Position numbers and translations under genes: made by a program. The notes below the pieces were generated by a model, which searched no databases, was not told the DNA's origin, and saw nothing but the letters and a program-made list of their open reading frames with translations. From positions 22,532 through 86,531 of the forward strand of contig JADBJK010000031.1 in NCBI GenBank assembly GCA_014874485.1: a stretch of DNA of 64,000 nt, given 5' to 3'. Numbering within the stretch: position 1 is the stretch's first letter; each line of letters begins with the position of its first letter. Below, in pieces: positions 1 to 64,000 of the stretch. Source of the stretch: Chloroflexota bacterium (GTDB lineage Bacteria; Chloroflexota; Anaerolineae; DTLA01).

Positions 1-257
1 CCGAGGGGGTTGTCATCACCGATGAGGACAAGTGCATCGGCTGCTGGACGTGCGTAATGGTGTGCCCCTATGGCGTCATCGGCAGGCATCTGGAGACCCA
101 CCGCTCCTATCGGTGCGACCGCTGCCCCGACCGCGACGAGCCAGCCTGTGTGAGCGCGTGCCCCACCAAGGCCCTGGTCTATCAGACTGTGGATGAGTTC
201 TCGGCCAATGTGCGCCACGCAGCCGCTTCGGAGATGGTGGCCGGGGAAAGGGGGTGA
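1..257 (+). CDS. 4Fe-4S ferredoxin, CooF/HycB-like (5' end outside window)
   Basis: The frame is open from base 3 and ends at TGA 257; the start lies upstream of the window. Visible cysteine clusters are CIGCWTCVMVCP and CDRCPDRDEPACVSACP, the arrangement of multi-cluster electron-transfer ferredoxins such as CooF, HycB and HydN. It should carry electrons between a redox enzyme encoded upstream and the FAD-dependent oxidoreductase that starts four bases later. A CooF plus NADH-oxidoreductase pair is a known companion of anaerobic CO dehydrogenase, but the catalytic partner is not in this window, so that link is only a suggestion. Confidence 0.85.
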   Translation, partial: EGVVITDEDKCIGCWTCVMVCPYGVIGRHLETHRSYRCDRCPDRDEPACVSACPTKALVYQTVDEFSANVRHAAASEMVAGERG

Positions 258-261
258 ACCA

Positions 262-1509
262 ATGTCCCCCACACGATACGTGATCGTGGGAGGGAGCGCG
301 GCGGGGATGGCCGCGGCGCAGTCCATTCGGGAACTGGATGCCCACGGAGACATCCTGATCCTGTCCGCCGAGGCTGACGCGCCGTACTATCGCCCGCTCA
401 TCCCATACATCGTAACGCAGAAGAAGACCGCCGAAGAAATCGCGCTCATGGGCCAGGGGCCCTACACCGCCCGGGACATCCACGTGCGGCTCAACTCGCC
501 CGCGATTAGCGTGGACACAGGGGCCCGCGTCGTGAACGTGCTCGGCGGCGATGCCGTGCCCTACGACAAGCTGCTCATCGCAACGGGAGCCCGCCCCTAC
601 ATCCCGCCCGAAATCAAGGGCGTAGACACGCCCGGAGTCTACGCTCCGCGCACCCTGGCCGACGCCCGCAGCCTGGCAGCACGGGCTGGAATGGCCCGCC
701 ATGCAGTGATGGCAGGCGGTGGCCTGCTGAACCTCAAGACCTCGTTCGCGCTACTGGAACGGGGGGTAGCGGTAACGCTGGTCGTTGCGTCGCCCGAAGT
801 GCTGTCGCAGGTGATGGAGCCCGACGGCGCGGCCCTGATCCGCGCCGCGCTGGAGAAGGTGGGGCTTCGCATCCTCACGGGCCGCAATGTCGTGGAGGTC
901 CTCGCCGGTCCCAATGGCGTCTCAGGCGTGCGCCTGGACACCGGCGAGGAATTGCCATGTGAGATTCTCTGCATTGGCAAGGGAGTGCGCCCCAATGTGG
1001 AGTTTCTGGAAGGCAGTGGCATCGTGGTGGAGCGCGGCGTGGTCGCCGACGAGTACACAGCCTGCTCCGTGCCCGATGTCTACACCGCGGGCGACGTGGC
1101 AATTACCTTTGACCCTATCACCGGAAAGCGGATCATGACCGCCCTGTGGACCAATGCGGTGGAGATGGGGCGGTGCGCTGGCCGCAATATGGCCGGCCAC
1201 CCCACAGTATACTCCGGCACCTTTGGCGTCCTCAACGCCACGCAGGTAGCCGACGTCCCGTTCGTCTCCATGGGTATTGTCCACACCAGTGGCACGCCTT
1301 ATGAGGTGCACGTCCACGCCACAGCGAACACGTACCGCAAAGTCGTGTTCTCCGAAGACGGCAAGCGGCTCATCGGGGCCACGCTCGTGGGCGACATCTC
1401 ATGCGCGGGGTTCTACCGCCACCTCATCCGCGAGCGCACGCCGGTCAACGGCCTCAAGGCCGAAATCATCGGCCAGCGCCTGCACTACGGTCACTTCATT
1501 CGTTGGTAG
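262..1509 (+). CDS. FAD-dependent NAD(P)-disulfide-type oxidoreductase (FNOR-like)
   Basis: The protein is 415 aa. The N-terminal FAD Rossmann motif is VIVGGSAAGMAA, the second nucleotide-binding motif is AVMAGGGLLNLK and the FAD-ribityl motif is VYTAGDVA, the pattern of pyridine nucleotide-disulfide oxidoreductases. Start ATG 262 is chosen over the track start at 193 because it follows AAAGGGGGTGA and sits 4 bp after the ferredoxin stop, implying translational coupling. Together the pair probably moves electrons between ferredoxin and NAD(P)H, like the FNOR found beside cooS/cooF. The substrate is not shown by the sequence. Confidence 0.85.
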   Translation: MSPTRYVIVGGSAAGMAAAQSIRELDAHGDILILSAEADAPYYRPLIPYIVTQKKTAEEIALMGQGPYTARDIHVRLNSPAISVDTGARVVNVLGGDAVPYDKLLIATGARPYIPPEIKGVDTPGVYAPRTLADARSLAARAGMARHAVMAGGGLLNLKTSFALLERGVAVTLVVASPEVLSQVMEPDGAALIRAALEKVGLRILTGRNVVEVLAGPNGVSGVRLDTGEELPCEILCIGKGVRPNVEFLEGSGIVVERGVVADEYTACSVPDVYTAGDVAITFDPITGKRIMTALWTNAVEMGRCAGRNMAGHPTVYSGTFGVLNATQVADVPFVSMGIVHTSGTPYEVHVHATANTYRKVVFSEDGKRLIGATLVGDISCAGFYRHLIRERTPVNGLKAEIIGQRLHYGHFIRW

Positions 1510-1521
1510 CCGCCAAAGGGG

Positions 1522-1560
1522 TTCAGGTGCGACGCGCTTCTGAAGTGCGTCGCACCTGAA
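1522..1560. repeat. Palindromic repeat, GTGCGACGC family, copy 1
   Basis: 14-bp perfect arms (TTCAGGTGCGACGC and its complement) surround an 11-base centre. It lies just after the oxidoreductase gene and may act as a transcript end. Related palindromes are at 27378-27410 and 63294-63328, so this is a dispersed repeat and not a gene-specific terminator. Confidence 0.8.
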
Positions 1561-1661
1561 CTGCCCGCCCAGAACGCACGCACAGGGTGAGCCCGCTGGT
1601 GCGCCATATAGGCCGCTGGTCGGCCTCGCGCCCCTTCCCGTCTCGCGGGCGCAACCGCAAG

Positions 1662-1690
1662 TTGCCCTCCCCGCGCACGGCGAGTACAAT
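1662..1690 (+). promoter_or_regulatory. Promoter of the cupin gene
   Basis: TTGCCC, a 17-bp spacer and TACAAT. The predicted start of transcription is about 1697, leaving a short leader with an AGGAGG-type ribosome site before GTG 1719. Confidence 0.65.
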
Positions 1691-1718
1691 CGCGGCACAT
1701 CTACCAGGAGGGCGCATT

Positions 1719-2084
1719 GTGGACTATTCGCTCCGCACCGTGGACGACATAGAAGCCAAGCGGATTGACGAAGACTGGGGGAGCCTGCGCTGGCTCGCGG
1801 GCCAGGACATCGGCAACGCCCAGGGCATGGTCGTGGGCCGCGTCATCATCAAGCCAGGTCGCTCCAACCCCAGGCACAGCCACCCCAACTGCGAGGAGAT
1901 GCTGTACCTCCTGCGCGGACGGCTGGAGCACGCCGTGGGCGATCAGACCGTCATAACCGACGCGGGCGACGTGATCGTCGTACCGGCCGGCGTGCCCCAT
2001 GTGGCCCGCAACATCGGCGACGAGGACGCCGACATGATCGTTGCCTACTCCGCAGGTGTAAGAGGCTTCCGGCTGGAGCCGTAG
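1719..2084 (+). CDS. Cupin-domain protein
   Basis: The protein is 121 aa and a single small beta-barrel cupin. Motif 1 is RHSHPNCEEMLYLLRG and motif 2 is GDVIVVPAGVPHVARN, giving the usual His, His, Glu, His metal set. GTG 1719 is chosen because CAGGAGGGCG lies 5-14 bases upstream and a good promoter ends at 1690; the track start at 1587 lies upstream of that promoter. No dedicated catalytic domain is fused, so it may be a small sugar- or metabolite-binding cupin, a dioxygenase-like enzyme or an isomerase. It is monocistronic and converges on the methyltransferase gene with one base between the stops. Confidence 0.75.
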   Translation: MDYSLRTVDDIEAKRIDEDWGSLRWLAGQDIGNAQGMVVGRVIIKPGRSNPRHSHPNCEEMLYLLRGRLEHAVGDQTVITDAGDVIVVPAGVPHVARNIGDEDADMIVAYSAGVRGFRLEP

Positions 2085-2085
2085 G

Positions 2086-2748
2086 TCAAACCCTGGCGGC
2101 AGCCACAATCTCCACCGGCAGGCCCCACATACGGGTCTCCACGGCGCGGACGATGCGGAAGCCCGCGCCCTCCAGCGCGCGCCGCGCGTGGATGGGCCGA
2201 CAGTCCACCCACACAGGCCAGCGGCGATGCGCCCACTCGTACAACCACACCATGCCCCCGCCGCCCTCGCGGGACAGCGCGACCACGCCCAGCCGCCCGC
2301 CCAGCCGCAGGACGCGCGCGCATTCGGCCAGCATGACGGGGATGTCCGGCGTGTCAAAGAGTTCCAGCGTGAACGCCATGAACACAGCGTCAAACGTGCC
2401 GTCGGCAAAGGGGAGCGCCACCGCATCCGCCATCATCAGCGGCGGACGCCTTGGCAATCCGGCCCGCTCCAGCCGCGCCCTTGCCATAGCCAACATGCCC
2501 TCGGCAATGTCCAGGCCGACGGCCAGCCCCGACGCGCCCGCCGCCCGCGCAATGGGCACGAGGGCGTACCCCGTGCCGCAGCCGATTTCCAGAACGCGCT
2601 TGCCCTCCTGCACTGCGAGCGTTCGCAGGCCCGCGTCCACAAAGCGCCGCTCCCAACGGGCCAGCGCATCGTACCAGCGGCTCATGCGGTTGTAGGCAGC
2701 CCTGGCCGCCTGCCTGGGCCGATTCACGCGACTCGCCTCGTTGTCCAT
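2086..2748 (-). CDS. Class I SAM-dependent methyltransferase
   Basis: The protein is 220 aa. Motif I is VLEIGCGTGYA, followed by an acidic residue in GLDIAEGM and the motif IV-like region ADAVALPFADGTFD, typical of the UbiE/Methyltransf_11 group. The N-terminal segment with YNRMSRWYDALARWERR resembles small-molecule methyltransferases acting on quinones or lipids. The acceptor is unknown, and it is not next to quinone genes. It is transcribed alone on the minus strand with a weak ribosome site (GGGGGC). Confidence 0.8.
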   Translation of the reverse strand: MDNEASRVNRPRQAARAAYNRMSRWYDALARWERRFVDAGLRTLAVQEGKRVLEIGCGTGYALVPIARAAGASGLAVGLDIAEGMLAMARARLERAGLPRRPPLMMADAVALPFADGTFDAVFMAFTLELFDTPDIPVMLAECARVLRLGGRLGVVALSREGGGGMVWLYEWAHRRWPVWVDCRPIHARRALEGAGFRIVRAVETRMWGLPVEIVAAARV

Positions 2749-2817
2749 GATGCCCCCGTCGACTCCGTGGCACCCATGCTACACTCCGGGCCGCTGTACG
2801 TCAAACAGGGGTAAAGT

Positions 2818-2855
2818 TGTCATTGCGAGGGCGCAACGCGCCCGAAGCAATCTCC
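2818..2855. repeat. Partial TCATTGCGAG repeat
   Basis: One end of the dispersed repeat that appears complete at 34802-34888 (TGTCATTGCGAGGGCGC, then GAAGCAATCTCC). Only one side is present. It lies between divergent genes. Confidence 0.7.
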
Positions 2856-2922
2856 CGCGCCCATTTTGTAACCGCTGTGTAACTGCGATATGCTACACTA
2901 AAATCGCGGTGCGGAGGGAAAG

Positions 2923-3846
2923 ATGGCTGGACGAAGGCTGTCGGCAATCGGGTACAAGGCTGCCCCGTTGTTCGCGTTTCCGTTCGCCCTGCTCGTGGCT
3001 CCAATCCTCGTCGCCTGCTCGGCCTCGCCCACTCCCACAGCCCTGCCCACAACCAACGGCGCGGCCAAGGTCAACGGCGTCGCCCTGCACTACGAAATCA
3101 CCGGCCAGGGCGAGCCGCTTATCCTCATACAGGGCCTCGGCACGGCCACCTGGCTCTGGTGGAAGCAGGTGCCCGAACTATCCCGCCACTTCCGCGTCAT
3201 CGCCTACGACCTGCGCGGCTCCGGCTGGAGCGACAAACCCGACGAGCCGTACTCCATCCCGATGTTCGCCGACGACCTGGCGGGCCTCATGGACGCGCTG
3301 AAAATCAAGCAGGCCCACATTCTCGGAATCTCGCTGGGGGGCTATGTCGCGCAGGAATTCGCCATTCGCTACCCCGACAGGGTCAAGCGCCTCGTCCTCT
3401 GCTCCACCAGCACCAACGGCCCCAACGCCGTGCCGCCGAGTCCCGACATCATCGTCGCCCTAATGACGCCCGTGGCGGGCAAGGACGACCTGCGCGACCG
3501 CATTGCCCTGTCCCTCAGCCCCGGATACGCCACGGCGCACCCGTCGGATGTGGAGCGGATGATGGCGTGGCGGCTGGACAACCCACAACCTGCCTACGCC
3601 TACAATCGTCAGCTGATGAGCGCCGTGGGCTGGACATCCGAGGGGCGGCTTGGCGAGATCACCATGCCCACGCTGGTGCTGGCCGGGTCCGAGGATCGCG
3701 TGGTGCCGCCGCAAAACGCCGACGTCCTCGCGGCGGGCATCCCCCACGCCGAGAAGGTCATCCTGCAGGGCGCCGGCCATCTCATCAACGTGGAGCAGCC
3801 GGACAAACTCAACAAGGAGGTCATTCGGTTTCTGACATGGAAATGA
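2923..3846 (+). CDS. Alpha/beta hydrolase, probable lipoprotein
   Basis: The protein is 307 aa. The N-terminus has a positively charged stretch, a hydrophobic core and a lipobox ending LVAC at Cys32, then a Ser/Pro/Thr linker, so it is probably lipid-anchored outside the cytoplasmic membrane. The hydrolase fold shows the nucleophile elbow GISLGG (Ser137), an acid in GSEDRVVP and a His in GAGHLIN. The family includes esterases, lactonases and haloperoxidase-like enzymes, and the substrate cannot be read from the sequence. Start ATG 2923 follows GGAGGGAAAG. Its stop overlaps the next gene by ATGA. Confidence 0.85.
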   Translation: MAGRRLSAIGYKAAPLFAFPFALLVAPILVACSASPTPTALPTTNGAAKVNGVALHYEITGQGEPLILIQGLGTATWLWWKQVPELSRHFRVIAYDLRGSGWSDKPDEPYSIPMFADDLAGLMDALKIKQAHILGISLGGYVAQEFAIRYPDRVKRLVLCSTSTNGPNAVPPSPDIIVALMTPVAGKDDLRDRIALSLSPGYATAHPSDVERMMAWRLDNPQPAYAYNRQLMSAVGWTSEGRLGEITMPTLVLAGSEDRVVPPQNADVLAAGIPHAEKVILQGAGHLINVEQPDKLNKEVIRFLTWK

Positions 3847-4319
3847 ACGAAATCAGCGCCGCGTCTTTTGAAGCCTTCCTGCAACGAGCGCGCGCCAGCA
3901 CCTGGGCCAGCGGCGCGGAGCCAACGCGCGTAACCCCGCAAGGCGAAACGCTATACGAATACAAAGAAGAGGCACGCCTGTATCGGGACACCTACATGGG
4001 AACAGCCGACTCGTTCTTCGGGCAGGAGACGGTGTACGAAGTGGAGATGCCCCTGTGGAACATCATCTACGCCGGGCAGGTGCATCCCCACGCCGTTGGC
4101 GACCCAGGCTCCGATGCCATCTACGCCTTCCTGCGGCGCGCCCTCATCGCTACCGGCGAGAACAGCCGCCTGGGCCGCCAAGCGCACTACGAAGAGGGCG
4201 ACTGGGTGTACACCGACCAGGGCGAGACCCACGGCAACGAGTTCTGGGGCAACGAGTGGATCTCGTACCGCGGAGTGGAGGTGTACCGCCTGAAGTACGG
4301 CGGCGGCTGGATGGGATAG
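3843..4319 (+). CDS. DUF5680 family protein
   Basis: The protein is 158 aa. It has the repeated pattern seen in this family: FLQRARASTWASG near the start, YRDTYMGTADSFFGQE, WNIIYAGQV, then AHYEEGDWVYTDQGE and ISYRGVEVYRL. It is cytoplasmic with no membrane segment, and no enzymatic function is known for the family. ATG 3843 overlaps the upstream stop (ATGA); an in-frame ATG at 3837 is an alternative. It begins a run of same-strand genes leading into the acyl-CoA cluster. Confidence 0.7.
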   Translation: MNEISAASFEAFLQRARASTWASGAEPTRVTPQGETLYEYKEEARLYRDTYMGTADSFFGQETVYEVEMPLWNIIYAGQVHPHAVGDPGSDAIYAFLRRALIATGENSRLGRQAHYEEGDWVYTDQGETHGNEFWGNEWISYRGVEVYRLKYGGGWMG

Positions 4320-4348
4320 GCCCAACAGTCCAAGAAGGAGATGAAATC

Positions 4349-5125
4349 ATGGAGCGATTGAAAGGGAAGGTAGCCATCATCACCGGCTCGGCCATGGGCA
4401 TCGGCAAGGCCACGGCCCTGAAGTTCGCCCGCGAGGGCGCGAAGGTCGTCGCCTGCGATGTGGTCGCCGAGGCAGGCCAGGCCGTCGTGGACGAGATTGC
4501 CGCCATGGGCGGCGAGGCGTTCTTCGTCGCGGTGGACGTAACGTCCGCGGAATCCGTCCAGGCGCTGGTGGACACCGTGATGACCCGCTGGGGCCGCGTG
4601 GACATCCTGGTCAACAACGCGGGCATCACGCGCGACGCCCTGCTCGTCAAGGTCAAGGACGGCGAAGTGGTGGATCAGATGAGCGAGGCCGCCTTTGATG
4701 CCGTCGTCAACGTCAACCTGAAGGGCGTGTTCCTGTGCACGCGCGCTGTGGCCCCCATCATGATCCGCCAGGGCAGCGGCGTCATCCTCAACGCCGCCTC
4801 GGTCGTCGGCCTCTACGGCAACTTCGGCCAGACGAACTACGTGGCCACCAAGGCCGGCGTCATCGGCATGACGCGGGTGTGGGCGCGGGAACTGGGGCGC
4901 AAGGGCATCCGCGTGAACACCGTCGCCCCCGGCTTCATCCTGACCGACATGGTGAAGAAGATGCCCGAAAAGGTGCTCGCGTCCATGCAGGAGAAGGTGC
5001 CCCTGGGTCGGCTCGGCGAACCGGAGGACGTAGCCAACGCCTACGCCTGGCTCGCCAGCGATGAGGCATCTTATGTCAATGGCGCCGTCATCTCGGTGGA
5101 TGGCGGCATTGTCATCGGAACCTAA
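4349..5125 (+). CDS. Short-chain dehydrogenase/reductase, FabG-like
   Basis: The protein is 258 aa, a classical SDR. The cofactor motif is TGSAMGIG, followed by NNAG, the catalytic set Ser151-Tyr164-Lys168 (NAAS ... NYVATK) and the C-terminal PGFILTDM segment. Family members reduce 3-oxoacyl-ACP or 3-oxoacyl-CoA, or oxidise the hydroxyacyl form, with NAD(P)H. ATG 4349 has AAGGAG 8 bases upstream; the longer track ORF is not needed. Neighbours (KAS III homologue, CoA-transferase, MaoC hydratase) favour a role on a CoA thioester and not in housekeeping fatty-acid synthesis. Confidence 0.85.
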   Translation: MERLKGKVAIITGSAMGIGKATALKFAREGAKVVACDVVAEAGQAVVDEIAAMGGEAFFVAVDVTSAESVQALVDTVMTRWGRVDILVNNAGITRDALLVKVKDGEVVDQMSEAAFDAVVNVNLKGVFLCTRAVAPIMIRQGSGVILNAASVVGLYGNFGQTNYVATKAGVIGMTRVWARELGRKGIRVNTVAPGFILTDMVKKMPEKVLASMQEKVPLGRLGEPEDVANAYAWLASDEASYVNGAVISVDGGIVIGT

Positions 5126-5165
5126 CCACGCGCTCCGTGCGCAGAACGCCAGGAGGAAAGCATAT

Positions 5166-6173
5166 ATGGCAAGATACGCAACCATCATCGGAACCGGCAG
5201 GTACCTGCCGCCCATTGAGCGAACCAACGAGCAGTTCAAGCAGGACATGATGGCCGTCAACCCTGCCCTGGGCGAGGTCGTGGACAAGTTTGAGGCGTCC
5301 ACCGGCATCAAGACGCGCTGGTATGCCGCCGACGACTGGGCCACGTCCGACCTGGCCGCCGAGGCCGCCAAGGACGCCCTGGCCGACGCGGGCATCAAGG
5401 CCGAAGACCTGGACTGGATTCTGTTGGGCACCGACTCGCCCGACTACATCACCCCCGCCACGTCGGTGGTGGTGCAGCACAAGATCGGCGCGGTCAACGC
5501 GGGCACGGTGGACGTGGGGTGCGCGTGCGCGTCGTTCCCCACAGGTTTGGCGCTGGGCGCGGGCCTCATCGCCACAAACCCCTACATCAAGTACATCCTG
5601 GTCATCGGCGCGTACATGATGCACAAACTGGCCGACTGGAAGACCGACGTGGTGTCGTTCTTCTATGGCGACGGCGCCGGCGCGGCGGTGCTCGCCGTCA
5701 GCGACAAGCCAGGCTTCGTCTGCTCCACCGCCTTCGCCGACGGATCCTACCACAAGCACTGGGGCATCTATTCGGGCGGGACCTACGAACCCGCCACGGT
5801 GGAATCCGTGCAGGCGGGGCGCACCAAAGTCCGCCTCATCACCCCCTTCCCGCCGGACGTGAACAACGTGGGCTGGCCCAAGCGCATGCGCGAACTCGCG
5901 GCCCACGGCAACTTTGACCTGCAGGACGTGGACATGGCCATCTTCACCCAGGTGCGCCTGAACTCCATCCAACTGGTCATGCAGGACCTGGGGCTGCCCA
6001 TTGAGCGGGCGCACTGGATCATGGACAAGTGGGGCTACACAGGCTCGGCGTGCCTGCCCATGTGCTTTGACGACGCGCGGAAACTCGGCAAGGTCAAGAG
6101 CGGCGATTTGGTAACCTTCGTCGGTTCCGGCGTCGGGTACAATCAGGCGGGCGCCGCCTTCATCATGCCGTAA
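5166..6173 (+). CDS. KAS III (FabH)-like thiolase-fold protein lacking catalytic His and Asn
   Basis: The protein is 335 aa, the normal FabH length. The active-site Cys is kept (DVGCACASF, Cys121). The FabH His motif HQAN is replaced by TQVR (Thr261 in the His position), and the Asn of GNTSAAS is replaced by Tyr291 (GYTGSAC). Known KAS III enzymes use Cys-His-Asn for decarboxylative condensation, so this protein probably does acyl transfer, a different C-C reaction, or binds an acyl group without condensation. Start ATG 5166 has a strong AGGAGG site. It sits between FabG-like and CoA-transferase genes in one operon. Confidence 0.75.
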   Translation: MARYATIIGTGRYLPPIERTNEQFKQDMMAVNPALGEVVDKFEASTGIKTRWYAADDWATSDLAAEAAKDALADAGIKAEDLDWILLGTDSPDYITPATSVVVQHKIGAVNAGTVDVGCACASFPTGLALGAGLIATNPYIKYILVIGAYMMHKLADWKTDVVSFFYGDGAGAAVLAVSDKPGFVCSTAFADGSYHKHWGIYSGGTYEPATVESVQAGRTKVRLITPFPPDVNNVGWPKRMRELAAHGNFDLQDVDMAIFTQVRLNSIQLVMQDLGLPIERAHWIMDKWGYTGSACLPMCFDDARKLGKVKSGDLVTFVGSGVGYNQAGAAFIMP

Positions 6174-6186
6174 CCAAGGTCTGCCT

Positions 6187-7548
6187 ATGACATCGGCCAA
6201 CGACTTGTACAAACGGAAACGCATCTCCATCCCCGACGCGGTGGGCCTGGTCCAGTCGCACCAGACCATCGGCGTGGCGATGGCCGCATCGGAGCCGCCC
6301 GGCCTGCTCACCGAACTAGGGCGGCAGGGCGAGCGCCTGGAAGACGTGCGCCTTTGGGTCTGCCTGCCCATGCGCGAGTACGAGGCGGTGCTCAGCCCGC
6401 GCATGGCCGGCCACATCTTCGTGGAGAACTGGTTCTACGGCGCGCCCGACCGCAAGGCCCATCCCCAGGGCCGCATGTCGTACATCCCCAACAACCTGCA
6501 CCAGGCGGCCCGCGACAAACTGGCGCGGGATGGCAAGGTCAACATCTTCTGGGGCACGGCCACCCCGCCCGACCGCTACGGCAACATGTCGCTGTCCCTC
6601 GGCCTCGTGATTGAGAAGGCGCTCCTGGAAGCCGCCGACCTGGTCGTGTTGGAGATCAACGAGAACCTGCCCTGGACACTGGGCGACACCCAGGTGCACA
6701 TCTCGCAGGTGGACTACGTCGTGGAGAACACCTGCCCCCTGGTGGAACTCCCCCCCGCCCCATCCACGCCAGAAGAGGAGGCCATCGGCGGGTACATCGC
6801 CGACCTCATTGAGGACGGAGCCACAATCCAACTGGGCATCGGCGGGATTCCCAACGCCATCACGCGGTACCTCATGAATCGGCGGGATTTGGGTGTCCAC
6901 ACCGAGATGTTCACCGACGGCATGGTGGACCTGTTTGAGGCGGGGGTCATCACGGGCAAGCGCAAGACCCTGTGGAAGGGCAAGATGGTCGGGGCCTTCG
7001 CGCTGGGCACGCAGAAACTGTATAACTTCATCCACAACAACGTGGGCGTGGAGTTCCAGCAGGGCAAGGTAACCAACGACCCCTACATCATCGGGCAGAA
7101 CTACAAGATGGTGAGCGTCAACACCGCCCTGCAGGTGGACATCATCGGGCAGGTCTGTTCGCAATCGCTGGGCGTGCGCCACTTCAGCGGCACGGGTGGG
7201 CAACTGGACACCCATCGCGGCGCCCAGCGTTCGCCCGGCGGGCGCGGCATCATCGCGCTCCGCTCCACAGCCCGCAACGGCACCGTGAGCACCATCGTGC
7301 CCATTCTGGAGCCTGGCGCGGAAGTAACCGTCCCGTCCCAGGACGTGGACACCATCGTTACCGAGTTTGGCGTTGCCGAGTTGAGGGGGCGGTGCGTGCG
7401 CGACCGCGCCGAGGCGCTGATTCGCATCGCCCATCCCGACTTCCGCGACTACCTGCGCGAGGAAGTGGAGCGGCTAGGCATCGTGCCGAGGCTGGTCGTG
7501 CCGGGCGTTCAGGTGGGCGAGGGCCAACAAGGGCAGCAGGCCAAGTGA
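6187..7548 (+). CDS. Acetyl-CoA hydrolase/transferase family protein (Cat2-like)
   Basis: The protein is 453 aa. The two-domain CoA-transferase architecture is visible, with QLGIGGIPNAI (oxyanion and CoA-binding region) and HTEMFTDG containing the catalytic Glu240 that forms the glutamyl-CoA intermediate. The C-terminal part has FSGTGGQLD and FGVAELRG, as in 4-hydroxybutyrate, butyryl and succinyl-CoA:acetate transferases. It probably activates an organic acid to its CoA ester for the neighbouring reductase, hydratase and KAS III-like protein. The acid is not identifiable. It starts 13 bases after the previous stop. Confidence 0.85.
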   Translation: MTSANDLYKRKRISIPDAVGLVQSHQTIGVAMAASEPPGLLTELGRQGERLEDVRLWVCLPMREYEAVLSPRMAGHIFVENWFYGAPDRKAHPQGRMSYIPNNLHQAARDKLARDGKVNIFWGTATPPDRYGNMSLSLGLVIEKALLEAADLVVLEINENLPWTLGDTQVHISQVDYVVENTCPLVELPPAPSTPEEEAIGGYIADLIEDGATIQLGIGGIPNAITRYLMNRRDLGVHTEMFTDGMVDLFEAGVITGKRKTLWKGKMVGAFALGTQKLYNFIHNNVGVEFQQGKVTNDPYIIGQNYKMVSVNTALQVDIIGQVCSQSLGVRHFSGTGGQLDTHRGAQRSPGGRGIIALRSTARNGTVSTIVPILEPGAEVTVPSQDVDTIVTEFGVAELRGRCVRDRAEALIRIAHPDFRDYLREEVERLGIVPRLVVPGVQVGEGQQGQQAK

Positions 7549-7587
7549 GGCCGATGTTGAGGAGACGAGTTCTCTGGAGGTTAGGCG

Positions 7588-7911
7588 ATGAGCACACAAA
7601 CGATTGTAGGACTCTGGGAAATCCCCGCGGGCCAGGAGTACGCCGGGCTGCGATTCCGCTACAACCCCGACGGAACCTTTGAGGCCGACTATCCGCCGAT
7701 GGGCATCAAGTCCAGCGGGACGTGGACCCTCACCGGCAACGAACTGGACATGGACCAGACGCAGCATACCCTGGGCTGGGTGGGCCTCTTCCGCGCGCTG
7801 GTGGACATCTCGGAGGACGGCCAGACCATGAAGGTGGCAGTCGCTGCTGGGCCAAACCTGCCCAGGCCGACGGACTTCACCAAGTACCGCCTGTACAAAC
7901 GGCTGGAGTGA
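7588..7911 (+). CDS. Small conserved-looking protein, possible lipocalin-like fold
   Basis: The protein is 107 aa with a strong ribosome site (CTGGAGG). The sequence begins IVGLWEIPAG, then alternates short strands and turns (RFRYNPDGTFEADYP, SGTWTLTGNELDM) and ends FTKYRLYKRLE. This is the pattern of small lipocalin-like or DUF beta-barrel proteins that bind a hydrophobic ligand. No catalytic motif, signal or membrane segment is visible. It lies inside the acyl-CoA cluster between the CoA-transferase and an alpha/beta hydrolase, so ligand binding in that pathway is a guess. Confidence 0.6.
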   Translation: MSTQTIVGLWEIPAGQEYAGLRFRYNPDGTFEADYPPMGIKSSGTWTLTGNELDMDQTQHTLGWVGLFRALVDISEDGQTMKVAVAAGPNLPRPTDFTKYRLYKRLE

Positions 7912-7945
7912 GCCGCGTCGAAATCCGGTCCAGACAGGAGTGGAC

Positions 7946-8743
7946 ATGAGCAGCATACAGGTCAACGGCGTAACGCTGCACTATGAGTGGCACGGGCCGG
8001 AGGACGCGCCGGTGGTCGTGCTGTCCAACGGCGTCCTCGCCAACACGGCCTCGTGGTTCAATCAGACGCCCGTGCTGAGCAAGCGGTTCCGGCTCCTGCT
8101 GTACGACTGTCGGGGGCAGGGCCGCTCGGAGCACCCCGCCGGCCCGTACAGCATGGAGATGCACGCGGACGACCTGGCGGCCCTTCTCCGCGCCCTGGGC
8201 GTGGAGAAGGCCCACATCGGCGGCATCTCCTACGGCGGCGAAATCAGCCTGCTGTTCGCCACCAAGTACCCGGAGATGACCCGCACCGTCGTGGCCATGA
8301 GCGCGGTGAGCGAGGTGCACCCGTTCCTCAAGGCCCAGATTGACCTGTGGGCGGCGGCAGCGAAGACGCGCGACCCGGCGCTGTTCTTCCAGGCAACGGT
8401 TACGCACAACTTCAGCGCGGGCTTCATCGCCGCCAACCAGGCCTTCCTGCAGGCGTCGGTGCCCCGCTTCGCGGCGCTGGACATTGACGCCGTGCTGGCG
8501 CTGCTGGATGCGTTCCAGCGCCTGGACATCACGGAGCAACTCTCGGCCATCACCGCACCCACGCTGCTCCTGTACGGCGCGGAGGACGCCCTGAAGCCAC
8601 CCGCCGTGTACGGGCGCATCATCGCCGAGCGGATTCCGCACGCCGAGTTTCTCACCGTCCCCGGTGCGGGGCACGTGGTCATCTGGGAGAAACCCGACGC
8701 CGTCAATTCTGCGCTCATGGGGTTCCTGCTCAAGCACTCGTAG
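7946..8743 (+). CDS. Alpha/beta hydrolase, 3-oxoadipate enol-lactonase-like
   Basis: The protein is 265 aa and cytoplasmic, with no signal peptide. The nucleophile elbow is GGISYGG (Ser95), the acid is in YGAEDALKPP and the His in PGAGHVVIW. The closest visible pattern is the PcaD/lactonase and carboxylesterase group (DCRGQGRS near the oxyanion hole). ATG 7946 is preferred over GTG 7940 because ACAGGAG ends just before it. Inside the acyl-CoA cluster it could hydrolyse a thioester, lactone or C-C bond of the pathway substrate. Confidence 0.8.
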   Translation: MSSIQVNGVTLHYEWHGPEDAPVVVLSNGVLANTASWFNQTPVLSKRFRLLLYDCRGQGRSEHPAGPYSMEMHADDLAALLRALGVEKAHIGGISYGGEISLLFATKYPEMTRTVVAMSAVSEVHPFLKAQIDLWAAAAKTRDPALFFQATVTHNFSAGFIAANQAFLQASVPRFAALDIDAVLALLDAFQRLDITEQLSAITAPTLLLYGAEDALKPPAVYGRIIAERIPHAEFLTVPGAGHVVIWEKPDAVNSALMGFLLKHS

Positions 8744-8775
8744 CGTAGCGCGGGCACTGCCCGCAAGGAGGCAGC

Positions 8776-9207
8776 ATGCCAGACGAAATCCACATTCGGG
8801 ACGACTTTCAAATCGGCGAGACAGCGTCGTTCTCCAAGACCATCACGGAGTCGGACATCTACGCCTATGCGGGAATCAGCGGCGACTTCAACCCCGTCCA
8901 CGTGAACGCCGAGTTCGCCAAGAAGACCCGCTTCAAGGAGCGCATCGCCCACGGGATGCTGACCGCAGGGCTGGTTTCCGCCGTGCTGGGGATGAAACTG
9001 CCCGGCCCGGGCGCCATCTACCTCAGCCAGCAGATGGAGTTCCTGAAGCCCGTGCGAATCGGCGACACCATCACGGCCACGGCCGAGGTGCAGGCCTACA
9101 ACGCCGAGAAGCGCATCCTGACGTTGCGAACGACGTGCACCAACCAGCGCGGCGAGGCAGTCCTGGAGGGGCGCGCCGTCGTGATGATGGACCGCATTCA
9201 GGCGTGA
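8776..9207 (+). CDS. MaoC-like (R)-specific enoyl-CoA hydratase
   Basis: The protein is 143 aa, a single hot-dog fold. The hydratase-2 motif is present: AGISGDFNPVH with catalytic Asp and His, followed by AHGML. It would interconvert trans-2-enoyl-CoA and (R)-3-hydroxyacyl-CoA, complementing the FabG-like reductase upstream. It starts after AAGGAGG and is the last enzyme gene before the transporter genes. PhaJ-type and MaoC-type dehydratases cannot be separated by eye. Confidence 0.85.
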   Translation: MPDEIHIRDDFQIGETASFSKTITESDIYAYAGISGDFNPVHVNAEFAKKTRFKERIAHGMLTAGLVSAVLGMKLPGPGAIYLSQQMEFLKPVRIGDTITATAEVQAYNAEKRILTLRTTCTNQRGEAVLEGRAVVMMDRIQA

Positions 9208-9368
9208 TGCTGCCCGTGCTGTTCGGCTTCTGGACACGTTGTCCATGTCAACGCGAGCGCCGAAAGGGAAAGGGGGTGAGGCCATCCTGGCAAAGTGAGA
9301 CCGTGTGAAACCCGGCCCATCAAGTGCGTTTACCCAAAGCCATGTAGTTCTTGAGGAGGAAAAGAAAG

Positions 9369-10733
9369 ATGAAACGCCTGTTTGGTGTTCTGACTGTCCT
9401 GGCCCTGCTGGGCATGGTGCTGTCTGGCTGCGTGCAGAAGGCCACGCCTACGGCCCCGCCGCCGTATCAGGCCAAGCCCACGCCGACCCCGGAGCCCACC
9501 GTCCCGCCCACGCCGACCGAAGCCCCCAAACTCGGCCCCGTGCTGAAGATCGGGCAGATTTCCATGCTGTCCGGCGTCATGGCCCTCTACGGCCAGCAGC
9601 AGGTGCGCGGGTTCGCGCTTGGCCTGGAATACGCATCGGGCGGGAAGAAGGACGACCAGGGCCGCTGGATCATCGCCAACCGTCCGGTTGAGGTCATCAC
9701 CCGCGACGACGAAGGCAACCCCGAGAAAGGCGTGCAGATTGCCCGCGAGTTGATTGAGAAGGAAGGCGTGGAGATTCTGCAGGGCCCCGTGAGCAGCGCG
9801 GTCGCAGCGGCGCTCACCACCGTGGCGCTGGAGAACAAGATCATCCTCATGGTGGACCCTGCCGCGTCGGCCTTCATCACGGGCGAGTACTTCAACCCCT
9901 ACGTCTTCCGCACCAGCCGCACCAGTTTTGACGATACCCTCGTCATCGCCAAGTACCTGGTGGAGAACGTGGGCAAGACGTTCGCCCACATCGGCGTGGA
10001 CAACGCCTTCGGTCGTGGCAGCGGGGTGGCCCTGGCCTACTCGGTCGCCAAGTTCGGTGGCAAGGTCATCGCCGACATCTACGCCCCGCTGAACACCACC
10101 GACTTCACCCCGTACATCCAGCAGGCGATGGATTCCGGCGCCGAGTGCCTGTTCCTCACCTGGTCGGGCACGGGCTACGTAACCCTGTTCCAGCAACTGG
10201 GCGACCTGGGCGCGCTGGAGAAGATGCGCGTGGCCACCGGCTTCGGCGACAATGCCTCGTTCGCCGCAGTGTTCGGGACCGCTGTGGGCCAGATCGGTCT
10301 GAACGTCTACCACTACACTGTGCCCAAGAACCCGGTCAATGACTGGCTCGTCCAGCGGCACCTGGAACTCTACAATGAGCCGCCAGACCTGTTCACCGCG
10401 GGCGGCATGGCGTCGGCCATCGCCCTGGCGAAGGCACTGGAGAAGACCGGCGGCGACACCAGCGGCGACAAGATGATCGCGGCGCTGGAAGGGCTGATGT
10501 TTGAAGGCCCCAAGGGCACCTACTACATCCGCCCCGAGGACCATGTCTGCCTGCAACCGATGAACATCCTGAAACTGGTGGACATCAACCCGCCGAAGGA
10601 CGAGAAGGGCCGCCCGACGTACAAGTTCTTTGAGACGGTGTACGTCTCCAAGTACGACGAACTCGGCGTGCCCTGCACGCTCACCGGCCAGTACGCCGAC
10701 CGCTGCGGCAACCTGCCCAGGATCGGCCAGTAG
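9369..10733 (+). CDS. Branched-chain amino-acid-type ABC transporter substrate-binding lipoprotein
   Basis: The protein is 454 aa. The signal peptide ends in a lipobox LSGC (Cys21), followed by a Thr/Pro-rich linker of about 30 residues and a periplasmic-binding fold of the LivJ/AmiC type (VLKIGQISMLSGVMALYGQQ). ATG 9369 is chosen over 9351 because GAGGAGGA lies directly upstream. It is followed by two ATPases and two permeases, making a complete importer. Such receptors bind amino acids, but also urea, amides and aromatic or organic acids. Linkage to the acyl-CoA cluster suggests an organic acid ligand (inference). Confidence 0.9.
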   Translation: MKRLFGVLTVLALLGMVLSGCVQKATPTAPPPYQAKPTPTPEPTVPPTPTEAPKLGPVLKIGQISMLSGVMALYGQQQVRGFALGLEYASGGKKDDQGRWIIANRPVEVITRDDEGNPEKGVQIARELIEKEGVEILQGPVSSAVAAALTTVALENKIILMVDPAASAFITGEYFNPYVFRTSRTSFDDTLVIAKYLVENVGKTFAHIGVDNAFGRGSGVALAYSVAKFGGKVIADIYAPLNTTDFTPYIQQAMDSGAECLFLTWSGTGYVTLFQQLGDLGALEKMRVATGFGDNASFAAVFGTAVGQIGLNVYHYTVPKNPVNDWLVQRHLELYNEPPDLFTAGGMASAIALAKALEKTGGDTSGDKMIAALEGLMFEGPKGTYYIRPEDHVCLQPMNILKLVDINPPKDEKGRPTYKFFETVYVSKYDELGVPCTLTGQYADRCGNLPRIGQ

Positions 10734-10745
10734 TCGGACAACCAA

Positions 10746-10779
10746 CAAGCAGGGGGGCGTTACACAGCCCCCCTGCTTG
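10746..10779 (+). terminator. Intercistronic stem-loop after the binding-protein gene
   Basis: A perfect 13-bp stem (CAAGCAGGGGGGC and its complement) closes an 8-base loop. No T-run follows, so it is more likely an RNA-stabilising or attenuating hairpin than a full terminator, keeping binding-protein mRNA in excess over the downstream transporter genes. Confidence 0.75.
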
Positions 10780-10818
10780 GACCGCACGGCAGCATGGCAG
10801 AATCACCAGGAGAGGACG

Positions 10819-11619
10819 ATGGCACCCGAAGCCGAAGAGCGCGAGATTATCCTGGAAGCGCGTAACCTGCGCAAGGAGTTCGGTGGCCTGGTGGCGGTGG
10901 ATGACGTGAGCATCCAGATACGCGCACGAACGCTCCACTCCATCATCGGCCCCAACGGCGCGGGCAAGACGACGCTGTTCAACCTGCTCAGCGGCACCAT
11001 GCCCCCCACCCGCGGGTCCGTGTTCTTCAAGGGCCGCGACATCACCCACTTGCCGCCGCACCGCATCGCACACCTGGGCCTGGGCCGCACCTTCCAGATC
11101 ACCAACATCTTCCCCAACCTCACCGTGCTGGAAAACGTGCGGCTGGGAGCGCAGGCCATGGGCCGCCACAACCTGCGCCTGCTCACCCACTCGGACAAGT
11201 ATACGCAGTACCTAGACCAGGCCGAACAAGTCATCGCCCAGGTGGGCCTTCGCGGGCGCGAGCACATGCTGGCCGCGAACCTGCCCCACGGCGACAAGCG
11301 CAAACTGGAACTCGGCATCATGCTGGCCGGGAACTTCGAGGTCCTCCTGCTGGACGAGCCGACCGCAGGGATGTCGTCCGAACAGGTACCGGCACTGTTG
11401 GAAATCATCCATAACATTCTCACATCGGGGAATCGCACCATCGTCCTGGTGGAGCATCGCATGGACATGGTGATGAGCATTTCGGACTTCATCACCGTGA
11501 TGCACCAGGGACGGGTGCTGGCCGAGGGAACGCCGCGCGAAATCGCGTCCAACGAGTTGGTCCAGAGCGCCTACCTCGGCGCATTGTACGGCGATTTGAC
11601 TGCCCAGGCGGAGAAGTAG
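10819..11619 (+). CDS. livG: ABC transporter ATP-binding protein, LivG-like
   Basis: The protein is 266 aa. Walker A is GPNGAGKTT and Walker B is LLLDEPTAG, with the switch His in VLVEHRMD. The usual LSGGQ signature is replaced by LPHGDKRKLELG, close to the LivG form LPYGxQR. ATG 10819 follows CCAGGAGAGG; the upstream part of the track ORF overlaps the hairpin and is not coding. It pairs with the LivF-like ATPase one base after its stop. Confidence 0.88.
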   Translation: MAPEAEEREIILEARNLRKEFGGLVAVDDVSIQIRARTLHSIIGPNGAGKTTLFNLLSGTMPPTRGSVFFKGRDITHLPPHRIAHLGLGRTFQITNIFPNLTVLENVRLGAQAMGRHNLRLLTHSDKYTQYLDQAEQVIAQVGLRGREHMLAANLPHGDKRKLELGIMLAGNFEVLLLDEPTAGMSSEQVPALLEIIHNILTSGNRTIVLVEHRMDMVMSISDFITVMHQGRVLAEGTPREIASNELVQSAYLGALYGDLTAQAEK

Positions 11620-11620
11620 C

Positions 11621-12349
11621 ATGGATGCCATTCTACAGGTTGAGAACATTCATACCTTCATCGGCCAGTTCCACATCCTGCAAGACGTGTCCCTGACGGT
11701 GGAACGCGGCAGCATCACGGTGCTCCTCGGCCGAAACGGCGCAGGCAAGACCACGACCCTCAAGTCCATCCTGGGCCTCACCCCGCCGAGCGAGGGCCGC
11801 GTCATCTTTGACGGGCAGGACATCCGGGGCAGGCGCGCCTTTGAAATCGCCGCCATGGGCATCGGGTACGTCCCCGAGCACCGCGCCATCTTCCGCGACC
11901 TCACCGTGGCCGAGAACCTGAAGATCGCCGAGCGGCGGCGCGGCGACCTGGACCGCAAGGCCGACTTCATCTTCGGCCTGTTCCCCGACCTGAAGCGGCT
12001 GTACCGCCTTCCGGGCAACCACCTGTCGGGCGGGCAGCAGCAGATGCTCGCCATCGCCCGCGCCCTGGTGCCCGACAACAAACTCCTGCTCATAGACGAG
12101 CCCAGCAACGGCCTCGCGCCCGTTCTCATAGAGCAGATGATGGAAGCCATACGCGGGTTGAGCGCCACGACGACCGTGCTCCTGGTGGAGCAGAACTTTA
12201 TCATGGCCAGCCAGTTGGCGCAGGCGTACTACATCCTGGATGATGGCAAGACCGTCCACAGCGGCGCGATGGCCGACCTGGTGAAGGACAAGGCACTCAT
12301 CCACCGATACCTGGGCGCTGTAGGGGAATCTGTCGGAGGTGAACGGTGA
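11621..12349 (+). CDS. livF: ABC transporter ATP-binding protein, LivF-like
   Basis: The protein is 242 aa. Walker A is GRNGAGKTT, the signature is LSGGQQQ, Walker B is LLIDEPSNG and the switch is LLVEQN, the typical LivF set. The gene begins one base after the livG-like stop and overlaps the permease start at GTGA, so the ATPases and permeases are translationally coupled. Confidence 0.9.
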   Translation: MDAILQVENIHTFIGQFHILQDVSLTVERGSITVLLGRNGAGKTTTLKSILGLTPPSEGRVIFDGQDIRGRRAFEIAAMGIGYVPEHRAIFRDLTVAENLKIAERRRGDLDRKADFIFGLFPDLKRLYRLPGNHLSGGQQQMLAIARALVPDNKLLLIDEPSNGLAPVLIEQMMEAIRGLSATTTVLLVEQNFIMASQLAQAYYILDDGKTVHSGAMADLVKDKALIHRYLGAVGESVGGER

Positions 12350-13833
12350 GGGTGAAGGCAATCTGGCAATACGGCAAGGTGTACATCATCCTTCTCATCG
12401 GGCTGATCATCCTCAGCGTCATCGGGTGGCGCGCTATGGGGCAGCAGTCCTTCGTGCGCACGGCCCTGTCCGGCCTGACGCTGGGCGCGCTGTACTTCAT
12501 GGTCGCCGCGGGCCTGACCATCATCTTCGGGCTGATGGACGTGCTCAACTTCGCCCACGGCGCGATGTTCATGATTGGCGCCTACGCCGGCTGGCAGTTC
12601 TACACCAACCCGACGTTCCTGTTCGGATTGGCTCCGCTGGTGCTCGCCCTGGTGGCCGGAATCGTGGTTACCCCGCTCATCCAGCCGCTGGCCATGCGCT
12701 GGGCCGTGCCCGCACGTTGGCAGCGGACACTGCGCGCGGTGGTCATCGTGGTCGCCGTTATCCTCATCATCGTTGCGCTGCTCGGCCTGGACGTTCGGGG
12801 GCTGGCCAAGACGGCGATGGTCGCCACCATGGTGGACCCGCTGGCCGAAGCCACACCCCAGGAGCCGCTGGCCGTGTTCTGGAAGCGCCCGCTCCTGTTC
12901 TTCCTGGCGGGGCTGCTCATCGCCCTGGCCCAGGCGCGCCCTGGCGACCGGACGCAGGTCATCCGCTCAGGTGCCGCGCCGCGGGCCATTGTCGCCCTCG
13001 TCGGCTTCGTGCTGCTGACCGTGGCGGCGACGCTGACCCGCGAATCGGGCGCCATCTCCGTGCTCAAGATGAACGCGGACGCCCGCTTCTTCCTGTCATT
13101 GGCCGCGGGTGCACTCATCGGCGCCGGCATCGGAGCCGCCATTGAAATCAGCCTGGTGCGCCCACTGTATGTGCGACCGACCTTCCTCATCCTGGCGACG
13201 ATGGGCCTGTCGTTCGTCCTGCGCGAGTTGACGCAGTTGCTGTGGGATCCCCTACCCTACGCCATGAGCCGGCCGCCGCTGTTCTCGCAGCCGGGCAAGG
13301 CCGCGTCCATACTGGAGTGGTTCTCCAAACACACGCTGACGGTGGAAATCATGGGCGTAACGTTCCCCAGTTACCGACTGTTCATCATCGCCCTGGGCCT
13401 TGCGATGTTCATCCTGCTCATGCTCGTGATGAACTACTCGCGCCTGGGCATGACCATCCGCGCGGGCGTGCAGGACCGCGACATGGTGGAGGCGCTGGGC
13501 ATCAACGTGCGGCGCGTCTTCACGTTGGTCTTCGCCCTGGGCGCGGGACTGGCGGCGCTCGGCGGCATCGGCGCAGCGCCCTTCGCGCCGGTGGAGCCGG
13601 TCATGGGCGACCGATTCCAGATGCAGGGGTTCATCACCGTGGTCATCGGCGGGATGGGGAGTTACAGCGGCGCGGCCATCGGCGCGCTGCTGCTGGGCCT
13701 GGCGCGCGCGTTCGGCGACTTCCTCGCGCTGAAGTTCAGCCTCACCCCCGCCGTGTCCGAAGCGTCCACCGTCATCATCATGGCGCTGGTGTTGTTGCTG
13801 CGGCCCGCCGGGCTGTTCGGAAAAAAGGAGTAG
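12346..13833 (+). CDS. livH: ABC transporter permease, LivH-like with a large insertion
   Basis: The protein is 495 aa, while LivH proteins are usually around 300. The first 90 residues (LGALYFMVAAGLTIIFGLMDVLNFAHGA) and the part after residue 265 (EISLVRPLY, LGINVRRVFTLVFALGAGLAALGG) match LivH. About 170 residues between them add extra hydrophobic segments and a charged loop. GTG 12346 overlaps the previous stop; a second GTG at 12352 is possible. It forms the membrane pore with the LivM-like protein. Confidence 0.85.
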   Translation: MRVKAIWQYGKVYIILLIGLIILSVIGWRAMGQQSFVRTALSGLTLGALYFMVAAGLTIIFGLMDVLNFAHGAMFMIGAYAGWQFYTNPTFLFGLAPLVLALVAGIVVTPLIQPLAMRWAVPARWQRTLRAVVIVVAVILIIVALLGLDVRGLAKTAMVATMVDPLAEATPQEPLAVFWKRPLLFFLAGLLIALAQARPGDRTQVIRSGAAPRAIVALVGFVLLTVAATLTRESGAISVLKMNADARFFLSLAAGALIGAGIGAAIEISLVRPLYVRPTFLILATMGLSFVLRELTQLLWDPLPYAMSRPPLFSQPGKAASILEWFSKHTLTVEIMGVTFPSYRLFIIALGLAMFILLMLVMNYSRLGMTIRAGVQDRDMVEALGINVRRVFTLVFALGAGLAALGGIGAAPFAPVEPVMGDRFQMQGFITVVIGGMGSYSGAAIGALLLGLARAFGDFLALKFSLTPAVSEASTVIIMALVLLLRPAGLFGKKE

Positions 13834-13836
13834 GCC

Positions 13837-14967
13837 ATGGCATCGCAATCCAAATCCCCCAAGCGATTCGCCGCATTGGATTCCTTGCTCCAGGGCCTGA
13901 AGCGGTCGCGCGGCTCGCTCCTCGTGCTGGCCGTGCTGATCCTCTTCCCGTTCGTCTTCGCCCGCATCACGGGCACGTCGGTGAACGAGGGGCCCGCCAA
14001 GTACTGGCAAGGCCAGTTCATCGCCGTGTTCATCATGGCCATCTTCGCCATGTCCTACGACCTGCTGCTGGGCTACACCGGCATTCTCACCTTCGGCCAC
14101 GCGGCCTTCTTCGGCGGCGGGGCCTACACCATGGCGCTGTTTCTCACCCATGTGGCCCCCCGCTTCGTGAAGACGTACCGCGTTAGCCTTCCGGGCGGGC
14201 TGGATGTAACGGAGCCCAGCGCATTCCTGCTGGCGATTCTCCTGGTGGTTGTGGTTTCGCTTGTCCTGGGGCTGCTGTTCAGCATCGTCTCCGTGCGCGT
14301 GAAAGGCGTGTACTTCGCCATCATCACGCTGGCCATGGCCGAGGCGATCCACATCCTGTCCAAGGCCACGGACTTCGTGAAGTGGACCGGGGCCGATGAG
14401 GGCCTCCACGGCGTGCCTGTGCCCGCCTGGATCAACCCGACGCAGTACCGCCTGCGGTTCTACTTCATCGCACTGGCCTTCGCGGTGGTCATGTACTGGC
14501 TCGCCCGCCGCATCGTCAACTCCCCGACGGGGCGCATCTTCGTCGCGCTGCGCGAGAACGAAAGCCGCGCGCGGATGATCGGCTACAACCCCGCGCTGTA
14601 CCGCACGATTGCGTTCGTGGTCTCGGCGCTCATCGCGGGGCTGGCGGGCGCGCTGTTCTCCGTCTGGACGGTCAGCGCCACGCCGTCCATGACCTCGGCG
14701 GTTACCACGGTGAACGCCCTCATCATGACCATCCTCGGCGGGATGGGAACACTGGTCGGGCCGATGCTCGGCGCTGCGGTGCTGGAGTTCTTCGGGCAGT
14801 TCCTGTACCAGTGGTTCGGAGCGCGTTGGCCGCTGGTCTTCGGCATCATCTTCATCGTGCTCGTGATGTTCCTCCCCTACGGCATCGTGGGCACGTGGCG
14901 ACTGCGCAGCGCCCAGTGGAAGCGCCGCTGGAGCCTGCGGAAGCAGCGCGCCGCCGCTCAGGAATAG
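13837..14967 (+). CDS. livM: ABC transporter permease, LivM-like
   Basis: The protein is 376 aa and multi-spanning. The LivM signature YDLLLGYTGILTFGHAAFFGGGAY is present in part near residue 70, and the cytoplasmic coupling loop ALRENESRARMIGYN is near residue 230. It starts 4 bases after the livH-like stop behind AAGGAGTAGG. It completes the importer; a terminator-like hairpin lies 35 bp downstream. Confidence 0.9.
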   Translation: MASQSKSPKRFAALDSLLQGLKRSRGSLLVLAVLILFPFVFARITGTSVNEGPAKYWQGQFIAVFIMAIFAMSYDLLLGYTGILTFGHAAFFGGGAYTMALFLTHVAPRFVKTYRVSLPGGLDVTEPSAFLLAILLVVVVSLVLGLLFSIVSVRVKGVYFAIITLAMAEAIHILSKATDFVKWTGADEGLHGVPVPAWINPTQYRLRFYFIALAFAVVMYWLARRIVNSPTGRIFVALRENESRARMIGYNPALYRTIAFVVSALIAGLAGALFSVWTVSATPSMTSAVTTVNALIMTILGGMGTLVGPMLGAAVLEFFGQFLYQWFGARWPLVFGIIFIVLVMFLPYGIVGTWRLRSAQWKRRWSLRKQRAAAQE

Positions 14968-15002
14968 CGAGGCCCGCGCCGCCCCGCTGCCCAGCGCCCC
15001 AG

Positions 15003-15031
15003 ACACGGCAGAGCACGACACTCTGCCGTGT
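15003..15031 (+). terminator. Hairpin at the end of the transporter operon
   Basis: Perfect 11-bp stem (ACACGGCAGAG and complement) with a 7-base loop, without a T-run. Its last base is the first base of the CRP-type dyad that follows. Confidence 0.6.
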
Positions 15032-15074
15032 GTGATGAATGTCACAGCCTATTCGTCGCCACGTGAGGTATAAT
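15031..15074 (+). promoter_or_regulatory. CRP/FNR-type activator site plus -10 for the membrane-protein operon
   Basis: TGTGATGAATGTCACA (15031-15046) is an exact TGTGA-N6-TCACA dyad. TATAAT lies at 15069-15074 and there is no recognisable -35. The dyad centre is 30.5 bp before the first -10 base, the class II activator position (about -42). The -10 overlaps the track's ATG 15073, so translation must begin further downstream. Confidence 0.75.
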
Positions 15075-15111
15075 GGCTTCGTGCACCGAACTTGGAGACG
15101 GAGGTCATGCC

Positions 15112-16449
15112 TTGCGTCCGCAATCGCGCTTCCATCGGCTATTCACCACTCCAGAGGGCCTTGCCCTGGTTGCCCTCGCGTGGGTCGGGCTTGTACTCGC
15201 CCTGCTTGCGCTGCTGTCGGGGCCTTCGCAGGCGCTGGGCATTGCGCGCTATCTGCCCATCACGCTGAACGAAGACCAGCGGGTGGGGCGCATCATCATG
15301 CTCTATCACAGCCTGGCAATCCCATTCCTTGCGTCGCTGGTCTATCTGACCCTCGCGCAGGTTGAGATTCCGCAGAGGATTGCCGAGGCGATCAAACCCG
15401 CCCTCACCGCGGGCTTCTTGCTCACCAGCATCGGCGGATTGACCTTCGGCTACCTGGGCCGAAACTGGCTGTTTCACGGCGTGTACCTGCTCGGCCTCAG
15501 CCTCACCTTCTACGCGGGCGTGCTCCTTGCCGTGGGCCTGTTCCCCCGCAAGGGCAGTCCTGAACGGCTGGCTCGGTGGGCCTTCTGGCTCATGGCCGTC
15601 GCCACGCTGATCTCGGCCATCATCGGCGCGGCGGTCGGCTCGTTTTTCGGCAACGGGTTCAAGGCCGTCCTGGCCGAGGACATCATCCGCCAAGAGCATG
15701 ACGTATTCCAACGCGGCGTCATCGCACATCTGCACATCATGCTCACCCTGATTGACGTGGCGATCCTGCTGCTGGTCGCGCGCATCACGCCCATGGGCAA
15801 GCGCACCGCCCGCTGGGTGTACGGCCTGACGATTGTCGGCACGGTCATCGTGTCCCTCGCCACGTGGAGCGTCATCATCGGCCCGCTGGAGAAAATCGCG
15901 CACAAAGCCATCAACGTGGGCGCGGGTTTCCTGCTGCCTGCGGGCATCCTGGTCGCGGTCGTCGGCTTCCGAACGCTGGTGCGCGAGGGGGGCCTGCTGC
16001 GCGATCCATTCCGACTCGGCCTCTACTGGTTCCTGGTTTTCGTGAACACGGTGGTTACCGTCCCAGGCGTCTACGTCGCCATGAACCTGGAGACCTACCG
16101 CCTGCCCGCGTACCTGGAGGTCGAGCGCACCATCGCCGTTGGCCACTGGCACGTGCTGGCGACGTTGTCGGCCGCCATGGGTTTCCTGCTGGTCGCGCAC
16201 CTGCGCCGCTCGCCCACGCGGGCTGCCCGCCTGAGCGCCTGGGGCATGGTCGCAGGCACGTCGGCGGCGCTTGCGTTCATCATGCCCTACATGTTCCGCC
16301 AGCCTGGAACCACCGTTACGTGGCCAGAGCCGTTCTTTGAGGCGGGAGTCGGCGTGGCGATGCTGTCGCTGGCCACCTACCTGGTCGCCGAAATCGCCGC
16401 CTTCTTCCGCAGCCAGACTGTAGAGTCCGAAGGAGGCAGCGCGCCATGA
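15112..16449 (+). CDS. Polytopic membrane protein with paired His motifs, heme-copper-oxidase or NorB-like
   Basis: The protein is 445 aa with about 12 hydrophobic segments. Histidines lie within segments: MLYHSLAIP, GVIAHLHIMLTLID and GHWHVLATL, reminiscent of the heme and metal ligands of heme-copper oxidase subunit I and NO reductase relatives. The canonical ligand set is not fully recognisable. TTG 15112 is chosen because GGAGGT lies 5 bases upstream and the promoter -10 covers ATG 15073. It overlaps the UbiA-family gene by ATGA. A terminal oxidase or NO-handling role is inference. Confidence 0.55.
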   Translation: MRPQSRFHRLFTTPEGLALVALAWVGLVLALLALLSGPSQALGIARYLPITLNEDQRVGRIIMLYHSLAIPFLASLVYLTLAQVEIPQRIAEAIKPALTAGFLLTSIGGLTFGYLGRNWLFHGVYLLGLSLTFYAGVLLAVGLFPRKGSPERLARWAFWLMAVATLISAIIGAAVGSFFGNGFKAVLAEDIIRQEHDVFQRGVIAHLHIMLTLIDVAILLLVARITPMGKRTARWVYGLTIVGTVIVSLATWSVIIGPLEKIAHKAINVGAGFLLPAGILVAVVGFRTLVREGGLLRDPFRLGLYWFLVFVNTVVTVPGVYVAMNLETYRLPAYLEVERTIAVGHWHVLATLSAAMGFLLVAHLRRSPTRAARLSAWGMVAGTSAALAFIMPYMFRQPGTTVTWPEPFFEAGVGVAMLSLATYLVAEIAAFFRSQTVESEGGSAP

Positions 16450-17351
16450 GCGACCTGCACAACTCGCGAGCGCTCGCGCTGCACCTCGGCGGCATGGCCC
16501 TGCTGCGCGACCTGTTCGCGCTGACGAAGTTCCGCCAGACCCTGCTGCTTCTCATCACCGGCGTCTGCGCCTACGCGCTCACGCTCCCTGGCGCGATCCG
16601 CTGGGGGGAACTGGGGTTGGCAACCCTGGCGCTGCTGGCGTCCATCTCGGGATGCACGGCCCTCAACATGGTCGTGGACCGCGACATTGACGCGGCCATG
16701 CGGCGCACCGCGAGGCGGCCCCTTGCCGAGGGTCGCCTCTCGCCCTCCACGGCGGTTGCCTTCGGCGCGGGGTTGTCCGCCGCTGGCATCCTCACCGCAT
16801 GGCGGCTTCAGCCGCTGTTTGGCCTTATCGTAACCGCAGGCTTCGCGCTGGATTTCGGCGTGTACACGCTGTGGCTCAAGCGGAGAACGCCCACGTCCAT
16901 CCTGTGGGGCGGGCTGTCGGGCGGGATGCCAGCCCTGGCGGGGCGAAGCCTGGCGCTGGGCCACGTGGACGCCATCGGTGTCCTGCTCGCGCTGGCCGTG
17001 CTGCTCTGGATTCCCGCCCACATTCTGAGCCTCGCCACGCGCCACGCCGACGACTACGCGCGGGCCGGGGTGCCTGTCTGGCCCAACGTGTACGGCCTGC
17101 ACGCCACATACCGCCTGATCGCCATCGCGACCATGCTGAACGTCGTGGTCCTGCAACTGGCGGGAGTCCTGTTGTCGCTCGGCGCAGCGGCCCTGGCTGC
17201 ACTGGGCGTATGTGGCGGCGCGCTGCTCGCGCTCGCGCTGGTCGCGTGGGCGCGCCCTTCCGACGGCAACACCTGGCGGCTGTTCAAGTTCGCCTCCATG
17301 TACATGCTCGTCTCGTTTGCGCTGCTCACAATCGGGGCCATCGTTCGGTAA
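16446..17351 (+). CDS. UbiA-family prenyltransferase, heme O synthase-like
   Basis: The protein is 301 aa and about 9 transmembrane segments. The first Asp-rich motif is NMVVDRDID, and YTLWLKRRTPTSILWGG plus DDYARAGVPVWP match protoheme IX farnesyltransferase (CtaB) more closely than menaquinone or 4-hydroxybenzoate prenyltransferases. It is translationally coupled (ATGA) to the His-rich membrane protein. This supports heme O or heme A insertion into that protein, although no CtaA homologue is in view. Confidence 0.75.
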   Translation: MSDLHNSRALALHLGGMALLRDLFALTKFRQTLLLLITGVCAYALTLPGAIRWGELGLATLALLASISGCTALNMVVDRDIDAAMRRTARRPLAEGRLSPSTAVAFGAGLSAAGILTAWRLQPLFGLIVTAGFALDFGVYTLWLKRRTPTSILWGGLSGGMPALAGRSLALGHVDAIGVLLALAVLLWIPAHILSLATRHADDYARAGVPVWPNVYGLHATYRLIAIATMLNVVVLQLAGVLLSLGAAALAALGVCGGALLALALVAWARPSDGNTWRLFKFASMYMLVSFALLTIGAIVR

Positions 17352-17398
17352 CCAGCCTCAGCCGCCCGACGGCGAGCGGACTTGTGGCGTCGCCGATT

Positions 17399-17427
17399 TT
17401 GACAACACCGCGCGACTTGTGTAGAAT
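17399..17427 (+). promoter_or_regulatory. tRNA operon promoter
   Basis: TTGACA, 17 bp, TAGAAT; predicted transcription start about 17434, just before tRNA-Phe. One of the strongest promoters in the window. Confidence 0.8.
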
Positions 17428-17439
17428 ACAAGCAGGGTT

Positions 17440-17512
17440 GCCGAGGTAGCTCAGTTGGAAGAGCACATCACTGAAAATGATGGGGTCCCCAGTTCAAATC
17501 TGGGCTTCGGCA
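17440..17512 (+). tRNA. tRNA-Phe (GAA)
   Basis: 73 nt cloverleaf: acceptor GCCGAGG/CTTCGGC, D-stem GCTC/GAGC, anticodon loop CTGAAAA, T-loop TTCAAAT, discriminator A. CCA is not encoded. First gene of a three-tRNA operon. Confidence 0.95.
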
Positions 17513-17519
17513 CCTTTGG

Positions 17520-17591
17520 GCGGAAGTGGCTCAGCGGTAGAGCATCTCCTTGCCAAGGAGAGGGTCGCGGGTTCAAATCCCGTCTTCCGCT
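17520..17591 (+). tRNA. tRNA-Gly (GCC)
   Basis: 72 nt cloverleaf: acceptor GCGGAAG/CTTCCGC, anticodon loop TTGCCAA, discriminator T. CCA is not encoded. It lies 7 nt after tRNA-Phe. Confidence 0.95.
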
Positions 17592-17595
17592 CCTT

Positions 17596-17683
17596 TTGTT
17601 CTGTTGGGCGACGTAGCCAAGTGGCAAGGCAGGGGTCTGCAAAACCCCGACCGCGGGTTCAAGTCCCGCCGTCGCCTCCACAA
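17596..17683. repeat. Attachment site, left 88-bp direct repeat
   Basis: Begins TTGTTCTGTTGG and ends CCTCCACAA; identical over 88 bp to 21863-21950. It includes tRNA-Cys with 11 bp of 5' and 3 bp of 3' flank. Confidence 0.9.
17607..17680 (+). tRNA. tRNA-Cys (GCA), copy 1, within the left attachment repeat
   Basis: 74 nt including an encoded CCA: acceptor GGCGACG/CGTCGCC, anticodon loop CTGCAAA, discriminator T. It is wholly contained in the 88-bp repeat and identical to the copy at 21874-21947. Confidence 0.95.
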
Positions 17684-17761
17684 CACTACAGGTAGCCCCC
17701 AAAGCGGCCTTTGCCCCCTACAGGTAGGGCCGCTTTCGCTTTGCCCTTCGCCTGATGGTGC

Positions 17762-17783
17762 TGACGGCATCATTACACCATCA
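17762..17783 (+). repeat. Subterminal 22-bp repeat, left copy
   Basis: TGACGGCATCATTACACCATCA matches 21706-21727 at 20 of 22 positions. Its last 8 bases also form an inverted repeat with TGATGGTG at 17753-17760. It lies between the att repeat and the integrase start, the place expected for integrase arm or excisionase sites. Confidence 0.65.
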
Positions 17784-17794
17784 GGAGGTGCACC

Positions 17795-18907
17795 ATGACC
17801 CGCCGAAACCCAGGCGAAGGAAGCGTCTTTCAGCGCCGCGATGGGCGCTGGCAGGCCTCGCTCCAACTGAACGGCATCCGCAAAGTTGTTTACGGCAAGA
17901 CGGCCCAGGAAGCCCGCCAGAAGTTGGCCGCCTTGCGAAAGCAGGTGGCCACGCTGAACGGCCTACCCGACGCGGGACGGCGAACGGTAAATGACCTGCT
18001 GGACGCCTGGCTTGAGGTTTGCGCCCCGTCCTGGAGACCGTCCACGCTGGAGAGCCACCGCGAAGTGGCCGACCTGCACATTCGCCCCACGCTGGGCAAG
18101 GTGCGCCTGGAGCGGCTTTCGCCCGTCCAGGTGCAAGGCCTCACCAAGACCCTACAGAAAGCCGGGAAGCCGCGAACGGCGCTGAAGGCCTACGCCGTCC
18201 TGCACCGCGCCTGCCAGTTGGCCGTCCTGTGGGGCTGGCTTCCGCAAAACCCGTGCGGTAGGATACCGCGCCCCCAGTACCGCCCCGAAGGTAGGCAGGT
18301 TTGGACAACCGCCCAACTCCAAGCGTTCCTGCAAGAGACGCGGGGCCACTGGCTTGGCCCGCTGTGGGCGTTCCTTGCGGCTTCGGGCTGTCGCATCGGC
18401 GAAGCGCTTGGGCTGTCCTGGGACGCCGTCAACTGGGAGACCGCCACCGTTGCCATCGCCCACAACCTGCAGAGAGTGGGGGGCCGCTGGGAGTTGGAGC
18501 GGCCCAAGACCGCATCGGGCGAACGCACCATTGCCCTGCCTGACTGGGGCATCGCCGCGCTGAAGCGGCAACGGGTACAGCAAGCCGAATGGCGTTTGCA
18601 AGCCGGGGCATCCTGGGCAAACGAGCGGGGCCTCGTGTTCACCAGGGCGAACGGTGCGCCGCTCCACTGCACAACGGTTGCCAGGGCCATGCGGGAAGTG
18701 TGCAAGCGCCTGGAGTTGCCGCCGCTATCGCCTCACGGGCTGCGACATCTCCACGCAAGCCTGCTACTGGCAGAGGGCGTGGGAGTCCCGCAAGTGGCCC
18801 AACGGCTTGGCCACGCCGACCCGCGCATCACGCTGCAGGTGTACGGCCACGCCCTGGGCGGTGATGACGCGGCTACAAAGGCGCTAGGGCGGGCGATTCG
18901 GGGGTAG
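17795..18907 (+). CDS. int: Tyrosine recombinase / phage-type integrase
   Basis: The protein is 370 aa with the three usual parts: an N-terminal arm-binding region (SVFQRRDGRWQASLQLNG), a core-binding SAM-like domain (TVNDLLDAWLEVCAPSW) and a catalytic domain. Catalytic residues are Arg200 (GCRIGEAL), His314 and Arg317 (HGLRHLH), His340 (RLGHAD) and nucleophile Tyr350. The common Thr of LRHTH is Leu here. ATG 17795 follows TCAGGAGGTG. It lies 112 bp inside the left att repeat and should catalyse integration at tRNA-Cys. Confidence 0.93.
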   Translation: MTRRNPGEGSVFQRRDGRWQASLQLNGIRKVVYGKTAQEARQKLAALRKQVATLNGLPDAGRRTVNDLLDAWLEVCAPSWRPSTLESHREVADLHIRPTLGKVRLERLSPVQVQGLTKTLQKAGKPRTALKAYAVLHRACQLAVLWGWLPQNPCGRIPRPQYRPEGRQVWTTAQLQAFLQETRGHWLGPLWAFLAASGCRIGEALGLSWDAVNWETATVAIAHNLQRVGGRWELERPKTASGERTIALPDWGIAALKRQRVQQAEWRLQAGASWANERGLVFTRANGAPLHCTTVARAMREVCKRLELPPLSPHGLRHLHASLLLAEGVGVPQVAQRLGHADPRITLQVYGHALGGDDAATKALGRAIRG

Positions 18908-19006
18908 GCCGTAAAATGACCTATGGGGGGCGTCCTCATGCGCCCCCCGCCCCTGCTGTGAACGTTAGTCAACGCATAGCCGGTAAACGCGGGGCGCTGC
19001 CACGCA

Positions 19007-19035
19007 TTGCCAAGCGCCGCGCCCTGTGGTACAAT
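19007..19035 (+). promoter_or_regulatory. Promoter of structured RNA copy 1
   Basis: TTGCCA, 17 bp, TACAAT. Predicted transcription start about 19042, directly before the first hairpin. Confidence 0.75.
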
Positions 19036-19041
19036 TGCCGC

Positions 19042-19159
19042 AAAGAAAGCGCCCTGCGACGCGCGAACGTCCAGGGCGGCGGCTAGGGCGGGCCTATCGC
19101 CCCAGCGAGTGGATTGTAGCACAATGGCCCGTCCTGGCAAACGCTGGGGCGGGCTTTTT
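19042..19159 (+). ncRNA. Structured small RNA, copy 1, about 118 nt
   Basis: Hairpin 1 (19051-19077) has GCCCTG/CAGGGC, a bulged C, GACG/CGTC and a hexaloop CGCGAA. Hairpin 2 is GGGCG/CGCCC. A conserved stretch AGCG...GGAT...TAGCACAA follows, then a 10-bp terminator with loop GCAAACGC and TTTTT (19155-19159). Every element has a counterpart in 21583-21706 with changed but still paired stems. It ends 15 bp before the HTH gene, so it could be a free RNA or a leader that ends transcription conditionally. Confidence 0.7.
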
Positions 19160-19174
19160 GCTGCGAGGCGGAGT

Positions 19175-19825
19175 ATGGACACGTGGAAAGAAACCCATAT
19201 CGTGGAAGGCAAACTTGAAGACCTTGCCCGGTATCTCTTGCGGAAGACGCGCCCCTACTGGCACGTTGACCTGGGCGAGGGCAAAAGCCTGCAGGTTCAG
19301 TGTGCGCGCCCGCGGCTGAACGCGCTGCCCGACCCCGATGATGCCATTTTGGAGATGGAAGCCTTCTTGCTGAAGCCAGACCCCGACAATCCCAACGCCG
19401 CCGTCGCATGGCCGGTAGGGAGCGCCGTGGAGTTTCGCCTGCTGCGAATCACAGACAACCGCACCGAGGTTACCGTGCAATGCCACTACCCGCAATTGAC
19501 CGACCGCGTGCAAGCCTTAATCGCTGCGGTTCTGGAGACGTGGCCCCATCCCGTGCAGAGCGCGGCGCAAAGAGTTGACGCGCCCCGGCCCGAGACCTCG
19601 GAGCCTGCGGTGCATAAGGGCGAAGAGGCAGACTGCCTCGCCGCTATCCGAGAAGGGCCTGATAGAGACATAATCAGATTATGGCGCGAAGGCTATACCG
19701 CCTCTGAAATCGCAGAGCAGAGCGGCTTCGCCAGCAAGACGGTGAGCAACCGCATTTGCGAGTTGCGAAAGACGTTTGGGGATGGCGTGGTGCCACGCCG
19801 CAGGCCTCACAGATGGAAAAACTGA
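19175..19825 (+). CDS. HTH-containing protein of the integrative element
   Basis: The protein is 216 aa. The C-terminal 50 residues contain a sigma-region-4-like helix-turn-helix (IIRLWREGYTASEIAEQSG, SKTVSNRICELRKTFG) followed by a basic tail RRRPHRWKN, suggesting DNA binding. The first 130 residues form an alternating strand-helix domain (VEFRLLRITDNRTEVTVQCHYP) without a recognised motif. ATG 19175 is just after the RNA 1 terminator with GGCGGAG upstream; the longer track ORF would overlap that RNA. It is probably a regulator of the element. A strong terminator follows at 19866. Confidence 0.7.
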   Translation: MDTWKETHIVEGKLEDLARYLLRKTRPYWHVDLGEGKSLQVQCARPRLNALPDPDDAILEMEAFLLKPDPDNPNAAVAWPVGSAVEFRLLRITDNRTEVTVQCHYPQLTDRVQALIAAVLETWPHPVQSAAQRVDAPRPETSEPAVHKGEEADCLAAIREGPDRDIIRLWREGYTASEIAEQSGFASKTVSNRICELRKTFGDGVVPRRRPHRWKN

Positions 19826-19865
19826 TGGAATCCGGGTATTGATTCCCTGGAATAGGCAGGGCTAG

Positions 19866-19898
19866 ACTGGCGGGTGAAAGAACCCGCCAGTTTCTTTT
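19866..19898 (+). terminator. Rho-independent terminator
   Basis: Perfect 10-bp stem ACTGGCGGGT/ACCCGCCAGT, 6-base loop, then TTCTTTT. It separates the HTH gene from the following small genes. Confidence 0.85.
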
Positions 19899-19910
19899 GG
19901 GAGGACAGAC

Positions 19911-20072
19911 ATGCAAAGCCCAATCAGGTTTCGGCTTCTGTTGTCCGAGGAAGAGTACCACGCCCTGGTGCGCCTGTCGGAGCGGGAACTGCGACCGCTG
20001 ATGCACCAGGTGCGAGCCATACTGCGAGCGGAACTCCAGCGGGAGGGGCTTCTGGAGCCGACGCAGGAGTAA
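19911..20072 (+). CDS. Small ribbon-helix-helix-like protein, 53 aa
   Basis: This ORF is too short for the supplied track. It starts at ATG 19911 after GGGAGGACAG and ends at TAA 20070. The sequence begins MQSPIRFRLLLSEEEYHAL and continues with an amphipathic Arg/Glu-rich helix pair (RLSERELRPLMHQVRAILRAEL), the look of Arc/CopG-type DNA-binding proteins. In a mobile element such a protein commonly represses replication or integrase genes. Coding is supported by the ribosome site and position directly after a terminator. Confidence 0.6.
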   Translation: MQSPIRFRLLLSEEEYHALVRLSERELRPLMHQVRAILRAELQREGLLEPTQE

Positions 20073-20125
20073 GAACTTGCCCCCGACGCTGGCACGCCGG
20101 GGGCGGGACAAAAGGGGGTTGTGTT

Positions 20126-20491
20126 ATGCATGGTACCAACGAGCGGGAGCGCTGTCAAATCTACGCCCAGGGGCGGGTTGTGGGCCACGTCCAGGGCGAC
20201 GTTTTCGTGAAGCGTGTCCGTGGGAGCGTCCACATGCTACGGAAACCCAGGGCCTGGGCGCTGGACTGCCAAAGCCTTGACGATGCCGAGGCCCTCGGAG
20301 CGCGGCAAGTGGAAGTCCACGACACGGAGTCGGGGCTGACCTATCGGGCCTCGGTTGCCCTGATTCGCGCGCGGGGCTTTCAGTTTGACCGCGGCTTCGG
20401 GCGGCAAATCGCCTTGCCGCTTGACCAGTGGAACATGGAGCGGCCAGGTGCGCCGAAGGCTGTGCAGTTGGGCCTTGCCCTGGGAGTGTGA
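20126..20491 (+). CDS. Unknown protein, 121 aa
   Basis: Start ATG 20126 follows AAAGGGGG. The chain begins with a strand-rich stretch (CQIYAQGRVVGHVQGDVFVKRV), has a central SLDDAEALGARQVEVHD segment and ends in hydrophobic LGLALGV. No known motif, signal or membrane span is recognised. It is followed after 4 bp by the replication initiator, so the two are probably co-translated and may act together in replication or its control. Coding confidence rests on spacing, ribosome site and codon pattern. Confidence 0.6.
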   Translation: MHGTNERERCQIYAQGRVVGHVQGDVFVKRVRGSVHMLRKPRAWALDCQSLDDAEALGARQVEVHDTESGLTYRASVALIRARGFQFDRGFGRQIALPLDQWNMERPGAPKAVQLGLALGV

Positions 20492-20495
20492 GGCG

Positions 20496-21173
20496 GTGGG
20501 CGGCGGCAACGGCGCAGGGTGGGTGCGAGTCCCCAAATCGGCGGCCTTTGACAAGCGGCTGTCGTGTACCGAGCGCCTTGTCCTAGTGGCGCTGCTGTCC
20601 TTTGACTTCTCCGACGCGCGGGGCAAGTCCAAAGGCTACTGCTGGCCGTCGGTTGGCACGCTGGCCGAACTTGTCGGACGTTCGCGTCGCACCATTCAGG
20701 CGGCGCTTGCCAGGCTTGAGGCCGTCGGCTACATCCGCGTTGAGCACAACGTCGGAGGCCCAGGTGGGGGAAGTAGCAATCGGTACCACCTTGTGCTGGA
20801 GAGCGACGTGCAGAAAACTGCACCTCGCTATGCGAGCGACGCGCAATTTTCTGCGAGCGACGTGCAGAAAATTGCACCCCCCGACACGCAGAAAATTGCA
20901 CCCGAAGAAGAAGAAGATAGAAGAAGCACAACCGAAGAAGAAGAAACTTACGACCCTCGCATTCGTGATTTTATGGACATCTTGAAAGCGACGGTTGCTC
21001 CGTCCACGTTTGGAGCCTACCTTGCGGATATGAGGGTGTCGGCCTCGGACGGGCTTTTGGTGGTAGCCGAAGCGCATGGCATGGCCGCCACGCGGTTGCG
21101 GCCAAAGGTAGAAAGCGCGGCGAAGCAGGCTGGTTTCGCCGCTGTGGTGTTCGCTGAACAGGCGGCGGGGTAG
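20496..21173 (+). CDS. Replication initiator-like winged-helix protein (HTH_36 plus DnaA N-like domain)
   Basis: The protein is 225 aa. An HTH_36-type winged helix occupies residues 10-105 (LSCTERLVLVALLSF, GYCWPSVGTLAELVGRSRRTIQAALARLEAVGYI). A repetitive linker (DVQKTAP, DVQKIAPP, TQKIAPEEEED) follows, then a C-terminal DnaA domain I-like region (FMDILKATVAPSTFGAYLADM). Phage and mobile-element replication proteins share this plan. GTG 20496 is chosen because it starts 4 bp after the previous stop. The linker DNA carries iteron-like repeats, so the origin probably lies in the gene. Confidence 0.75.
   Translation: MGGGNGAGWVRVPKSAAFDKRLSCTERLVLVALLSFDFSDARGKSKGYCWPSVGTLAELVGRSRRTIQAALARLEAVGYIRVEHNVGGPGGGSSNRYHLVLESDVQKTAPRYASDAQFSASDVQKIAPPDTQKIAPEEEEDRRSTTEEEETYDPRIRDFMDILKATVAPSTFGAYLADMRVSASDGLLVVAEAHGMAATRLRPKVESAAKQAGFAAVVFAEQAAG
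20801..20903. repeat. Iteron-like repeats inside the replication gene
   Basis: Four copies of a core resembling GTGCAGAAAATTGCAC (starts near 20808, 20862 and 20886), one of them inverted (GCGCAATTTTCTGC at 20841). They are followed by a GAA-rich purine run to 20946. The repeats also encode the linker VQK(T/I)AP. The arrangement fits a replication origin recognised by the encoded initiator. Confidence 0.65.
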
Positions 21174-21264
21174 AGTTGCGGCCTGTGCGCGCGGGACGGG
21201 AAGGGGACATCCCAGGACGCGGGAAGCCGCCATCCCGGCACCCCGCGCGGGGTAGGGGGGCATC

Positions 21265-21423
21265 ATGCGAGACGAGATGCTGATTTGTAGCCCACAGGGG
21301 GGTTGTGTGTGGCAGTCTTGCGGGCGGGCAAGCCTTCAGTTGGGCCAAAAGCCCAGGCGGGAGACGGCGAAGGGCCGCCCATCTAAACGGCTGAAAAATG
21401 GCCCCTGTGCAACTTCCGACTAG
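21265..21423 (+). CDS. Possible small protein, 52 aa
   Basis: ATG 21265 to TAG 21423, preceded by GGTAGGGGGG. The product is basic with three Cys in the first half (MLICSPQGGCVWQSCGR) and a Lys/Arg-rich second half. No family is recognised, and the ORF is short enough to be chance. It lies between the replication gene and RNA copy 2. Confidence 0.3.
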   Translation: MRDEMLICSPQGGCVWQSCGRASLQLGQKPRRETAKGRPSKRLKNGPCATSD

Positions 21424-21510
21424 GCGCATTATGTAAATACGTCAAGCCTTGCCGCGTCCTCATGCGCCCGAATGCGGGCGAGTAAGGCCATTGCCCCTAA
21501 ATGCCCCAGA

Positions 21511-21550
21511 GTGGCCAAAAATGGCCAAAAGCGGCCAAGAACGACCTAAC
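21511..21550. repeat. 10-bp phased tandem repeat
   Basis: Units GTGGCCAAAA, ATGGCCAAAA, GCGGCCAAGA and the diverged ACGACCTAAC lie head to tail, exactly one helical turn apart, 21 bp before the RNA copy 2 -10. This could be a bent or protein-coated control region. Confidence 0.7.
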
Positions 21551-21567
21551 ACTTTCGGGCCGACCTG

Positions 21568-21576
21568 TGCTATACT
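21568..21576 (+). promoter_or_regulatory. Extended -10 promoter of structured RNA copy 2
   Basis: TGCTATACT is an extended -10; no good -35 is seen at the right distance. The same TGTGCTATACT core occurs before the phosphofructokinase gene. Confidence 0.55.
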
Positions 21577-21582
21577 GTAGGC

Positions 21583-21706
21583 AAGCGAAAGCCCCCGCAA
21601 GGCCGCAACCTTCGGGGGCGTGGCCCGGATGGGGTAGCATCCGAGCGGGGATAGGATAGCACAACGCCCTGCCTGGTGCAAACGACCGGGCGGGGCTTCT
21701 GTTTTT
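21583..21706 (+). ncRNA. Structured small RNA, copy 2, about 124 nt
   Basis: Hairpin 1 (21591-21619) is GCCCCCG/CGGGGGC, bulged C, AAGG/CCTT, hexaloop CCGCAA. Hairpin 2 is CGGATG/CATCCG with loop GGGTAG. The conserved stretch AGCGGGGATAGGATAGCACAA follows, then a 12-bp terminator (two G-U pairs) with loop GCAAACG and TTCTGTTTTT. Architecture is the same as 19042-19159, with compensating stem changes. No gene follows before the right att repeat, which favours a free-standing RNA. Confidence 0.72.
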
Positions 21707-21727
21707 GACAGCATCAGTACACCATCA
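21706..21727 (+). repeat. Subterminal 22-bp repeat, right copy
   Basis: TGACAGCATCAGTACACCATCA, two mismatches from 17762-17783, same orientation. It lies 136 bp inside the right att repeat, next to a G-rich stretch with GGGCGTT-type repeats. Likely integrase arm site. Confidence 0.65.
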
Positions 21728-21862
21728 TCAGAGCGAAGGGGTATAGGCGCATGGGGGCCTGCAGGGGCGTTTACGGGCATTTAGAGGCGCTGCTGGGCGT
21801 TGACGGGCGTGAAGTAGCCCAGGGCCGCAAGGAAGCGCATCTTGTCCCGTTCCCTCTTTCGC

Positions 21863-21950
21863 TTGTTCTGTTGGGCGACGTAGCCAAGTGGCAAGGCAGG
21901 GGTCTGCAAAACCCCGACCGCGGGTTCAAGTCCCGCCGTCGCCTCCACAA
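21863..21950. repeat. Attachment site, right 88-bp direct repeat
   Basis: Identical to 17596-17683. It restores a complete tRNA-Cys at the right end of the element. Confidence 0.9.
21874..21947 (+). tRNA. tRNA-Cys (GCA), copy 2, within the right attachment repeat
   Basis: Identical to the copy at 17607-17680, including the encoded CCA. No tRNA promoter precedes it; transcription would have to come from the element or from RNA 2 read-through. Confidence 0.93.
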
Positions 21951-22000
21951 GGCTGTCATTCCGATGGCAGCCTTTGTTTTTCGCCCCTAACCCGGCGGAA

Positions 22001-22043
22001 CATGACCCACGTCATGGCACTCGCCCCAACATTCCGCTATACT
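22001..22043 (+). promoter_or_regulatory. Dyad and -10 of the peroxiredoxin gene
   Basis: CATGAC-CCAC-GTCATG (22001-22016) is a perfect 6-bp dyad of the TGA-N6-TCA type. TATACT is at 22038-22043; the centre-to--10 distance is 29.5 bp, as for the 15-kb promoter. Confidence 0.6.
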
Positions 22044-22074
22044 CTCCTTGTAAATCCATTCACGGAGGAATGCC

Positions 22075-22542
22075 ATGAGCGAGATGCCGAAACCCGGCCA
22101 GGCCGCGCCTGACTTTGAACTGCCGTCGGACCGCGGCGACAAGGTCCGCCTGTCCAACTTCCGAGGCAAGAAAGTCGTCCTGTACTTCTACCCCAAGGAC
22201 ATGACTTCGGGCTGCACCAAAGAAGCCTGCTCGTTCCGCGACAACTATCCCCAGTACGAGGAACAAGGCGCCGTCATCCTGGGCGTCAGCCCGGACCCGC
22301 CCCAAAGCCACGTGCGCTTCAAGAGCAAGTACAATCTCCCCTTCCTGCTCCTATCCGACGAGGATCACAAGGTCGCCGAACAGTACGGCGTCTGGGGCGA
22401 GAAGCAGATGTACGGCCGCGCCTACCAGGGCATCCTGCGCACCACCTTCGTCATTGACGAAGAAGGCGGAATCGCCAAGGTCTTCACCAAGGTTAAACCC
22501 GACGGCCACGGCGAGGAAGTGTTGGGGGCACTGGCCGAATAG
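22075..22542 (+). CDS. bcp: Peroxiredoxin, BCP/PrxQ type
   Basis: The protein is 155 aa. The peroxidatic Cys is in the motif YPKDMTSGCTKEACSF (Cys47), with the resolving Cys five residues later (Cys52), the atypical 2-Cys PrxQ arrangement. It reduces H2O2 and organic hydroperoxides in the cytoplasm with thioredoxin. ATG 22075 follows ACGGAGGAATG. It is a single gene right outside the integrative element, behind a CRP/FNR-type dyad, suggesting redox-linked control. Confidence 0.93.
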   Translation: MSEMPKPGQAAPDFELPSDRGDKVRLSNFRGKKVVLYFYPKDMTSGCTKEACSFRDNYPQYEEQGAVILGVSPDPPQSHVRFKSKYNLPFLLLSDEDHKVAEQYGVWGEKQMYGRAYQGILRTTFVIDEEGGIAKVFTKVKPDGHGEEVLGALAE

Positions 22543-22548
22543 GCCCTC

Positions 22549-24132
22549 TCACGGGTCAATCCGCAAGTTGGCGGGCTGCACCATCTCTATCCAGTAGCCC
22601 TGGCCCGGCGTCATCTGCTTCAGCGTGTTCGCCTCGGGCGGCACCGTGAAATCGTAGAGCAGCCACGGCGAATCCGGCCGGTCGGCCCTGTAGGTATAGA
22701 GCCGCACGTACTTGCCTGTAATGGAAGCGAGCGCATCGGACACGTCGCGCGGCTCAAGGGAAGGATAGCCGATCAGGTTGAGGCCCGTGATGAGGGGAAT
22801 CTCCGTAGACGTTACTACGCGCAACCCCGAAACGGTGAGCGTACAGGGTTCGGTGGCGCGGAGCCATATCCCGTAGCGCAGGTCCAGGGCATCCAGCCCG
22901 CCGGTCTGCACCGGAGCGCCGGGCTGGTACACCCGCCAGCGGCTGTTGGATGCGAAGGCGTCGTACTGCATCGCCATGTCGTACTGGCTCGCGATGCTGG
23001 CAAAGACGTTGCTCGGCGTCGTATCGCTGATCGCGATGGGGATTGAGACCAAGTTCCAGCCCGCCTGCAACGGCTGCGTGAACGTTACGACAGGCTTGGG
23101 CGTTGCGGTCGGCGTTGGGGTTGGCTGGGGCGTCGGAGTGGGTTGCATCCCCATCAGGCTGATGCCCGTGTAATAGTGGCGCAAAATCTCATCAAACGTG
23201 GCGCCGCGCCTGGCCATGGCGATGGCCCCCTCCTGACACATCCCGACGCCGTGCCCCCACATCCACGTGTACCCGCACTCGCAGGCGACGCTGCGGCAAT
23301 AGGGCAGCGCCTGCACCCACACGTCCTCGCTGTTCCGCGTGTGCCCGTCGCAGTGGCCGAAGTAGAAGGCGCGGATAATGCTCCCGCGGTATGTGGCGAA
23401 CACGCCCCGCGTCTCCTCCACCGCCTGGTTCGTGCGCGAGAAGTGGACGCCCTTCCACACCTGACAGTGAGTCGTCGTGCAGACGTTGGCCCCCTGGGCG
23501 GCGTGATTCCAAGAGGTAACGGCGTAACTGCGTGCGGCCACGGCCTGGGCTTTCAATGCTTCCAACGGCGCAGAGGGCGGCAATTCCTGGGGCACCACGC
23601 CCTTCACGTACTCCTCCAGGTCCATCTCCACAACCTGGCCGTCGGGCATGAGCACGCGGATGGTGGTCGGCGCGGCAGCGATGGCGACGTCAAAATCGGG
23701 GGACCACGCCTGCTCGGGCGGGGTAGCCATCAGGCGGAACAGTTCTTCCTCTTGCGCGGGCGTGGGGTTCTCCACCACCAGGTCAAAGTCCACGCGGGCC
23801 GTGCGGCCGACCAGCACCCGCACATAGGTCTGCGACATGTCCAGGTAGCCCGCGGCACGGATCGCCACCGTCCACTGGCCGGGGGGCGCGGCGAGACGAT
23901 AGTACCCATCCGCGTCCGTGTACACGCCGCCGCGACCGCCCTCCAGGTACACGAACGCGCTTGCCACAGGGCGCTGCGTCAGGATGTCCCGCGCCTGCCC
24001 CCAGATGGCCCCGCTCTCAACAGGCGGCGCGAATCCCAACCCTGTGCCCGTCGCGGGCGCAGATGCCCACGCGAGCGGCGCGACCCAAAGGCATGCGACT
24101 GCCAAGACAAAAGCCCAACGACGCGCACCCAT
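22549..24132 (-). CDS. Secreted SpoIID/LytB-domain protein
   Basis: The protein is 527 aa. Signal peptide at residues 1-24 (FVLAVACLWVAPLAWASA). A carboxypeptidase-regulatory-like beta domain spans about 40-120 (GQARDILTQRPVASAFVYLEG, TDADGYYRL). A SpoIID domain spans about 165-330 (DLEEYVKGVVPQELPPSAPLEALKAQA, GHGVGMCQEGA). A Pro-Thr linker precedes a C-terminal region with AGWNLVSIPI-type repeats. SpoIID proteins act on peptidoglycan; this organism need not sporulate. The usual Ser in GHGVGMSQ is Cys here. Confidence 0.82.
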   Translation of the reverse strand: MGARRWAFVLAVACLWVAPLAWASAPATGTGLGFAPPVESGAIWGQARDILTQRPVASAFVYLEGGRGGVYTDADGYYRLAAPPGQWTVAIRAAGYLDMSQTYVRVLVGRTARVDFDLVVENPTPAQEEELFRLMATPPEQAWSPDFDVAIAAAPTTIRVLMPDGQVVEMDLEEYVKGVVPQELPPSAPLEALKAQAVAARSYAVTSWNHAAQGANVCTTTHCQVWKGVHFSRTNQAVEETRGVFATYRGSIIRAFYFGHCDGHTRNSEDVWVQALPYCRSVACECGYTWMWGHGVGMCQEGAIAMARRGATFDEILRHYYTGISLMGMQPTPTPQPTPTPTATPKPVVTFTQPLQAGWNLVSIPIAISDTTPSNVFASIASQYDMAMQYDAFASNSRWRVYQPGAPVQTGGLDALDLRYGIWLRATEPCTLTVSGLRVVTSTEIPLITGLNLIGYPSLEPRDVSDALASITGKYVRLYTYRADRPDSPWLLYDFTVPPEANTLKQMTPGQGYWIEMVQPANLRIDP

Positions 24133-24203
24133 AGCGTCTCCCCGGAATAGGGTTCCCTCTCATCCAAGAAAACGCGCCATGCCGCCGCAAGGTACGGCGA
24201 GAC

Positions 24204-25091
24204 TCAACGCGGAGTCTGCTTGAGTATCTGGAATCGGTTTGCCACCATGATGCCCAGCAGGATCGCCCCCATGCCGACGAGCGATGTCCAGTGGATGTTC
24301 TCGCCCAGGAGCAGCCACCCCCAGAACAGCGCCCCAATGGGGATGATGTAGGTTACCAGGGACGCCTGAACAGCGCCGCCGTGTTCCAGGATCCAATAGT
24401 AGATGAGGTAGGCGATCGCCGTGCCCAGGAACGACAGCGCCAGCGTGGAGCCCCAGGCCTTCAGCGAAGGCGAGAGGGCAAACGGCCGCTCAAACGCAAG
24501 GGCCAGCGGCACGGTGATGGTGAACCCGGCCAGCAACATGCCCGTGGACAGCACGGCCGGCTCATGCCCCGCCAGATGCCGCCGCGCGAACACCGCCGCG
24601 ATGGCGTAACTCAAGCCCGCGCCGATGACGGCCAGGTCGCCGAGGATGTTGTGCGTAACGCCGGCCCGAAGGTCGGGCGCGACGAGCACCACAACCCCCG
24701 CGAAGCCGATCACCACGCCGGCCGCCTTGAATCCGTCCATGCGCTCGCCCTTTGACCAGAAGTGCGCCAAGATGACGGTGAACAAGGGCATCGTCCCCGT
24801 GAGAATCGCCGCAAGGGCGCTGGAGATGTGCAGTTCGCCCCAGTTGATGAGGCCATAGGGGATGAGCGTGTTGAACAGGCCCATGACGAACAGCGGCCGC
24901 CAGAGTTCGCGCGACGGCAGTCGCTGCCCCCGCAGGAGCAGGTAGGCGGCCAGCAATCCGCCGCCCAGCCCCGTGCGCAGCATCACGAACGTCAGCGGCG
25001 TGATCTCCGCCACGCTGACCTTGATGAACATGTACGACGCGCCCCAGATGGTGCCCAACAGGAGCAGCATGAACGCATTCTGCAATGGCAT
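24204..25091 (-). CDS. EamA/DMT-family transporter
   Basis: The protein is 295 aa with ten hydrophobic segments in two EamA repeats (LLLGTIWGASYMFIKVSV at the start; VIGAGLSYAIAAVFARR opening the second half). The family exports amino acids, metabolites or drugs by exchange with protons. The substrate is unknown. The gene is alone on the minus strand, 45 bp downstream of azlD. Confidence 0.85.
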   Translation of the reverse strand: MPLQNAFMLLLLGTIWGASYMFIKVSVAEITPLTFVMLRTGLGGGLLAAYLLLRGQRLPSRELWRPLFVMGLFNTLIPYGLINWGELHISSALAAILTGTMPLFTVILAHFWSKGERMDGFKAAGVVIGFAGVVVLVAPDLRAGVTHNILGDLAVIGAGLSYAIAAVFARRHLAGHEPAVLSTGMLLAGFTITVPLALAFERPFALSPSLKAWGSTLALSFLGTAIAYLIYYWILEHGGAVQASLVTYIIPIGALFWGWLLLGENIHWTSLVGMGAILLGIMVANRFQILKQTPR

Positions 25092-25136
25092 ATCGTTCTC
25101 CTGCGTTTGAGATGTCCGTTGGAACGCGCTCCGCGG

Positions 25137-25439
25137 CTACAGCAAGGCGGAGAGCAGCCAATAAGCGAGCATGCCCGCGAAGATCGTCCACAGCACCGAC
25201 CGCGTGCGCCAGGCCACCACAACCCCCACCGCGGCAGCAGGGATTTGAGGCCCCAACGTCAGGCGGCGGTCAACGAGAAGCACGGCGGGTGCGATGAGCG
25301 CCGACAGAATCGCCACAGGCACCAGTTGCAGGTACCGCAGGACCGGCCTCGGGAGTTCCCGCGACAGCAGCGGCATCATCGCGAACCGCGTCAGGTACGT
25401 TGCCAGCGCCATGCCGGCGAACACGGCCCAGGGATTCAA
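25137..25439 (-). CDS. azlD: AzlD-like branched-chain amino acid export subunit
   Basis: The protein is 100 aa with four hydrophobic segments (PWAVFAGMALATYLTRF, LVPVAILSALIAPAVLL). The start is TTG 25439, which overlaps the azlC stop as TTGA; the 203-aa track ORF reads out of frame through azlC and is wrong upstream. AzlD is the small partner of AzlC in export of branched-chain amino acids and analogues. Confidence 0.8.
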   Translation of the reverse strand: MNPWAVFAGMALATYLTRFAMMPLLSRELPRPVLRYLQLVPVAILSALIAPAVLLVDRRLTLGPQIPAAAVGVVVAWRTRSVLWTIFAGMLAYWLLSALL

Positions 25440-26134
25440 CTCCGCGCGCCCCCTTCCCGCGCGGCAGCCAGGCCCGCCAGCGACCCCAGCAGCCCCGCGC
25501 CGATGATGTGCCAGTTCCCCGGAAGCCACACCGCGCCCAAGACCGCCGCAACCGCCGCAACACCCGCCGCCACCGCCGAGGCGCGCCCCTTGAAAAACGA
25601 CGCCGCCAGGCCGATGAACGCCAGCGGGAACACCATCTCCAGCCCGTACCGCGACAGGTCGGGGATGGACTGCCCCGCCACCGCGCCCGCCAGCCCCGAC
25701 GGCCACCACACGACCCAGATGCACAGGTTCGCGCCTAGAAAGTGCCACTCGCTGCCCCTGCCCCGCTCATACGCCGCGATGGCGGTCGCATACGACTCAT
25801 CCGACATCCACAGCGCCAGGAGCATCTTCCACCGCAGCGGGAGGTGCTTCAAGTAGGGCGCGACAGAGGCCCCCATCAGCAGGTGCCGCAGGTTGATGAT
25901 GAGCGTCGTCAGCATGATGGCGCTCGGAGTCGCCGAGAGCCACATGCCCAGCGCCGCGAACTGCGAGGACCCCGCGTGGACGATGGCTGACATCCCGGCC
26001 GTCTCCACCGGAGACAGACCGACTGCCCTCGCCGCCACACCGTACACCAAGCCGAACATCACAACGCCCGGCGTCAACGGCAGGGCGTCCAGGAATCCGC
26101 GTGCAAGCGATGCTGACCGACGGGTTGCACTCAT
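25436..26134 (-). CDS. azlC: AzlC-like branched-chain amino acid permease
   Basis: The protein is 232 aa. The N-terminus has GFLDALPLTPGVVMFGLVYGVAA in part, then AGSSQFAALGMW and NLRHLLMGAS, the signature of AzlC/YgaZ exporters. Start ATG 26134 is preferred; the 647-aa track ORF reads through repeats and the divergent ZIP gene. A TATATGATAC stretch upstream could serve both divergent genes. It works with AzlD and may balance uptake by the Liv-type importer. Confidence 0.85.
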   Translation of the reverse strand: MSATRRSASLARGFLDALPLTPGVVMFGLVYGVAARAVGLSPVETAGMSAIVHAGSSQFAALGMWLSATPSAIMLTTLIINLRHLLMGASVAPYLKHLPLRWKMLLALWMSDESYATAIAAYERGRGSEWHFLGANLCIWVVWWPSGLAGAVAGQSIPDLSRYGLEMVFPLAFIGLAASFFKGRASAVAAGVAAVAAVLGAVWLPGNWHIIGAGLLGSLAGLAAAREGGARS

Positions 26135-26209
26135 TGGGAATATATGATACCATTCCGCCGCCAGAACGCAAAAAGACGGCGGCTCGCATCGCGCTCCCAG
26201 GAGGCGACC

Positions 26210-26977
26210 ATGGCATCGCTGCTCCAAACTCACAACGTGATTCTCCTCGCGGCGCTGGCGACGTTGGGGACCGGCTTCGCCACAGGCGTCGGCGCGCTGC
26301 CCACGCTCCTGACCGTGCGCGTCAGCGACAAACTGCTGGACGGCCTGCTGGGATTCGCAGCGGGCGTCATGCTCGCGGCCACCTCGTTCAGCCTGCTCAT
26401 CCCGTCCATGGAAACGGGCGGCATCTGGGTTACCGTCGCCGGTGTCCTGGTGGGGGCTGCGTTTGTCGCCCTCATGGACCGGGTTGTCCCCCACATGCAC
26501 TTCATCTCCGGTCCGGAAGGCCCGCCCTCCGCGACCCTGAAACGCATCACGCTCCTCATCCTGGCCATCACAATCCACAACTTCCCCGAGGGGCTGGCGG
26601 TCGGCGTCGGGTTCGGAGGCGGCGATTTGACGGTGGCCGTCGCGCTGGCCATCGCCATTGGCTTGCAAAACATGCCGGAGGGGCTTGCGGTGGCCTTGCC
26701 CCTTGTCCGCGAAGGCTACTCGCGCTGGAAGGCGGTGGGATACGCCCTGCTGTCCGGCCTCGTGGAGCCGATTGGCGGGGTCCTCGGCGCGGCGCTGGTG
26801 TCCGTGGCGCGGCCCATCCTGCCCTGGGGGCTGAGTTTCGCCGCAGGCGCCATGCTCTACGTCGTGAGCGAGGAGATGATACCCGAGACGCACCGCAAGG
26901 GGTTCGCCAAGGTCGGCACGACCGGCCTGCTCATCGGCTTCGTTGTGATGATGACGCTGGACAACCTGTTCGGCTAG
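26210..26977 (+). CDS. ZIP-family metal transporter (GufA/ZupT-like)
   Basis: The protein is 255 aa with about eight transmembrane segments. The ZIP metal-binding helices are visible as HNFPEGLAVGVGFGG and GLQNMPEGLAVALPL, containing the His/Asn/Pro-Glu-Gly ligands. It imports Zn, Fe or Mn into the cytoplasm. ATG 26210 follows CAGGAGGCG; the longer track ORF adds a non-coding leader. It is divergent from azlCD. Confidence 0.88.
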   Translation: MASLLQTHNVILLAALATLGTGFATGVGALPTLLTVRVSDKLLDGLLGFAAGVMLAATSFSLLIPSMETGGIWVTVAGVLVGAAFVALMDRVVPHMHFISGPEGPPSATLKRITLLILAITIHNFPEGLAVGVGFGGGDLTVAVALAIAIGLQNMPEGLAVALPLVREGYSRWKAVGYALLSGLVEPIGGVLGAALVSVARPILPWGLSFAAGAMLYVVSEEMIPETHRKGFAKVGTTGLLIGFVVMMTLDNLFG

Positions 26978-26980
26978 CAG

Positions 26981-27376
26981 ATGGCATTGCGAGCGAGGGG
27001 AAGCCACCCAGGCCCCATCTGTCATTGCGAGCGAAGGGAAGCAATCCCGGCCCCCATCTGTCATGCTGAGCGTAGCGAAGCATCTCGGCTGACGAGATTC
27101 TTCGGCGCTCCGCGCCTCAGAATGACAGTTCGCGGGGATTGCTTCGGGCACTCCGCGCCCTCGCAATGACAAGCCCCCACCTGTCATTGCGAGCGAAGCG
27201 AAGCAATCCCGGCCCCCATCTGTCATGCTGAGCGTAGCGAAGCATCTCGGCTGACGAGATTCTTCGGCGCTCCGCGCCTCAGAATGACAGTTCGCGGGGA
27301 TTGCTTCGGGCACTCCGCGCCCTCGCAATGACAAGCCCCCACCTGTCATTGCGAGCGAAGCGAAGCCACCCAGGCC
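26981..27376. repeat. TCATTGCGAG repeat array, two tandem 162-bp units plus a partial third
   Basis: Fills the gap between the ZIP gene and the flavodiiron gene. Each unit contains CATTGCGAGCGAAG...CAATCCC, TCATGCTGAGCGTAGCGAAGC...TCAGAATGACA and GATTGCTTCGGGC...CTCGCAATGACA, i.e. two nested inverted pairs. Unit starts are near 27021, 27183 and 27345. No protein-coding gene is seen. Confidence 0.85.
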
Positions 27377-27377
27377 C

Positions 27378-27410
27378 ACGTGCGGCGCACCTCGGAGGTG
27401 CGTCGCACGT
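27378..27410. repeat. Palindromic repeat, GTGCGACGC family, copy 2
   Basis: 15-bp arms with one mismatch around CGG (ACGTGCGGCGCACCT / AGGTGCGTCGCACGT). It adjoins the tandem repeat array. Confidence 0.75.
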
Positions 27411-27497
27411 GCACGTCATTGTGAGCGAGACGTGCGTCCAGGAATCACCGCAGCGAAGCGCCAGGCCGCGCGGCAGGCCCGAAGCCACGCAGCCTGC

Positions 27498-28691
27498 CTA
27501 CTTCAGCGCGCGGGCGAAACGCGCCCCGAACTCCTCGGCAGCCTTCAGGTCTTCCGCCGTCGGCCCCCCGCGGAACTCCAGCGTCTCCACCAGATCCCAC
27601 TTGAGGGGCGTGATGAGGTCGGTCAGTTCCTTCTGCGCACCGCCGCTCCAACCGTAACTCCCAAACCATGCCGCCTTCTTGTTCATCACACGCTTGCGCG
27701 CGGCAATGTCCAGCACGTGCGCCATCGGCGGGAACAGGCCCACCTCATACGTGGGCGCGCCCATCATCACGCCGGACTTCGTCCAAAGCGAGGGCAGGAT
27801 GTAACTGAAATGCGTGCGCGCCACGTCAAAAACCTCAATGGCGATATCCTCGCGCGAAATCCCCTGCGCCACCGCGTTCATCATCTTCTCGGTGTTGCCG
27901 TACATGGAGCCATAGAGCAGGGTAACGCCGGGCTCCGCAGGCTCCGTCGCGTAGCGCGCCCACTGCGCGTACAGTTCCACGATGCGCTGCGGGTTCTTGC
28001 GCCAGATGAGACCGTGGGACGGCGCGATGATCTCAACCGGCACCGGCTGCAGTTTCTTGATTGCCCGAAGCACCGGCCCGCTGAACTTTGCGATGATGTT
28101 GACGTAGTAGCGCAGCGCCTCGCGTTCGTAGAAGCCCATGTCCACGCACTGGTCGTCAAAGATGGCGCCCCGCAGCGCCCCGTAGCCGCCAAAGGCATCG
28201 CAGGAGAACAGCACCTTCTCGCCCTGGTCGTAGGTCATCATCGTCTCCGGCCAGTGCACAAAGGGCGTGGAGAAGAACTGGAGCGTGTGGCGTCCCAGGC
28301 TCAGCGTTTCGCCATCCTGCACCACGCGCACCGACTCCGCGCCGCCGTAGAAGGCCTCCAGCAACTCCTTGGTCTTCTCCGTGCCCAGAATCGTGGCCTG
28401 GGGGGCAAGCCTGCGGAAAAGGGAGAGCAAACCGGAGTGGTCAGGCTCAATGTGGTTGATGACCACATAGTCAATCGCCCCCAAGTCGCACACCTGGGCG
28501 ATCTGTCCCAGGAATTCGTCGGCCTTGAATGCCTTGGCCAGGTCAATCAACGCAGTCTTCTCGTCTCGGACAAGATACGCATTGTAGGAGACGCCTTCCC
28601 GATCAATGGGCCAAAGACCCTCAAACAGGTCTGTCGTCCTGTCGTTGACGCCGATCCAGTAGATGTCCGGGCGCACTTGCACGACGCTCAT
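27498..28691 (-). CDS. Flavodiiron protein (A-type flavoprotein, FprA-like)
   Basis: The protein is 397 aa. The N-terminal metallo-beta-lactamase domain has the diiron set NHIEPDHSG (His80, Glu82, Asp84, His85), FSCDAFGGYG and PSHGLIW. A C-terminal flavodoxin domain begins near residue 255 (LLYGSMYGNTEKM). These cytoplasmic enzymes reduce O2 or NO to water or N2O using rubredoxin, F420H2 or NADH systems. Start ATG 28691 has GGGAGGAGGTG upstream. It protects an anaerobe from oxygen or nitric oxide. Confidence 0.92.
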   Translation of the reverse strand: MSVVQVRPDIYWIGVNDRTTDLFEGLWPIDREGVSYNAYLVRDEKTALIDLAKAFKADEFLGQIAQVCDLGAIDYVVINHIEPDHSGLLSLFRRLAPQATILGTEKTKELLEAFYGGAESVRVVQDGETLSLGRHTLQFFSTPFVHWPETMMTYDQGEKVLFSCDAFGGYGALRGAIFDDQCVDMGFYEREALRYYVNIIAKFSGPVLRAIKKLQPVPVEIIAPSHGLIWRKNPQRIVELYAQWARYATEPAEPGVTLLYGSMYGNTEKMMNAVAQGISREDIAIEVFDVARTHFSYILPSLWTKSGVMMGAPTYEVGLFPPMAHVLDIAARKRVMNKKAAWFGSYGWSGGAQKELTDLITPLKWDLVETLEFRGGPTAEDLKAAEEFGARFARALK

Positions 28692-28733
28692 GGGGCCACC
28701 TCCTCCCTGAGATGCACAATGTTTGCGAAGAAT

Positions 28734-28762
28734 ATCTTACCCCATTGTTGCAGAATGCGCAA
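28734..28762 (-). promoter_or_regulatory. Promoter of the flavodiiron gene
   Basis: On the minus strand, TTGCGC, 17 bp, TAAGAT. It gives a leader of about 37 nt before ATG 28691. Confidence 0.55.
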
Positions 28763-28819
28763 AGTCTCTCTCGTTCTGCGGCCTCGTTCTGCGGCGAAAG
28801 GGAAGCCGCCCGCATATCT

Positions 28820-28848
28820 TTGACAAAGGGCAACGCGGATAGTAGAAT
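28820..28848 (+). promoter_or_regulatory. Strong promoter ahead of the 332-aa unknown gene
   Basis: TTGACA, 17 bp, TAGAAT; start predicted near 28855. It rules out upstream ATGs of the track ORF. The same hexamers and spacing drive the tRNA operon. Confidence 0.75.
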
Positions 28849-28918
28849 GCGGCCAGACAGGGGCTGCGCCCACCGGCAGCGGCCAGCCCTGCCATTCCCA
28901 GAACTCCGGAGTTCTTCC

Positions 28919-29917
28919 GTGATCGGCAGCGACGCAGAGAACGCCTTGCATGTGTTCCTAGAGGTTCGGCCAGCGCGCGGCGACGGCCACAGGATACCGC
29001 TACCCCTCGCAGAAGCCCGTATGCGCACGGCGCGGCACCTAGCCCAAGCCGCGCAGGAATGCGGGGCCCGCGCCGAACTGTTGGATGGCAACCACCGCGA
29101 GCCGCACAGTCCGCCCGCCGGCCATGCCCTCTGGGTGCGCTGGGGCGCGGGCGCGCTGCTGGACGGCGAATCCATCTGCCGTCTTGGACTCGCCGCGCGG
29201 GATGGCTCGGTCTGGGGCAACCGCCGCGAGTACCCAGACCTATGGGCCTTCCCCGCGGGACTGTGGCCCAAGCCGGGAAGCAAGCCGCAGAAGGTATTCC
29301 CGCCCAGCGCCGCGACCCTGTTCCGCCTGGCCACGGGTGGCGACCTGTGCCTGCTTGCCGCGCTCGGCCCGCAGGGTCTCGCACGCGCCGACGACCTCGG
29401 CGCAAGCCCCGCCGTCCTGGACCGCATCCACGCCGTTACGCGCCTGCTGACAAAGCGAACGGCCGAACTGCTCGTCGTGGGCGATCCGGGCACGGAGGGC
29501 TGGCGACACCTGGAGCAGGAAACGGCCTGCCGCGTGCGCCTGCTGGCCGACGCCGCGGGGGGAGTGCTGGCATCGCTGCTGGCGTCCGCGGGGCCTGCGC
29601 AGTTCGTGCGGTATCTGTACGAACTCGGCGACGCGTTCCTGGTGAACACGCGCATCCTGTTCGCGGATGCAGACCGTCCCGCCCCACAGGACTTCTTCCA
29701 GTCCGACCTGGGACTGGTGGACCGCATCGCCCATCGGGGGCTACGCCTGCTCACGGAGGCGCTCCTGAGCGGCAGCCGCCCCGTCATCCTCGGGGGCAGC
29801 AGCCTGCTGACGGGCGGCATCTACCTGCTGATAGAACGCGCCTGGGAAGGCAAGGATTTGCCACGGCAATACGAGACAGTCCCAGCGCCCAGCGCCAAGC
29901 AAATCACAAAGGAGTGA
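28919..29917 (+). CDS. Unknown protein, 332 aa, upstream of the GlyA-GcvT fusion
   Basis: GTG 28919 is chosen because the promoter predicts transcription from about 28855 and GGAG lies 7 bases upstream. The protein appears cytoplasmic with no clear signal or membrane span. Visible stretches are GHALWVRWGAGALLDG, FPAGLWPKPGSKPQKVFPPSAATLF and SRPVILGGSSLLTGGIYLLIERAW. No family is recognised. It ends 4 bp before the glyA-gcvT start, so it is probably co-transcribed and may serve one-carbon or glycine metabolism; that is inference. Confidence 0.65.
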   Translation: MIGSDAENALHVFLEVRPARGDGHRIPLPLAEARMRTARHLAQAAQECGARAELLDGNHREPHSPPAGHALWVRWGAGALLDGESICRLGLAARDGSVWGNRREYPDLWAFPAGLWPKPGSKPQKVFPPSAATLFRLATGGDLCLLAALGPQGLARADDLGASPAVLDRIHAVTRLLTKRTAELLVVGDPGTEGWRHLEQETACRVRLLADAAGGVLASLLASAGPAQFVRYLYELGDAFLVNTRILFADADRPAPQDFFQSDLGLVDRIAHRGLRLLTEALLSGSRPVILGGSSLLTGGIYLLIERAWEGKDLPRQYETVPAPSAKQITKE

Positions 29918-29921
29918 GAGC

Positions 29922-32900
29922 ATGGGTGAGAATCGCGATTTTCTGTTCAGGGGGCCCCTCGCCTCGCTGGACCCCGACGTGCAGGCCCTTATTGACCTGG
30001 AGCAAGAGCGCCAGTCCCGCCGCATCATCCTGATCCCCTCGGAGAGCATGGCCCCGGCGGCTGTGCGCGAGGCCCTATCTTCCGAGTTCTCCCACATCTA
30101 CGCGGAGGGCTATCCCCCGACCCGCATGACGCGGGAGCCCGAAGACCTCGTGCTGGACTACGAGCACCAACTGGCTTACTACCGACGATATGCCGACCGT
30201 CGGTTCTACAAGGGCGCGGATTATGTAAACTTTGTGGAAACCCTGGCCCAGCGACGGGCCGCCGCCTGCTTCGCCAACGACCGCGTGCGCGCCGACCAAA
30301 TCTACGCGAACGTGCAGCCCCTGTCGGGAGCCGCCGCCAACAACGCCATCTACGAGGCGTTCGTGCGGCCCGGCGAAACCGTCATGGGCATGAACCTGAT
30401 GCACGGCGGCCACCTCACCCACGGCAGCCAGTTCAACCGCTCGGGCAAGCAGTACCGCATCGTCTCCTACACCGTGGACCCCAAAACCGAACGCCTGGAC
30501 TACGACGCCATCCGCGAGTTGGCGCTCCAGCACCGCCCGAAGATGATCATCGCGGGCTACACGTCCTACCCCTGGGCGCCGGACTGGCAAAAGTTCCGCG
30601 AGATCGCCGACGCCGTGGGCGCGATCCTCATGGCCGACATCGCCCACACGGCAGGCATGGCCATCGCCGGGGTCTATCCCAGCCCGGTGGGCATCGCCGA
30701 CGTTACCGTATTCACCACGCACAAGACCATCTGCGGGCCGCGCGCCGCCGTCATCCTCACCACCTCGGAGGAGCACGCCACCAAGATTGACAGCGCCGTG
30801 TTCCCAGGCGAACAGGGCGGGCCTCACGTCAACACGTTCGCGGCGCTGGCCGTGGCGTTCAAACTGGCCCAGACGCCCCAGTTCCACGCCCTGCAGAAGC
30901 AGATTGTCGTCAATGCGCGGGCGCTGGCCCAGAGTTTGCAGGATCGCGGCCTGCGCCTGGCCTACGGCGGCACCGACACCCACCTGCTGCTCGTGGACCT
31001 CAAATCCGTGAAGTCGGCCAACGGCGAGTTCCCACGAGGCGAGGTGGCCGCGCGCCTGCTGGAAATCTGCGGCATCATCGTCAACAAGAACACCATCCCC
31101 GGCGACGACATCACCGCCCTCGCCAGCGGGATTCGGCTCGGCACGCCCTGGGTTACCCAGCGGGGCATGCGCGAGCAGGACATGGACCAGATTGCCGACT
31201 TCATCTTCCGCGTCGTGCGGGAGATTCGCCCGTTCCAGTACCTGGGACTGAGCGGCGTGCTGCCGCGCGGGAAGGCACCGTTCGCGCTCCTGCGCCAGGT
31301 GCGGCGCGAGGTGGACGAGTTTGCGGCGCGGTTTGAACCGAAGACCGAGCAGCGCTCCGCCTACCCCCACTATCACCTGCCCGCGGCGCAGAATGCCCCC
31401 GCCTGGCCGACGCAGGGCCGCCAGGCCGACGCCGCAACCGCCGCGCGCGCCCTGGCCGAAGGCGCAGTCATCGTTGACCCATCGCAGTTCAGCGTCCTCA
31501 TGGTGCGCGGCACCCGAGCCCATGCTTTCCTCCAAGAGGCCACCACCGCCAACCTGGCCGCGCTGGGGCCCGGCCAGATGGCGCACACCGCGCTGCTGGA
31601 CGGCGACGGGCAAGTGCTGGATGATGTGGTCGTCGTGCGCCTTGCCCCCACCCCGCGCGGCGAGGACAGGTACTACGTGCTCGCCAACGCCACAAACGCC
31701 GACACGGTCAAGGACTGGCTCCGCGCGCTGAGCGATGGGTACGTGCTTTTTGACAAGCGCGACGTGCTCCGCAAGGTGCAGGGCCCCGCCATCGTGGCCG
31801 ATGCCACCAATGAGGTAGCCGATGAGGAAGCGCGGCTGCTGGCGATTGCAGTGGTCGGGCCGGCGGCGTCGGCGCTCCTGAAAAAGACGCTGGCCCTGGC
31901 CGACGTGGGCGGCAACGGCGTCGTGGAAACGCAGGTCGCGGGCAAGTCGCTGCTGGTCGCTCGGATGCCCTCGTTGCGCGATGGCTTCCTCTGCATCGGC
32001 AGCCCCGACGCCCTGCTGGCCCTGGAGACCGGCCTCACGGGCGCGGGCGCCGTCGCGGGCGGCAGCGACGCATGGGCAGCGGTGCGGCGTTCGGCGGGGC
32101 TTCCCGTGTACGACCAGGCGTCGCCCCGTCCCAGCGGCCTGGCCCTGCTCCACGGCGGCCACGAGCGCCTGTTTGACCTGCGCAAGCCCTACTTCGTGGG
32201 ACAGGATTCCCTCGCCGCCTCGGCCCCTGTGGAGAGCCTGCCCGAATTCGTGTGGGAATGGCGGGAGGAAGAGACCCTGAAGCGCACGCCGCTCTACGAG
32301 GAGCACAAGAAGCGCACGCGCAAGTTGATCCCCTTCGCCGGATGGGAGATGCCCGTCTGGTACACCAGCGTGGGCGAGGAGCACGCCGCCGTTCGCAAGG
32401 CCGCGGGCCTGTTTGACGTGGCCCACATGGGCGTGCTAGAGGTCTCCGGGCCGCACGCCGCCGCGTTCCTGGATGCCGTGGCGTCCAACTACGTGCGCTG
32501 GCTAGAGCCGGGCCAGTCGCAGTACGCCTACCTGCTGGACACTGACGGCAACGTGCTGGACGACATCATCATCTATTGCCTGGGCCGCGAGCGGTACATG
32601 GTCGTGGTGAACGCCGCCAACGCGGAGAAAGATTGGGCGTGGCTGAACGCCGTGAATGAGGGGCGCGTGCTCATTGACCGCAACCGACCCTACGTGCGGG
32701 TTGAGGCCCCCGCCATCCTGCGCGACCTCAAAGACCCGCGCTGGGGCAAGGATTGCAGAGTGGACCTGGCGCTGCAAGGCCCGGCGTCCCTCGCCATCCT
32801 GCAGACGCTGGCCCGCGACGCCCGACAAGCCACGGAGTTGGCCCATATCCGCCGCACGGAGTTGATAGAGACGACCCTGGCGGGCATTCCGCTGGTCGTG

Positions 32901-33530
32901 TCGCGGACGGGCTACACGGGCGAGCCGGTGGGGTTTGAACTGTTCGTCCACCCCGATGAGGCCGTGCGCCTGTGGAACCTGCTGCTGGAGAAGGGCGAGC
33001 CGTTCGGGCTGAAGCCTGCCGGCCTAGCGGCGCGCGACTCCACCCGCATTGAGGCGGGCTTGCCCCTGTACGGGCACGAGTTGGCCGGCCCCTACAACAT
33101 CACGCCGATTGAGGCCGGCTTTGAGCCTTATGTCAAGTATCACAAGCCGTTCTTCGTGGGGCGTGAGGCCATCCTGCGCCACTCGGCGGAAGCCGCCAAC
33201 ACCATCGTCCGGTTCCGCGTCAACTCGCCCAACGCCCGCGCTTTCCGGGGCCACGAACCGGTCGTGAACAAGCGCGGCCAGTACATCGGGCGCGTTACCA
33301 GTTGCACCCTGGTGGGCGAGACCCAAATCGGCATGGCGCTGGTGGACAAACGCTACGCCCAGGAGGGCACAGAGATCGCCATCTTCCCGACGGCCGCCGC
33401 GAAGAGCGACAAGCCGCTGTCTCTCGCCGAACTGGAGCGCGGGGACCAGGTCCTGCTGCCCGAATGGTGCACCGTCTTGGCTCGGTTCCCCAGGCTGGGC
33501 ATGCCCGTGGCCCCTGACGCCAACGAGTAG
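29922..33530 (+). CDS. Fusion: serine hydroxymethyltransferase + degenerate GcvT + aminomethyltransferase
   Basis: The protein is 1202 aa. Residues 1-475 are SHMT, with the PLP Lys268 in FTTHKTICGPR. Residues about 505-775 resemble a diverged GcvT (FSVLMVRGTRAHAFLQEAT, LRKPYFVGQDSL) without its usual active-site segment. Residues about 788-1195 are a full GcvT (LFDVAHMGVLEVSG, RDSTRIEAGLPLYGHEL). GcvT makes methylene-tetrahydrofolate from the H-protein-bound aminomethyl group, and SHMT uses it with glycine to make serine; joining them could channel the folate. The gene faces the minus-strand gcvP-gcvH operon. No frameshift is seen. Confidence 0.9.
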   Translation: MGENRDFLFRGPLASLDPDVQALIDLEQERQSRRIILIPSESMAPAAVREALSSEFSHIYAEGYPPTRMTREPEDLVLDYEHQLAYYRRYADRRFYKGADYVNFVETLAQRRAAACFANDRVRADQIYANVQPLSGAAANNAIYEAFVRPGETVMGMNLMHGGHLTHGSQFNRSGKQYRIVSYTVDPKTERLDYDAIRELALQHRPKMIIAGYTSYPWAPDWQKFREIADAVGAILMADIAHTAGMAIAGVYPSPVGIADVTVFTTHKTICGPRAAVILTTSEEHATKIDSAVFPGEQGGPHVNTFAALAVAFKLAQTPQFHALQKQIVVNARALAQSLQDRGLRLAYGGTDTHLLLVDLKSVKSANGEFPRGEVAARLLEICGIIVNKNTIPGDDITALASGIRLGTPWVTQRGMREQDMDQIADFIFRVVREIRPFQYLGLSGVLPRGKAPFALLRQVRREVDEFAARFEPKTEQRSAYPHYHLPAAQNAPAWPTQGRQADAATAARALAEGAVIVDPSQFSVLMVRGTRAHAFLQEATTANLAALGPGQMAHTALLDGDGQVLDDVVVVRLAPTPRGEDRYYVLANATNADTVKDWLRALSDGYVLFDKRDVLRKVQGPAIVADATNEVADEEARLLAIAVVGPAASALLKKTLALADVGGNGVVETQVAGKSLLVARMPSLRDGFLCIGSPDALLALETGLTGAGAVAGGSDAWAAVRRSAGLPVYDQASPRPSGLALLHGGHERLFDLRKPYFVGQDSLAASAPVESLPEFVWEWREEETLKRTPLYEEHKKRTRKLIPFAGWEMPVWYTSVGEEHAAVRKAAGLFDVAHMGVLEVSGPHAAAFLDAVASNYVRWLEPGQSQYAYLLDTDGNVLDDIIIYCLGRERYMVVVNAANAEKDWAWLNAVNEGRVLIDRNRPYVRVEAPAILRDLKDPRWGKDCRVDLALQGPASLAILQTLARDARQATELAHIRRTELIETTLAGIPLVVSRTGYTGEPVGFELFVHPDEAVRLWNLLLEKGEPFGLKPAGLAARDSTRIEAGLPLYGHELAGPYNITPIEAGFEPYVKYHKPFFVGREAILRHSAEAANTIVRFRVNSPNARAFRGHEPVVNKRGQYIGRVTSCTLVGETQIGMALVDKRYAQEGTEIAIFPTAAAKSDKPLSLAELERGDQVLLPEWCTVLARFPRLGMPVAPDANE

Positions 33531-33556
33531 CGCACAATTCGCACCGCCGAAATCGT

Positions 33557-33598
33557 GGAGACCGCAGAGGTCTGTCAGCAACGCTCTCTGTGGTCTCC
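33557..33598. terminator. Bidirectional hairpin between convergent genes
   Basis: GGAGACC-g-CAGAG pairs with CTCTG-t-GGTCTCC across a 16-base loop. It lies between the GlyA-GcvT stop and the 3' end of the cpaE-like gene. Confidence 0.6.
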
Positions 33599-33614
33599 GC
33601 GTCTGCTGCGGCGG

Positions 33615-34754
33615 TCAGCGTTCCGCCACAATCCGCTCGGCCAGTTGACGTATCCCGCGCGCCGCCTTGTTGCGTGGGTTCGTCAGCATGATGGGGCTGC
33701 CCTGATTGGCGGCCAGGGCCACCTCCACGCCGCCCGATTCCAGCGGGAAAGGCTCCCTCCCGCCAAGCACGCGCTTCACATCCTGCTCGCGAATGCCGGT
33801 ATCCACGCCCGTGCCGTTGAGGACGGGCATCACCTTGTCCGCAGGGTAGCCCAGCGTGCGCGCCAGCGTGAGGAACAGACTGGCGTTGCGCAACGCGCCG
33901 ATGTCTGCGGTCAGGACCAGCAGCACGAGTTCGGCCTTGTCCAGAACCATCAGCGTGCGGTCGTCGTACACCCGCTGGGTATCCACCACGATGTAGTCAA
34001 AACTGTGCGAGGCCAGGTCCAGGACCCGCCCAATCAGCCGCGCCGAGACTTCTTCCGCGCGCTCGGGGCGCGGCGGCGACAGCAGAACGCGGATGCCCGA
34101 TGGGTGCTCCACCATCGCCTGGGCGAGCATCGCCGTGTCCAGTTCCTCCACATATTGCACGAGGTCGTTGATGGTGTGAACCGGCGGCACGTTCAGGTGC
34201 AAGCCCACATCGCCGAAGGACAGGTCGGCGTCAATCAGGGCAACGGCCTCGCCCGTGATCTGCCGCAGCGCCAGGGCCAGATTCACGGCCAGCGTGGTGG
34301 TCCCCACCCCGCCTTTGCAGCCGAACACCGCTACGATGGTCGCCAGCTTCTCCTGAGCGGCAGCGGGTGCCGGGGCAGCGCCGCGCCGCGCCAACAGGGA
34401 CTTGATCCGCACCTCCAACTCCACCGGCTCAAAAGGCTTCACCATGTAGTCGTCGGCGCCTGCCTCAAAGCCGGCGACCTTGTCCGCCACGTCTCCACGC
34501 GACGTGAGCACCAGCACGGGGATCGCGCTCGTGCGAGGGTCCTTGCGAATCCTGCGCACGAGTTCGTATCCGTCCATGTCGGGCATGACCACGTCGGTGA
34601 TGACCAGGTCCACGGGCTGCGCCCCCAGGATGGCCAGCGCCTCAGGCCCGCTGCTGGCTTCCACCACTTGCAGCCCGAACCGCACGAGCGCCGCTCTCAC
34701 GAACGCTCGCGCTGCGGCACTGTCGTCCACCACCAGGATTTTGGGCGCACTCAT
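33615..34754 (-). CDS. Response-regulator/ParA-MinD-like protein (CpaE/TadZ type)
   Basis: The protein is 379 aa. An N-terminal receiver domain has Asp54 (VITDVVMPD) and Lys106 (YMVKPF). A linker is followed by a MinD-type ATPase with deviant Walker A CKGGVGTTT and Walker B VVDTQRVYDD. CpaE/TadZ proteins position Flp pilus machinery at the pole, and similar proteins place other complexes. No tad genes or cognate kinase are nearby. Start ATG 34754. Confidence 0.82.
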   Translation of the reverse strand: MSAPKILVVDDSAAARAFVRAALVRFGLQVVEASSGPEALAILGAQPVDLVITDVVMPDMDGYELVRRIRKDPRTSAIPVLVLTSRGDVADKVAGFEAGADDYMVKPFEPVELEVRIKSLLARRGAAPAPAAAQEKLATIVAVFGCKGGVGTTTLAVNLALALRQITGEAVALIDADLSFGDVGLHLNVPPVHTINDLVQYVEELDTAMLAQAMVEHPSGIRVLLSPPRPERAEEVSARLIGRVLDLASHSFDYIVVDTQRVYDDRTLMVLDKAELVLLVLTADIGALRNASLFLTLARTLGYPADKVMPVLNGTGVDTGIREQDVKRVLGGREPFPLESGGVEVALAANQGSPIMLTNPRNKAARGIRQLAERIVAER

Positions 34755-34801
34755 CGGTCTTGCGCTCTGCCTCCGCAGTCAGACTGGTACTCTATAAAAG
34801 T

Positions 34802-34888
34802 GATTCTAGATGGTGTGTCATTGCGAGGGCGCGCAGCGCCCGAGGCAATCCCCGCGAGCCGAGATTGCTTCGCTCGCTCGCAATGACA
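34802..34888. repeat. Complete TCATTGCGAG repeat
   Basis: Terminal inverted arms TGTCATTGCGAG...CTCGCAATGACA surround an inner palindrome and GATTGCTTCG. The flank GATTCTAGATGGTG also precedes the copy at 63250, so the repeat is longer than its arms. Confidence 0.85.
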
Positions 34889-34895
34889 ACCGACA

Positions 34896-36353
34896 CTAGG
34901 GCTGCCAGCGCAGTTTGGGTTCCCGCGCCGCCCGCACGTCGTCCAGCCGACGCAGCGGCGCGGTGAACGGCGCGTTGTGCAGCGTATCCGGCTCAGTGCG
35001 CGCCTCCTCCGCAATCCGTAGCATCGCATCGGCGAAGGCGTCCAGCGTCTCCAGCGACTCCGTCTCCGTCGGCTCAATCATCAGGGCTTCGGGCACGATC
35101 AACGGGAAGTAGATGGTAGGCGGATGGAAGCCGAAATCCATCAGCCGCTTGGCGATGTCAATGGTGCGCACGCCCTCCGCGCCGGGGAGTCTGCCCGACA
35201 GGACGAACTCGTGCATGCACACGCGCCTGTACGGCAGCGGATACGTATCCTGGAGCCGCACGCGCAGGTAGTTGGCGTTCAGCACCGCATGCTCGGCCAC
35301 GCGGCGCAGCCCCTCCGCGCCGAGATGGCGGATGTAGGCATAGGCACGCACCAGCACCCCGAAATTGCCGTAGAAAGACTTCAACCGTCCGATACTCTTG
35401 GGCGGCATGTACAGGCCGTATTCGGGCTCGTCATCGGGCGAATCGCTGGACGCAGGCCACATGCCCGCGATGGGGCCGGGAAGGAAGTCGGCCAGGGCAT
35501 CCGTTACCCCGACCGGTCCTGCGCCCGGGCCGCCTCCGCCGTGTGGCGTAGAGAACGTCTTGTGCAGGTTGAAATGCATCACGTCAAAGCCGAGTTCCGC
35601 AGGCTTGGCCACGCCCACGATGGCGTTGAGGTTCGCGCCGTCGCCGTACAGAAGCCCGCCGCACGAGTGCACGATGTCGGCAATCTCCAGGATGTGCTCG
35701 TCAAACAGGCCCAGCGTGTTGGGATTGGTGAGCATCATCCCCGCCACGTGCTCGTCGCAGTGAGCCCTGAGGTCGTCCAGGTCCACGTTGCCGCGCGCGT
35801 CCGAGCGAATCTCCACCACCTCGTAGCCGCACATGGCCGTGGATGCGGGGTTGGTGCCGTGCGCCGAATCGGGCACCAGCACCTTCGTGCGGCCGGTATC
35901 GCCTCGGTCCAGATGATAGGCGCGGATCATCAGCATTCCGGCGAATTCGCCGTGCGCTCCTGCCGCGGGCTGCAACGACACCGCCGCAAACCCGCTGATC
36001 GCCTTCAGGCACTCCTGGAGTTCAAACATGAGTTGCAGGCAGCCCTGAACCGTGAACTGGGACTGATAGGGATGGACTGCCGTGAAGCCCGGCAGGCGAG
36101 CCGCCACTTCGTTCATCTTGGGGTTGTACTTCATCGTGCACGAACCCAGCGGGTAGAACCCCGTGTCCACCGCGTGATTCATGTGCGACAGGCGCACGTA
36201 GTGGCGCACCAGGTCCAACTCGCTCACCTCGGGCAATGGCAACTCGTCGCGCACGAGATTCTTCGGCAATGCCGCCTGCGGGACGTCGCACTCCGGCAAG
36301 GATGCGGCACAGCGGCCCGGTCTGCTGATTTCAAAGATAAGCGGCTCGGTCAT
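34896..36353 (-). CDS. gcvPB: Glycine dehydrogenase (decarboxylating) subunit 2
   Basis: The protein is 485 aa, the usual length. The PLP-binding Lys265 is in [18 protein letters not shown]. Together with GcvPA it decarboxylates glycine and loads the aminomethyl group on lipoyl-GcvH. Start ATG 36353 overlaps the gcvPA stop by 4 bases, so subunits are made in equal amounts. Gene order on the minus strand is gcvH, gcvPA, gcvPB. Confidence 0.95.
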
Positions 36354-37690
36354 TGCGCAACCTCCCGGAGCGACTCGGCGAGATAGTCAATCTCCTCCCG
36401 CGAGTTGCGCTCCGTAACGCACAGGAGCATGTGCTTGTCCAAGTCAGGGTAGTCTCCGGCGAGGTCGTACCCCCCGATGATCCCGTATTCCAGCAGCGCA
36501 TCGTTGAGGTCGGCCACCGGCATCGGACACTGGACGACAAACTCCTTGAAGAAAGGCTTCTTCGTTGCGACCTTGAACCCGCGAATCTTGGAGATCACCT
36601 GGGCCGCGTAGTGGGCCTTGTGGTAGCACAACTCCGCCATTCGCCGCAGGCCGCATTTGCCCAGGGCCGACAGGAAGACCGCCGCCGCCAGCGCGTTCAG
36701 CGCCTCGTTGCTGCAAATGTTGGACGTCGCCCGCTCGCGCCGGATGTGCTGCTCGCGAGCGGAAAGCGTGAGGACGAAGCCCCGCTTCCCTTCGGCGTCC
36801 ACCGTCTCGCCCACCAGCCGCCCGGCCATCTTGTGCACAAACCGCTCGCGGGTGGCGAAGAACCCCAGGTACGGCCCGCCGAAATTGATGGGATTGCCAA
36901 GCGGCTGCCCCTCGCCCACGACGATGTCCGCGCCGTAGTCCCCCGGAGCCTTGAACAAGCCCAGCGCGATCGGGTCCGCGACAACGACCCACAGCGCGCC
37001 TTTCGCGTGCACGCGGTCGGCGATGCCGTCCAGGTCTTCCACCTCGCCCAGGAAGTTGGGCGTCTGGGTAACGAGGCAGGCCGTCTCCTCATCCACCATG
37101 TCCAGCAGCGCAGCCGTGTCCTGCCTGTGCTCATCGCCCACGATCTGTATCCCCAGCCCCTGCACGTAGGTGCGGGCCGTGGCGCGGTACTCCGGGTGCA
37201 CATAGGGAGACATGACCACCTTGGTGCGCTTCTTCCGCTGCACGTTGTAGGCCATGACGACGGCCTCGGCCACGGCGGTCGCCCCGTCGTAGTGCGAAGC
37301 GTTCGCCACCTCCATGCCGGTGAGGGCGCAGATGAGGCTCTGATACTCAAAGATGGCCTGCAACGTGCCCTGGCTGATTTCCGGCTGGTACGGCGTGTAG
37401 GCAGTGTAGAACTCGGAGCGGCTCACGATGTGATCCACAACGCTCGGGATGAAATGCCGGTACGCGCCCGCTCCCAGGAAACAAATGAAGGAATTGAGGT
37501 CGGCGTTCAACTGCGCAAGCGCGCCCAGGTAATCCAACACCTCGGCTTCCGACAGCGGCTCGGGCAGGCGGAACTCGGCGTATCGCGCCTTGGCCGGTAT
37601 ATCGCTGAACAGGTCCTCAATCCTCTCTACCCCGATGGCCTTGAGCATGGCGGCGCGGTCGGCGTCGCTGTGGGGTATGTATGGCATCAA
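36350..37690 (-). CDS. gcvPA: Glycine dehydrogenase (decarboxylating) subunit 1
   Basis: The protein is 446 aa. It begins with the conserved [17 protein letters not shown] and contains [25 protein letters not shown] in part and [14 protein letters not shown], diagnostic for the alpha subunit of the split P-protein. It overlaps gcvH and gcvPB by ATGA junctions. It forms the heterotetrameric glycine decarboxylase with GcvPB. Confidence 0.95.
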
Positions 37691-38088
37691 TGCCCTCCTT
37701 TTTGTGCCTCCTCGGCGAGGAACTTGGCATAGGCGTCAGCGCTCAGCAGGTCTTTGGCCTCGTCCGGGTCGCTTACCTTGATGCGGACCAACCAACCCTT
37801 GCCGTAGGGGTCTTCGTTCACCAGTTGCGGCGAGTTCTCCAACTCCTTGTTGACCGCGATGATCTCGCCGCTCAACGGCAGATACAGGTCGGACGCGGCC
37901 TTCACCGACTCCACTGCGCCGAACACGTCGCCTTTGGCAAACGTGTCGCCGACCTCCGGCAGTTCCACATAGACCACGTCGTTGAGTTCTTCCTGGGCGA
38001 AGTCCGAGATGCCGACAACGGCCTCGTCGCCTTCAAGACGCACCCACTCGTGGCTTTCCTGGTACAGCAGTCCCTGCTCCACCTTCAT
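37687..38088 (-). CDS. gcvH: Glycine cleavage system H protein
   Basis: The protein is 133 aa. The lipoylation site is Lys63 in ESVKAASDLYLP. It carries the aminomethyl group between P-, T- and L-proteins. ATG 38088 follows CACGGAGGTG. It is first in the minus-strand operon; GcvT is supplied by the fusion protein at 29922 and no L-protein gene is in the window. Confidence 0.96.
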   Translation of the reverse strand: MKVEQGLLYQESHEWVRLEGDEAVVGISDFAQEELNDVVYVELPEVGDTFAKGDVFGAVESVKAASDLYLPLSGEIIAVNKELENSPQLVNEDPYGKGWLVRIKVSDPDEAKDLLSADAYAKFLAEEAQKGGH

Positions 38089-38139
38089 GTTGGCACCTCC
38101 GTGAAATGTGTTCTGTCAGGCTGTGCAGACCCAACGGCA

Positions 38140-39171
38140 CTAGAAGAAGACCTGCGCCAATCGGTACAAATCCAGGTCAACCTGCCGGACGCCCGCCTTC
38201 AGCACGCTCAAGGGAACCGGCTCAATCTTGTTGCCGTGCAGGGCGGTCATTTGCCCGAATCGGCCCTCGCGGATGAGGTCCACGGCGCGGACGCCCATGC
38301 GCGTCGCCAGCACCCGGTCAAAGACGGTGGGCGAACCGCCGCGCTGCAGATGGCCTACGACCACGAAGCGCGCTTCAAAGTGCGCGCACTTCTCTATGCC
38401 CTGCGCGACTGCCTCGCCGATGCCTCGCAGGTCCATGCGCGGGCGGCCAAAGGAATCGGGCGGGCCTGGCTCCAGCGTGCTGGGCAAGTCGGGCAAGCGC
38501 GCGCCCTCCGCCACCACGATGATGCTGTGGTGCTTGCCCGCCTGGGCGCGGCGCTGTAGGTGCTCGCAGATTTCGCTGATGGTGGTGGGCACTTCCGGGA
38601 TAACGATGAAATCTGCCCCGCCTGCCAGACCGCTCACCGTCGCCAGCCACCCCGCTTCGCGCCCCATCACCTCCACCACGATGGCCCGGCTGTGGGCGCT
38701 GGCGGTCGTGTGCAACTTGTCCAGCGCCTCGGCGATGGTCGCCACGGCCGAGTCAAACCCCAGGCACTGGTCGGTTCCGGGGACGTTGTTGTCAATGGTC
38801 TTGGGGATGCCAACGAGCGGGGCGTCGTGTTCTTCGTACAGCCGCTGCGCGATGCCGAGGGTATCCAGACCGCCGATGACCACCACGGCGTCCAAACTGC
38901 GCGCCTTGATGGTGTTCAGAACTTTCTGCACGCCATCGGGGATGGCGAACACGTTGGTCCGCGTCGCGCCGAGGATTGTCCCGCCGGTGTGCATGATGCC
39001 CGAAACCGAGTAGCGGGTGAACTCGGTTACCTGGTCTTCAATCAGGCCCAGCCAGCCATTCTGGATGCCGCAGACCTGATACCCGTACTGGAATGCCCGC
39101 CTGGCCACAGCGCGAATCGCCGCGTTGAGGCCAGGTGCATCCCCTCCTCCTGTAAGCACTCCGATACGCAC
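38140..39171 (-). CDS. pfp: 6-phosphofructokinase, probably pyrophosphate-dependent
   Basis: The protein is 343 aa. The start is GTG 39171 with GGGAGGTGAG upstream. Substrate motif PKTIDNN with catalytic Asp127, and GGDAPGLN at the phosphate-donor site. Two donor-specificity positions read Asp103 (GGLDTL) and Lys124 (PKTID), where ATP enzymes have Gly and Gly; the Asp/Lys pair marks PPi-dependent enzymes. A reversible PPi reaction would save ATP in an anaerobe. The donor call is from residues only. An extended -10 (TGTGCTATACT) lies upstream. Confidence 0.85.
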   Translation of the reverse strand: MRIGVLTGGGDAPGLNAAIRAVARRAFQYGYQVCGIQNGWLGLIEDQVTEFTRYSVSGIMHTGGTILGATRTNVFAIPDGVQKVLNTIKARSLDAVVVIGGLDTLGIAQRLYEEHDAPLVGIPKTIDNNVPGTDQCLGFDSAVATIAEALDKLHTTASAHSRAIVVEVMGREAGWLATVSGLAGGADFIVIPEVPTTISEICEHLQRRAQAGKHHSIIVVAEGARLPDLPSTLEPGPPDSFGRPRMDLRGIGEAVAQGIEKCAHFEARFVVVGHLQRGGSPTVFDRVLATRMGVRAVDLIREGRFGQMTALHGNKIEPVPLSVLKAGVRQVDLDLYRLAQVFF

Positions 39172-39281
39172 CTCTCACCTCCCACGAGTATTCGCAGCCC
39201 TCTGGGGCAGTATAGCACAAGACGGGGCAGCCGAAAAGGCCGCGCGCGCTGCACAGCTCGGTTCCCGAGTGCATTGGCAAC

Positions 39282-39702
39282 TGTCATTGCGAGCGAAGCG
39301 AAGCAATCTCACGCGCCATCTGTCATGCTGAGCGAAGCGAGGCATCAGCGAAGCGAAGCATCAGCGAAGCGAAGCATCTCGGTTGACGAGATTCTTCGCG
39401 GCTTCGCCGCTCAGAATGACAGGCTGCAGTGATTGCTTCGGGCGCTTCGCGCCCTCGCAATGACAACGGCTACCCGTCATTGCGAAGCGAAGCATCTCGG
39501 TTGACGAGATTCTTCGCGGCTTCGCCGCTCAGAATGACAGGCTGCAGTGATTGCTTCGGGCGCTTCGCGCCCTCGCAATGACAACGGCTACCCGTCATTG
39601 CGAAGCGAAGCATCTCGTTGACGAGATTCTTCGGCCCTCTGCGCCTCAGTAGGGACAATTCATGAATTGTCCCTACGGGCGCTGCGCGCCCTCGCAATGA
39701 CA
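39282..39702. repeat. TCATTGCGAG repeat array with 118-bp tandem period
   Basis: Fills the gap between phosphofructokinase and the DUF362 gene. CATCTCG(G)TTGACGAGATTCTTCG recurs at about 39375, 39493 and 39611. The third unit is interrupted by a 28-bp palindrome. A short local amplification of GCATCAGCGAAGCGAA is seen at 39340-39370. No gene is seen. Confidence 0.85.
39649..39676. repeat. Perfect 28-bp palindrome nested in the repeat array
   Basis: GTAGGGACAATTCA followed immediately by its complement. It replaces part of the third 118-bp unit, so it appears to be inserted. Confidence 0.8.
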
Positions 39703-39716
39703 GAACACAGCACGCG

Positions 39717-40973
39717 TTACTCACTCCCCAGGGCCATCAGCCGCCCGATCAGCGAGCGCCGAAGTTCCACCGCGTTCTCCGGGCAGACCTCGTGGCAGCA
39801 GTAGCAACGAATACACTTGTTCCAGTCCATATGCGCACGCCCGTTCACCAGGCTAATGGCCTGCACGGGACAACTCCGCACGCACACCCCGCAGCCGATG
39901 CACCGCTCCGTCGCCTGGGGATTCGCCACCACCTGGCGGGTAACCCAACTGCGGATGGACTTGGGGGCTGTACCCACGTCCAGCGCGGCGTAGTCCTCGG
40001 TGTCGCAGGCGGGTTTCCCATCCACCGTCCGCGCGGCGAGAATCCTCCGCCCCAGCCGCCGTATGGCCCGCGGGAAGATGCCCGTGTCCATCGTGGTCGC
40101 CGTGCCGTACCGGAAGCCCTCCAGCCGGACATCCTCCAGGCGGAGCCCGACGATCGGCACGTCCTCCACACGGCACGAAGAGAGCCCCCGCGACGCCGCC
40201 ACCTTGAGCGGTGGGACGCTCATGGGGTCCATCCCGACAAGCGTGGCGAAGACCACGTCCATGGCGAAGGGGTCGGCGGACGCCAGCAGCAGATTGGCCG
40301 GATAGGGGTCGCCGCCCGACGGCCCGTTGCCGTGCATGCCCACGATGCCGTCCATGACCGTCAGCACAGGCTTCACGTAGGTGATGATGTCCACCAGCGC
40401 CTCGGAGAACCGCATGGCATCCTGCAACTTGGCGTGATAGCCGAACTTGGTAACGCCGGGCACCACGCCGAAGAGGATTTTCGTCGCGCCGGTTATGCGG
40501 GTCAGGTTGTGCGTCTTGAACTTCGGCAGCGCGATGACCGCGTCGGCGTCGGCCACGGCTTTCAGGATGTCCAGCCGCTTGATGAGGCGACCTTCGGGGT
40601 GCGACACCTGTAGTGTGGACACATCGTAGTTCAGTTCCATCCCGACTTCCTCGGCGACCTTGTCGTAGCCGCCGCGGGTGTAGGCCAGCCGCAGGGCCGC
40701 CTTGTTGAACGGCCCCGCCGGGCTTTCGGCCAGGATGGGAGTGGCGCCCGCCTCGCGCACCAGGATCGCCACCGCGCGCACCACGGCCGGGTGGGTGATG
40801 ATGGCCGAATCGGGGGTGGCAGCGCGCAGGATGTTGGGCTTCAGCACGACCCGCCACCCAGGCTTCACAAAGGCGCTCATGCCCCCCAACAGCCCAACGG
40901 CCGAGCGCACGGCGTGCTCAACCTCCTCCGTGTTGTAGGTGGTGCAGCGAAGCATGGCAACAGGACCGGACAT
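39717..40973 (-). CDS. DUF362 domain protein with C-terminal 4Fe-4S ferredoxin
   Basis: The protein is 418 aa. The DUF362 part runs from about 30 to 330 (KPGWRVVLKPNIL, ALPKFKTHNLTRITGATKILFG). The C-terminal dicluster ferredoxin has CIGCGVCVRSCP and CIRCYCCHEVCP. DUF362 proteins occur in redox and cofactor-processing contexts and their reaction is not settled. ATG 40973 follows GCGGAGG and a promoter at 41022-41050; the 570-aa track ORF runs into the neighbouring gene. Cytoplasmic, monocistronic. Confidence 0.85.
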   Translation of the reverse strand: MSGPVAMLRCTTYNTEEVEHAVRSAVGLLGGMSAFVKPGWRVVLKPNILRAATPDSAIITHPAVVRAVAILVREAGATPILAESPAGPFNKAALRLAYTRGGYDKVAEEVGMELNYDVSTLQVSHPEGRLIKRLDILKAVADADAVIALPKFKTHNLTRITGATKILFGVVPGVTKFGYHAKLQDAMRFSEALVDIITYVKPVLTVMDGIVGMHGNGPSGGDPYPANLLLASADPFAMDVVFATLVGMDPMSVPPLKVAASRGLSSCRVEDVPIVGLRLEDVRLEGFRYGTATTMDTGIFPRAIRRLGRRILAARTVDGKPACDTEDYAALDVGTAPKSIRSWVTRQVVANPQATERCIGCGVCVRSCPVQAISLVNGRAHMDWNKCIRCYCCHEVCPENAVELRRSLIGRLMALGSE

Positions 40974-41021
40974 GTTCAAGAGCCTCCGCGCAAGATGGAG
41001 AATCGCACTACAGCGGGTTGG

Positions 41022-41050
41022 AGTATAACACGCCTCCGCCTTCACACCAA
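41022..41050 (-). promoter_or_regulatory. Promoter of the DUF362 gene
   Basis: On the minus strand, TTGGTG, 17 bp, TATACT. It fixes the start of the DUF362 gene downstream of 41022. Confidence 0.6.
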
Positions 41051-41056
41051 AAGCGG

Positions 41057-41929
41057 CTACTTGGGCTCCACATTGCCCAGGATGCGCTCCTCCAGCCGCG
41101 GCGCGCCGAAGCGGATGGCCACCACGCCCTCCAGCGAGCGCAGCGGCGTCTCCGCCGTGATGGTGGACGAGCCGCGCGCCACATAGGTTATGCGGCCAAT
41201 CCCGCGGCACAGCCCCTCCGCGTCCACAAAGGCGCAGATGCGTTGCGCCGTCGGGAGCAGCCAGTTGATGGCCGCAATGGACTGGAGCGGGAAGGTCAGG
41301 GGCACAGCCTGTCGGAAGTAGGCTTCCCATCGCTCGCGCCGCCAGGCCACGCGCTCCGCTCGGCTCCGCATGCGGGCGTGGGGCGAGGCGCGCAGCGTCG
41401 TGATCCGAACCAGCGGGTGATTGCGCCACGAGGTCAGGATGGGGTTCAATTCCGCGCCCCGCGCCAGGGTGATCACATGGCAGGGCATCAGCAGGTCAAT
41501 CTTCGCCGACTTCAGCGCCAGGCCCCCCTGCCCCGGATCCACAAGTCCCGTGGAGTCCACGATGACCGTCTCCGCCCCCAGCGAAAGCGCCTTCTTGTAC
41601 AGCGTGTGCACGCCTACGAGGATGCGAAGCATGTGCCCGCGCGGGGAAATCGCGCCGACGAAGAAGCAGTAGTCCGTGTACGTGGAGCCTGTGAACACCC
41701 GCAGGGTCATCGTGGCGGGCAGGCCCAGCACACCCTGCCCCACGTCGCAGTCCATCAGGGCAATGGTTCGCAACCGCCCCGACCACTGCTGCACCAGGTA
41801 CGAGGCCAACGACGTCTTGCCGCTGTCCGTTCCGCCGATGAGGAGCACCGCGCCCCGCATATCCTGGGCCGCCAGCGACTCCCATTCGGGCGGCACGATG
41901 AGATTGGAAACCGCGTTCGCCTGCGCCAT
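41057..41929 (-). CDS. Clp1/Grc3-like P-loop polynucleotide kinase-family protein
   Basis: The protein is 290 aa. Walker A is GGTDSGKTS near residue 35, followed by MDCDVGQGVLGLPATM, which parallels the LDxDxGQ signature of the CLP1_P domain. VIVDSTGLVDPGQGG is a Walker B-like stretch. Eukaryotic and archaeal relatives are RNA 5'-OH kinases; bacterial members are little studied. ATG 41929 follows a promoter (41963-41991) and AGGTGGGG; the track start at 42028 lies upstream of that promoter. No RNA ligase or nuclease gene is adjacent. Confidence 0.7.
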   Translation of the reverse strand: MAQANAVSNLIVPPEWESLAAQDMRGAVLLIGGTDSGKTSLASYLVQQWSGRLRTIALMDCDVGQGVLGLPATMTLRVFTGSTYTDYCFFVGAISPRGHMLRILVGVHTLYKKALSLGAETVIVDSTGLVDPGQGGLALKSAKIDLLMPCHVITLARGAELNPILTSWRNHPLVRITTLRASPHARMRSRAERVAWRRERWEAYFRQAVPLTFPLQSIAAINWLLPTAQRICAFVDAEGLCRGIGRITYVARGSSTITAETPLRSLEGVVAIRFGAPRLEERILGNVEPK

Positions 41930-41962
41930 GATCCCCACCTCCAGCCACCCTCGCGCAGATGC

Positions 41963-41991
41963 ATTATAGCCACCCCGCCGCGCCCTGACAA
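41963..41991 (-). promoter_or_regulatory. Promoter of the Clp1-like gene
   Basis: On the minus strand, TTGTCA, 17 bp, TATAAT; start near 41956. It is back to back with the Rrf2 promoter. Confidence 0.75.
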
Positions 41992-42018
41992 GAGAAACAC
42001 CGCGTCGCCGAAAGGCAA

Positions 42019-42050
42019 TAGTTGACAAAATCGGTCAACTACTCCAAAAT
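42019..42050 (+). promoter_or_regulatory. Promoter and operator dyad of the Rrf2-cysK operon
   Basis: TTGACA (42022-42027), 17 bp, CAAAAT. An 8-bp inverted repeat TAGTTGAC-7-GTCAACTA (42019-42041) covers the -35 and the spacer. It resembles IscR/Rrf2-type operators (AGTTGAC half-sites) and suggests autorepression. Confidence 0.75.
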
Positions 42051-42067
42051 AGCAGCGGAGGAGCGCC

Positions 42068-42505
42068 ATGCGCATCACAAGCAAGGGTCGCTACGCCGTG
42101 AGGGTGCTGGTGGACATCGCGCTGAGCCACGGCGCGCCGGTGAACCGCCGCGTGCTGGCCGCGCGGCAGGGAATCCCGCCCGACTACCTCGCCCAAATCC
42201 TGCAGCCGCTGCGCGCCGCAGGGTTCGTCGCCGGGGTCAAGGGGCCGGGTGGGGGATACGCGCTGGCCCGCGACGCCAGGGAGATTCGCGTCGGCGACGT
42301 CCTTCGCGCAACCGAAGGGCCCATCGCCCTGTCCGACTGCACCGTTGAGGACGCGGCCGTCCAATGCCAGTTCCTGGAGACATGCAAGAGCCGCTTGTTC
42401 TGGGAAGGACTCGCGCGGGTCATTGCGGAGTACGCCGACGGCTGGACCATCGCCGACCTCTGCGAGACTCCGCCACACGCAACCGCACAGGAGCAGGGAG
42501 CATGA
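42068..42505 (+). CDS. Rrf2-family transcriptional regulator
   Basis: The protein is 145 aa. The winged helix is typical ([42 protein letters not shown]). Three cysteines (Cys91, Cys100, Cys106) in [18 protein letters not shown] are placed as in Fe-S-binding IscR/NsrR-type members. It overlaps cysK by ATGA, so it is likely to sense Fe-S or sulfur status and to control cysteine synthesis, like IscR or CymR. Start ATG 42068 follows CGGAGGAGCG. Confidence 0.9.
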
Positions 42506-43428
42506 GAATCCACAACGACATCACGGAGACCATCGGCAACACCCCCCTCGTCCGGCTGAACCGAGTTACCGCCGGGCTTCATGCCACCGTCATCGCCAAG
42601 GTGGAGGCGTTCAACCCGCTGGGCAGCGTCAAGGACCGCATCGGTGCGGCGATGATCCGTGCCGCGGAGGAGGCCGGCCTGATTCGCGAGGACACCATCA
42701 TCCTGGAGCCCACCAGCGGGAACACGGGCATCGCCCTGGCCGCCGTCTGCGCCGCGCGGGGGTATCGCCTGGTGCTCACCATGCCCGAGACGATGAGCGT
42801 GGAGCGGCGCAAGTTGCTCCAGGCGCTTGGCGCGGAGTTGATCCTGACGCCCGGGGCCGAGGGCATGGCCGGCGCGGTTCGCAAAGCCGAGGAGATGGCC
42901 GCCGCAGACCCGCGCTACTTCATTCCACAGCAATTCCGCAACCCCGCCAATCCCGACATCCATCGGCGCACCACAGCCGAGGAAATCTGGCGCGACACCG
43001 ATGGCCAAGTGGACATCTTCGTCGCGGGGGTTGGGACCGGAGGCACCATCACCGGCGTGGCCGAGCGGCTCAAGCAGTACAAGCCCGGCCTCATCGCCGT
43101 GGCGGTGGAGCCGGCGGGTTCGCCCGTGCTGTCAGGGGGCCAGCGTGGGCCGCACAAGATTCAGGGAATCGGCGCCGGGTTCATCCCCGACGTGCTGCGG
43201 CTTGACCTGGTGGACGAGATTGTGCGGGTTACCGACGAGGACGCCACAGCCATGGCCCGCAGGCTCGCGAGGGAAGAAGGGCTTCTCGTGGGAATATCGT
43301 CGGGCGCGGCGGCCTTTGCGGCCCTGCAGGTGGCAGCCAGGCCCGAACACGCAGGGCGGCTCATCGTCGTCATCCTGCCCGATACCGGCGAGCGATACCT
43401 GAGCACCGAGTTGTTCGCCAGCGCCTAG
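42502..43428 (+). CDS. cysK: Cysteine synthase A (O-acetylserine sulfhydrylase)
   Basis: The protein is 308 aa. PLP Lys44 is in [10 protein letters not shown], the substrate loop is [12 protein letters not shown] and the phosphate-binding loop [10 protein letters not shown]. It makes cysteine from O-acetylserine and sulfide. ATG 42502 overlaps the Rrf2 stop; the 354-aa track start lies inside the regulator gene. The O-acetylserine supplier, CysE, is encoded 168 bp downstream. Confidence 0.94.
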
Positions 43429-43442
43429 TGCTACAATCCATT

Positions 43443-43537
43443 TGTCATTCTGAGGAGCGGAGCGACGAAGAATCTCGCATCAGAGTAAGACGAGGCCGCG
43501 CACATCCAGGCGATGCATCGCTCCACTCAGAATAACA
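43443..43537. repeat. TCATTCTGAG variant of the dispersed repeat
   Basis: TGTCATTCTGAGGAGCGGAGCGACGAAGAATC opens the element in two overlapping parts and CTCAGAATAACA closes it. It separates cysK from cysE. Confidence 0.7.
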
Positions 43538-43596
43538 CAGCATAACTGCGGCTGTGCCATTGGCCGCGCGATTGGATTTCACAGGACGGAGGACCC

Positions 43597-44583
43597 ATGT
43601 TCGCCCGCATCAAAGAAGACATCGCCACAGTATTTGCCAAAGACCCCGCCGCCCGCACGGTGTGGGAAGTGCTGTTCTGCTATCCGGGGCTGCATGCGAT
43701 CTGGCTACACCGCATCGCGCACGCGCTGTGGAAGCGGCGGCTTCACTTTATCGCCCGCCTGGTTTCCCACATCAACCGCTGGCTAACAGGCGTGGAGATT
43801 CACCCAGGCGCCAAGATCGGGCGGCGCTGCTTCATTGACCACGGCATGGGCGTCGTCATCGGCGAGACGACCGAAGTCGGCGATGACGTGCTGCTCTACC
43901 AGGGAGTTGTCCTTGGCGGCACCAGTTCGGAGAAGGTGAAGCGGCACCCGACGGTGGGCAACCACGTCGTCATCGGAGCCGGCGCCATTGTGCTAGGCCC
44001 CATCCACATCGGCGACCGCGCGCGCATCGGAGCCGGGTCGGTAGTCATCAAGTCCGTCCCGCCCGGCATGACCGTGGTGGGCGTCCCGGGCCGCTTCGCG
44101 GAGCCGGAACGCGAGGCCGCGCCCAAGCCCGACCTGGCCCACGGCGACCTGCCCGACCCCGCCCTGAAGACACTGGCCGAGGTTCTGGCGCGGCAAAGCC
44201 AGTTGGAAGAGCGCGTCCGGCAGTTGGAGCAGGCGCTGGCAAGGGCGGAAGGCATCACCCCAGCCGAGGCGAAACGCGAGGGGCTTGACCGGCAGCAGGT
44301 GCTCGCCGCGCTCCAAGACGTGATTGACCCCGAAGCCGGAATCAGCGTCGTGGACCTGGGCCTGATTCGGGACATCATGGTGGACGGCAACCGCGTGGAG
44401 GTCGTGATGACGCTGACCACCGCCGCGTGCCCGCTGGCCGACTACCTCATGGACCAGGTGCGGCGCAAGGTAACCGGCATTCGCCCGGACATCCAGGTGG
44501 ACGTGATGCTCAAAGGCCCCGCCCACAATGGGACGGCCCTGCCCGAACCCGCCGACGCGGGCGCTAGCCCACCGCATCAATGA
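43597..44583 (+). CDS. cysE: Fusion: serine O-acetyltransferase + DUF59/MIP18 domain
   Basis: The protein is 328 aa. Residues 1-175 are CysE of the short EpsC type: left-handed helix repeats with [23 protein letters not shown] (in part) and [11 protein letters not shown] coiled linker ([16 protein letters not shown]) follows. Residues 230-310 form a DUF59 domain ([37 protein letters not shown]) as in SufT, PaaD and MIP18 Fe-S assembly factors. The Cys in TAACPL is kept. The fusion links cysteine synthesis to Fe-S cluster handling. The 3' end overlaps ybaK by 20 bases. Confidence 0.88.
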
Positions 44584-45031
44584 GTTGGGCATCCACCGCG
44601 CGGATGAGGTCCTGCGGCGACAGGCGTAGGTTCACCCCGCGCTTGCCCGCGCTGACCATGATCCGCTCGTGGGCCAGTGCGGAGCGGTCCAGGAACACAG
44701 GGAACCGCTTGTCCCGCAGCGCCAGCGCCGAGATGCCGCCAACCTGCAGGCCGGTCAACGCTTCGGCCTCGCGGTGCGACGCCAGGGCCACCTTCTTCTC
44801 GCCCACCGCCGCCGCGACCTTGCGCAGGTCAACTTCGCTGTCGCCTGGAGCGATCACGAGGAAAGGCTTGCCGTTGGGACGCAGGAGCACCAGCGTCTTG
44901 AACACCTCCCGCGCCGGAATCCCCGTAACCTCTGCCACGCCCACCGCCGAGTGGATGTCGGGCGAGAAGGTATAGACCTCATAGGAGACGCCCAGCCGGT
45001 CCAGCAGGCGCATGCTGTTCGTCTTCTCCAT
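44564..45031 (-). CDS. ybaK: Cys-tRNA(Pro)/aminoacyl-tRNA deacylase, YbaK/EbsC family
   Basis: The protein is 155 aa, the family length. Motifs [24 protein letters not shown] in part, [14 protein letters not shown] and [15 protein letters not shown] match YbaK. It removes Cys or Ala mischarged on tRNA-Pro. Its tail overlaps the convergent cysE fusion gene by 20 bp. Its place beside cysteine-synthesis genes may be meaningful. Confidence 0.9.
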
Positions 45032-45050
45032 GCCGCCCTCCCCGCGGAAT

Positions 45051-46751
45051 CTAGGGCACGTAGTCGGCCAGGATGGAGTCGCCGATGAACTCGCGCAGGA
45101 TAGAGTTGTCGGGAACCAGGTGCGAATCGCAGGGCAGGAACCACTGCAGGAACGCCAGCAGCCGCTTGGCCTCCACGTACTCCAGCGTGCCCGGCTCTAC
45201 CTGCCGCAGCAACGGCTCTGCGAAGGGCTTCAGCACCGCCAACTCGTAGGCCAGCGCCGAGTTGAACATGGCATCGGCGTTCTCCTGGTACGGGAAGATG
45301 CGCACCGCCTCGCTCCGCGTTACGCTGCCCCAGCGGCTGATGGTACTCGCGGCGTTGTAGCCACGTGTGCGGGCATCCCGAACGATGCGCCGCAGCAGGC
45401 GCGTATCGGTGGTCGGGATACGATTGTGGCTGTCCAGGTTCAGTTGTGTCAGCGCCGACACGTAGATGCGGAACACGCTGCTCTGCGGAAGGTCAGGGAT
45501 CAAATCCGGATTCAGCCCGTGAATCCCCTCGGCGATGATGACCTGATCGTCCTTCAGACGCACACGCGGCCCGTCCTCGCGCTTCCCCAGACGGAAGTTG
45601 TAGTGCGGCAGCATAATTTCCTCGCCGCGGAACAATTGCAGCAGGTGCTGGTTCAGCAGCGAGCGGTCCAGCGCATCCAGCGATTCAAAATCGTAGGCCC
45701 CGTGTTCATCCCGCGGCGTCTTCTCGCGGTCCACGAAGTAGTCGTCCATCTCCAGCGTGAACGGGCGCACGCCGTGCGCCAGCAATTGCACCGCCAGGCG
45801 CTTGGAGAACGTCGTCTTGCCCGACGACGTAGGCCCGGCGATGAGCACCAGCCGCACATGGGGGCGCAGGTCGGCAATCTGGTGGGCGATGGCCGCGATG
45901 CGATCCTCGTGGAGCGCCTCGGAGACCAGGACGGCCTCCCGAATGCGGTTGCTCTCCACCGCCTCGTTCAGCGAACCCACGTCGTTGATGTGCAGCAAGT
46001 TCATCCACGTGGTGTGCTCGCTGAAGACGGCAGCCAATTTCGGTGAGTCGCGGTACTCGGGCAAGACTAGCGGGTTCTCCCGGCGGGGAAAGCGCAAGAT
46101 GAACCCAGGCGGGTACGAATGCAGCGCGAATGTCCTCAGATATCCTGTAGAAGGAACCAAGTACCCGTAGAAGTAATCCGTAACACCCCGCAGGCGATAG
46201 ACGGTGAGGTAGTCTTTCGTGCGGTAGCGCAAGAGGCGGACCTTGTCCGTGTATCCCTGCCGCTGGAAGATGGCCTTCGCCTCGTCCAGCGGAAGCCGCT
46301 CCTTGACGATGGGCTCATCCGCCTGAGCGATCTCGCGCATCCGAGCCTCAAGGCGCGCCAGTTCGTCCTCGGTGAGAGGGTCCCGCCCGATGAGGCGGCA
46401 GTACAGCCCCGACAGCGTGAGCGAATGGTCCACCAGCACCTGCGCATCGGGGAAGAGTTCGTGCGCCGCCACGACCAGCAGGAGCGACAGCGACCGCTGC
46501 AGAATGCGCAGTCCGTCGCTCGTTGCCGTCGTCAGGGGGATGACCTCGCAGTCCTGCGTAACCGGCGAGCAGAGGTCGCGGATCTCCCGATTCACCAAAG
46601 CGGCCACGACCGGCGCTTCCTGCCGGCTACAGGCCACCCGTATGAATTCCTCCAGCCGCGTGCCCACCGGGCCTTCGTATGTTCGGCCATCGGGCAGATG
46701 GATTTGAACAGTATCGCGAGGTCGGGCCTCGCGAATCAGAGTTTTCGCCAT
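45051..46751 (-). CDS. TGS domain + uridine-kinase-like P-loop protein
   Basis: The protein is 566 aa. Residues 5-70 are a TGS-like domain (VQIHLPDGRTYEG). Residues 75-250 resemble the ThrRS second additional domain (SLSLLLVVAAHELFPDAQVLVDHS in part). Residues 290-550 are a phosphoribulokinase/uridine kinase domain with Walker A GPTSSGKTT and MDDYFVDREKTP. Such nucleoside-kinase proteins are common in anaerobes; the substrate is not settled. ATG 46751 follows CCAGGAG; the track start at 46889 is rejected as it lacks a ribosome site. Confidence 0.85.
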   Translation of the reverse strand: MAKTLIREARPRDTVQIHLPDGRTYEGPVGTRLEEFIRVACSRQEAPVVAALVNREIRDLCSPVTQDCEVIPLTTATSDGLRILQRSLSLLLVVAAHELFPDAQVLVDHSLTLSGLYCRLIGRDPLTEDELARLEARMREIAQADEPIVKERLPLDEAKAIFQRQGYTDKVRLLRYRTKDYLTVYRLRGVTDYFYGYLVPSTGYLRTFALHSYPPGFILRFPRRENPLVLPEYRDSPKLAAVFSEHTTWMNLLHINDVGSLNEAVESNRIREAVLVSEALHEDRIAAIAHQIADLRPHVRLVLIAGPTSSGKTTFSKRLAVQLLAHGVRPFTLEMDDYFVDREKTPRDEHGAYDFESLDALDRSLLNQHLLQLFRGEEIMLPHYNFRLGKREDGPRVRLKDDQVIIAEGIHGLNPDLIPDLPQSSVFRIYVSALTQLNLDSHNRIPTTDTRLLRRIVRDARTRGYNAASTISRWGSVTRSEAVRIFPYQENADAMFNSALAYELAVLKPFAEPLLRQVEPGTLEYVEAKRLLAFLQWFLPCDSHLVPDNSILREFIGDSILADYVP

Positions 46752-47050
46752 CGGTCTCCTGGATTGATGCGGCGCTACGATGGGCAACCGTTGCCCCGCC
46801 GCAGGATTCCAAGCAAGTATAGTCAAGTGCCGTACGTTCGGCAAACGGAACCGGCAAACGGCTCGGCTTCTGGGAGCGGGGTCTTCCATTCCGTTGCGAC
46901 GCGCCGACTATGGCCGAACCGGCCGCGCGGGGTGCATTTCAGTTTGGGGGGCAAGCCTCCTGCAATGGGCACATCGGAGCAGGACCGTGAGCCGCTCCCC
47001 GCCAACGAAATCCACTTTCGCCGCCCGACGTGCAGCGAAGGGGCTGCTTG

Positions 47051-47136
47051 ACCTCACCTAACCCCTCCCACACCCTCCCCTTTCCTCTCCGCGGGCGGAG
47101 AGGAAAGGGGAGGGCCGGGGTGGGGATAGGTGAGGT
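47051..47136. repeat. 86-bp near-perfect palindrome; only structure in the 46752-47268 gap
   Basis: ACCTCACCTAACCCCTCCC...CTTTCCTCTCCGC pairs with GCGGAGAGGAAAG...TAGGTGAGGT around GGG. It is composed of long CT and GA runs. Apart from this and the signal peptidase promoter, nothing is seen between the TGS-kinase and lepB genes. Confidence 0.8.
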
Positions 47137-47211
47137 AGATTCGGCGCGACAACCTAACGACATTCGGTCATTCTCGCCCAAAAACGGAAACGCACCCATC
47201 GCGCGACGCAC

Positions 47212-47240
47212 TTGCCCGCCGCGCAGAATGGTAGTACAAT
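47212..47240 (+). promoter_or_regulatory. Promoter of the signal peptidase gene
   Basis: TTGCCC, 17 bp, TACAAT, the same hexamers as for the cupin gene. Start near 47247, with a 22-nt leader. Confidence 0.7.
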
Positions 47241-47268
47241 GTGCGAAACTCGCGCTGGAGAGACCATC

Positions 47269-47850
47269 ATGGACGAGATGAGCCCGTCCCCTGGGGATGC
47301 CCCGAACCCCGCCCCCCAAGACCACAGCACCTCGTGGCTGCGCGAGACGGCGGAAACCATCATTCTGGCTGTCGTCCTTTTTCTGCTGTTGCAGTTGGTG
47401 GTGAGGAACTTCCGCATCCAGGGCGACAGTATGCTGCCAACGCTGGAGACCGGCCAGTTCGTGCTCGTGGAGCGCGTGAGTTACCGCTTCTCGGAGCCGC
47501 AGCGGGGCGACATCGTGGTGTTTGAATATCCGCGCGCCCCCCAAGAGGATTTTGTCAAGCGCATCATTGGGCTTCCCGGCGAGACGGTGGAAATCACCGG
47601 CGGGCAAGTGTACATCAACGGCAACTTGCTCGCAGAACCCTATGTCCACGGTCAGCCGACCCTGACATACCGCCCCGTCAACATCACCCTGGGGCAAGAC
47701 GAGTACTTCGTGATGGGCGACAACCGCGCGGCCAGCAGCGATTCGCGCACCTGGGGGCCGCTCCCGCGCCAGAACATCATCGGGCGGGCGTGGCTGTCCT
47801 ACTGGCCGCCGTCGCGCTGGGGCCTGATTCCGCGCGCCGCATATCCATGA
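47269..47850 (+). CDS. lepB: Signal peptidase I
   Basis: The protein is 193 aa. One N-terminal membrane anchor (ETIILAVVLFLLLQLVV), catalytic Ser54 in QGDSMLPTL, Lys97 in DFVKRIIGLPGE and GDNRAASSDSR. It cleaves signal peptides outside the membrane. ATG 47269 is chosen because the promoter places transcription start near 47247, downstream of the track start at 47212. Confidence 0.93.
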   Translation: MDEMSPSPGDAPNPAPQDHSTSWLRETAETIILAVVLFLLLQLVVRNFRIQGDSMLPTLETGQFVLVERVSYRFSEPQRGDIVVFEYPRAPQEDFVKRIIGLPGETVEITGGQVYINGNLLAEPYVHGQPTLTYRPVNITLGQDEYFVMGDNRAASSDSRTWGPLPRQNIIGRAWLSYWPPSRWGLIPRAAYP

Positions 47851-47909
47851 GCGGCGGCTTGCAAAGACATTCGCAACATTGCGAAACCCGTCGCAGGCGT
47901 GCATTCAAC

Positions 47910-48096
47910 TTGCCGCCCGTCCAGCAGCGTAGTATAATACGCTCACGACTCCGAAAGGGGCTCTGGCGAAGGTGCTATCCATCTACACGGTACACGCAGA
48001 TTCAGCCAATCGGGGGATCGCGACAACACAGGCCTGAGGACGTGGGCTACCTGCGCTCTCAGGCCTTATTTGCGCTCTGATCACGGAGAAAGGGAC
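47910..48096 (+). promoter_or_regulatory. Promoter and long leader of the fumarase-Hdr cluster
   Basis: TTGCCG, 17 bp, TATAAT (47933-47938); start near 47945, so the leader is about 150 nt. A 9-bp hairpin AGGCCTGAG/CTCAGGCCT (48030-48066) followed by TATTT sits just before the ribosome site of the first gene and may attenuate expression. Confidence 0.65.
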
Positions 48097-48942
48097 ATGC
48101 GAGAAATCCATTACAACACCATCGTTGAAGCCGTGGAACGGCTCTGCATGGAATCCAACTACTTCCTGGGCGACGACGTGCTTCAGTCCGTCCAGAAAGC
48201 CCTGGGGCGCGAAGAATCGCCGACGGGGCGCGAGATTCTCCGGGAAATCCTGGAGAACGCCCGCATCGCCCGTGAGGACGAGATGCCGCTGTGCCAGGAC
48301 TGCGGGTACACCGTCGTGTTCGCGGACATCGGCCAGGACGTGCACATCGTCGGCGGCGACTTCAACGAGGCCATCGCCGAAGGGACGCGGCGCGGCTACA
48401 TCAAGGGCTACCTGCGCAAGTCGGTAGTCGCTCACCCGTACTCCAGCCGCATCAACACAAAGGACAACACGCCCCCGGTCATCCACGTCCGCATCGTGCC
48501 GGGCGACAAGTTGCGCCTCACCGTGGCCCCCAAAGGCGGCGGCAGCGAGAACATGAGCGCCCTGGGCATGCTGAAACCCGCCGACGGGCGCGAGGGCGTC
48601 ATCAAGTTCGTCGTGGAAACCGTCCGCAAGGCGGGGGCAAATCCCTGCCCGCCCATCATCGTGGGCGTGGGCATCGGCGGGACGGCCGAGCAGGCCATGC
48701 TCCTGGCCAAGCGGTCGCTCCTGCGCGAGGTCGGCCAGCCCAGCGAGGACCCGGAAGATGCCGCGCTGGAAGCCGACATCCTCACCCGCGTCAACAAACT
48801 CGGCATCGGGCCGCAGGGCCTTGGCGGCCGCATCACGGCGCTGGCCGTCCACGTGCTGAGCCAGCCGTGCCACATCGCGAGTTTGCCGGTGGCCGTCAAC
48901 ATCCAGTGCCACAGCGCGCGGCACAAGGAAATCGTTCTGTAG
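48097..48942 (+). CDS. Class I fumarate hydratase alpha subunit
   Basis: The protein is 281 aa. Fe-S ligands are in PLCQDCGYTVVF and in SLPVAVNIQCHSARH, the TtdA/FumA N-terminal domain pattern. With the beta subunit it hydrates fumarate to malate with a [4Fe-4S] cluster; tartrate dehydratases share the fold. ATG 48097 follows GGAGAAAGGG. It is first in the cluster leading to the Hdr and fumarate reductase-like genes, so fumarate is the likely substrate. Confidence 0.9.
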   Translation: MREIHYNTIVEAVERLCMESNYFLGDDVLQSVQKALGREESPTGREILREILENARIAREDEMPLCQDCGYTVVFADIGQDVHIVGGDFNEAIAEGTRRGYIKGYLRKSVVAHPYSSRINTKDNTPPVIHVRIVPGDKLRLTVAPKGGGSENMSALGMLKPADGREGVIKFVVETVRKAGANPCPPIIVGVGIGGTAEQAMLLAKRSLLREVGQPSEDPEDAALEADILTRVNKLGIGPQGLGGRITALAVHVLSQPCHIASLPVAVNIQCHSARHKEIVL

Positions 48943-48963
48943 ACGAGCGGAGGGCTGTGGACG

Positions 48964-49512
48964 ATGAAAATACACACACCGTTGACCGATGACGTTGTCG
49001 CCAGCCTGCGGGCTGGGCAGAAGGTGCTCATCTCGGGCACCATCTACGTGGCGCGAGACGCCGCCCACAAGCGAATCGTAGAGGCCATGGACGCGGGCGC
49101 GCCACTCCCGCTGGAACTCCAGGGGCAGATCATCTACTACATGGGCCCCGCGCCTGCCAAGCCCGGCCAGCCCATCGGCTCCGCAGGCCCCACCACCTCG
49201 TACCGCATGGACCCCTATACGCCGCGCCTGCTGGCTGCTGGGCTGAAGGGCATGATCGGCAAGGGCAACCGCTCCCAGGCGGTCAAGGACGCCATACGGC
49301 AGTACCGCGCTGTGTACTTCGCATCCACAGGCGGCGCGGGCGCGCTCATCGCCAAGTCGGTGAAGAAGGCCGAAGTCATCGCCTACGAAGACCTGGGGGC
49401 CGAGGCGCTGTGGAAACTTGAAGTGGAAGACTTCCCCGCTACCGTCATCAACGACATCTACGGAGGCGATGCATACGAAGATGGCGTGCGTCAGTACGCC
49501 ATCCCAGACTAG
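48964..49512 (+). CDS. Class I fumarate hydratase beta subunit
   Basis: The protein is 182 aa. ISGTIYVARDAAHKRI, GPTTSYRMDPYTPRLL and FASTGGAGALIAK are diagnostic of the TtdB/FumA C-terminal domain. It carries the catalytic substrate-binding part and starts 21 bp after the alpha subunit. Confidence 0.92.
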   Translation: MKIHTPLTDDVVASLRAGQKVLISGTIYVARDAAHKRIVEAMDAGAPLPLELQGQIIYYMGPAPAKPGQPIGSAGPTTSYRMDPYTPRLLAAGLKGMIGKGNRSQAVKDAIRQYRAVYFASTGGAGALIAKSVKKAEVIAYEDLGAEALWKLEVEDFPATVINDIYGGDAYEDGVRQYAIPD

Positions 49513-49524
49513 TCTGGAGGCGCC

Positions 49525-49932
49525 ATGCGAATCCAACTGTCGGCCACGAAGGTCCACAACGACTTCATCCGCAAAGTGGAGGATATGAGCGGGCAGGACC
49601 TGCTCAAGTGCTACCAGTGCGGCGAGTGCTCCGCGGGATGCCCCGCCGCCTTCGCCATGGACATCCTGCCCAACCAGGTGATTCGCCTCCTGCAACTGGG
49701 CGAGCACGAGGCGGTGCTCAAGTCCAAGACCATCTGGCTCTGCGCGGCGTGCCAGCAGTGCTACACCCGCTGCCCCAAGGGCGTGGACCTGTCCCGCATC
49801 ATGGAGGCCGTCCGAGACCTGCTGATGCTGGAACACGGCGACCGCATCGTCATAGAGAAACTCCCCGCCGAAACGCTTGCCGAGTTCCCCCAGCAGGCGT
49901 TCATCAGCGGGTTCCGGAAGTACACAGCCTAG
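49525..49932 (+). CDS. hdrC: HdrC-like 4Fe-4S protein, module 1
   Basis: The protein is 135 aa. Two clusters: CYQCGECSAGCP and CAACQQCYTRCP. HdrC passes electrons from HdrA to HdrB. It begins 12 bases after the fumarase beta stop. The normal length for HdrC is 150-200; this one has a short N-terminus. Confidence 0.88.
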   Translation: MRIQLSATKVHNDFIRKVEDMSGQDLLKCYQCGECSAGCPAAFAMDILPNQVIRLLQLGEHEAVLKSKTIWLCAACQQCYTRCPKGVDLSRIMEAVRDLLMLEHGDRIVIEKLPAETLAEFPQQAFISGFRKYTA

Positions 49933-49952
49933 CGCGACGGTGAGGTGCGGGC

Positions 49953-50822
49953 ATGAGAATTCCCTACTATCCCGGCTGCACTCTCAGCACCAAGGCAAAG
50001 GGATTTGACCAGGCGGCAAGGCAGTCCTTCGCCGCACTTGGGATAGAGTTGGCCGAACTGAAGACGTGGAACTGCTGCGGCGCGACCTTCCCACTGAGCC
50101 GCGACAACCTGCTGGACCTGGCCGGCCCCGTGCGCAATCTGGTCAGCGCGGCGGCCGAGGGCGACAAACTGGCCGTCGCGTGCTCCACCTGCTTCAACGT
50201 TTTGAAACGATCCAACCTCGTCATGCGCAACGAGGAGGACAAGCGGGAGAAGATCAACTTCTTCATTGAGGCCGACTACGCGGGCAGTGTGCAGGTGCTC
50301 CACCTGCTGGAAATCCTCCGCGACGAGGTGGGCTGGGACAACCTGGCGAAAGCCGTGAAGAAGAACCTGGCCGACCTGTCGGTAGCGCCCTACTACGGCT
50401 GCATGTTCCTGCGCCCGCCCAAGGAGATGGGATTTGACGACCACGAAAACCCCCAGATACTGGAGAACTTCATCCGTGCGCTGGGTGCCCAGGTAGCCGA
50501 CTATCCGCACCGCGCCGAATGCTGCGGCAACTACATCGCCGCCTTTGACCTGGAAACGACGAGGGAAATGTCCTACCTCATCCTGGCCTCGGCCAGGAAG
50601 GCGGGCGCGGACCTGATCGTAACCAGTTGCCCGCTGTGCCAGTTCAACCTGGACCGGTGGCAGCAGGACCTGGCCATGAAACACGGCGGGTTCCGTCCCA
50701 TTCCGGTCCTGTACGACACGCAACTGCTCGGCATCGCGCTTGGGCTGGACACGACAACGTTTGACCTGGACAAGCACTACGTGGACCCCAGGCCGGTTCT
50801 GGCCGAGAAGGGGCTGATCTAG
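49953..50822 (+). CDS. hdrB: HdrB-like protein with two CCG domains, module 1
   Basis: The protein is 289 aa. Each CCG domain is seen: YYPGC...WNCCGA...CSTC, then YYGC...AECCGN...CPLC. HdrB uses noncubane [4Fe-4S] clusters for disulfide or related reactions. In bacteria its disulfide partner is not known. It lies between hdrC and the split hdrA genes. Confidence 0.9.
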   Translation: MRIPYYPGCTLSTKAKGFDQAARQSFAALGIELAELKTWNCCGATFPLSRDNLLDLAGPVRNLVSAAAEGDKLAVACSTCFNVLKRSNLVMRNEEDKREKINFFIEADYAGSVQVLHLLEILRDEVGWDNLAKAVKKNLADLSVAPYYGCMFLRPPKEMGFDDHENPQILENFIRALGAQVADYPHRAECCGNYIAAFDLETTREMSYLILASARKAGADLIVTSCPLCQFNLDRWQQDLAMKHGGFRPIPVLYDTQLLGIALGLDTTTFDLDKHYVDPRPVLAEKGLI

Positions 50823-50832
50823 GAGACGCACC

Positions 50833-52191
50833 GTGGCGGAACACGAGACGCCCATCACAAGGGTTCTCATCATCGGGGCCGGTATCGCCGGAATACAGGC
50901 GGCGCTGGACATCGCCAACTCCGGCTACGAGGTCGTGCTGGTGGAGAAGGAGCCATCCATCGGCGGGCGGATGCTCCAACTGTCGGAGACCTTCCCCACC
51001 CTGGACTGCGCCCAGTGCATCCTCACGCCGCGCACCGTGGAAGCCGGCCACCACGAGCGCATCCGCCTCATGACCTTCTCGGAGGTTACCGACATCACGG
51101 GCGACATCGGCCACTTCACCGTAACGGTGCAGCGGAAACCCGCATCGGTCAACTGGGACGTGTGCACGGGGTGCGGCCTGTGCCAGGAGAAATGCCCTAC
51201 CAAAGTCGCCTCGCCCTTTGACCGAGCGATGGGCAAGCGCAAGGCCATCTACACCCTATCGCCCCAGGCCGTGCCCAACAAGCCGGTCATAGACCGCGAG
51301 GCGTGCACCTGGTTCACGCGCGGCAAATGCCGCCTCTGCGAGAAGGTCTGCCCCGTCCACGCCATAGACTACGAGCAGCAGGCCACCACCACCCAGGTGG
51401 AGGTCGGCGCGGTCATCATCGCCACGGGGTACACCCTGTACAGCCTGCAGAACCTGGGTGAGTACGGGTATGGGAAGATCCCCGACGTGGTGGACGGCCT
51501 GGCATTTGAGCGGTTGCTATCGGCATCGGGCCCCACGGCGGGCAAGGTCCGGCGCCCCTCGGACGGCAAGGAGCCCAAGCAGGTGGTGTTCATCCAGTGC
51601 GCCGGCTCGCGCGCGCCGGAAACCGCCATGCCCTACTGCTCCAAGATTTGCTGCATGTACACGGCCAAACACGCCATGCTGTACAAGCACCGGGTGCACG
51701 ACGGCACGGCCTACGTGTTCTACATAGACGTGCGCGCGGCAGGCAAGCGGTACGAGGAGTTCTACCACCGCGCCACCGAGGAGGACCGCGTGATCTACGT
51801 CCGCGGCAAAGTGGCGCGGGTGTTCCGCGACGGCGACCAGGTGGTCGTCTGGGGCGCGGACACGCTGAGCGGGGCGTCGGTGGAAGTCGCGGCGGACATG
51901 GTGGTGCTGGCCCCGGCCATGGTCCCGCACCCCGAGACCCAGCGACTCGCCGAGATGCTGGGCATCCCCGCCAACGAGTACGGGTTCCTGCTGCCGCTGG
52001 ATGACAACATCCTGCCCGTGGAGACGACGCGCCCGGGCGTGTTCCTGGCAGGGGCGGTTACCAGCCCCAAGGACATCCCGGAGACTGTGGCCCAGGCCAG
52101 CGCCGCCGCGGCCAAAGTCCTGTCGCTGTTCGCCCAGTGGAGCGGCGTCCCCCAGGCCATGGAGACCCCCGTCGGAGCGGAGGCATCATGA
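50833..52191 (+). CDS. HdrA-like N-half flavoprotein, module 1
   Basis: The protein is 452 aa. The FAD motif VLIIGAGIAGIQAALD, the HdrA cysteine segment FPTLDCAQCILTPRT and an inserted ferredoxin (CTGCGLCQEKCP, CRLCEKVCP) are seen. It lacks the C-terminal ferredoxin of complete HdrA. It corresponds to the first half of the fused HdrA at 55415. Start GTG 50833; the stop overlaps the next gene at ATGA. Confidence 0.88.
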   Translation: MAEHETPITRVLIIGAGIAGIQAALDIANSGYEVVLVEKEPSIGGRMLQLSETFPTLDCAQCILTPRTVEAGHHERIRLMTFSEVTDITGDIGHFTVTVQRKPASVNWDVCTGCGLCQEKCPTKVASPFDRAMGKRKAIYTLSPQAVPNKPVIDREACTWFTRGKCRLCEKVCPVHAIDYEQQATTTQVEVGAVIIATGYTLYSLQNLGEYGYGKIPDVVDGLAFERLLSASGPTAGKVRRPSDGKEPKQVVFIQCAGSRAPETAMPYCSKICCMYTAKHAMLYKHRVHDGTAYVFYIDVRAAGKRYEEFYHRATEEDRVIYVRGKVARVFRDGDQVVVWGADTLSGASVEVAADMVVLAPAMVPHPETQRLAEMLGIPANEYGFLLPLDDNILPVETTRPGVFLAGAVTSPKDIPETVAQASAAAAKVLSLFAQWSGVPQAMETPVGAEAS

Positions 52192-53921
52192 AGCGGATTG
52201 GCGTGTTCATTTGCCACTGCGGCATCAACATCGCGGGCACGGTGGATGTGAAGCGCGTCGCCGAGGCGCTGAAGGATTACCCGGGCGTCGTCCTTGCCAC
52301 CGACTACATGTACATGTGCTCGGACCCCGGCCAATCCCTGATTCGCCAGTCCATCAAGGAGCAAAACCTTGAGGGCGTCGTGGTCGCCGCGTGCAGCCCG
52401 GCCATGCACGAGGTTACGTTCCGCAAAGCGTCGGCCCAGGCGGGGCTGAACCCCTACCAGACCGAGATCGCCAACATCCGCGAACAGGTCTCGTGGGTGC
52501 ACCAGGACGACAAAGAGGCCGCCACCCGCAAGGCGATAGAGCACATCAAGACCATCGTGGAGAAGGTCAAGTACAACGAGTCGCTGATACCGCTGTCCCT
52601 CTCGCTGGTCAAGAAGGCCCTCGTCATCGGCGGGGGCATCGCCGGACTCCAGGCGGCCATAGACATCGCCACCGCAGGCTACCCCGTCGTCCTCGTGGAA
52701 CGCTCGGACCGACTGGGCGGGCACGTCGGCCAACTGTCGGGCGTGTATGTCAACTTCAACGCGGCACGCGACCTGCTGCAATCCAAGTTGCAGGCCGTCC
52801 AGGCCAACCCGCGCATCCAGGTCTTCCTGGAGACCGAGGTGGAAGAACTCGGCGGATACGTGGGCAACTTCACCGCGAAACTGAAACATCGCGGGAGCGA
52901 CGGCAGCGAGCCAACGTTCTCCGAGCATACCTTCGGCGCGGTCATCGTGGCGACGGGCCACTCACTCCGCCCCCTGTCCAAGTTCGGCGAGTACGGCGGC
53001 GGCCGTTACCCCGACATCATAGACGCGCTGACCTTTGAGCGGATGCTGGCACCCGATGGCCCGACAGGTGGCGAAATCCGCCGGCCATCGGATGGCCAGG
53101 TGCCGCGGCAGGTGGTGTTCGTACAGTGCGCCGGCTCGCGCGACCCCGAACATCACATGCCCTACTGCTCCAAGATTTGCTGCATGTACACGGCCAAGCA
53201 GGCGGCGCTGTATCGCCAGCGGGTGCCCGACGGCCAGGCATACGTGTTCTACATAGACATCCGCTCGCAGGGGCGCGACTACGAGGAATTCGTCCAGTCG
53301 GCCATGACCCAGCACGACGTGCTGTACGTGCGCGGCAAGGTGGCGCGCCTGTATGAGGAAGACGGCAAGGTCATCGCCTGGGGAGCCGACACCCTCACCG
53401 GCAAGCCGGTGGAGGTGCAGGCCGACCTGGCCGTGCTCGCGACGGCGGTCATGCCCGCCGAGGGCGCGGTGGAACTAGCCCAGAAACTGCGCATCGCCAC
53501 CGACGAGCATGGCTTCTTCAGCGAGGCCCACCCGAAACTGCGCCCCGTGGAGAGCCTCACCGCGGGCATCTTCCTGGCCGGCACGGCCCAAGCGCCCAAA
53601 GACATCCCGGAGACCGTCGCCCAGGCCAGCGCCGCCGCGGCCAAAGTCCTGTCCCTGTTTTCGCAGCGCGAGTTGGTCGCCGAGCCGACCATCGCCTACG
53701 TGGACGAGGAACTGTGCTCCGGCTGCGGGCTGTGCATCCCCGCGTGCCCCTACCAGGCGCGCACGATGCACCCGTGGAAGCACAAGGCCATCGTGAACGA
53801 GGCGCTGTGCCAGGGGTGCGGGGCCTGCGTGGTGGCCTGCCCCAACAAGGCGTGCAAACTGCGGAACCTCACGCCAAGCCACGTGCTGGCGATGATGGAC
53901 GCGTACCTGGCGGAGGTGTAG
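52188..53921 (+). CDS. hdrA: HdrA-like C-half flavoprotein, module 1
   Basis: The protein is 577 aa. It opens with the HdrA N-terminal Cys domain IGVFICHCGINIAG, then an FAD domain VIGGGIAGLQAAID near residue 145. The C-terminus has CSGCGLCIPACP and CQGCGACVVACP. The inserted ferredoxin of the partner is absent; VYVNFNAARDLL stands in its place. HdrA is the flavin bifurcation centre, so the two flavins of this pair and of HdrA 3 may share the job. ATG 52188 overlaps the upstream stop. Confidence 0.9.
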   Translation: MKRIGVFICHCGINIAGTVDVKRVAEALKDYPGVVLATDYMYMCSDPGQSLIRQSIKEQNLEGVVVAACSPAMHEVTFRKASAQAGLNPYQTEIANIREQVSWVHQDDKEAATRKAIEHIKTIVEKVKYNESLIPLSLSLVKKALVIGGGIAGLQAAIDIATAGYPVVLVERSDRLGGHVGQLSGVYVNFNAARDLLQSKLQAVQANPRIQVFLETEVEELGGYVGNFTAKLKHRGSDGSEPTFSEHTFGAVIVATGHSLRPLSKFGEYGGGRYPDIIDALTFERMLAPDGPTGGEIRRPSDGQVPRQVVFVQCAGSRDPEHHMPYCSKICCMYTAKQAALYRQRVPDGQAYVFYIDIRSQGRDYEEFVQSAMTQHDVLYVRGKVARLYEEDGKVIAWGADTLTGKPVEVQADLAVLATAVMPAEGAVELAQKLRIATDEHGFFSEAHPKLRPVESLTAGIFLAGTAQAPKDIPETVAQASAAAAKVLSLFSQRELVAEPTIAYVDEELCSGCGLCIPACPYQARTMHPWKHKAIVNEALCQGCGACVVACPNKACKLRNLTPSHVLAMMDAYLAEV

Positions 53922-54533
53922 ATGACGACCGGCGCAACTGCATCCCTGTCCAGTGCGGTGAGAACGAGCGCGGCGCCCACGTCCGGCAGCGCGCTGCGCG
54001 TGGACCCAGCGTTCCTGCCGACGGTGGAAGCGATCAGCCACGAGAACATTCGGCTTTGCTACTACTGCCTGAAGTGCACGGCTGGCTGCCCGACGGCCTA
54101 TGCCATGGACTACGGCCCCGCGCACGTCCTCAAACTGGTGCAACTGGGCCAGAAGGACAAGGTCCTGCGGAGCAAGGCCATCTGGCTGTGCGTGGGGTGC
54201 GAGACCTGCTGGACCCGCTGCCCCAACGGCATCGCCGCCGGCCACGTCATGGACGCGCTCAAGCAGATGGCCCTGCAGGAAGGCTACGCCCCGGCCGAGC
54301 GCCGCGTGCTGGTCCTGCACCGCCAGTTCCTCACCAGCATCCGCCTCTTCGGGCGCGTGCACGAGTTGAGCATGTTGGCACTGTACAAACTCCTGAGCGG
54401 CGACCTGTTCACCGACCTTGACCTGGGTGCCCGCATGTTCCTGCGAGGCAAGATTCCCATCCTGCCCGAACGCATCAAGGGCACGTCCAAAATCCGGCAA
54501 CTTTTCAGCAAGCAACCGCGAGGACAAGCGTGA
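53922..54533 (+). CDS. HdrC-like 4Fe-4S protein, module 2
   Basis: The protein is 203 aa with a long N-terminal extension. Clusters CYYCLKCTAGCP and CVGCETCWTRCP. It starts directly after the previous stop and overlaps the next gene at GTGA. It partners HdrB 2. Confidence 0.9.
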   Translation: MTTGATASLSSAVRTSAAPTSGSALRVDPAFLPTVEAISHENIRLCYYCLKCTAGCPTAYAMDYGPAHVLKLVQLGQKDKVLRSKAIWLCVGCETCWTRCPNGIAAGHVMDALKQMALQEGYAPAERRVLVLHRQFLTSIRLFGRVHELSMLALYKLLSGDLFTDLDLGARMFLRGKIPILPERIKGTSKIRQLFSKQPRGQA

Positions 54534-55384
54534 AATACTCGTACTATCCAGGCTGCACGCTGCACTCTACGGCGATTGAATACGGATGGTCCACCGAGGC
54601 CGTCTGCGAGGCTCTGGGCATTGAACTCGTGGAGATAGAGGACTGGAACTGTTGCGGAGCTTCGTCGGCGCACTCGCTGGACCCGCATCTGGCGCTGGCG
54701 CTGCCCACCCGCGACCTGATGCGGGCGCAGGCCGTGGGTGCCGACATCGTCATGCCGTGCGCCGCCTGCTACGGCCGCATGGCCGCCGCCGACCAAAAGA
54801 TGCGGTCGGACCCCGCGTGGCGCAAGGAAATGGAAGCCGCGTTCCAGACCGAGTACATCGGCGCGGCGCGGCCCCGCACGCTGGTGGACGTGCTGGGCAA
54901 CGACCTGCCCATAGAGGCGCTGGCGGCAAAGGTCAAGCGGCCCCTCACCGGACTGCGCACCGTGTCGTACTACGGCTGCCTGCTGGTTCGCCCGCCCGAC
55001 CTCACCAACCGATGGGACGACCCAGAGCACCCCGTCGTGATGGACAGCATCCTGAAGGCCCTGGGCGCGGAGCCGGTCCAGTGGGCGCACGCCGTGGAGT
55101 GCTGCGGGGCGTCGCTGGCGCTGGACAGGGCCGATGTGGTTACCGTCCTGTCGGGGCGCATTGTCCGGGGCGCGAACGACGCCGAGGCCGATTGCATCGT
55201 GTGCGCGTGCCCGCTGTGCCAGGCCAACCTGGACAGCCGACAGAAAGGCATATCGCCCAAGGTTCCGGTGCTATACATCACCGAACTCATGGGCATCGCC
55301 CTTGACCTGCCGGGGCGGAACAAGTGGTTTGCGAAGCATCTCGTGGATCCTCGGCCCATGCTGCACCGCAAGGGGCTGGAATGA
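54530..55384 (+). CDS. HdrB-like protein with two CCG domains, module 2
   Basis: The protein is 284 aa. YYPGC...WNCCGA...CAAC and YYGC...VECCGA...CPLC. The start GTG 54530 overlaps the hdrC stop by 4 bases. It is a diverged paralogue of HdrB 1, so the two modules probably handle different partners. Confidence 0.9.
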   Translation: MKYSYYPGCTLHSTAIEYGWSTEAVCEALGIELVEIEDWNCCGASSAHSLDPHLALALPTRDLMRAQAVGADIVMPCAACYGRMAAADQKMRSDPAWRKEMEAAFQTEYIGAARPRTLVDVLGNDLPIEALAAKVKRPLTGLRTVSYYGCLLVRPPDLTNRWDDPEHPVVMDSILKALGAEPVQWAHAVECCGASLALDRADVVTVLSGRIVRGANDAEADCIVCACPLCQANLDSRQKGISPKVPVLYITELMGIALDLPGRNKWFAKHLVDPRPMLHRKGLE

Positions 55385-55414
55385 GCGACTTAGTCAGCGA
55401 TTTGAGGATGCGAC

Positions 55415-58400
55415 ATGGCTGATGCCGCCGTTGATAAGCGTTCCAACGCCGTTCTTATCGTAGGTGCGGGGCTGAGCGGAATGCAGTCCGGGCTGCTGCT
55501 CGCCCAGCGCGGCCACCCTGTGTACCTGGTGGACGAAGCGCCCGGCATCGGGGGCTCGCTGCACCTGCTGGACCGCACCTTCCCCACGGACTCGTGCGGC
55601 CTGTGCATCAGTTCGCCCACCAACGCCACCTATTGCCCGTCCATAGAGTGCAGCCTGCATCCCAATATCGCGCCGCTGCCCCTGGCCGAGTTGCTGGCGC
55701 TGGATGGCGAGCCGGGGCATTTCCGCGCGCGCATTCGCCGCAACCCGCGTTATGTCAACGTAGAGCGGTGTACCCTGTGCGGGGACTGCGCCGCCGTATG
55801 CCCGGCCACACGCCCGCATCCCCACGAAGGCGATCTGGCCCCCCAGAAGGCCATCTACGCCCCGCCGCCCCGCGCCGTGCCCAATGCCTACGTGATTGAC
55901 ATGGCCGCCTGCATCCGCTGCGGCAAGTGCGTGGAGGCATGCCCCACCGAGGCCATCAACCTGGACGAGCAGCCCACCGAAGAGACGCTGGAAGTCGGTG
56001 CGGTCATCCTCAGCCCAGGCTACGCGCCTTTTGACGCGCGGCGCAAGGGCGAATTCGGCTTCGGCGTGCTCAGCAACGTGGTTACCAGCATCCAGTTTGA
56101 GCGGATGGCCAGCCCGCCCGGCTCCACCAGGGGCAAACTCGTTCGGCCATCCGACGGCAAGCCCCCCAAGCGCATCGCCTTCATCCAGTGCGTCGGTTCG
56201 CGCGACCAAACCGTGGGGCGCGAATACTGCTCGTCCATCTGCTGCATGTACACGGCCAAGCAGGCGCGGGCCGCGCTGGAATCCCAGCCCGACGCCGAAA
56301 TCACCGTCTTCACCATGGACATCCGAACCTTCGGCAAGGGGTACGAACGCTACTGGGACGGCGTGCAGCAGGAAGGCATCCGCTTCCGCCGGGCAATGGT
56401 CTCCAAGGCCAAGCAGCACCCCAAGACGGGCCACGTCGCCCTGAACTACGTCGGCGAGGCCGGCGGGCCGAAGGAAGAAGAGTTTGACCTCGTCGTGCTC
56501 GCTGTGGGACTTGAGTCGCCGCAGTCGGCCCGCGAATTGGCCCAGCGCATCGGGCTGGACGTGAACCCCTACGGATTCGGCGAGACGGGCGAGTTCGCGC
56601 CTGTCGCCAGCAACCGAAGCGGCATCTTCATCGCAGGCTGCTACGCGGAACCGAAGGACATCCCCGACACCGTGGCCGAGGCTGCCGCAGCCGCCGCCGG
56701 CGCAGCGCAAATGCTCGCCCCTGCGCCCGAGAAGCGCCCCGAAGCGCCGACGGCGACCGTCCCGCCGGACGCCGAGCCAGCCATCGGCGTCTTCATCTGC
56801 ACGTGCCACGGCACGGTGGGGCAGACTGTGGACGTCGACGCGCTGGCCGACTATGCGGCGTCCCTGCCCCATGTGGCGGCAGTGGGACGTGCGGAAGACT
56901 GCTGCACGGAACAAGGCATCGCGAGCCTGAGCGCCTGGATCAAGGCCAGCGGCGTCAACCGCCTGGTCTTCGCGGGGTGCTCGCCCCGCCTCTGCCAGAC
57001 CGAACTGGCCCAGGCCCTCGCGCGGGCGGGGCTGGCCGAGCCGCTCCTCCAGCGGGCGAACATCCGCGAGGGGTGCGCGTGGGTGCACCGCGACTCGCCC
57101 GCCCAGGCAACGGAGAAGGCCCAGGACGTGGTCGCCATGGCCGCCGCGCGCGCGGTCCACGCCAATCCGGTCAAGGCGCAGACCGCTCCCGTCCAGGAGG
57201 GCGTGCTCGTCATCGGCGGCGGGCTTGCGGGCATGACCGCCGCCCTTACCCTGGCGAACCTGGGCCACCCCGTAACCCTTGTGGAACGGGAAACCACGCT
57301 GGGCGGGCAATTGCACAACATCGGCTTCACCGCCCAGACGCCCAACCCCAAGGCGCAGGCCGAGGCGCTGGCCCAGAAGGTAACGAGCCACGAGCGCATC
57401 ACCGTGCACCTGGGCGCGACCCTGGCGTCGTTCTCCGGCACGGGCGGGCAGTTCCAGGCCGAAGTCCAGAAGGGCGACGGGGAGCGCGTGCCCGTCTCGG
57501 TGGGTGCCGTCATCGTGGCGACCGGCGGGCGCGAGGCCCTCGTGCACGAGTACCGCTACGGCGAAGACCCGCGCGTGCTGCTCCAGGGCGACCTGTCGCG
57601 CGTCCTCGCCGGCGGGCAGGAGAGCCTGGCGCAATCCGCATTCCGCGACGTGCGCAACCTGGTCATGATCCAGTGCGCCGGATCGCGCGACGAGAATCGG
57701 CCCTACTGCTCGCGCATCTGCTGCACCCAGGCCGTCAAGAACGCCATCCGACTCAAGGAACTCAAGCCCGACGCCAACGTGTTCATCCTGTACCGCGACA
57801 TCCGCACGTTCGGGATGCACGAACTGCTGTACCGCCGGGCGCGGGACCTGGGCGTGGTCTTCGTTCGCTACGCACTGCCCGACAAGCCCGTGGTGGAGCC
57901 TGCCGCCGATGGCCTCGCGGTTCGGGTAACCGATGCGACCCTGGGCGAGCCGGTGCTGCTGCCTGCGGACGCGGTCGTGCTCAGTACGGGCATCGCCCCG
58001 AACCCCAATGCGGACCTGGCGCAGTTGCTGGGCGTGCCGCTGGACAGCGACGGCTTCTTCCAGGAACAGCACCCGAAGATGCGGCCGCTGAACTTCATGA
58101 AGCCGGGGGGGTTCCTGTGCGGGCTGGCGCACGGGCCGCACTTCGTGCCCGAGACCATCGTCCAGGCCCAGGGCGCGGCAATGCGGGCCGCTGCTTACCT
58201 CAGCGAAAGACAGCGCAGGAGCAAGACCACCCGCGTGGACGTCAACAAGCGCCTGTGCAGTTTCTGCGGGCTGTGCGTGTCGGCGTGCCCCTACGGCGCG
58301 CGCGTGATGGACTACGACGAGCGGGTGGCGCGCGTGCTCACCGACCTGTGCCAGGGATGCGGCATCTGCGCCGTAACGTGCCCGAACAAGGCCACGCAGC

Positions 58401-58462
58401 AGTACACGTTTGAGCACAAAGCCCTGCTCGCCGAAGTTGACGCAGGCGCGCTGGGGTTGTAA
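55415..58462 (+). CDS. Fused double HdrA flavoprotein, module 2
   Basis: The protein is 1015 aa. Residues 1-430 match the N-half HdrA (FAD motif LIVGAGLSGMQSG, FPTDSCGLCISSP, CTLCGDCAAVCP, CIRCGKCVEACP). A Pro/Ala linker follows, then from about 450 the C-half (IGVFICTCHGTVGQ, VIGGGLAGMTAAL, C-terminal CSFCGLCVSACP and CQGCGICAVTCP). Two flavins and several clusters are expected. The length equals the sum of the two HdrA genes of module 1. ATG 55415, with GAGGATG upstream. Confidence 0.9.
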   Translation: MADAAVDKRSNAVLIVGAGLSGMQSGLLLAQRGHPVYLVDEAPGIGGSLHLLDRTFPTDSCGLCISSPTNATYCPSIECSLHPNIAPLPLAELLALDGEPGHFRARIRRNPRYVNVERCTLCGDCAAVCPATRPHPHEGDLAPQKAIYAPPPRAVPNAYVIDMAACIRCGKCVEACPTEAINLDEQPTEETLEVGAVILSPGYAPFDARRKGEFGFGVLSNVVTSIQFERMASPPGSTRGKLVRPSDGKPPKRIAFIQCVGSRDQTVGREYCSSICCMYTAKQARAALESQPDAEITVFTMDIRTFGKGYERYWDGVQQEGIRFRRAMVSKAKQHPKTGHVALNYVGEAGGPKEEEFDLVVLAVGLESPQSARELAQRIGLDVNPYGFGETGEFAPVASNRSGIFIAGCYAEPKDIPDTVAEAAAAAAGAAQMLAPAPEKRPEAPTATVPPDAEPAIGVFICTCHGTVGQTVDVDALADYAASLPHVAAVGRAEDCCTEQGIASLSAWIKASGVNRLVFAGCSPRLCQTELAQALARAGLAEPLLQRANIREGCAWVHRDSPAQATEKAQDVVAMAAARAVHANPVKAQTAPVQEGVLVIGGGLAGMTAALTLANLGHPVTLVERETTLGGQLHNIGFTAQTPNPKAQAEALAQKVTSHERITVHLGATLASFSGTGGQFQAEVQKGDGERVPVSVGAVIVATGGREALVHEYRYGEDPRVLLQGDLSRVLAGGQESLAQSAFRDVRNLVMIQCAGSRDENRPYCSRICCTQAVKNAIRLKELKPDANVFILYRDIRTFGMHELLYRRARDLGVVFVRYALPDKPVVEPAADGLAVRVTDATLGEPVLLPADAVVLSTGIAPNPNADLAQLLGVPLDSDGFFQEQHPKMRPLNFMKPGGFLCGLAHGPHFVPETIVQAQGAAMRAAAYLSERQRRSKTTRVDVNKRLCSFCGLCVSACPYGARVMDYDERVARVLTDLCQGCGICAVTCPNKATQQYTFEHKALLAEVDAGALGL

Positions 58463-58520
58463 TCTTGGAACGCCGGATTTCTATTGGAACGGTTCTGAAA
58501 GCAGAAAAAGGAGGTAACCC

Positions 58521-59183
58521 ATGTTAGTCGGAGAACGGATGAGCCATCACCCTGTTACCACCGGACCCGAAATGCCCATCAACGAAGCGCTCAAACTGAT
58601 GAAAGAGCGAAAGGTACGGCGGTTGCCCGTCGTGGACAAGCGCGGGCACCTCATCGGCATCGTCTCGGAGAAGGACCTGCTCTACGCGTCGCCGTCGCCG
58701 GCCACCACCTTGAGCGTGTGGGAGTTGAACTACCTCATCTCCCGCATCACGGTGGCGGACGTCATGACGAAGAACGTCATCACCGTAACCGAGTTCACGC
58801 CGCTGGAAGAAGCCGCCCGCATCATGGCCGACAACAAGATCGGCGGCCTGCCCGTCGTGCGCGACAGCCGCCTCATCGGGATCATCACCGAGACGGACAT
58901 CTTCAAGACATTCATTGAGATGCTCGGCGCACGGGAGGCGGGAATCCGCATCACCGTACTCGTGCCCGAAGAGCCCGGCATGCTCGCCACCATCACGGGC
59001 GAAATCGCCAAGTTGGGCGGCAACATCGTGAGCCTGGGCACCTTCCTCGGCGAAGACGCCAGCAACCGCACCGTAACCATCAAAGTGGCGGGGGTTCCCA
59101 AAGAGAAGTTGCAGCAGGCCATGGAAGCCCTGGGGATGACCATCGTGGACATCCGCGAGGTGCCGGCCGCATCGCAAGCGTAA
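58521..59183 (+). CDS. CBS-pair plus ACT-like regulatory protein
   Basis: The protein is 220 aa. Two CBS motifs cover about 7-135 (RRLPVVDKRGHLIGIVSEKDLL; GGLPVVRDSRLIGIITETDIF), and an ACT-like domain runs from about 140 (VPEEPGMLATITGEIAKLGGNIV). The AcuB-type arrangement senses adenine nucleotides or amino acids. Placed in the middle of the redox cluster, it may adjust complex activity to energy charge. The ribosome site is AAAAAGGAGG. Confidence 0.88.
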   Translation: MLVGERMSHHPVTTGPEMPINEALKLMKERKVRRLPVVDKRGHLIGIVSEKDLLYASPSPATTLSVWELNYLISRITVADVMTKNVITVTEFTPLEEAARIMADNKIGGLPVVRDSRLIGIITETDIFKTFIEMLGAREAGIRITVLVPEEPGMLATITGEIAKLGGNIVSLGTFLGEDASNRTVTIKVAGVPKEKLQQAMEALGMTIVDIREVPAASQA

Positions 59184-59240
59184 CTCACCCGGCACGCCAG
59201 GCCATTCCGAAACCGTGCGCTGCCGCTATCGGAGAGATCA

Positions 59241-59669
59241 ATGGCTGATACGGAGTTTGAACCCAGGATCATCGCGTTTCTCTGCAACTGGTGCACGTAC
59301 ACCGGCGCGGACCTTGCCGGCACGTCCCGCATCCAGTACCCGCCCAACATCCGCGTCATCCGCCTGATGTGCAGCGGGGCGCTGGACCCCGTGTACGTGA
59401 GCAAGGCGCTCCTGGAGGGGGCGGACGGCGTCCTCATCGGCGGGTGCCATCCGGGCGACTGCCACTACCAGACCGGCAACTACAAGGCCCGCCGGCGCGT
59501 CGCCATCCTGAAAAGCATCCTGAAGCAACTGGGCTTTGACGAAGACCGCATCTGGCTCCGCTGGATCAGCGCCAGCGAGGGCCGCCTGTTCGCCGACACC
59601 GTTACCGAGATGGTCGCCGCCCTCAAGGCCAAAGGCCCGAACCCGCTAAAGGGCGCGTGGGACATCTGA
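59241..59669 (+). CDS. mvhD: MvhD-like hydrogenase iron-sulfur subunit
   Basis: The protein is 142 aa. FLCNWCTYTGADLAGTSR, IRLMCSGALDP and GCHPGDCHYQTGN are diagnostic. MvhD carries a [2Fe-2S] cluster and joins HdrA to its electron donor (hydrogenase or formate dehydrogenase). No hydrogenase large subunit is encoded here, so a different donor must dock. Confidence 0.92.
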   Translation: MADTEFEPRIIAFLCNWCTYTGADLAGTSRIQYPPNIRVIRLMCSGALDPVYVSKALLEGADGVLIGGCHPGDCHYQTGNYKARRRVAILKSILKQLGFDEDRIWLRWISASEGRLFADTVTEMVAALKAKGPNPLKGAWDI

Positions 59670-59695
59670 TCGCTGAAGGGAGGACTTCACGGCTC

Positions 59696-60808
59696 ATGGT
59701 TCATAGCGTTCTCAAAACCGACGGCAATCCCTCGGAGGCGATCCATTCGCTGCTGCGCAGGCTTCTGGACGAGGGCATCGTGGACGCGCTGCTGGTCCCG
59801 CTGAGGGTGGCGTCGGGCGACAACACCGTGCAGACCCTGGTGCGCGACGCGCGGCGGCTGGAGGGCATGGACGTGCTGGCCCCCGTGATGCCCGTAACCA
59901 CGGCCCGGCTCGTGTCCGCCATCACCATGACCGGCATCAAGGAGCGGGTTGGCGTCGTCATGCGCGACTGCGAGATTCGGGCCGTGGTGGAACTGGTGAA
60001 ACTCCAGCAGGCCAAGGCCGACAACCTGCTCATCATCGGCATGGACTGCCTGGGGACCTACGAGGTGCCGGACTACGCCGACCTCATGCGCAGCGGCGCA
60101 GACGTGGAAGGCGCACTGCTGGCGCACGCCATCGGCGGCCAGCCGCAACCCCACGAGGGCAAGGCGTTTCGCACGGCCTGCCAGATGTGCGAGAAGTTCA
60201 CGCCCAGCCACGGCGACCTGCGCATCCACCTGTTCGGCGACGACCCCATGGAGCGCATCCACGTGGAGGTCGCCGACGACCTGGCCGCGAGACTGGGCCT
60301 GGAACCTGCCGCGCCCGCCCAGGCGCGCGAGAACGTCGTCGCCGCCATCGCCAGGCAGCGCACCGAGACGCGCGACCGGCTGTTCGCGTCCTTCCGCGAG
60401 CGCACGAAGGACATCGCCGGCCTGCAGGCGTACCTCTCCACGTGCATCCGCTGCCACAACTGCATGGTGAACTGCCCGATTTGTTACTGCAAGGAGTGCA
60501 TCTTCCGCACGCCCATCTTTGACCACGAGTCCGAGAAGTACCAGATGTGGGCGGCGCGCAAGGGCGCGGTTCGGCTTCCCACCGACACGCTCCTGTTCCA
60601 CATCACGCGGCTCAACCACATGGTAACGTCGTGCGTGGGATGTGGGATGTGCGACAGCGCCTGCCCCAGCCACCTGCCCATCGCTACCATGTTCCGCGCC
60701 GTCGGGCAGGAGGTGCAGGCCCTGTTTGACTACGTGCCCGGGCGGAGCCTAGACGAGCCGCCGCCCGTTGCCACATTCCGCGAAGACGAGTTGGAGGGTA
60801 TTCAGTGA
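59696..60808 (+). CDS. FrhB/FdhB-like iron-sulfur flavoprotein
   Basis: The protein is 370 aa. It matches the beta subunit family of F420-reducing hydrogenase and formate dehydrogenase, with C-terminal clusters CIRCHNCMVNCPICYCKEC and CVGCGMCDSACP. It can exchange electrons with a deazaflavin or nicotinamide. Presence of F420 in this organism is not shown by the window. ATG 59696 lies 12 bases after GGGAGG. It probably feeds MvhD and HdrA. Confidence 0.85.
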   Translation: MVHSVLKTDGNPSEAIHSLLRRLLDEGIVDALLVPLRVASGDNTVQTLVRDARRLEGMDVLAPVMPVTTARLVSAITMTGIKERVGVVMRDCEIRAVVELVKLQQAKADNLLIIGMDCLGTYEVPDYADLMRSGADVEGALLAHAIGGQPQPHEGKAFRTACQMCEKFTPSHGDLRIHLFGDDPMERIHVEVADDLAARLGLEPAAPAQARENVVAAIARQRTETRDRLFASFRERTKDIAGLQAYLSTCIRCHNCMVNCPICYCKECIFRTPIFDHESEKYQMWAARKGAVRLPTDTLLFHITRLNHMVTSCVGCGMCDSACPSHLPIATMFRAVGQEVQALFDYVPGRSLDEPPPVATFREDELEGIQ

Positions 60809-61491
60809 TGGCCGACCAAGAACTGATTCCCATCTACATCATGAACAAGCAGTACCTGGTGCCGCCAACGCTCACCATCATGAGGGCCTTGGAGTACGCG
60901 GGCTACAAACTCATCCGCGGCGTGGGCTGCCGCGCGGGGTTCTGCGGCGCGTGTGCCACCGTCTATCGCACGGCAGGCGACTACCGGCTGAAGATCGGCC
61001 TGGCGTGCGCCACCTTGGTGGAGCCGGAGATGTACCTGGCGCAGATTCCCTTCTTCCCCGCACCCCGCGCCCAGTACCACCTGGAGGAACTCAAGCCCGA
61101 CATGAGTGCGCTCCTGAAGACCTACCCGGAGGTGCTGCGCTGCCTGAGTTGCGGAACGTGCACCAAGGTCTGCCCGCAGGACATAGACGTGAAGGACTAC
61201 ATGGCCGAGGCCATGCGCGGCAACATCGCCGGAGTCGCCGACAAGTCCTTTGACTGCATCATGTGTGGGCTGTGCGCGGCCCGCTGCCCCGCCGAGGAGA
61301 AGCAGTATCAGATCGCCATCCTGTGCCGGCGGCTGTACGGCAAGTACCTGGCCCCGCGCGCGGAGCATCTCCACAAGCGGGTGCAGGAGATCATGGACGG
61401 CAAGCACGACGCCGAACTGATTCGGTTCAAAACCATGTCCAAAGACGAACTGAAGAAGGCGTACTACGAACGCGATATTGAGCCTGAATAG
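60808..61491 (+). CDS. SdhB/FrdB-like iron-sulfur subunit
   Basis: The protein is 227 aa. An N-terminal [2Fe-2S] site is seen in VGCRAGFCGACATVYR, then CLSCGTCTKVCP and CIMCGLCAARCP. It would wire the flavoprotein subunit to the Hdr proteins. Start ATG 60808 overlaps the upstream stop (TGATG). No membrane anchor gene follows. Confidence 0.87.
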   Translation: MADQELIPIYIMNKQYLVPPTLTIMRALEYAGYKLIRGVGCRAGFCGACATVYRTAGDYRLKIGLACATLVEPEMYLAQIPFFPAPRAQYHLEELKPDMSALLKTYPEVLRCLSCGTCTKVCPQDIDVKDYMAEAMRGNIAGVADKSFDCIMCGLCAARCPAEEKQYQIAILCRRLYGKYLAPRAEHLHKRVQEIMDGKHDAELIRFKTMSKDELKKAYYERDIEPE

Positions 61492-61543
61492 CCGTGGCCT
61501 GTGCCCGGCCAGGGTATCCGATCACGAATAGCGGAGGAGATTC

Positions 61544-63157
61544 ATGGGTTATCCGCAGTACATGCGAGATTCCATTGCGAAGGTAGAGGCGACCCGCCCC
61601 CGGCGGCTCCAGGAAACGTTCCCAATGCTGACCGCGCAGGAGAAGCAAGCCCTGCTGGAGAAGTTCCACCCCGACTACATCCGCGAGGCCATGCGGGAAC
61701 TGCGCGTCGGGCCGAACAAGGGCACGCGCACGCCCCACGAACTGGCCGACCTGCTGGAGGCGCGGCCCGTGCTGGACCCCAAGGCCGTGAACCTGGACAA
61801 CGTGGATTACGAGACCGACGTCCTCATCATCGGCGGGGGCGGCGCGGGTTCGGCGGCGGCCATCAAGGCGCGCGAGGCCGGCGCCAAGGTCATCATGGCC
61901 ACGAAACTGCGCCACGGCGACGCCAACACCATGATGGCCCAGGGCGGCATCCAGGCGGCGGACAAGGAGAACGACTCCCCCGCCATCCACTACCTGGACG
62001 TGATGGGCGGCGGCGGGTTCACCAATGACCCCGACCTGGTGGAGGCCCTGGTCAAGGACGCGCCGCTGGTCATCCAGTGGCTGGAAAGCCTGGGCTGCAT
62101 GTTTGACAAGCAACCCGACGGGACGATGATCACCATCCACGGCGGCGGCACGTCGCGCAAGCGCATGCACTCGGCCCGCGACTACTCGGGCGCCGAGATC
62201 ATGCGCACCCTCCGCGATGAGGTGCGCTCGTGGCCCGAGGACATCCGGGTCATTGAGTTCGCGCCCGCCGTGGAACTCCTCATGGACACCAATGGCCGGG
62301 TCGCCGGCGCAGTCCTGATGAACCTGGAAACCAACGAGTACCTGGTCGTCAAGGCCAAGTGCACCATCATCGCCACCGGCGGCAGCGGGCGGCTCCACTA
62401 CCAGAACTACCCCACGACGAACCACTACGGGGCCACCGGCGACGGCCTCGTGATGGCCTACCGCGTTGGCGCGCGCCTGGCGTTCATTGACACCATGCAG
62501 TACCACCCCACCGGCGCGGCCTTCCCCGAGCAGATCGTGGGCCTGCTGGTTACCGAGAAAGTGCGCGGCCTGGGCGCTCAGGTCGTGAACATAGACGGCG
62601 AGCAGTTCGTCTTCCCGCGCGAGACCCGCGACGCCGAATCCGCCGCCATCATCCGCGAGTGCGTGGAGCGCGGCAAGGGCGTTACCACTCCGTCGGGCAT
62701 CCAGGGCGTGTGGCTGGATTCGCCCATGATTGAAATCATCCACGGCCCGGGCACCGTGCAGAAGGAACTGCCCGCCATGGTGCGCCAGTTCGGGCGCTTC
62801 GGCATAGACATCACGAAGGAGCCCATGCTCGTGTACCCGACGTTGCACTACCAGAACGGCGGCATCGCCATCAAGCCGGACTGCACGACGGACATCCCCG
62901 GCCTGTACGTGGCCGGCGAGGCGTCGGGCGGCGTCCATGGCCGCAACCGACTGATGGGCAACTCGCTGCTGGACGTGTGCGTGTTCGGACGCCGAGCGGG
63001 CATCACCGTGGGCCAGCACTTCCGCGAGGTAACGCTGGGCAAGTTGACCCTGAGCCACCTGGACAGGTGGGAGAAGGAGTTGAAGGACGCCGGGCTAGAC
63101 CCCAAAGTCTGCGCCCCCATCCTCCTGCCCGACTACACGCGGCGGAAGGGCGTGTAG
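61544..63157 (+). CDS. Fumarate reductase/succinate dehydrogenase-like flavoprotein, non-covalent FAD predicted
   Basis: The protein is 537 aa. FAD motif DVLIIGGGGAGSAAA, substrate segments MQYHPTG and RNRLMGNSLLDV. In SdhA/FrdA a His before the AQGG motif binds FAD covalently; here the position is Asn128 (ANTMMAQGG), as in aspartate oxidase and soluble fumarate reductases. About 85 N-terminal residues are extra. It ends the cluster behind CGGAGGAG. Fumarate is the likely acceptor since fumarase opens the operon, but related substrates cannot be excluded. Confidence 0.87.
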   Translation: MGYPQYMRDSIAKVEATRPRRLQETFPMLTAQEKQALLEKFHPDYIREAMRELRVGPNKGTRTPHELADLLEARPVLDPKAVNLDNVDYETDVLIIGGGGAGSAAAIKAREAGAKVIMATKLRHGDANTMMAQGGIQAADKENDSPAIHYLDVMGGGGFTNDPDLVEALVKDAPLVIQWLESLGCMFDKQPDGTMITIHGGGTSRKRMHSARDYSGAEIMRTLRDEVRSWPEDIRVIEFAPAVELLMDTNGRVAGAVLMNLETNEYLVVKAKCTIIATGGSGRLHYQNYPTTNHYGATGDGLVMAYRVGARLAFIDTMQYHPTGAAFPEQIVGLLVTEKVRGLGAQVVNIDGEQFVFPRETRDAESAAIIRECVERGKGVTTPSGIQGVWLDSPMIEIIHGPGTVQKELPAMVRQFGRFGIDITKEPMLVYPTLHYQNGGIAIKPDCTTDIPGLYVAGEASGGVHGRNRLMGNSLLDVCVFGRRAGITVGQHFREVTLGKLTLSHLDRWEKELKDAGLDPKVCAPILLPDYTRRKGV

Positions 63158-63249
63158 CGCGGAGCCCCTCGCCCGCCGAGAGGCCCAGGGATGCGGAGCA
63201 CAGAACCCATAACAAAGCGCGAAAGGGAATACTCTTCCTCTACCGCAGG

Positions 63250-63363
63250 GATTCTTGATGGTGTGTCATTGCGAGGGAGAGCAGTGCGGTGTTCAGTTGC
63301 GACGCACCTGCGAGGTGCGTCGCAACTGATGGCGGAGATTGCTTCGCTCCGCTCGCAAGGACA
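63250..63363. repeat. TCATTGCGAG repeat with nested palindrome
   Basis: The gap 63158-63469 holds this element. Outer arms TGTCATTGCGAG...CTCGCAAGGACA enclose a perfect 16-bp palindrome (63294-63328, CAGTTGCGACGCACCT with loop GCG), copy 3 of the GTGCGACGC family. The nested arrangement shows the palindrome entered an older repeat. Confidence 0.85.
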
Positions 63364-63469
63364 GCGGGCAACTTTCTCTGTGGCGAAGTACTTTCCTTTC
63401 GCGCTTTTTGTTGTCCTTCTGCGATCAGACTCGGCGCTGCACCCGAACCTTATGTCCTGCGCCTGCCTG

Positions 63470-63883
63470 TTACCGCACCTGATACTCCAGCGTGCGATCC
63501 AGTGTACCGTTCAGGTACAGGTCCACCTTGTACTTGCCCACCGGCCAGGGCCCCTTGTTCGTCAGATCAAACGTCAGGTCGCCGTCTCCGGTAGTCAGCG
63601 ATGCCTCGTCAATCAGCGTGTTCGCATCCACACCCTCCACGTCCACCGCGGTCCACACCGCCTTCACCTGCGTGTCCGAGGGGGCATTGGCCAGTTTCAC
63701 GATGCAGTACACGGTCAGGTCATCCGGGCTGAACACCGTGGTCTCCGGGCTGCCGCTCTCGTTGGCCGACAATTTGGCGCTGCGGATGTTCGCCGTGCTG
63801 ACGCCTACGCCGACGGAACATGCGGCCATCACCGCCACTAGGGTAGCCAGCGCAACCGCCACGAACCACTTGCTCTTGGACAT
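63470..63883 (-). CDS. Small lipoprotein of unknown function
   Basis: The protein is 137 aa. Signal peptide SKWFVAVALATLVAVMAAC with lipobox MAAC near residue 22. The rest is a beta-rich domain: DLTVYCIVKLANAPSDTQVKAVW and KYKVDLYLNGTLDRTLEYQV, like fibronectin-type or Big-like extracellular domains. ATG 63883 follows GAGGAGA; the track start at 63958 overlaps a -10 element. Function unknown, probably cell surface. Confidence 0.75.
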   Translation of the reverse strand: MSKSKWFVAVALATLVAVMAACSVGVGVSTANIRSAKLSANESGSPETTVFSPDDLTVYCIVKLANAPSDTQVKAVWTAVDVEGVDANTLIDEASLTTGDGDLTFDLTNKGPWPVGKYKVDLYLNGTLDRTLEYQVR

Positions 63884-63956
63884 CTCGTTTTCTCCTCGTT
63901 CGGAATTCGTCGCGCACCACCCGCCAGCCTGCGCCAGCATCGCCGTGCGCACCTTC

Positions 63957-63998
63957 ATTATGCCCCCTCCGCGCCCTGGTGTATATGACCTATATCAC
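63957..63998 (-). promoter_or_regulatory. Promoter and CRP/FNR-type dyad of the lipoprotein gene
   Basis: On the minus strand, GTGATATAGGTCAT (63985-63998) lies upstream of CATAAT (63962-63957). The dyad centre is 29.5 bp before the -10, as in two other promoters of the window. Confidence 0.55.
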
Positions 63999-64000
63999 GT

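Follow-up and report, generated by a model that had tools for sequence, protein, structure and literature searches.

A clade of KAS III-fold proteins with Thr and Tyr in place of the His/Asn dyad, encoded in acid-activation operons and possibly redirected to non-decarboxylating chemistry

The gene at positions 5166..6173 (+) of a 64,000-nt stretch of DNA from a Chloroflexota bacterium (GCA_014874485.1, JADBJK010000031.1, positions 22,532–86,531 of the forward strand; the whole stretch is referred to below as the window) encodes a protein of the KAS III fold in which Thr and Tyr occupy the places of the FabH His/Asn dyad. We refer to this protein, and to its relatives with the same replacements, as T/Y-KSIII. 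Judged by their sequences, the T/Y proteins are a large branch of KAS III without a family name, and their genes are accompanied in several phyla by genes for CoA activation of acids. Our tentative reading, which we favor over the others considered but hold with less than even confidence, is that T/Y-KSIII would be a CoA-thioester enzyme of carboxylic-acid breakdown, carrying an acyl group on Cys121 and making or breaking a C–C bond without decarboxylation. Behind it we rank, from most to least likely, plain acyl transfer, a role as a heteromer partner, and the unchanged FabH reaction. The earlier note discussed below had likewise left the choice between acyl transfer and novel C–C chemistry on an imported acid.

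The open reading frame runs from an ATG at 5166 to a stop codon ending at 6173, encodes 335 amino acids, and is preceded by a good ribosome-binding site (CAGGAGGAAAGCATATATG). Pfam assigns ACP_syn_III and ACP_syn_III_C to the product, an AlphaFold2 model built on an alignment of 55 sequences reaches a mean pLDDT of 89 and a pTM of 0.90, and the top solved folds found by Foldseek with this model are all FabH. Alignment with E. coli FabH, the genome's own FabH, and FabH chains from the PDB places Cys121 (the nucleophile position; codon 5526..5528, +) at Cys112 of the E. coli enzyme, Thr261 (5946..5948, +) at His244, with TQVR for HQAN, and Tyr291 (6036..6038, +) at Asn274, with GYTGSAC for GNTSAAS. 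The description in an earlier note made from the DNA alone, a KAS III homologue that keeps its Cys and lacks the FabH His and Asn, is thus borne out at all three positions. The same genome also carries a canonical FabH with HQAN and GNTS motifs, and the T/Y-KSIII copy is therefore an extra one. Relative to its nearest relative (L004), the window gene shows a Ka of 0.0026, a Ks of 0.102, and a Ka/Ks of 0.026.

A scan of GTDB contigs yielded 73 loci at 60–99% identity, mostly from Anaerolineae and Holophagaceae with a few from Bacillota, and searches of genomes from three phyla brought in more remote members (34–50% identity). A set of 111 distinct relatives drawn from Chloroflexota, Acidobacteriota, and Bacillota shows no variation at Asp90 (within GTDSPDY; codon 5433..5435, +), Cys121, Tyr291, or Ser321, and 110 of its members have Thr at position 261, the other having Asn. 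Since the set was chosen by Tyr at position 291, the invariance of that residue is true by definition, and a tree built without the motif columns serves as the independent test. In this tree the T/Y sequences form one clade (support 99/98), apart from FabH (100/97) and from the NCBIfam family PRK06840 (100/100). The Thr/Tyr replacement is neither chance nor private decay. A branch with support 100/98 separates T/Y and PRK06840 proteins together from FabH, although the long PRK06840 stem makes this pairing less certain than the T/Y clade. Of the genomes sampled, T/Y-type genes occur by score, the motif having been read only in members made into loci, in about 20 of the 300 from Bacillota, in up to 24 of the 199 from Acidobacteriota, and in about 13 of the 301 from Chloroflexota. 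In one T/Y gene (L181 from 7793, genome G709), homology ends after approximately residue 193, through a frameshift or an assembly error.

Beyond the dyad, several other features of FabH have been lost. The CoA clamp of FabH consists of Trp32 and Arg151, and its ACP-docking basic residues are Lys214 and Arg249. Among 94 aligned T/Y sequences, Trp32 has become Lys in 80 and Arg151 has become Asp in 81; Arg249, Lys214, and Phe87 are also replaced, Thr81 corresponds to Asp90, and Phe304 to Ser. In FabH, the Cys accepts the acyl group, and His244 and Asn274 act in malonyl decarboxylation (PMC4807248); in the related PqsC, the H269A variant is acylated at 76.6 per second as against 86.9, so that the His is barely needed for this step (PMC4807248). 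From these dyad roles and kinetics, acyl loading on Cys121 would be expected to survive in the T/Y proteins and malonyl decarboxylation to be lost; our literature search found no kinetics of FabH mutants. The contention of the earlier note that a decarboxylative Claisen condensation needs the missing residues accords with these published roles, and the loss of the ACP-docking residues adds to it.

It is very improbable, in our estimation, that T/Y-KSIII is still a decarboxylating β-ketoacyl synthase of the FabH kind that works with an alternative dyad. Thr and Tyr could supply hydrogen bonds, PqsC functions without the Asn (PMC4807248), and the best NCBIfam scores of the window protein are to fabH (158 bits) and PRK09352 (181 bits). 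Both scores, however, fall below the family cut-offs (292.1 and 249, respectively), both dyad residues are replaced together with those for ACP docking, the genome has a normal FabH, and no ACP, malonyl transferase, or acetyl-CoA carboxylase gene is present among the operon genes examined. More broadly, no curated NCBIfam equivalog accepts the window protein or the other T/Y members tried, with one Acidobacteriota sister exceeding the cut-off of the broad PRK09352 subfamily (272.8 bits). The window protein likewise does not reach the cut-offs of PRK06840 (NF005308; 151 bits, cut-off 315), of the HMG-CoA synthase models (24–55 bits, cut-offs 244–360), or of PRK09258, a model that we take to cover OleA (91.7 bits, cut-off 285).

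As to another His/Asn pair in the active site, which the earlier note had named as counting against its reading, no His is conserved in at least 95% of the 111 sequences, and N21 and N233 are the only Asn residues that are, which makes a compensating pair unlikely. H196 and H198 (YHKHWGIY) appear invariant in the close family but are present in only 84/111 and 68/111 sequences across the clade, and H283 is found in 103/111, the others having Thr (7) or Phe (1), so that none qualifies as a strict replacement; N233 or H283 may nonetheless have some role in the site. In a profile alignment, Asp90 falls opposite Glu81 of the archaeal-type HMG-CoA synthase (HMGCS) encoded in the same genome. This Glu81 lies 32 positions before Cys113, a spacing shared by the catalytic pair Glu82/Cys114 in the M. 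thermolithotrophicus enzyme (PMC6392133); the catalytic residues of human HMGCS1 are Glu95, Cys129, and His264 (PMC9458500). The pairing of HMGCS Cys113 with Cys119 that hhalign produced through a gap was set aside, as the D-x4-C spacing common to FabH, HMGCS, and the T/Y family selects Cys121. Judged from sequence, the T/Y site looks like a combination of Cys, an acidic residue, Thr, and Tyr.

The window gene is part of a run of genes on one strand with short gaps. A FabG-like short-chain dehydrogenase (SDR) of the classical type (4349..5125, +), a conserved upstream neighbor, precedes it, and it is followed by a CoA-transferase of the 4-hydroxybutyrate/butyrate:acetate family (6187..7548, +, by domain and family matches), a 107-aa protein without Pfam or NCBIfam match (7588..7911, +), an α/β-hydrolase resembling 3-oxoadipate enol-lactonase at sub-cut-off scores in Pfam and NCBIfam (7940..8743, +), and a MaoC-type enoyl-CoA hydratase (8776..9207, +) matching the N-terminal part of PRK08190. 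A Liv-type transporter completes the set: a LivJ-type substrate-binding lipoprotein (9351..10733, +, by NCBIfam), LivG-type and LivF-type ABC ATPases (10819..11619, +, identified from its translation and by operon comparison, and 11621..12349, +), and LivH-type and LivM-type permeases (12346..13833 and 13837..14967, both +). The nearest solved structures to the LivJ-type protein, 3nnd and 3n0x, carry no annotation beyond that of possible ABC substrate-binding proteins; some further LivJ relatives in the structure list presumably bind aromatic acids, which we treat as a lead only. The operon contains no second thiolase-superfamily enzyme. Just upstream of the window lies a CODH-like cluster with the catalytic subunit of an anaerobic CO dehydrogenase (750 bits) and a CooF-like ferredoxin (L113, 12425–14603), to which a FAD/NAD reductase at 193–1509 of the window apparently also belongs.

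To describe the surroundings of T/Y genes elsewhere, neighbors were counted by tblastn against reference proteins, a procedure that can miss diverged genes, with clade labels taken from locus numbers and record titles and gene calls in high-GC loci made by simple ORF rules. Within the 30 close Chloroflexota loci that have at least 5 kb on each side, the CoA-transferase, the SDR, and the hydrolase are each present in 30, LivJ in 29, an SCPx-type thiolase with a DUF35 protein in 24, the 107-aa protein in 23, and a MalT-like regulator in 22. A CoA-transferase or AMP-forming ligase lies within 9 kb in all 30 of these loci, in 5/5 sister loci of Chloroflexota, in 8/9 Acidobacteriota loci outside Holophagaceae, and in 10/10 from Bacillota; 7 of 10 Holophagaceae loci have no CoA activator within that distance. 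In the distant Chloroflexota (5/5) and the non-Holophagaceae Acidobacteriota (8/9), an AMP-forming acyl-CoA ligase replaces the CoA-transferase. The constant companions of the T/Y gene are an importer, an enzyme making CoA thioesters, and a hydrolase; no importer was seen near the Acidobacteriota sister genes. The FabG-like, CoA-transferase, hydrolase, and MaoC surroundings to which the earlier note had drawn attention are thereby recognizable as a conserved operon for acid import and CoA activation, which recurs around relatives in other phyla. The operon of Chloroflexota bacterium ZRK35 (L140; CP069395.1) is located on a 180-kb plasmid typed as non-mobilizable. Two familiar operon types were considered and rejected. 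In one locus (L110, 3293–5068) a PHA synthase gene (PhaC_N, 221 bits) sits between the SDR and CoA-transferase genes, and PhaC was found in this locus only, which speaks against a PHA synthesis locus. An Ole-type operon (KAS III, AMP enzyme, hydrolase, and SDR) does not match either: the AMP enzymes look like ordinary acyl-CoA ligases by family models and PDB comparison, the hydrolases are PcaD- or esterase-like, the SDR is of the classical FabG type, and the OleA-like model scores low.

The constancy of the α/β-hydrolases bears on the possibility, which we consider unlikely, that T/Y-KSIII is purely an acyltransferase or thioesterase-like enzyme whose Cys121 passes a CoA-derived acyl group to water or an oxygen, nitrogen, or sulfur acceptor, without C–C chemistry. 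Such a role fits a protein that has lost the decarboxylation dyad but kept its Cys, and KAS III-fold proteins that have dispensed with the Claisen step exist in CerJ and ChlB3 (PMC9573744). Those enzymes, however, activate their Cys through a His-Asp pair, and the T/Y clade has no conserved His; moreover, the invariant HMGCS-like Asp90 would be unnecessary for simple acyl transfer, and no constant gene for making an acceptor was seen near the T/Y genes.

A second thiolase-superfamily enzyme (the SCPx thiolase with DUF35, BktB, or PRK06840) is common near T/Y genes but not constant. The SCPx thiolase matches the archaeal HMGCS-complex type NF053570 at 416–424 bits, below the cut-off of 600; in L005 (11457–13143) and in the 24 of 30 close Chloroflexota operons that have them, it and the DUF35 gene are inserted between the CoA-transferase and transporter genes. 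Bacillota loci typically have the order Liv genes, hydrolase, PRK06840, CoA-transferase, T/Y-KSIII, and three others (L072, L045, L184) have CoA-transferase, T/Y-KSIII, BktB thiolase. PRK06840 genes occur in 6 of 7 Bacillota sister loci (among the PRK06840 genes beside T/Y genes are L173 9771–10802, L174 7060–8118, L177 10343–11368, L178 5837–6877, and L180 10602–11627) and, in Geothrix (L049, approximately 6995–7915), directly upstream of the T/Y gene, with 378.9 bits against a cut-off of 315. PRK06840 is a second rebuilt KAS III and possibly a partner of the T/Y protein. These neighbors raise the prospect that T/Y-KSIII is mainly a partner subunit in a heteromer, with the chemistry performed by the PRK06840, SCPx thiolase plus DUF35, or BktB protein, as PqsB is in PqsBC and PhlA in PhlABC. 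The grouping with PRK06840 against FabH and the match of gene types in the 24 of 30 operons to the archaeal HMGCS/thiolase/DUF35 complex agree with this, yet we find it improbable: PqsB has lost all catalytic residues (PMC4807248) and PhlA lacks Cys and Glu (PMC6392133), whereas the T/Y Cys and Asp are invariant in 111/111, and several operons, the window's among them, have no such partner nearby. An obligate thiolase/DUF35 partner was rejected in view of its absence from the window, L004, L037–L040, and L110.

Under the favored reading of a non-decarboxylating C–C step, an acid would be imported by the Liv-type transporter or released by the α/β-hydrolase, and would be converted to a CoA thioester by the neighboring CoA-transferase (or, in other lineages, the AMP-forming ligase). 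T/Y-KSIII would load the acyl group on Cys121, and the second half-reaction would proceed without malonyl decarboxylation, with Asp90 and Tyr291 most likely providing the acid-base function for reversible Claisen or aldol chemistry and Thr261 as a putative hydrogen-bond donor. We judge this likeliest on account of the HMGCS-like acid at position 90, Tyr291, the missing ACP-docking face, and the CoA-activating neighbor; the direction of the reaction is one we infer, and the protein would serve acid breakdown rather than fatty-acid synthesis. As operons without any second thiolase exist (the window, L110, and L105–L108), the T/Y protein itself may supply the C–C step there. Counting against the reading, Asp is shorter than Glu, HMGCS also relies on His264 (PMC9458500), whose counterpart is missing, Holophagaceae often have no CoA activator within 9 kb, and the 24 of 30 close Chloroflexota operons already hold a thiolase for a retro-Claisen step, which argues that the T/Y protein acts otherwise in them. 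The broader proposal of a dedicated catabolic KAS III branch, performing C–C chemistry on CoA thioesters at a Cys-Asp-Thr-Tyr site with neither malonyl decarboxylation nor His/Asn and paired in some lineages with PRK06840, strikes us as rather doubtful.

By default, KAS III enzymes are annotated as fatty-acid initiators. The T/Y gene product in CP069395.1 is labeled ketoacyl-ACP synthase III, as is the whole clade, which lacks the residues that would justify the label. The clade may instead mark an uncharacterized route of acid degradation in anaerobes, both cultured and uncultured (Bellilinea, Geothrix), and it gives an example, accessible to experiment, of a ketosynthase fold redirected to other chemistry. 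A literature search found no paper on PRK06840 or on the T/Y operon.

Among characterized systems, FabH shares with T/Y-KSIII its fold, length, Cys position, and glycine-rich C-terminal loop, and differs in having His244, Asn274, Thr81, and Phe304 where T/Y-KSIII has Thr, Tyr, Asp, and Ser, respectively, in the loss of Trp32, Arg151, and Arg249 from the T/Y side, and in gene context, the T/Y gene lying outside a fatty-acid-synthesis operon. The nearest clade, PRK06840 (named '3-oxoacyl-ACP synthase'), likewise lacks the canonical dyad, keeps the Cys, and is encoded beside T/Y genes in Bacillota and in Geothrix, but in place of the Tyr and Asp of the T/Y proteins it has His at the position of the Asn (11/11) and mostly Glu at position 90 (8/11). 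T/Y-KSIII resembles HMGCS in having an acidic residue where the latter has its catalytic Glu, and many T/Y operons include an archaeal-type thiolase and DUF35 protein as in the archaeal complex; T/Y-KSIII, however, has no catalytic His, carries Asp instead of Glu, and is closer to FabH in sequence. A separate bacterial copy of the archaeal-type HMGCS/thiolase/DUF35 set is present elsewhere in the same genome (L112, 7865–10514, contig C10). CerJ and ChlB3, which share the fold and lack Claisen chemistry, use Cys-His-Asp (PMC9573744), unlike the T/Y clade. PqsBC pairs a FabH relative that has lost the Asn, PqsC, with a degenerate partner (PMC4807248); PqsC keeps His269, whereas the T/Y proteins keep their own Cys and have lost both dyad residues. 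Finally, the SCP-2-type aldolases Ltp2 and Sal, which act with DUF35 proteins, are thiolase-superfamily enzymes turned to Tyr-based chemistry (PMC12329534), but they are of the SCP-2-thiolase type, act on steroid side chains, and carry their Tyr in YDHF or YDCY, a motif unlike that of T/Y-KSIII.
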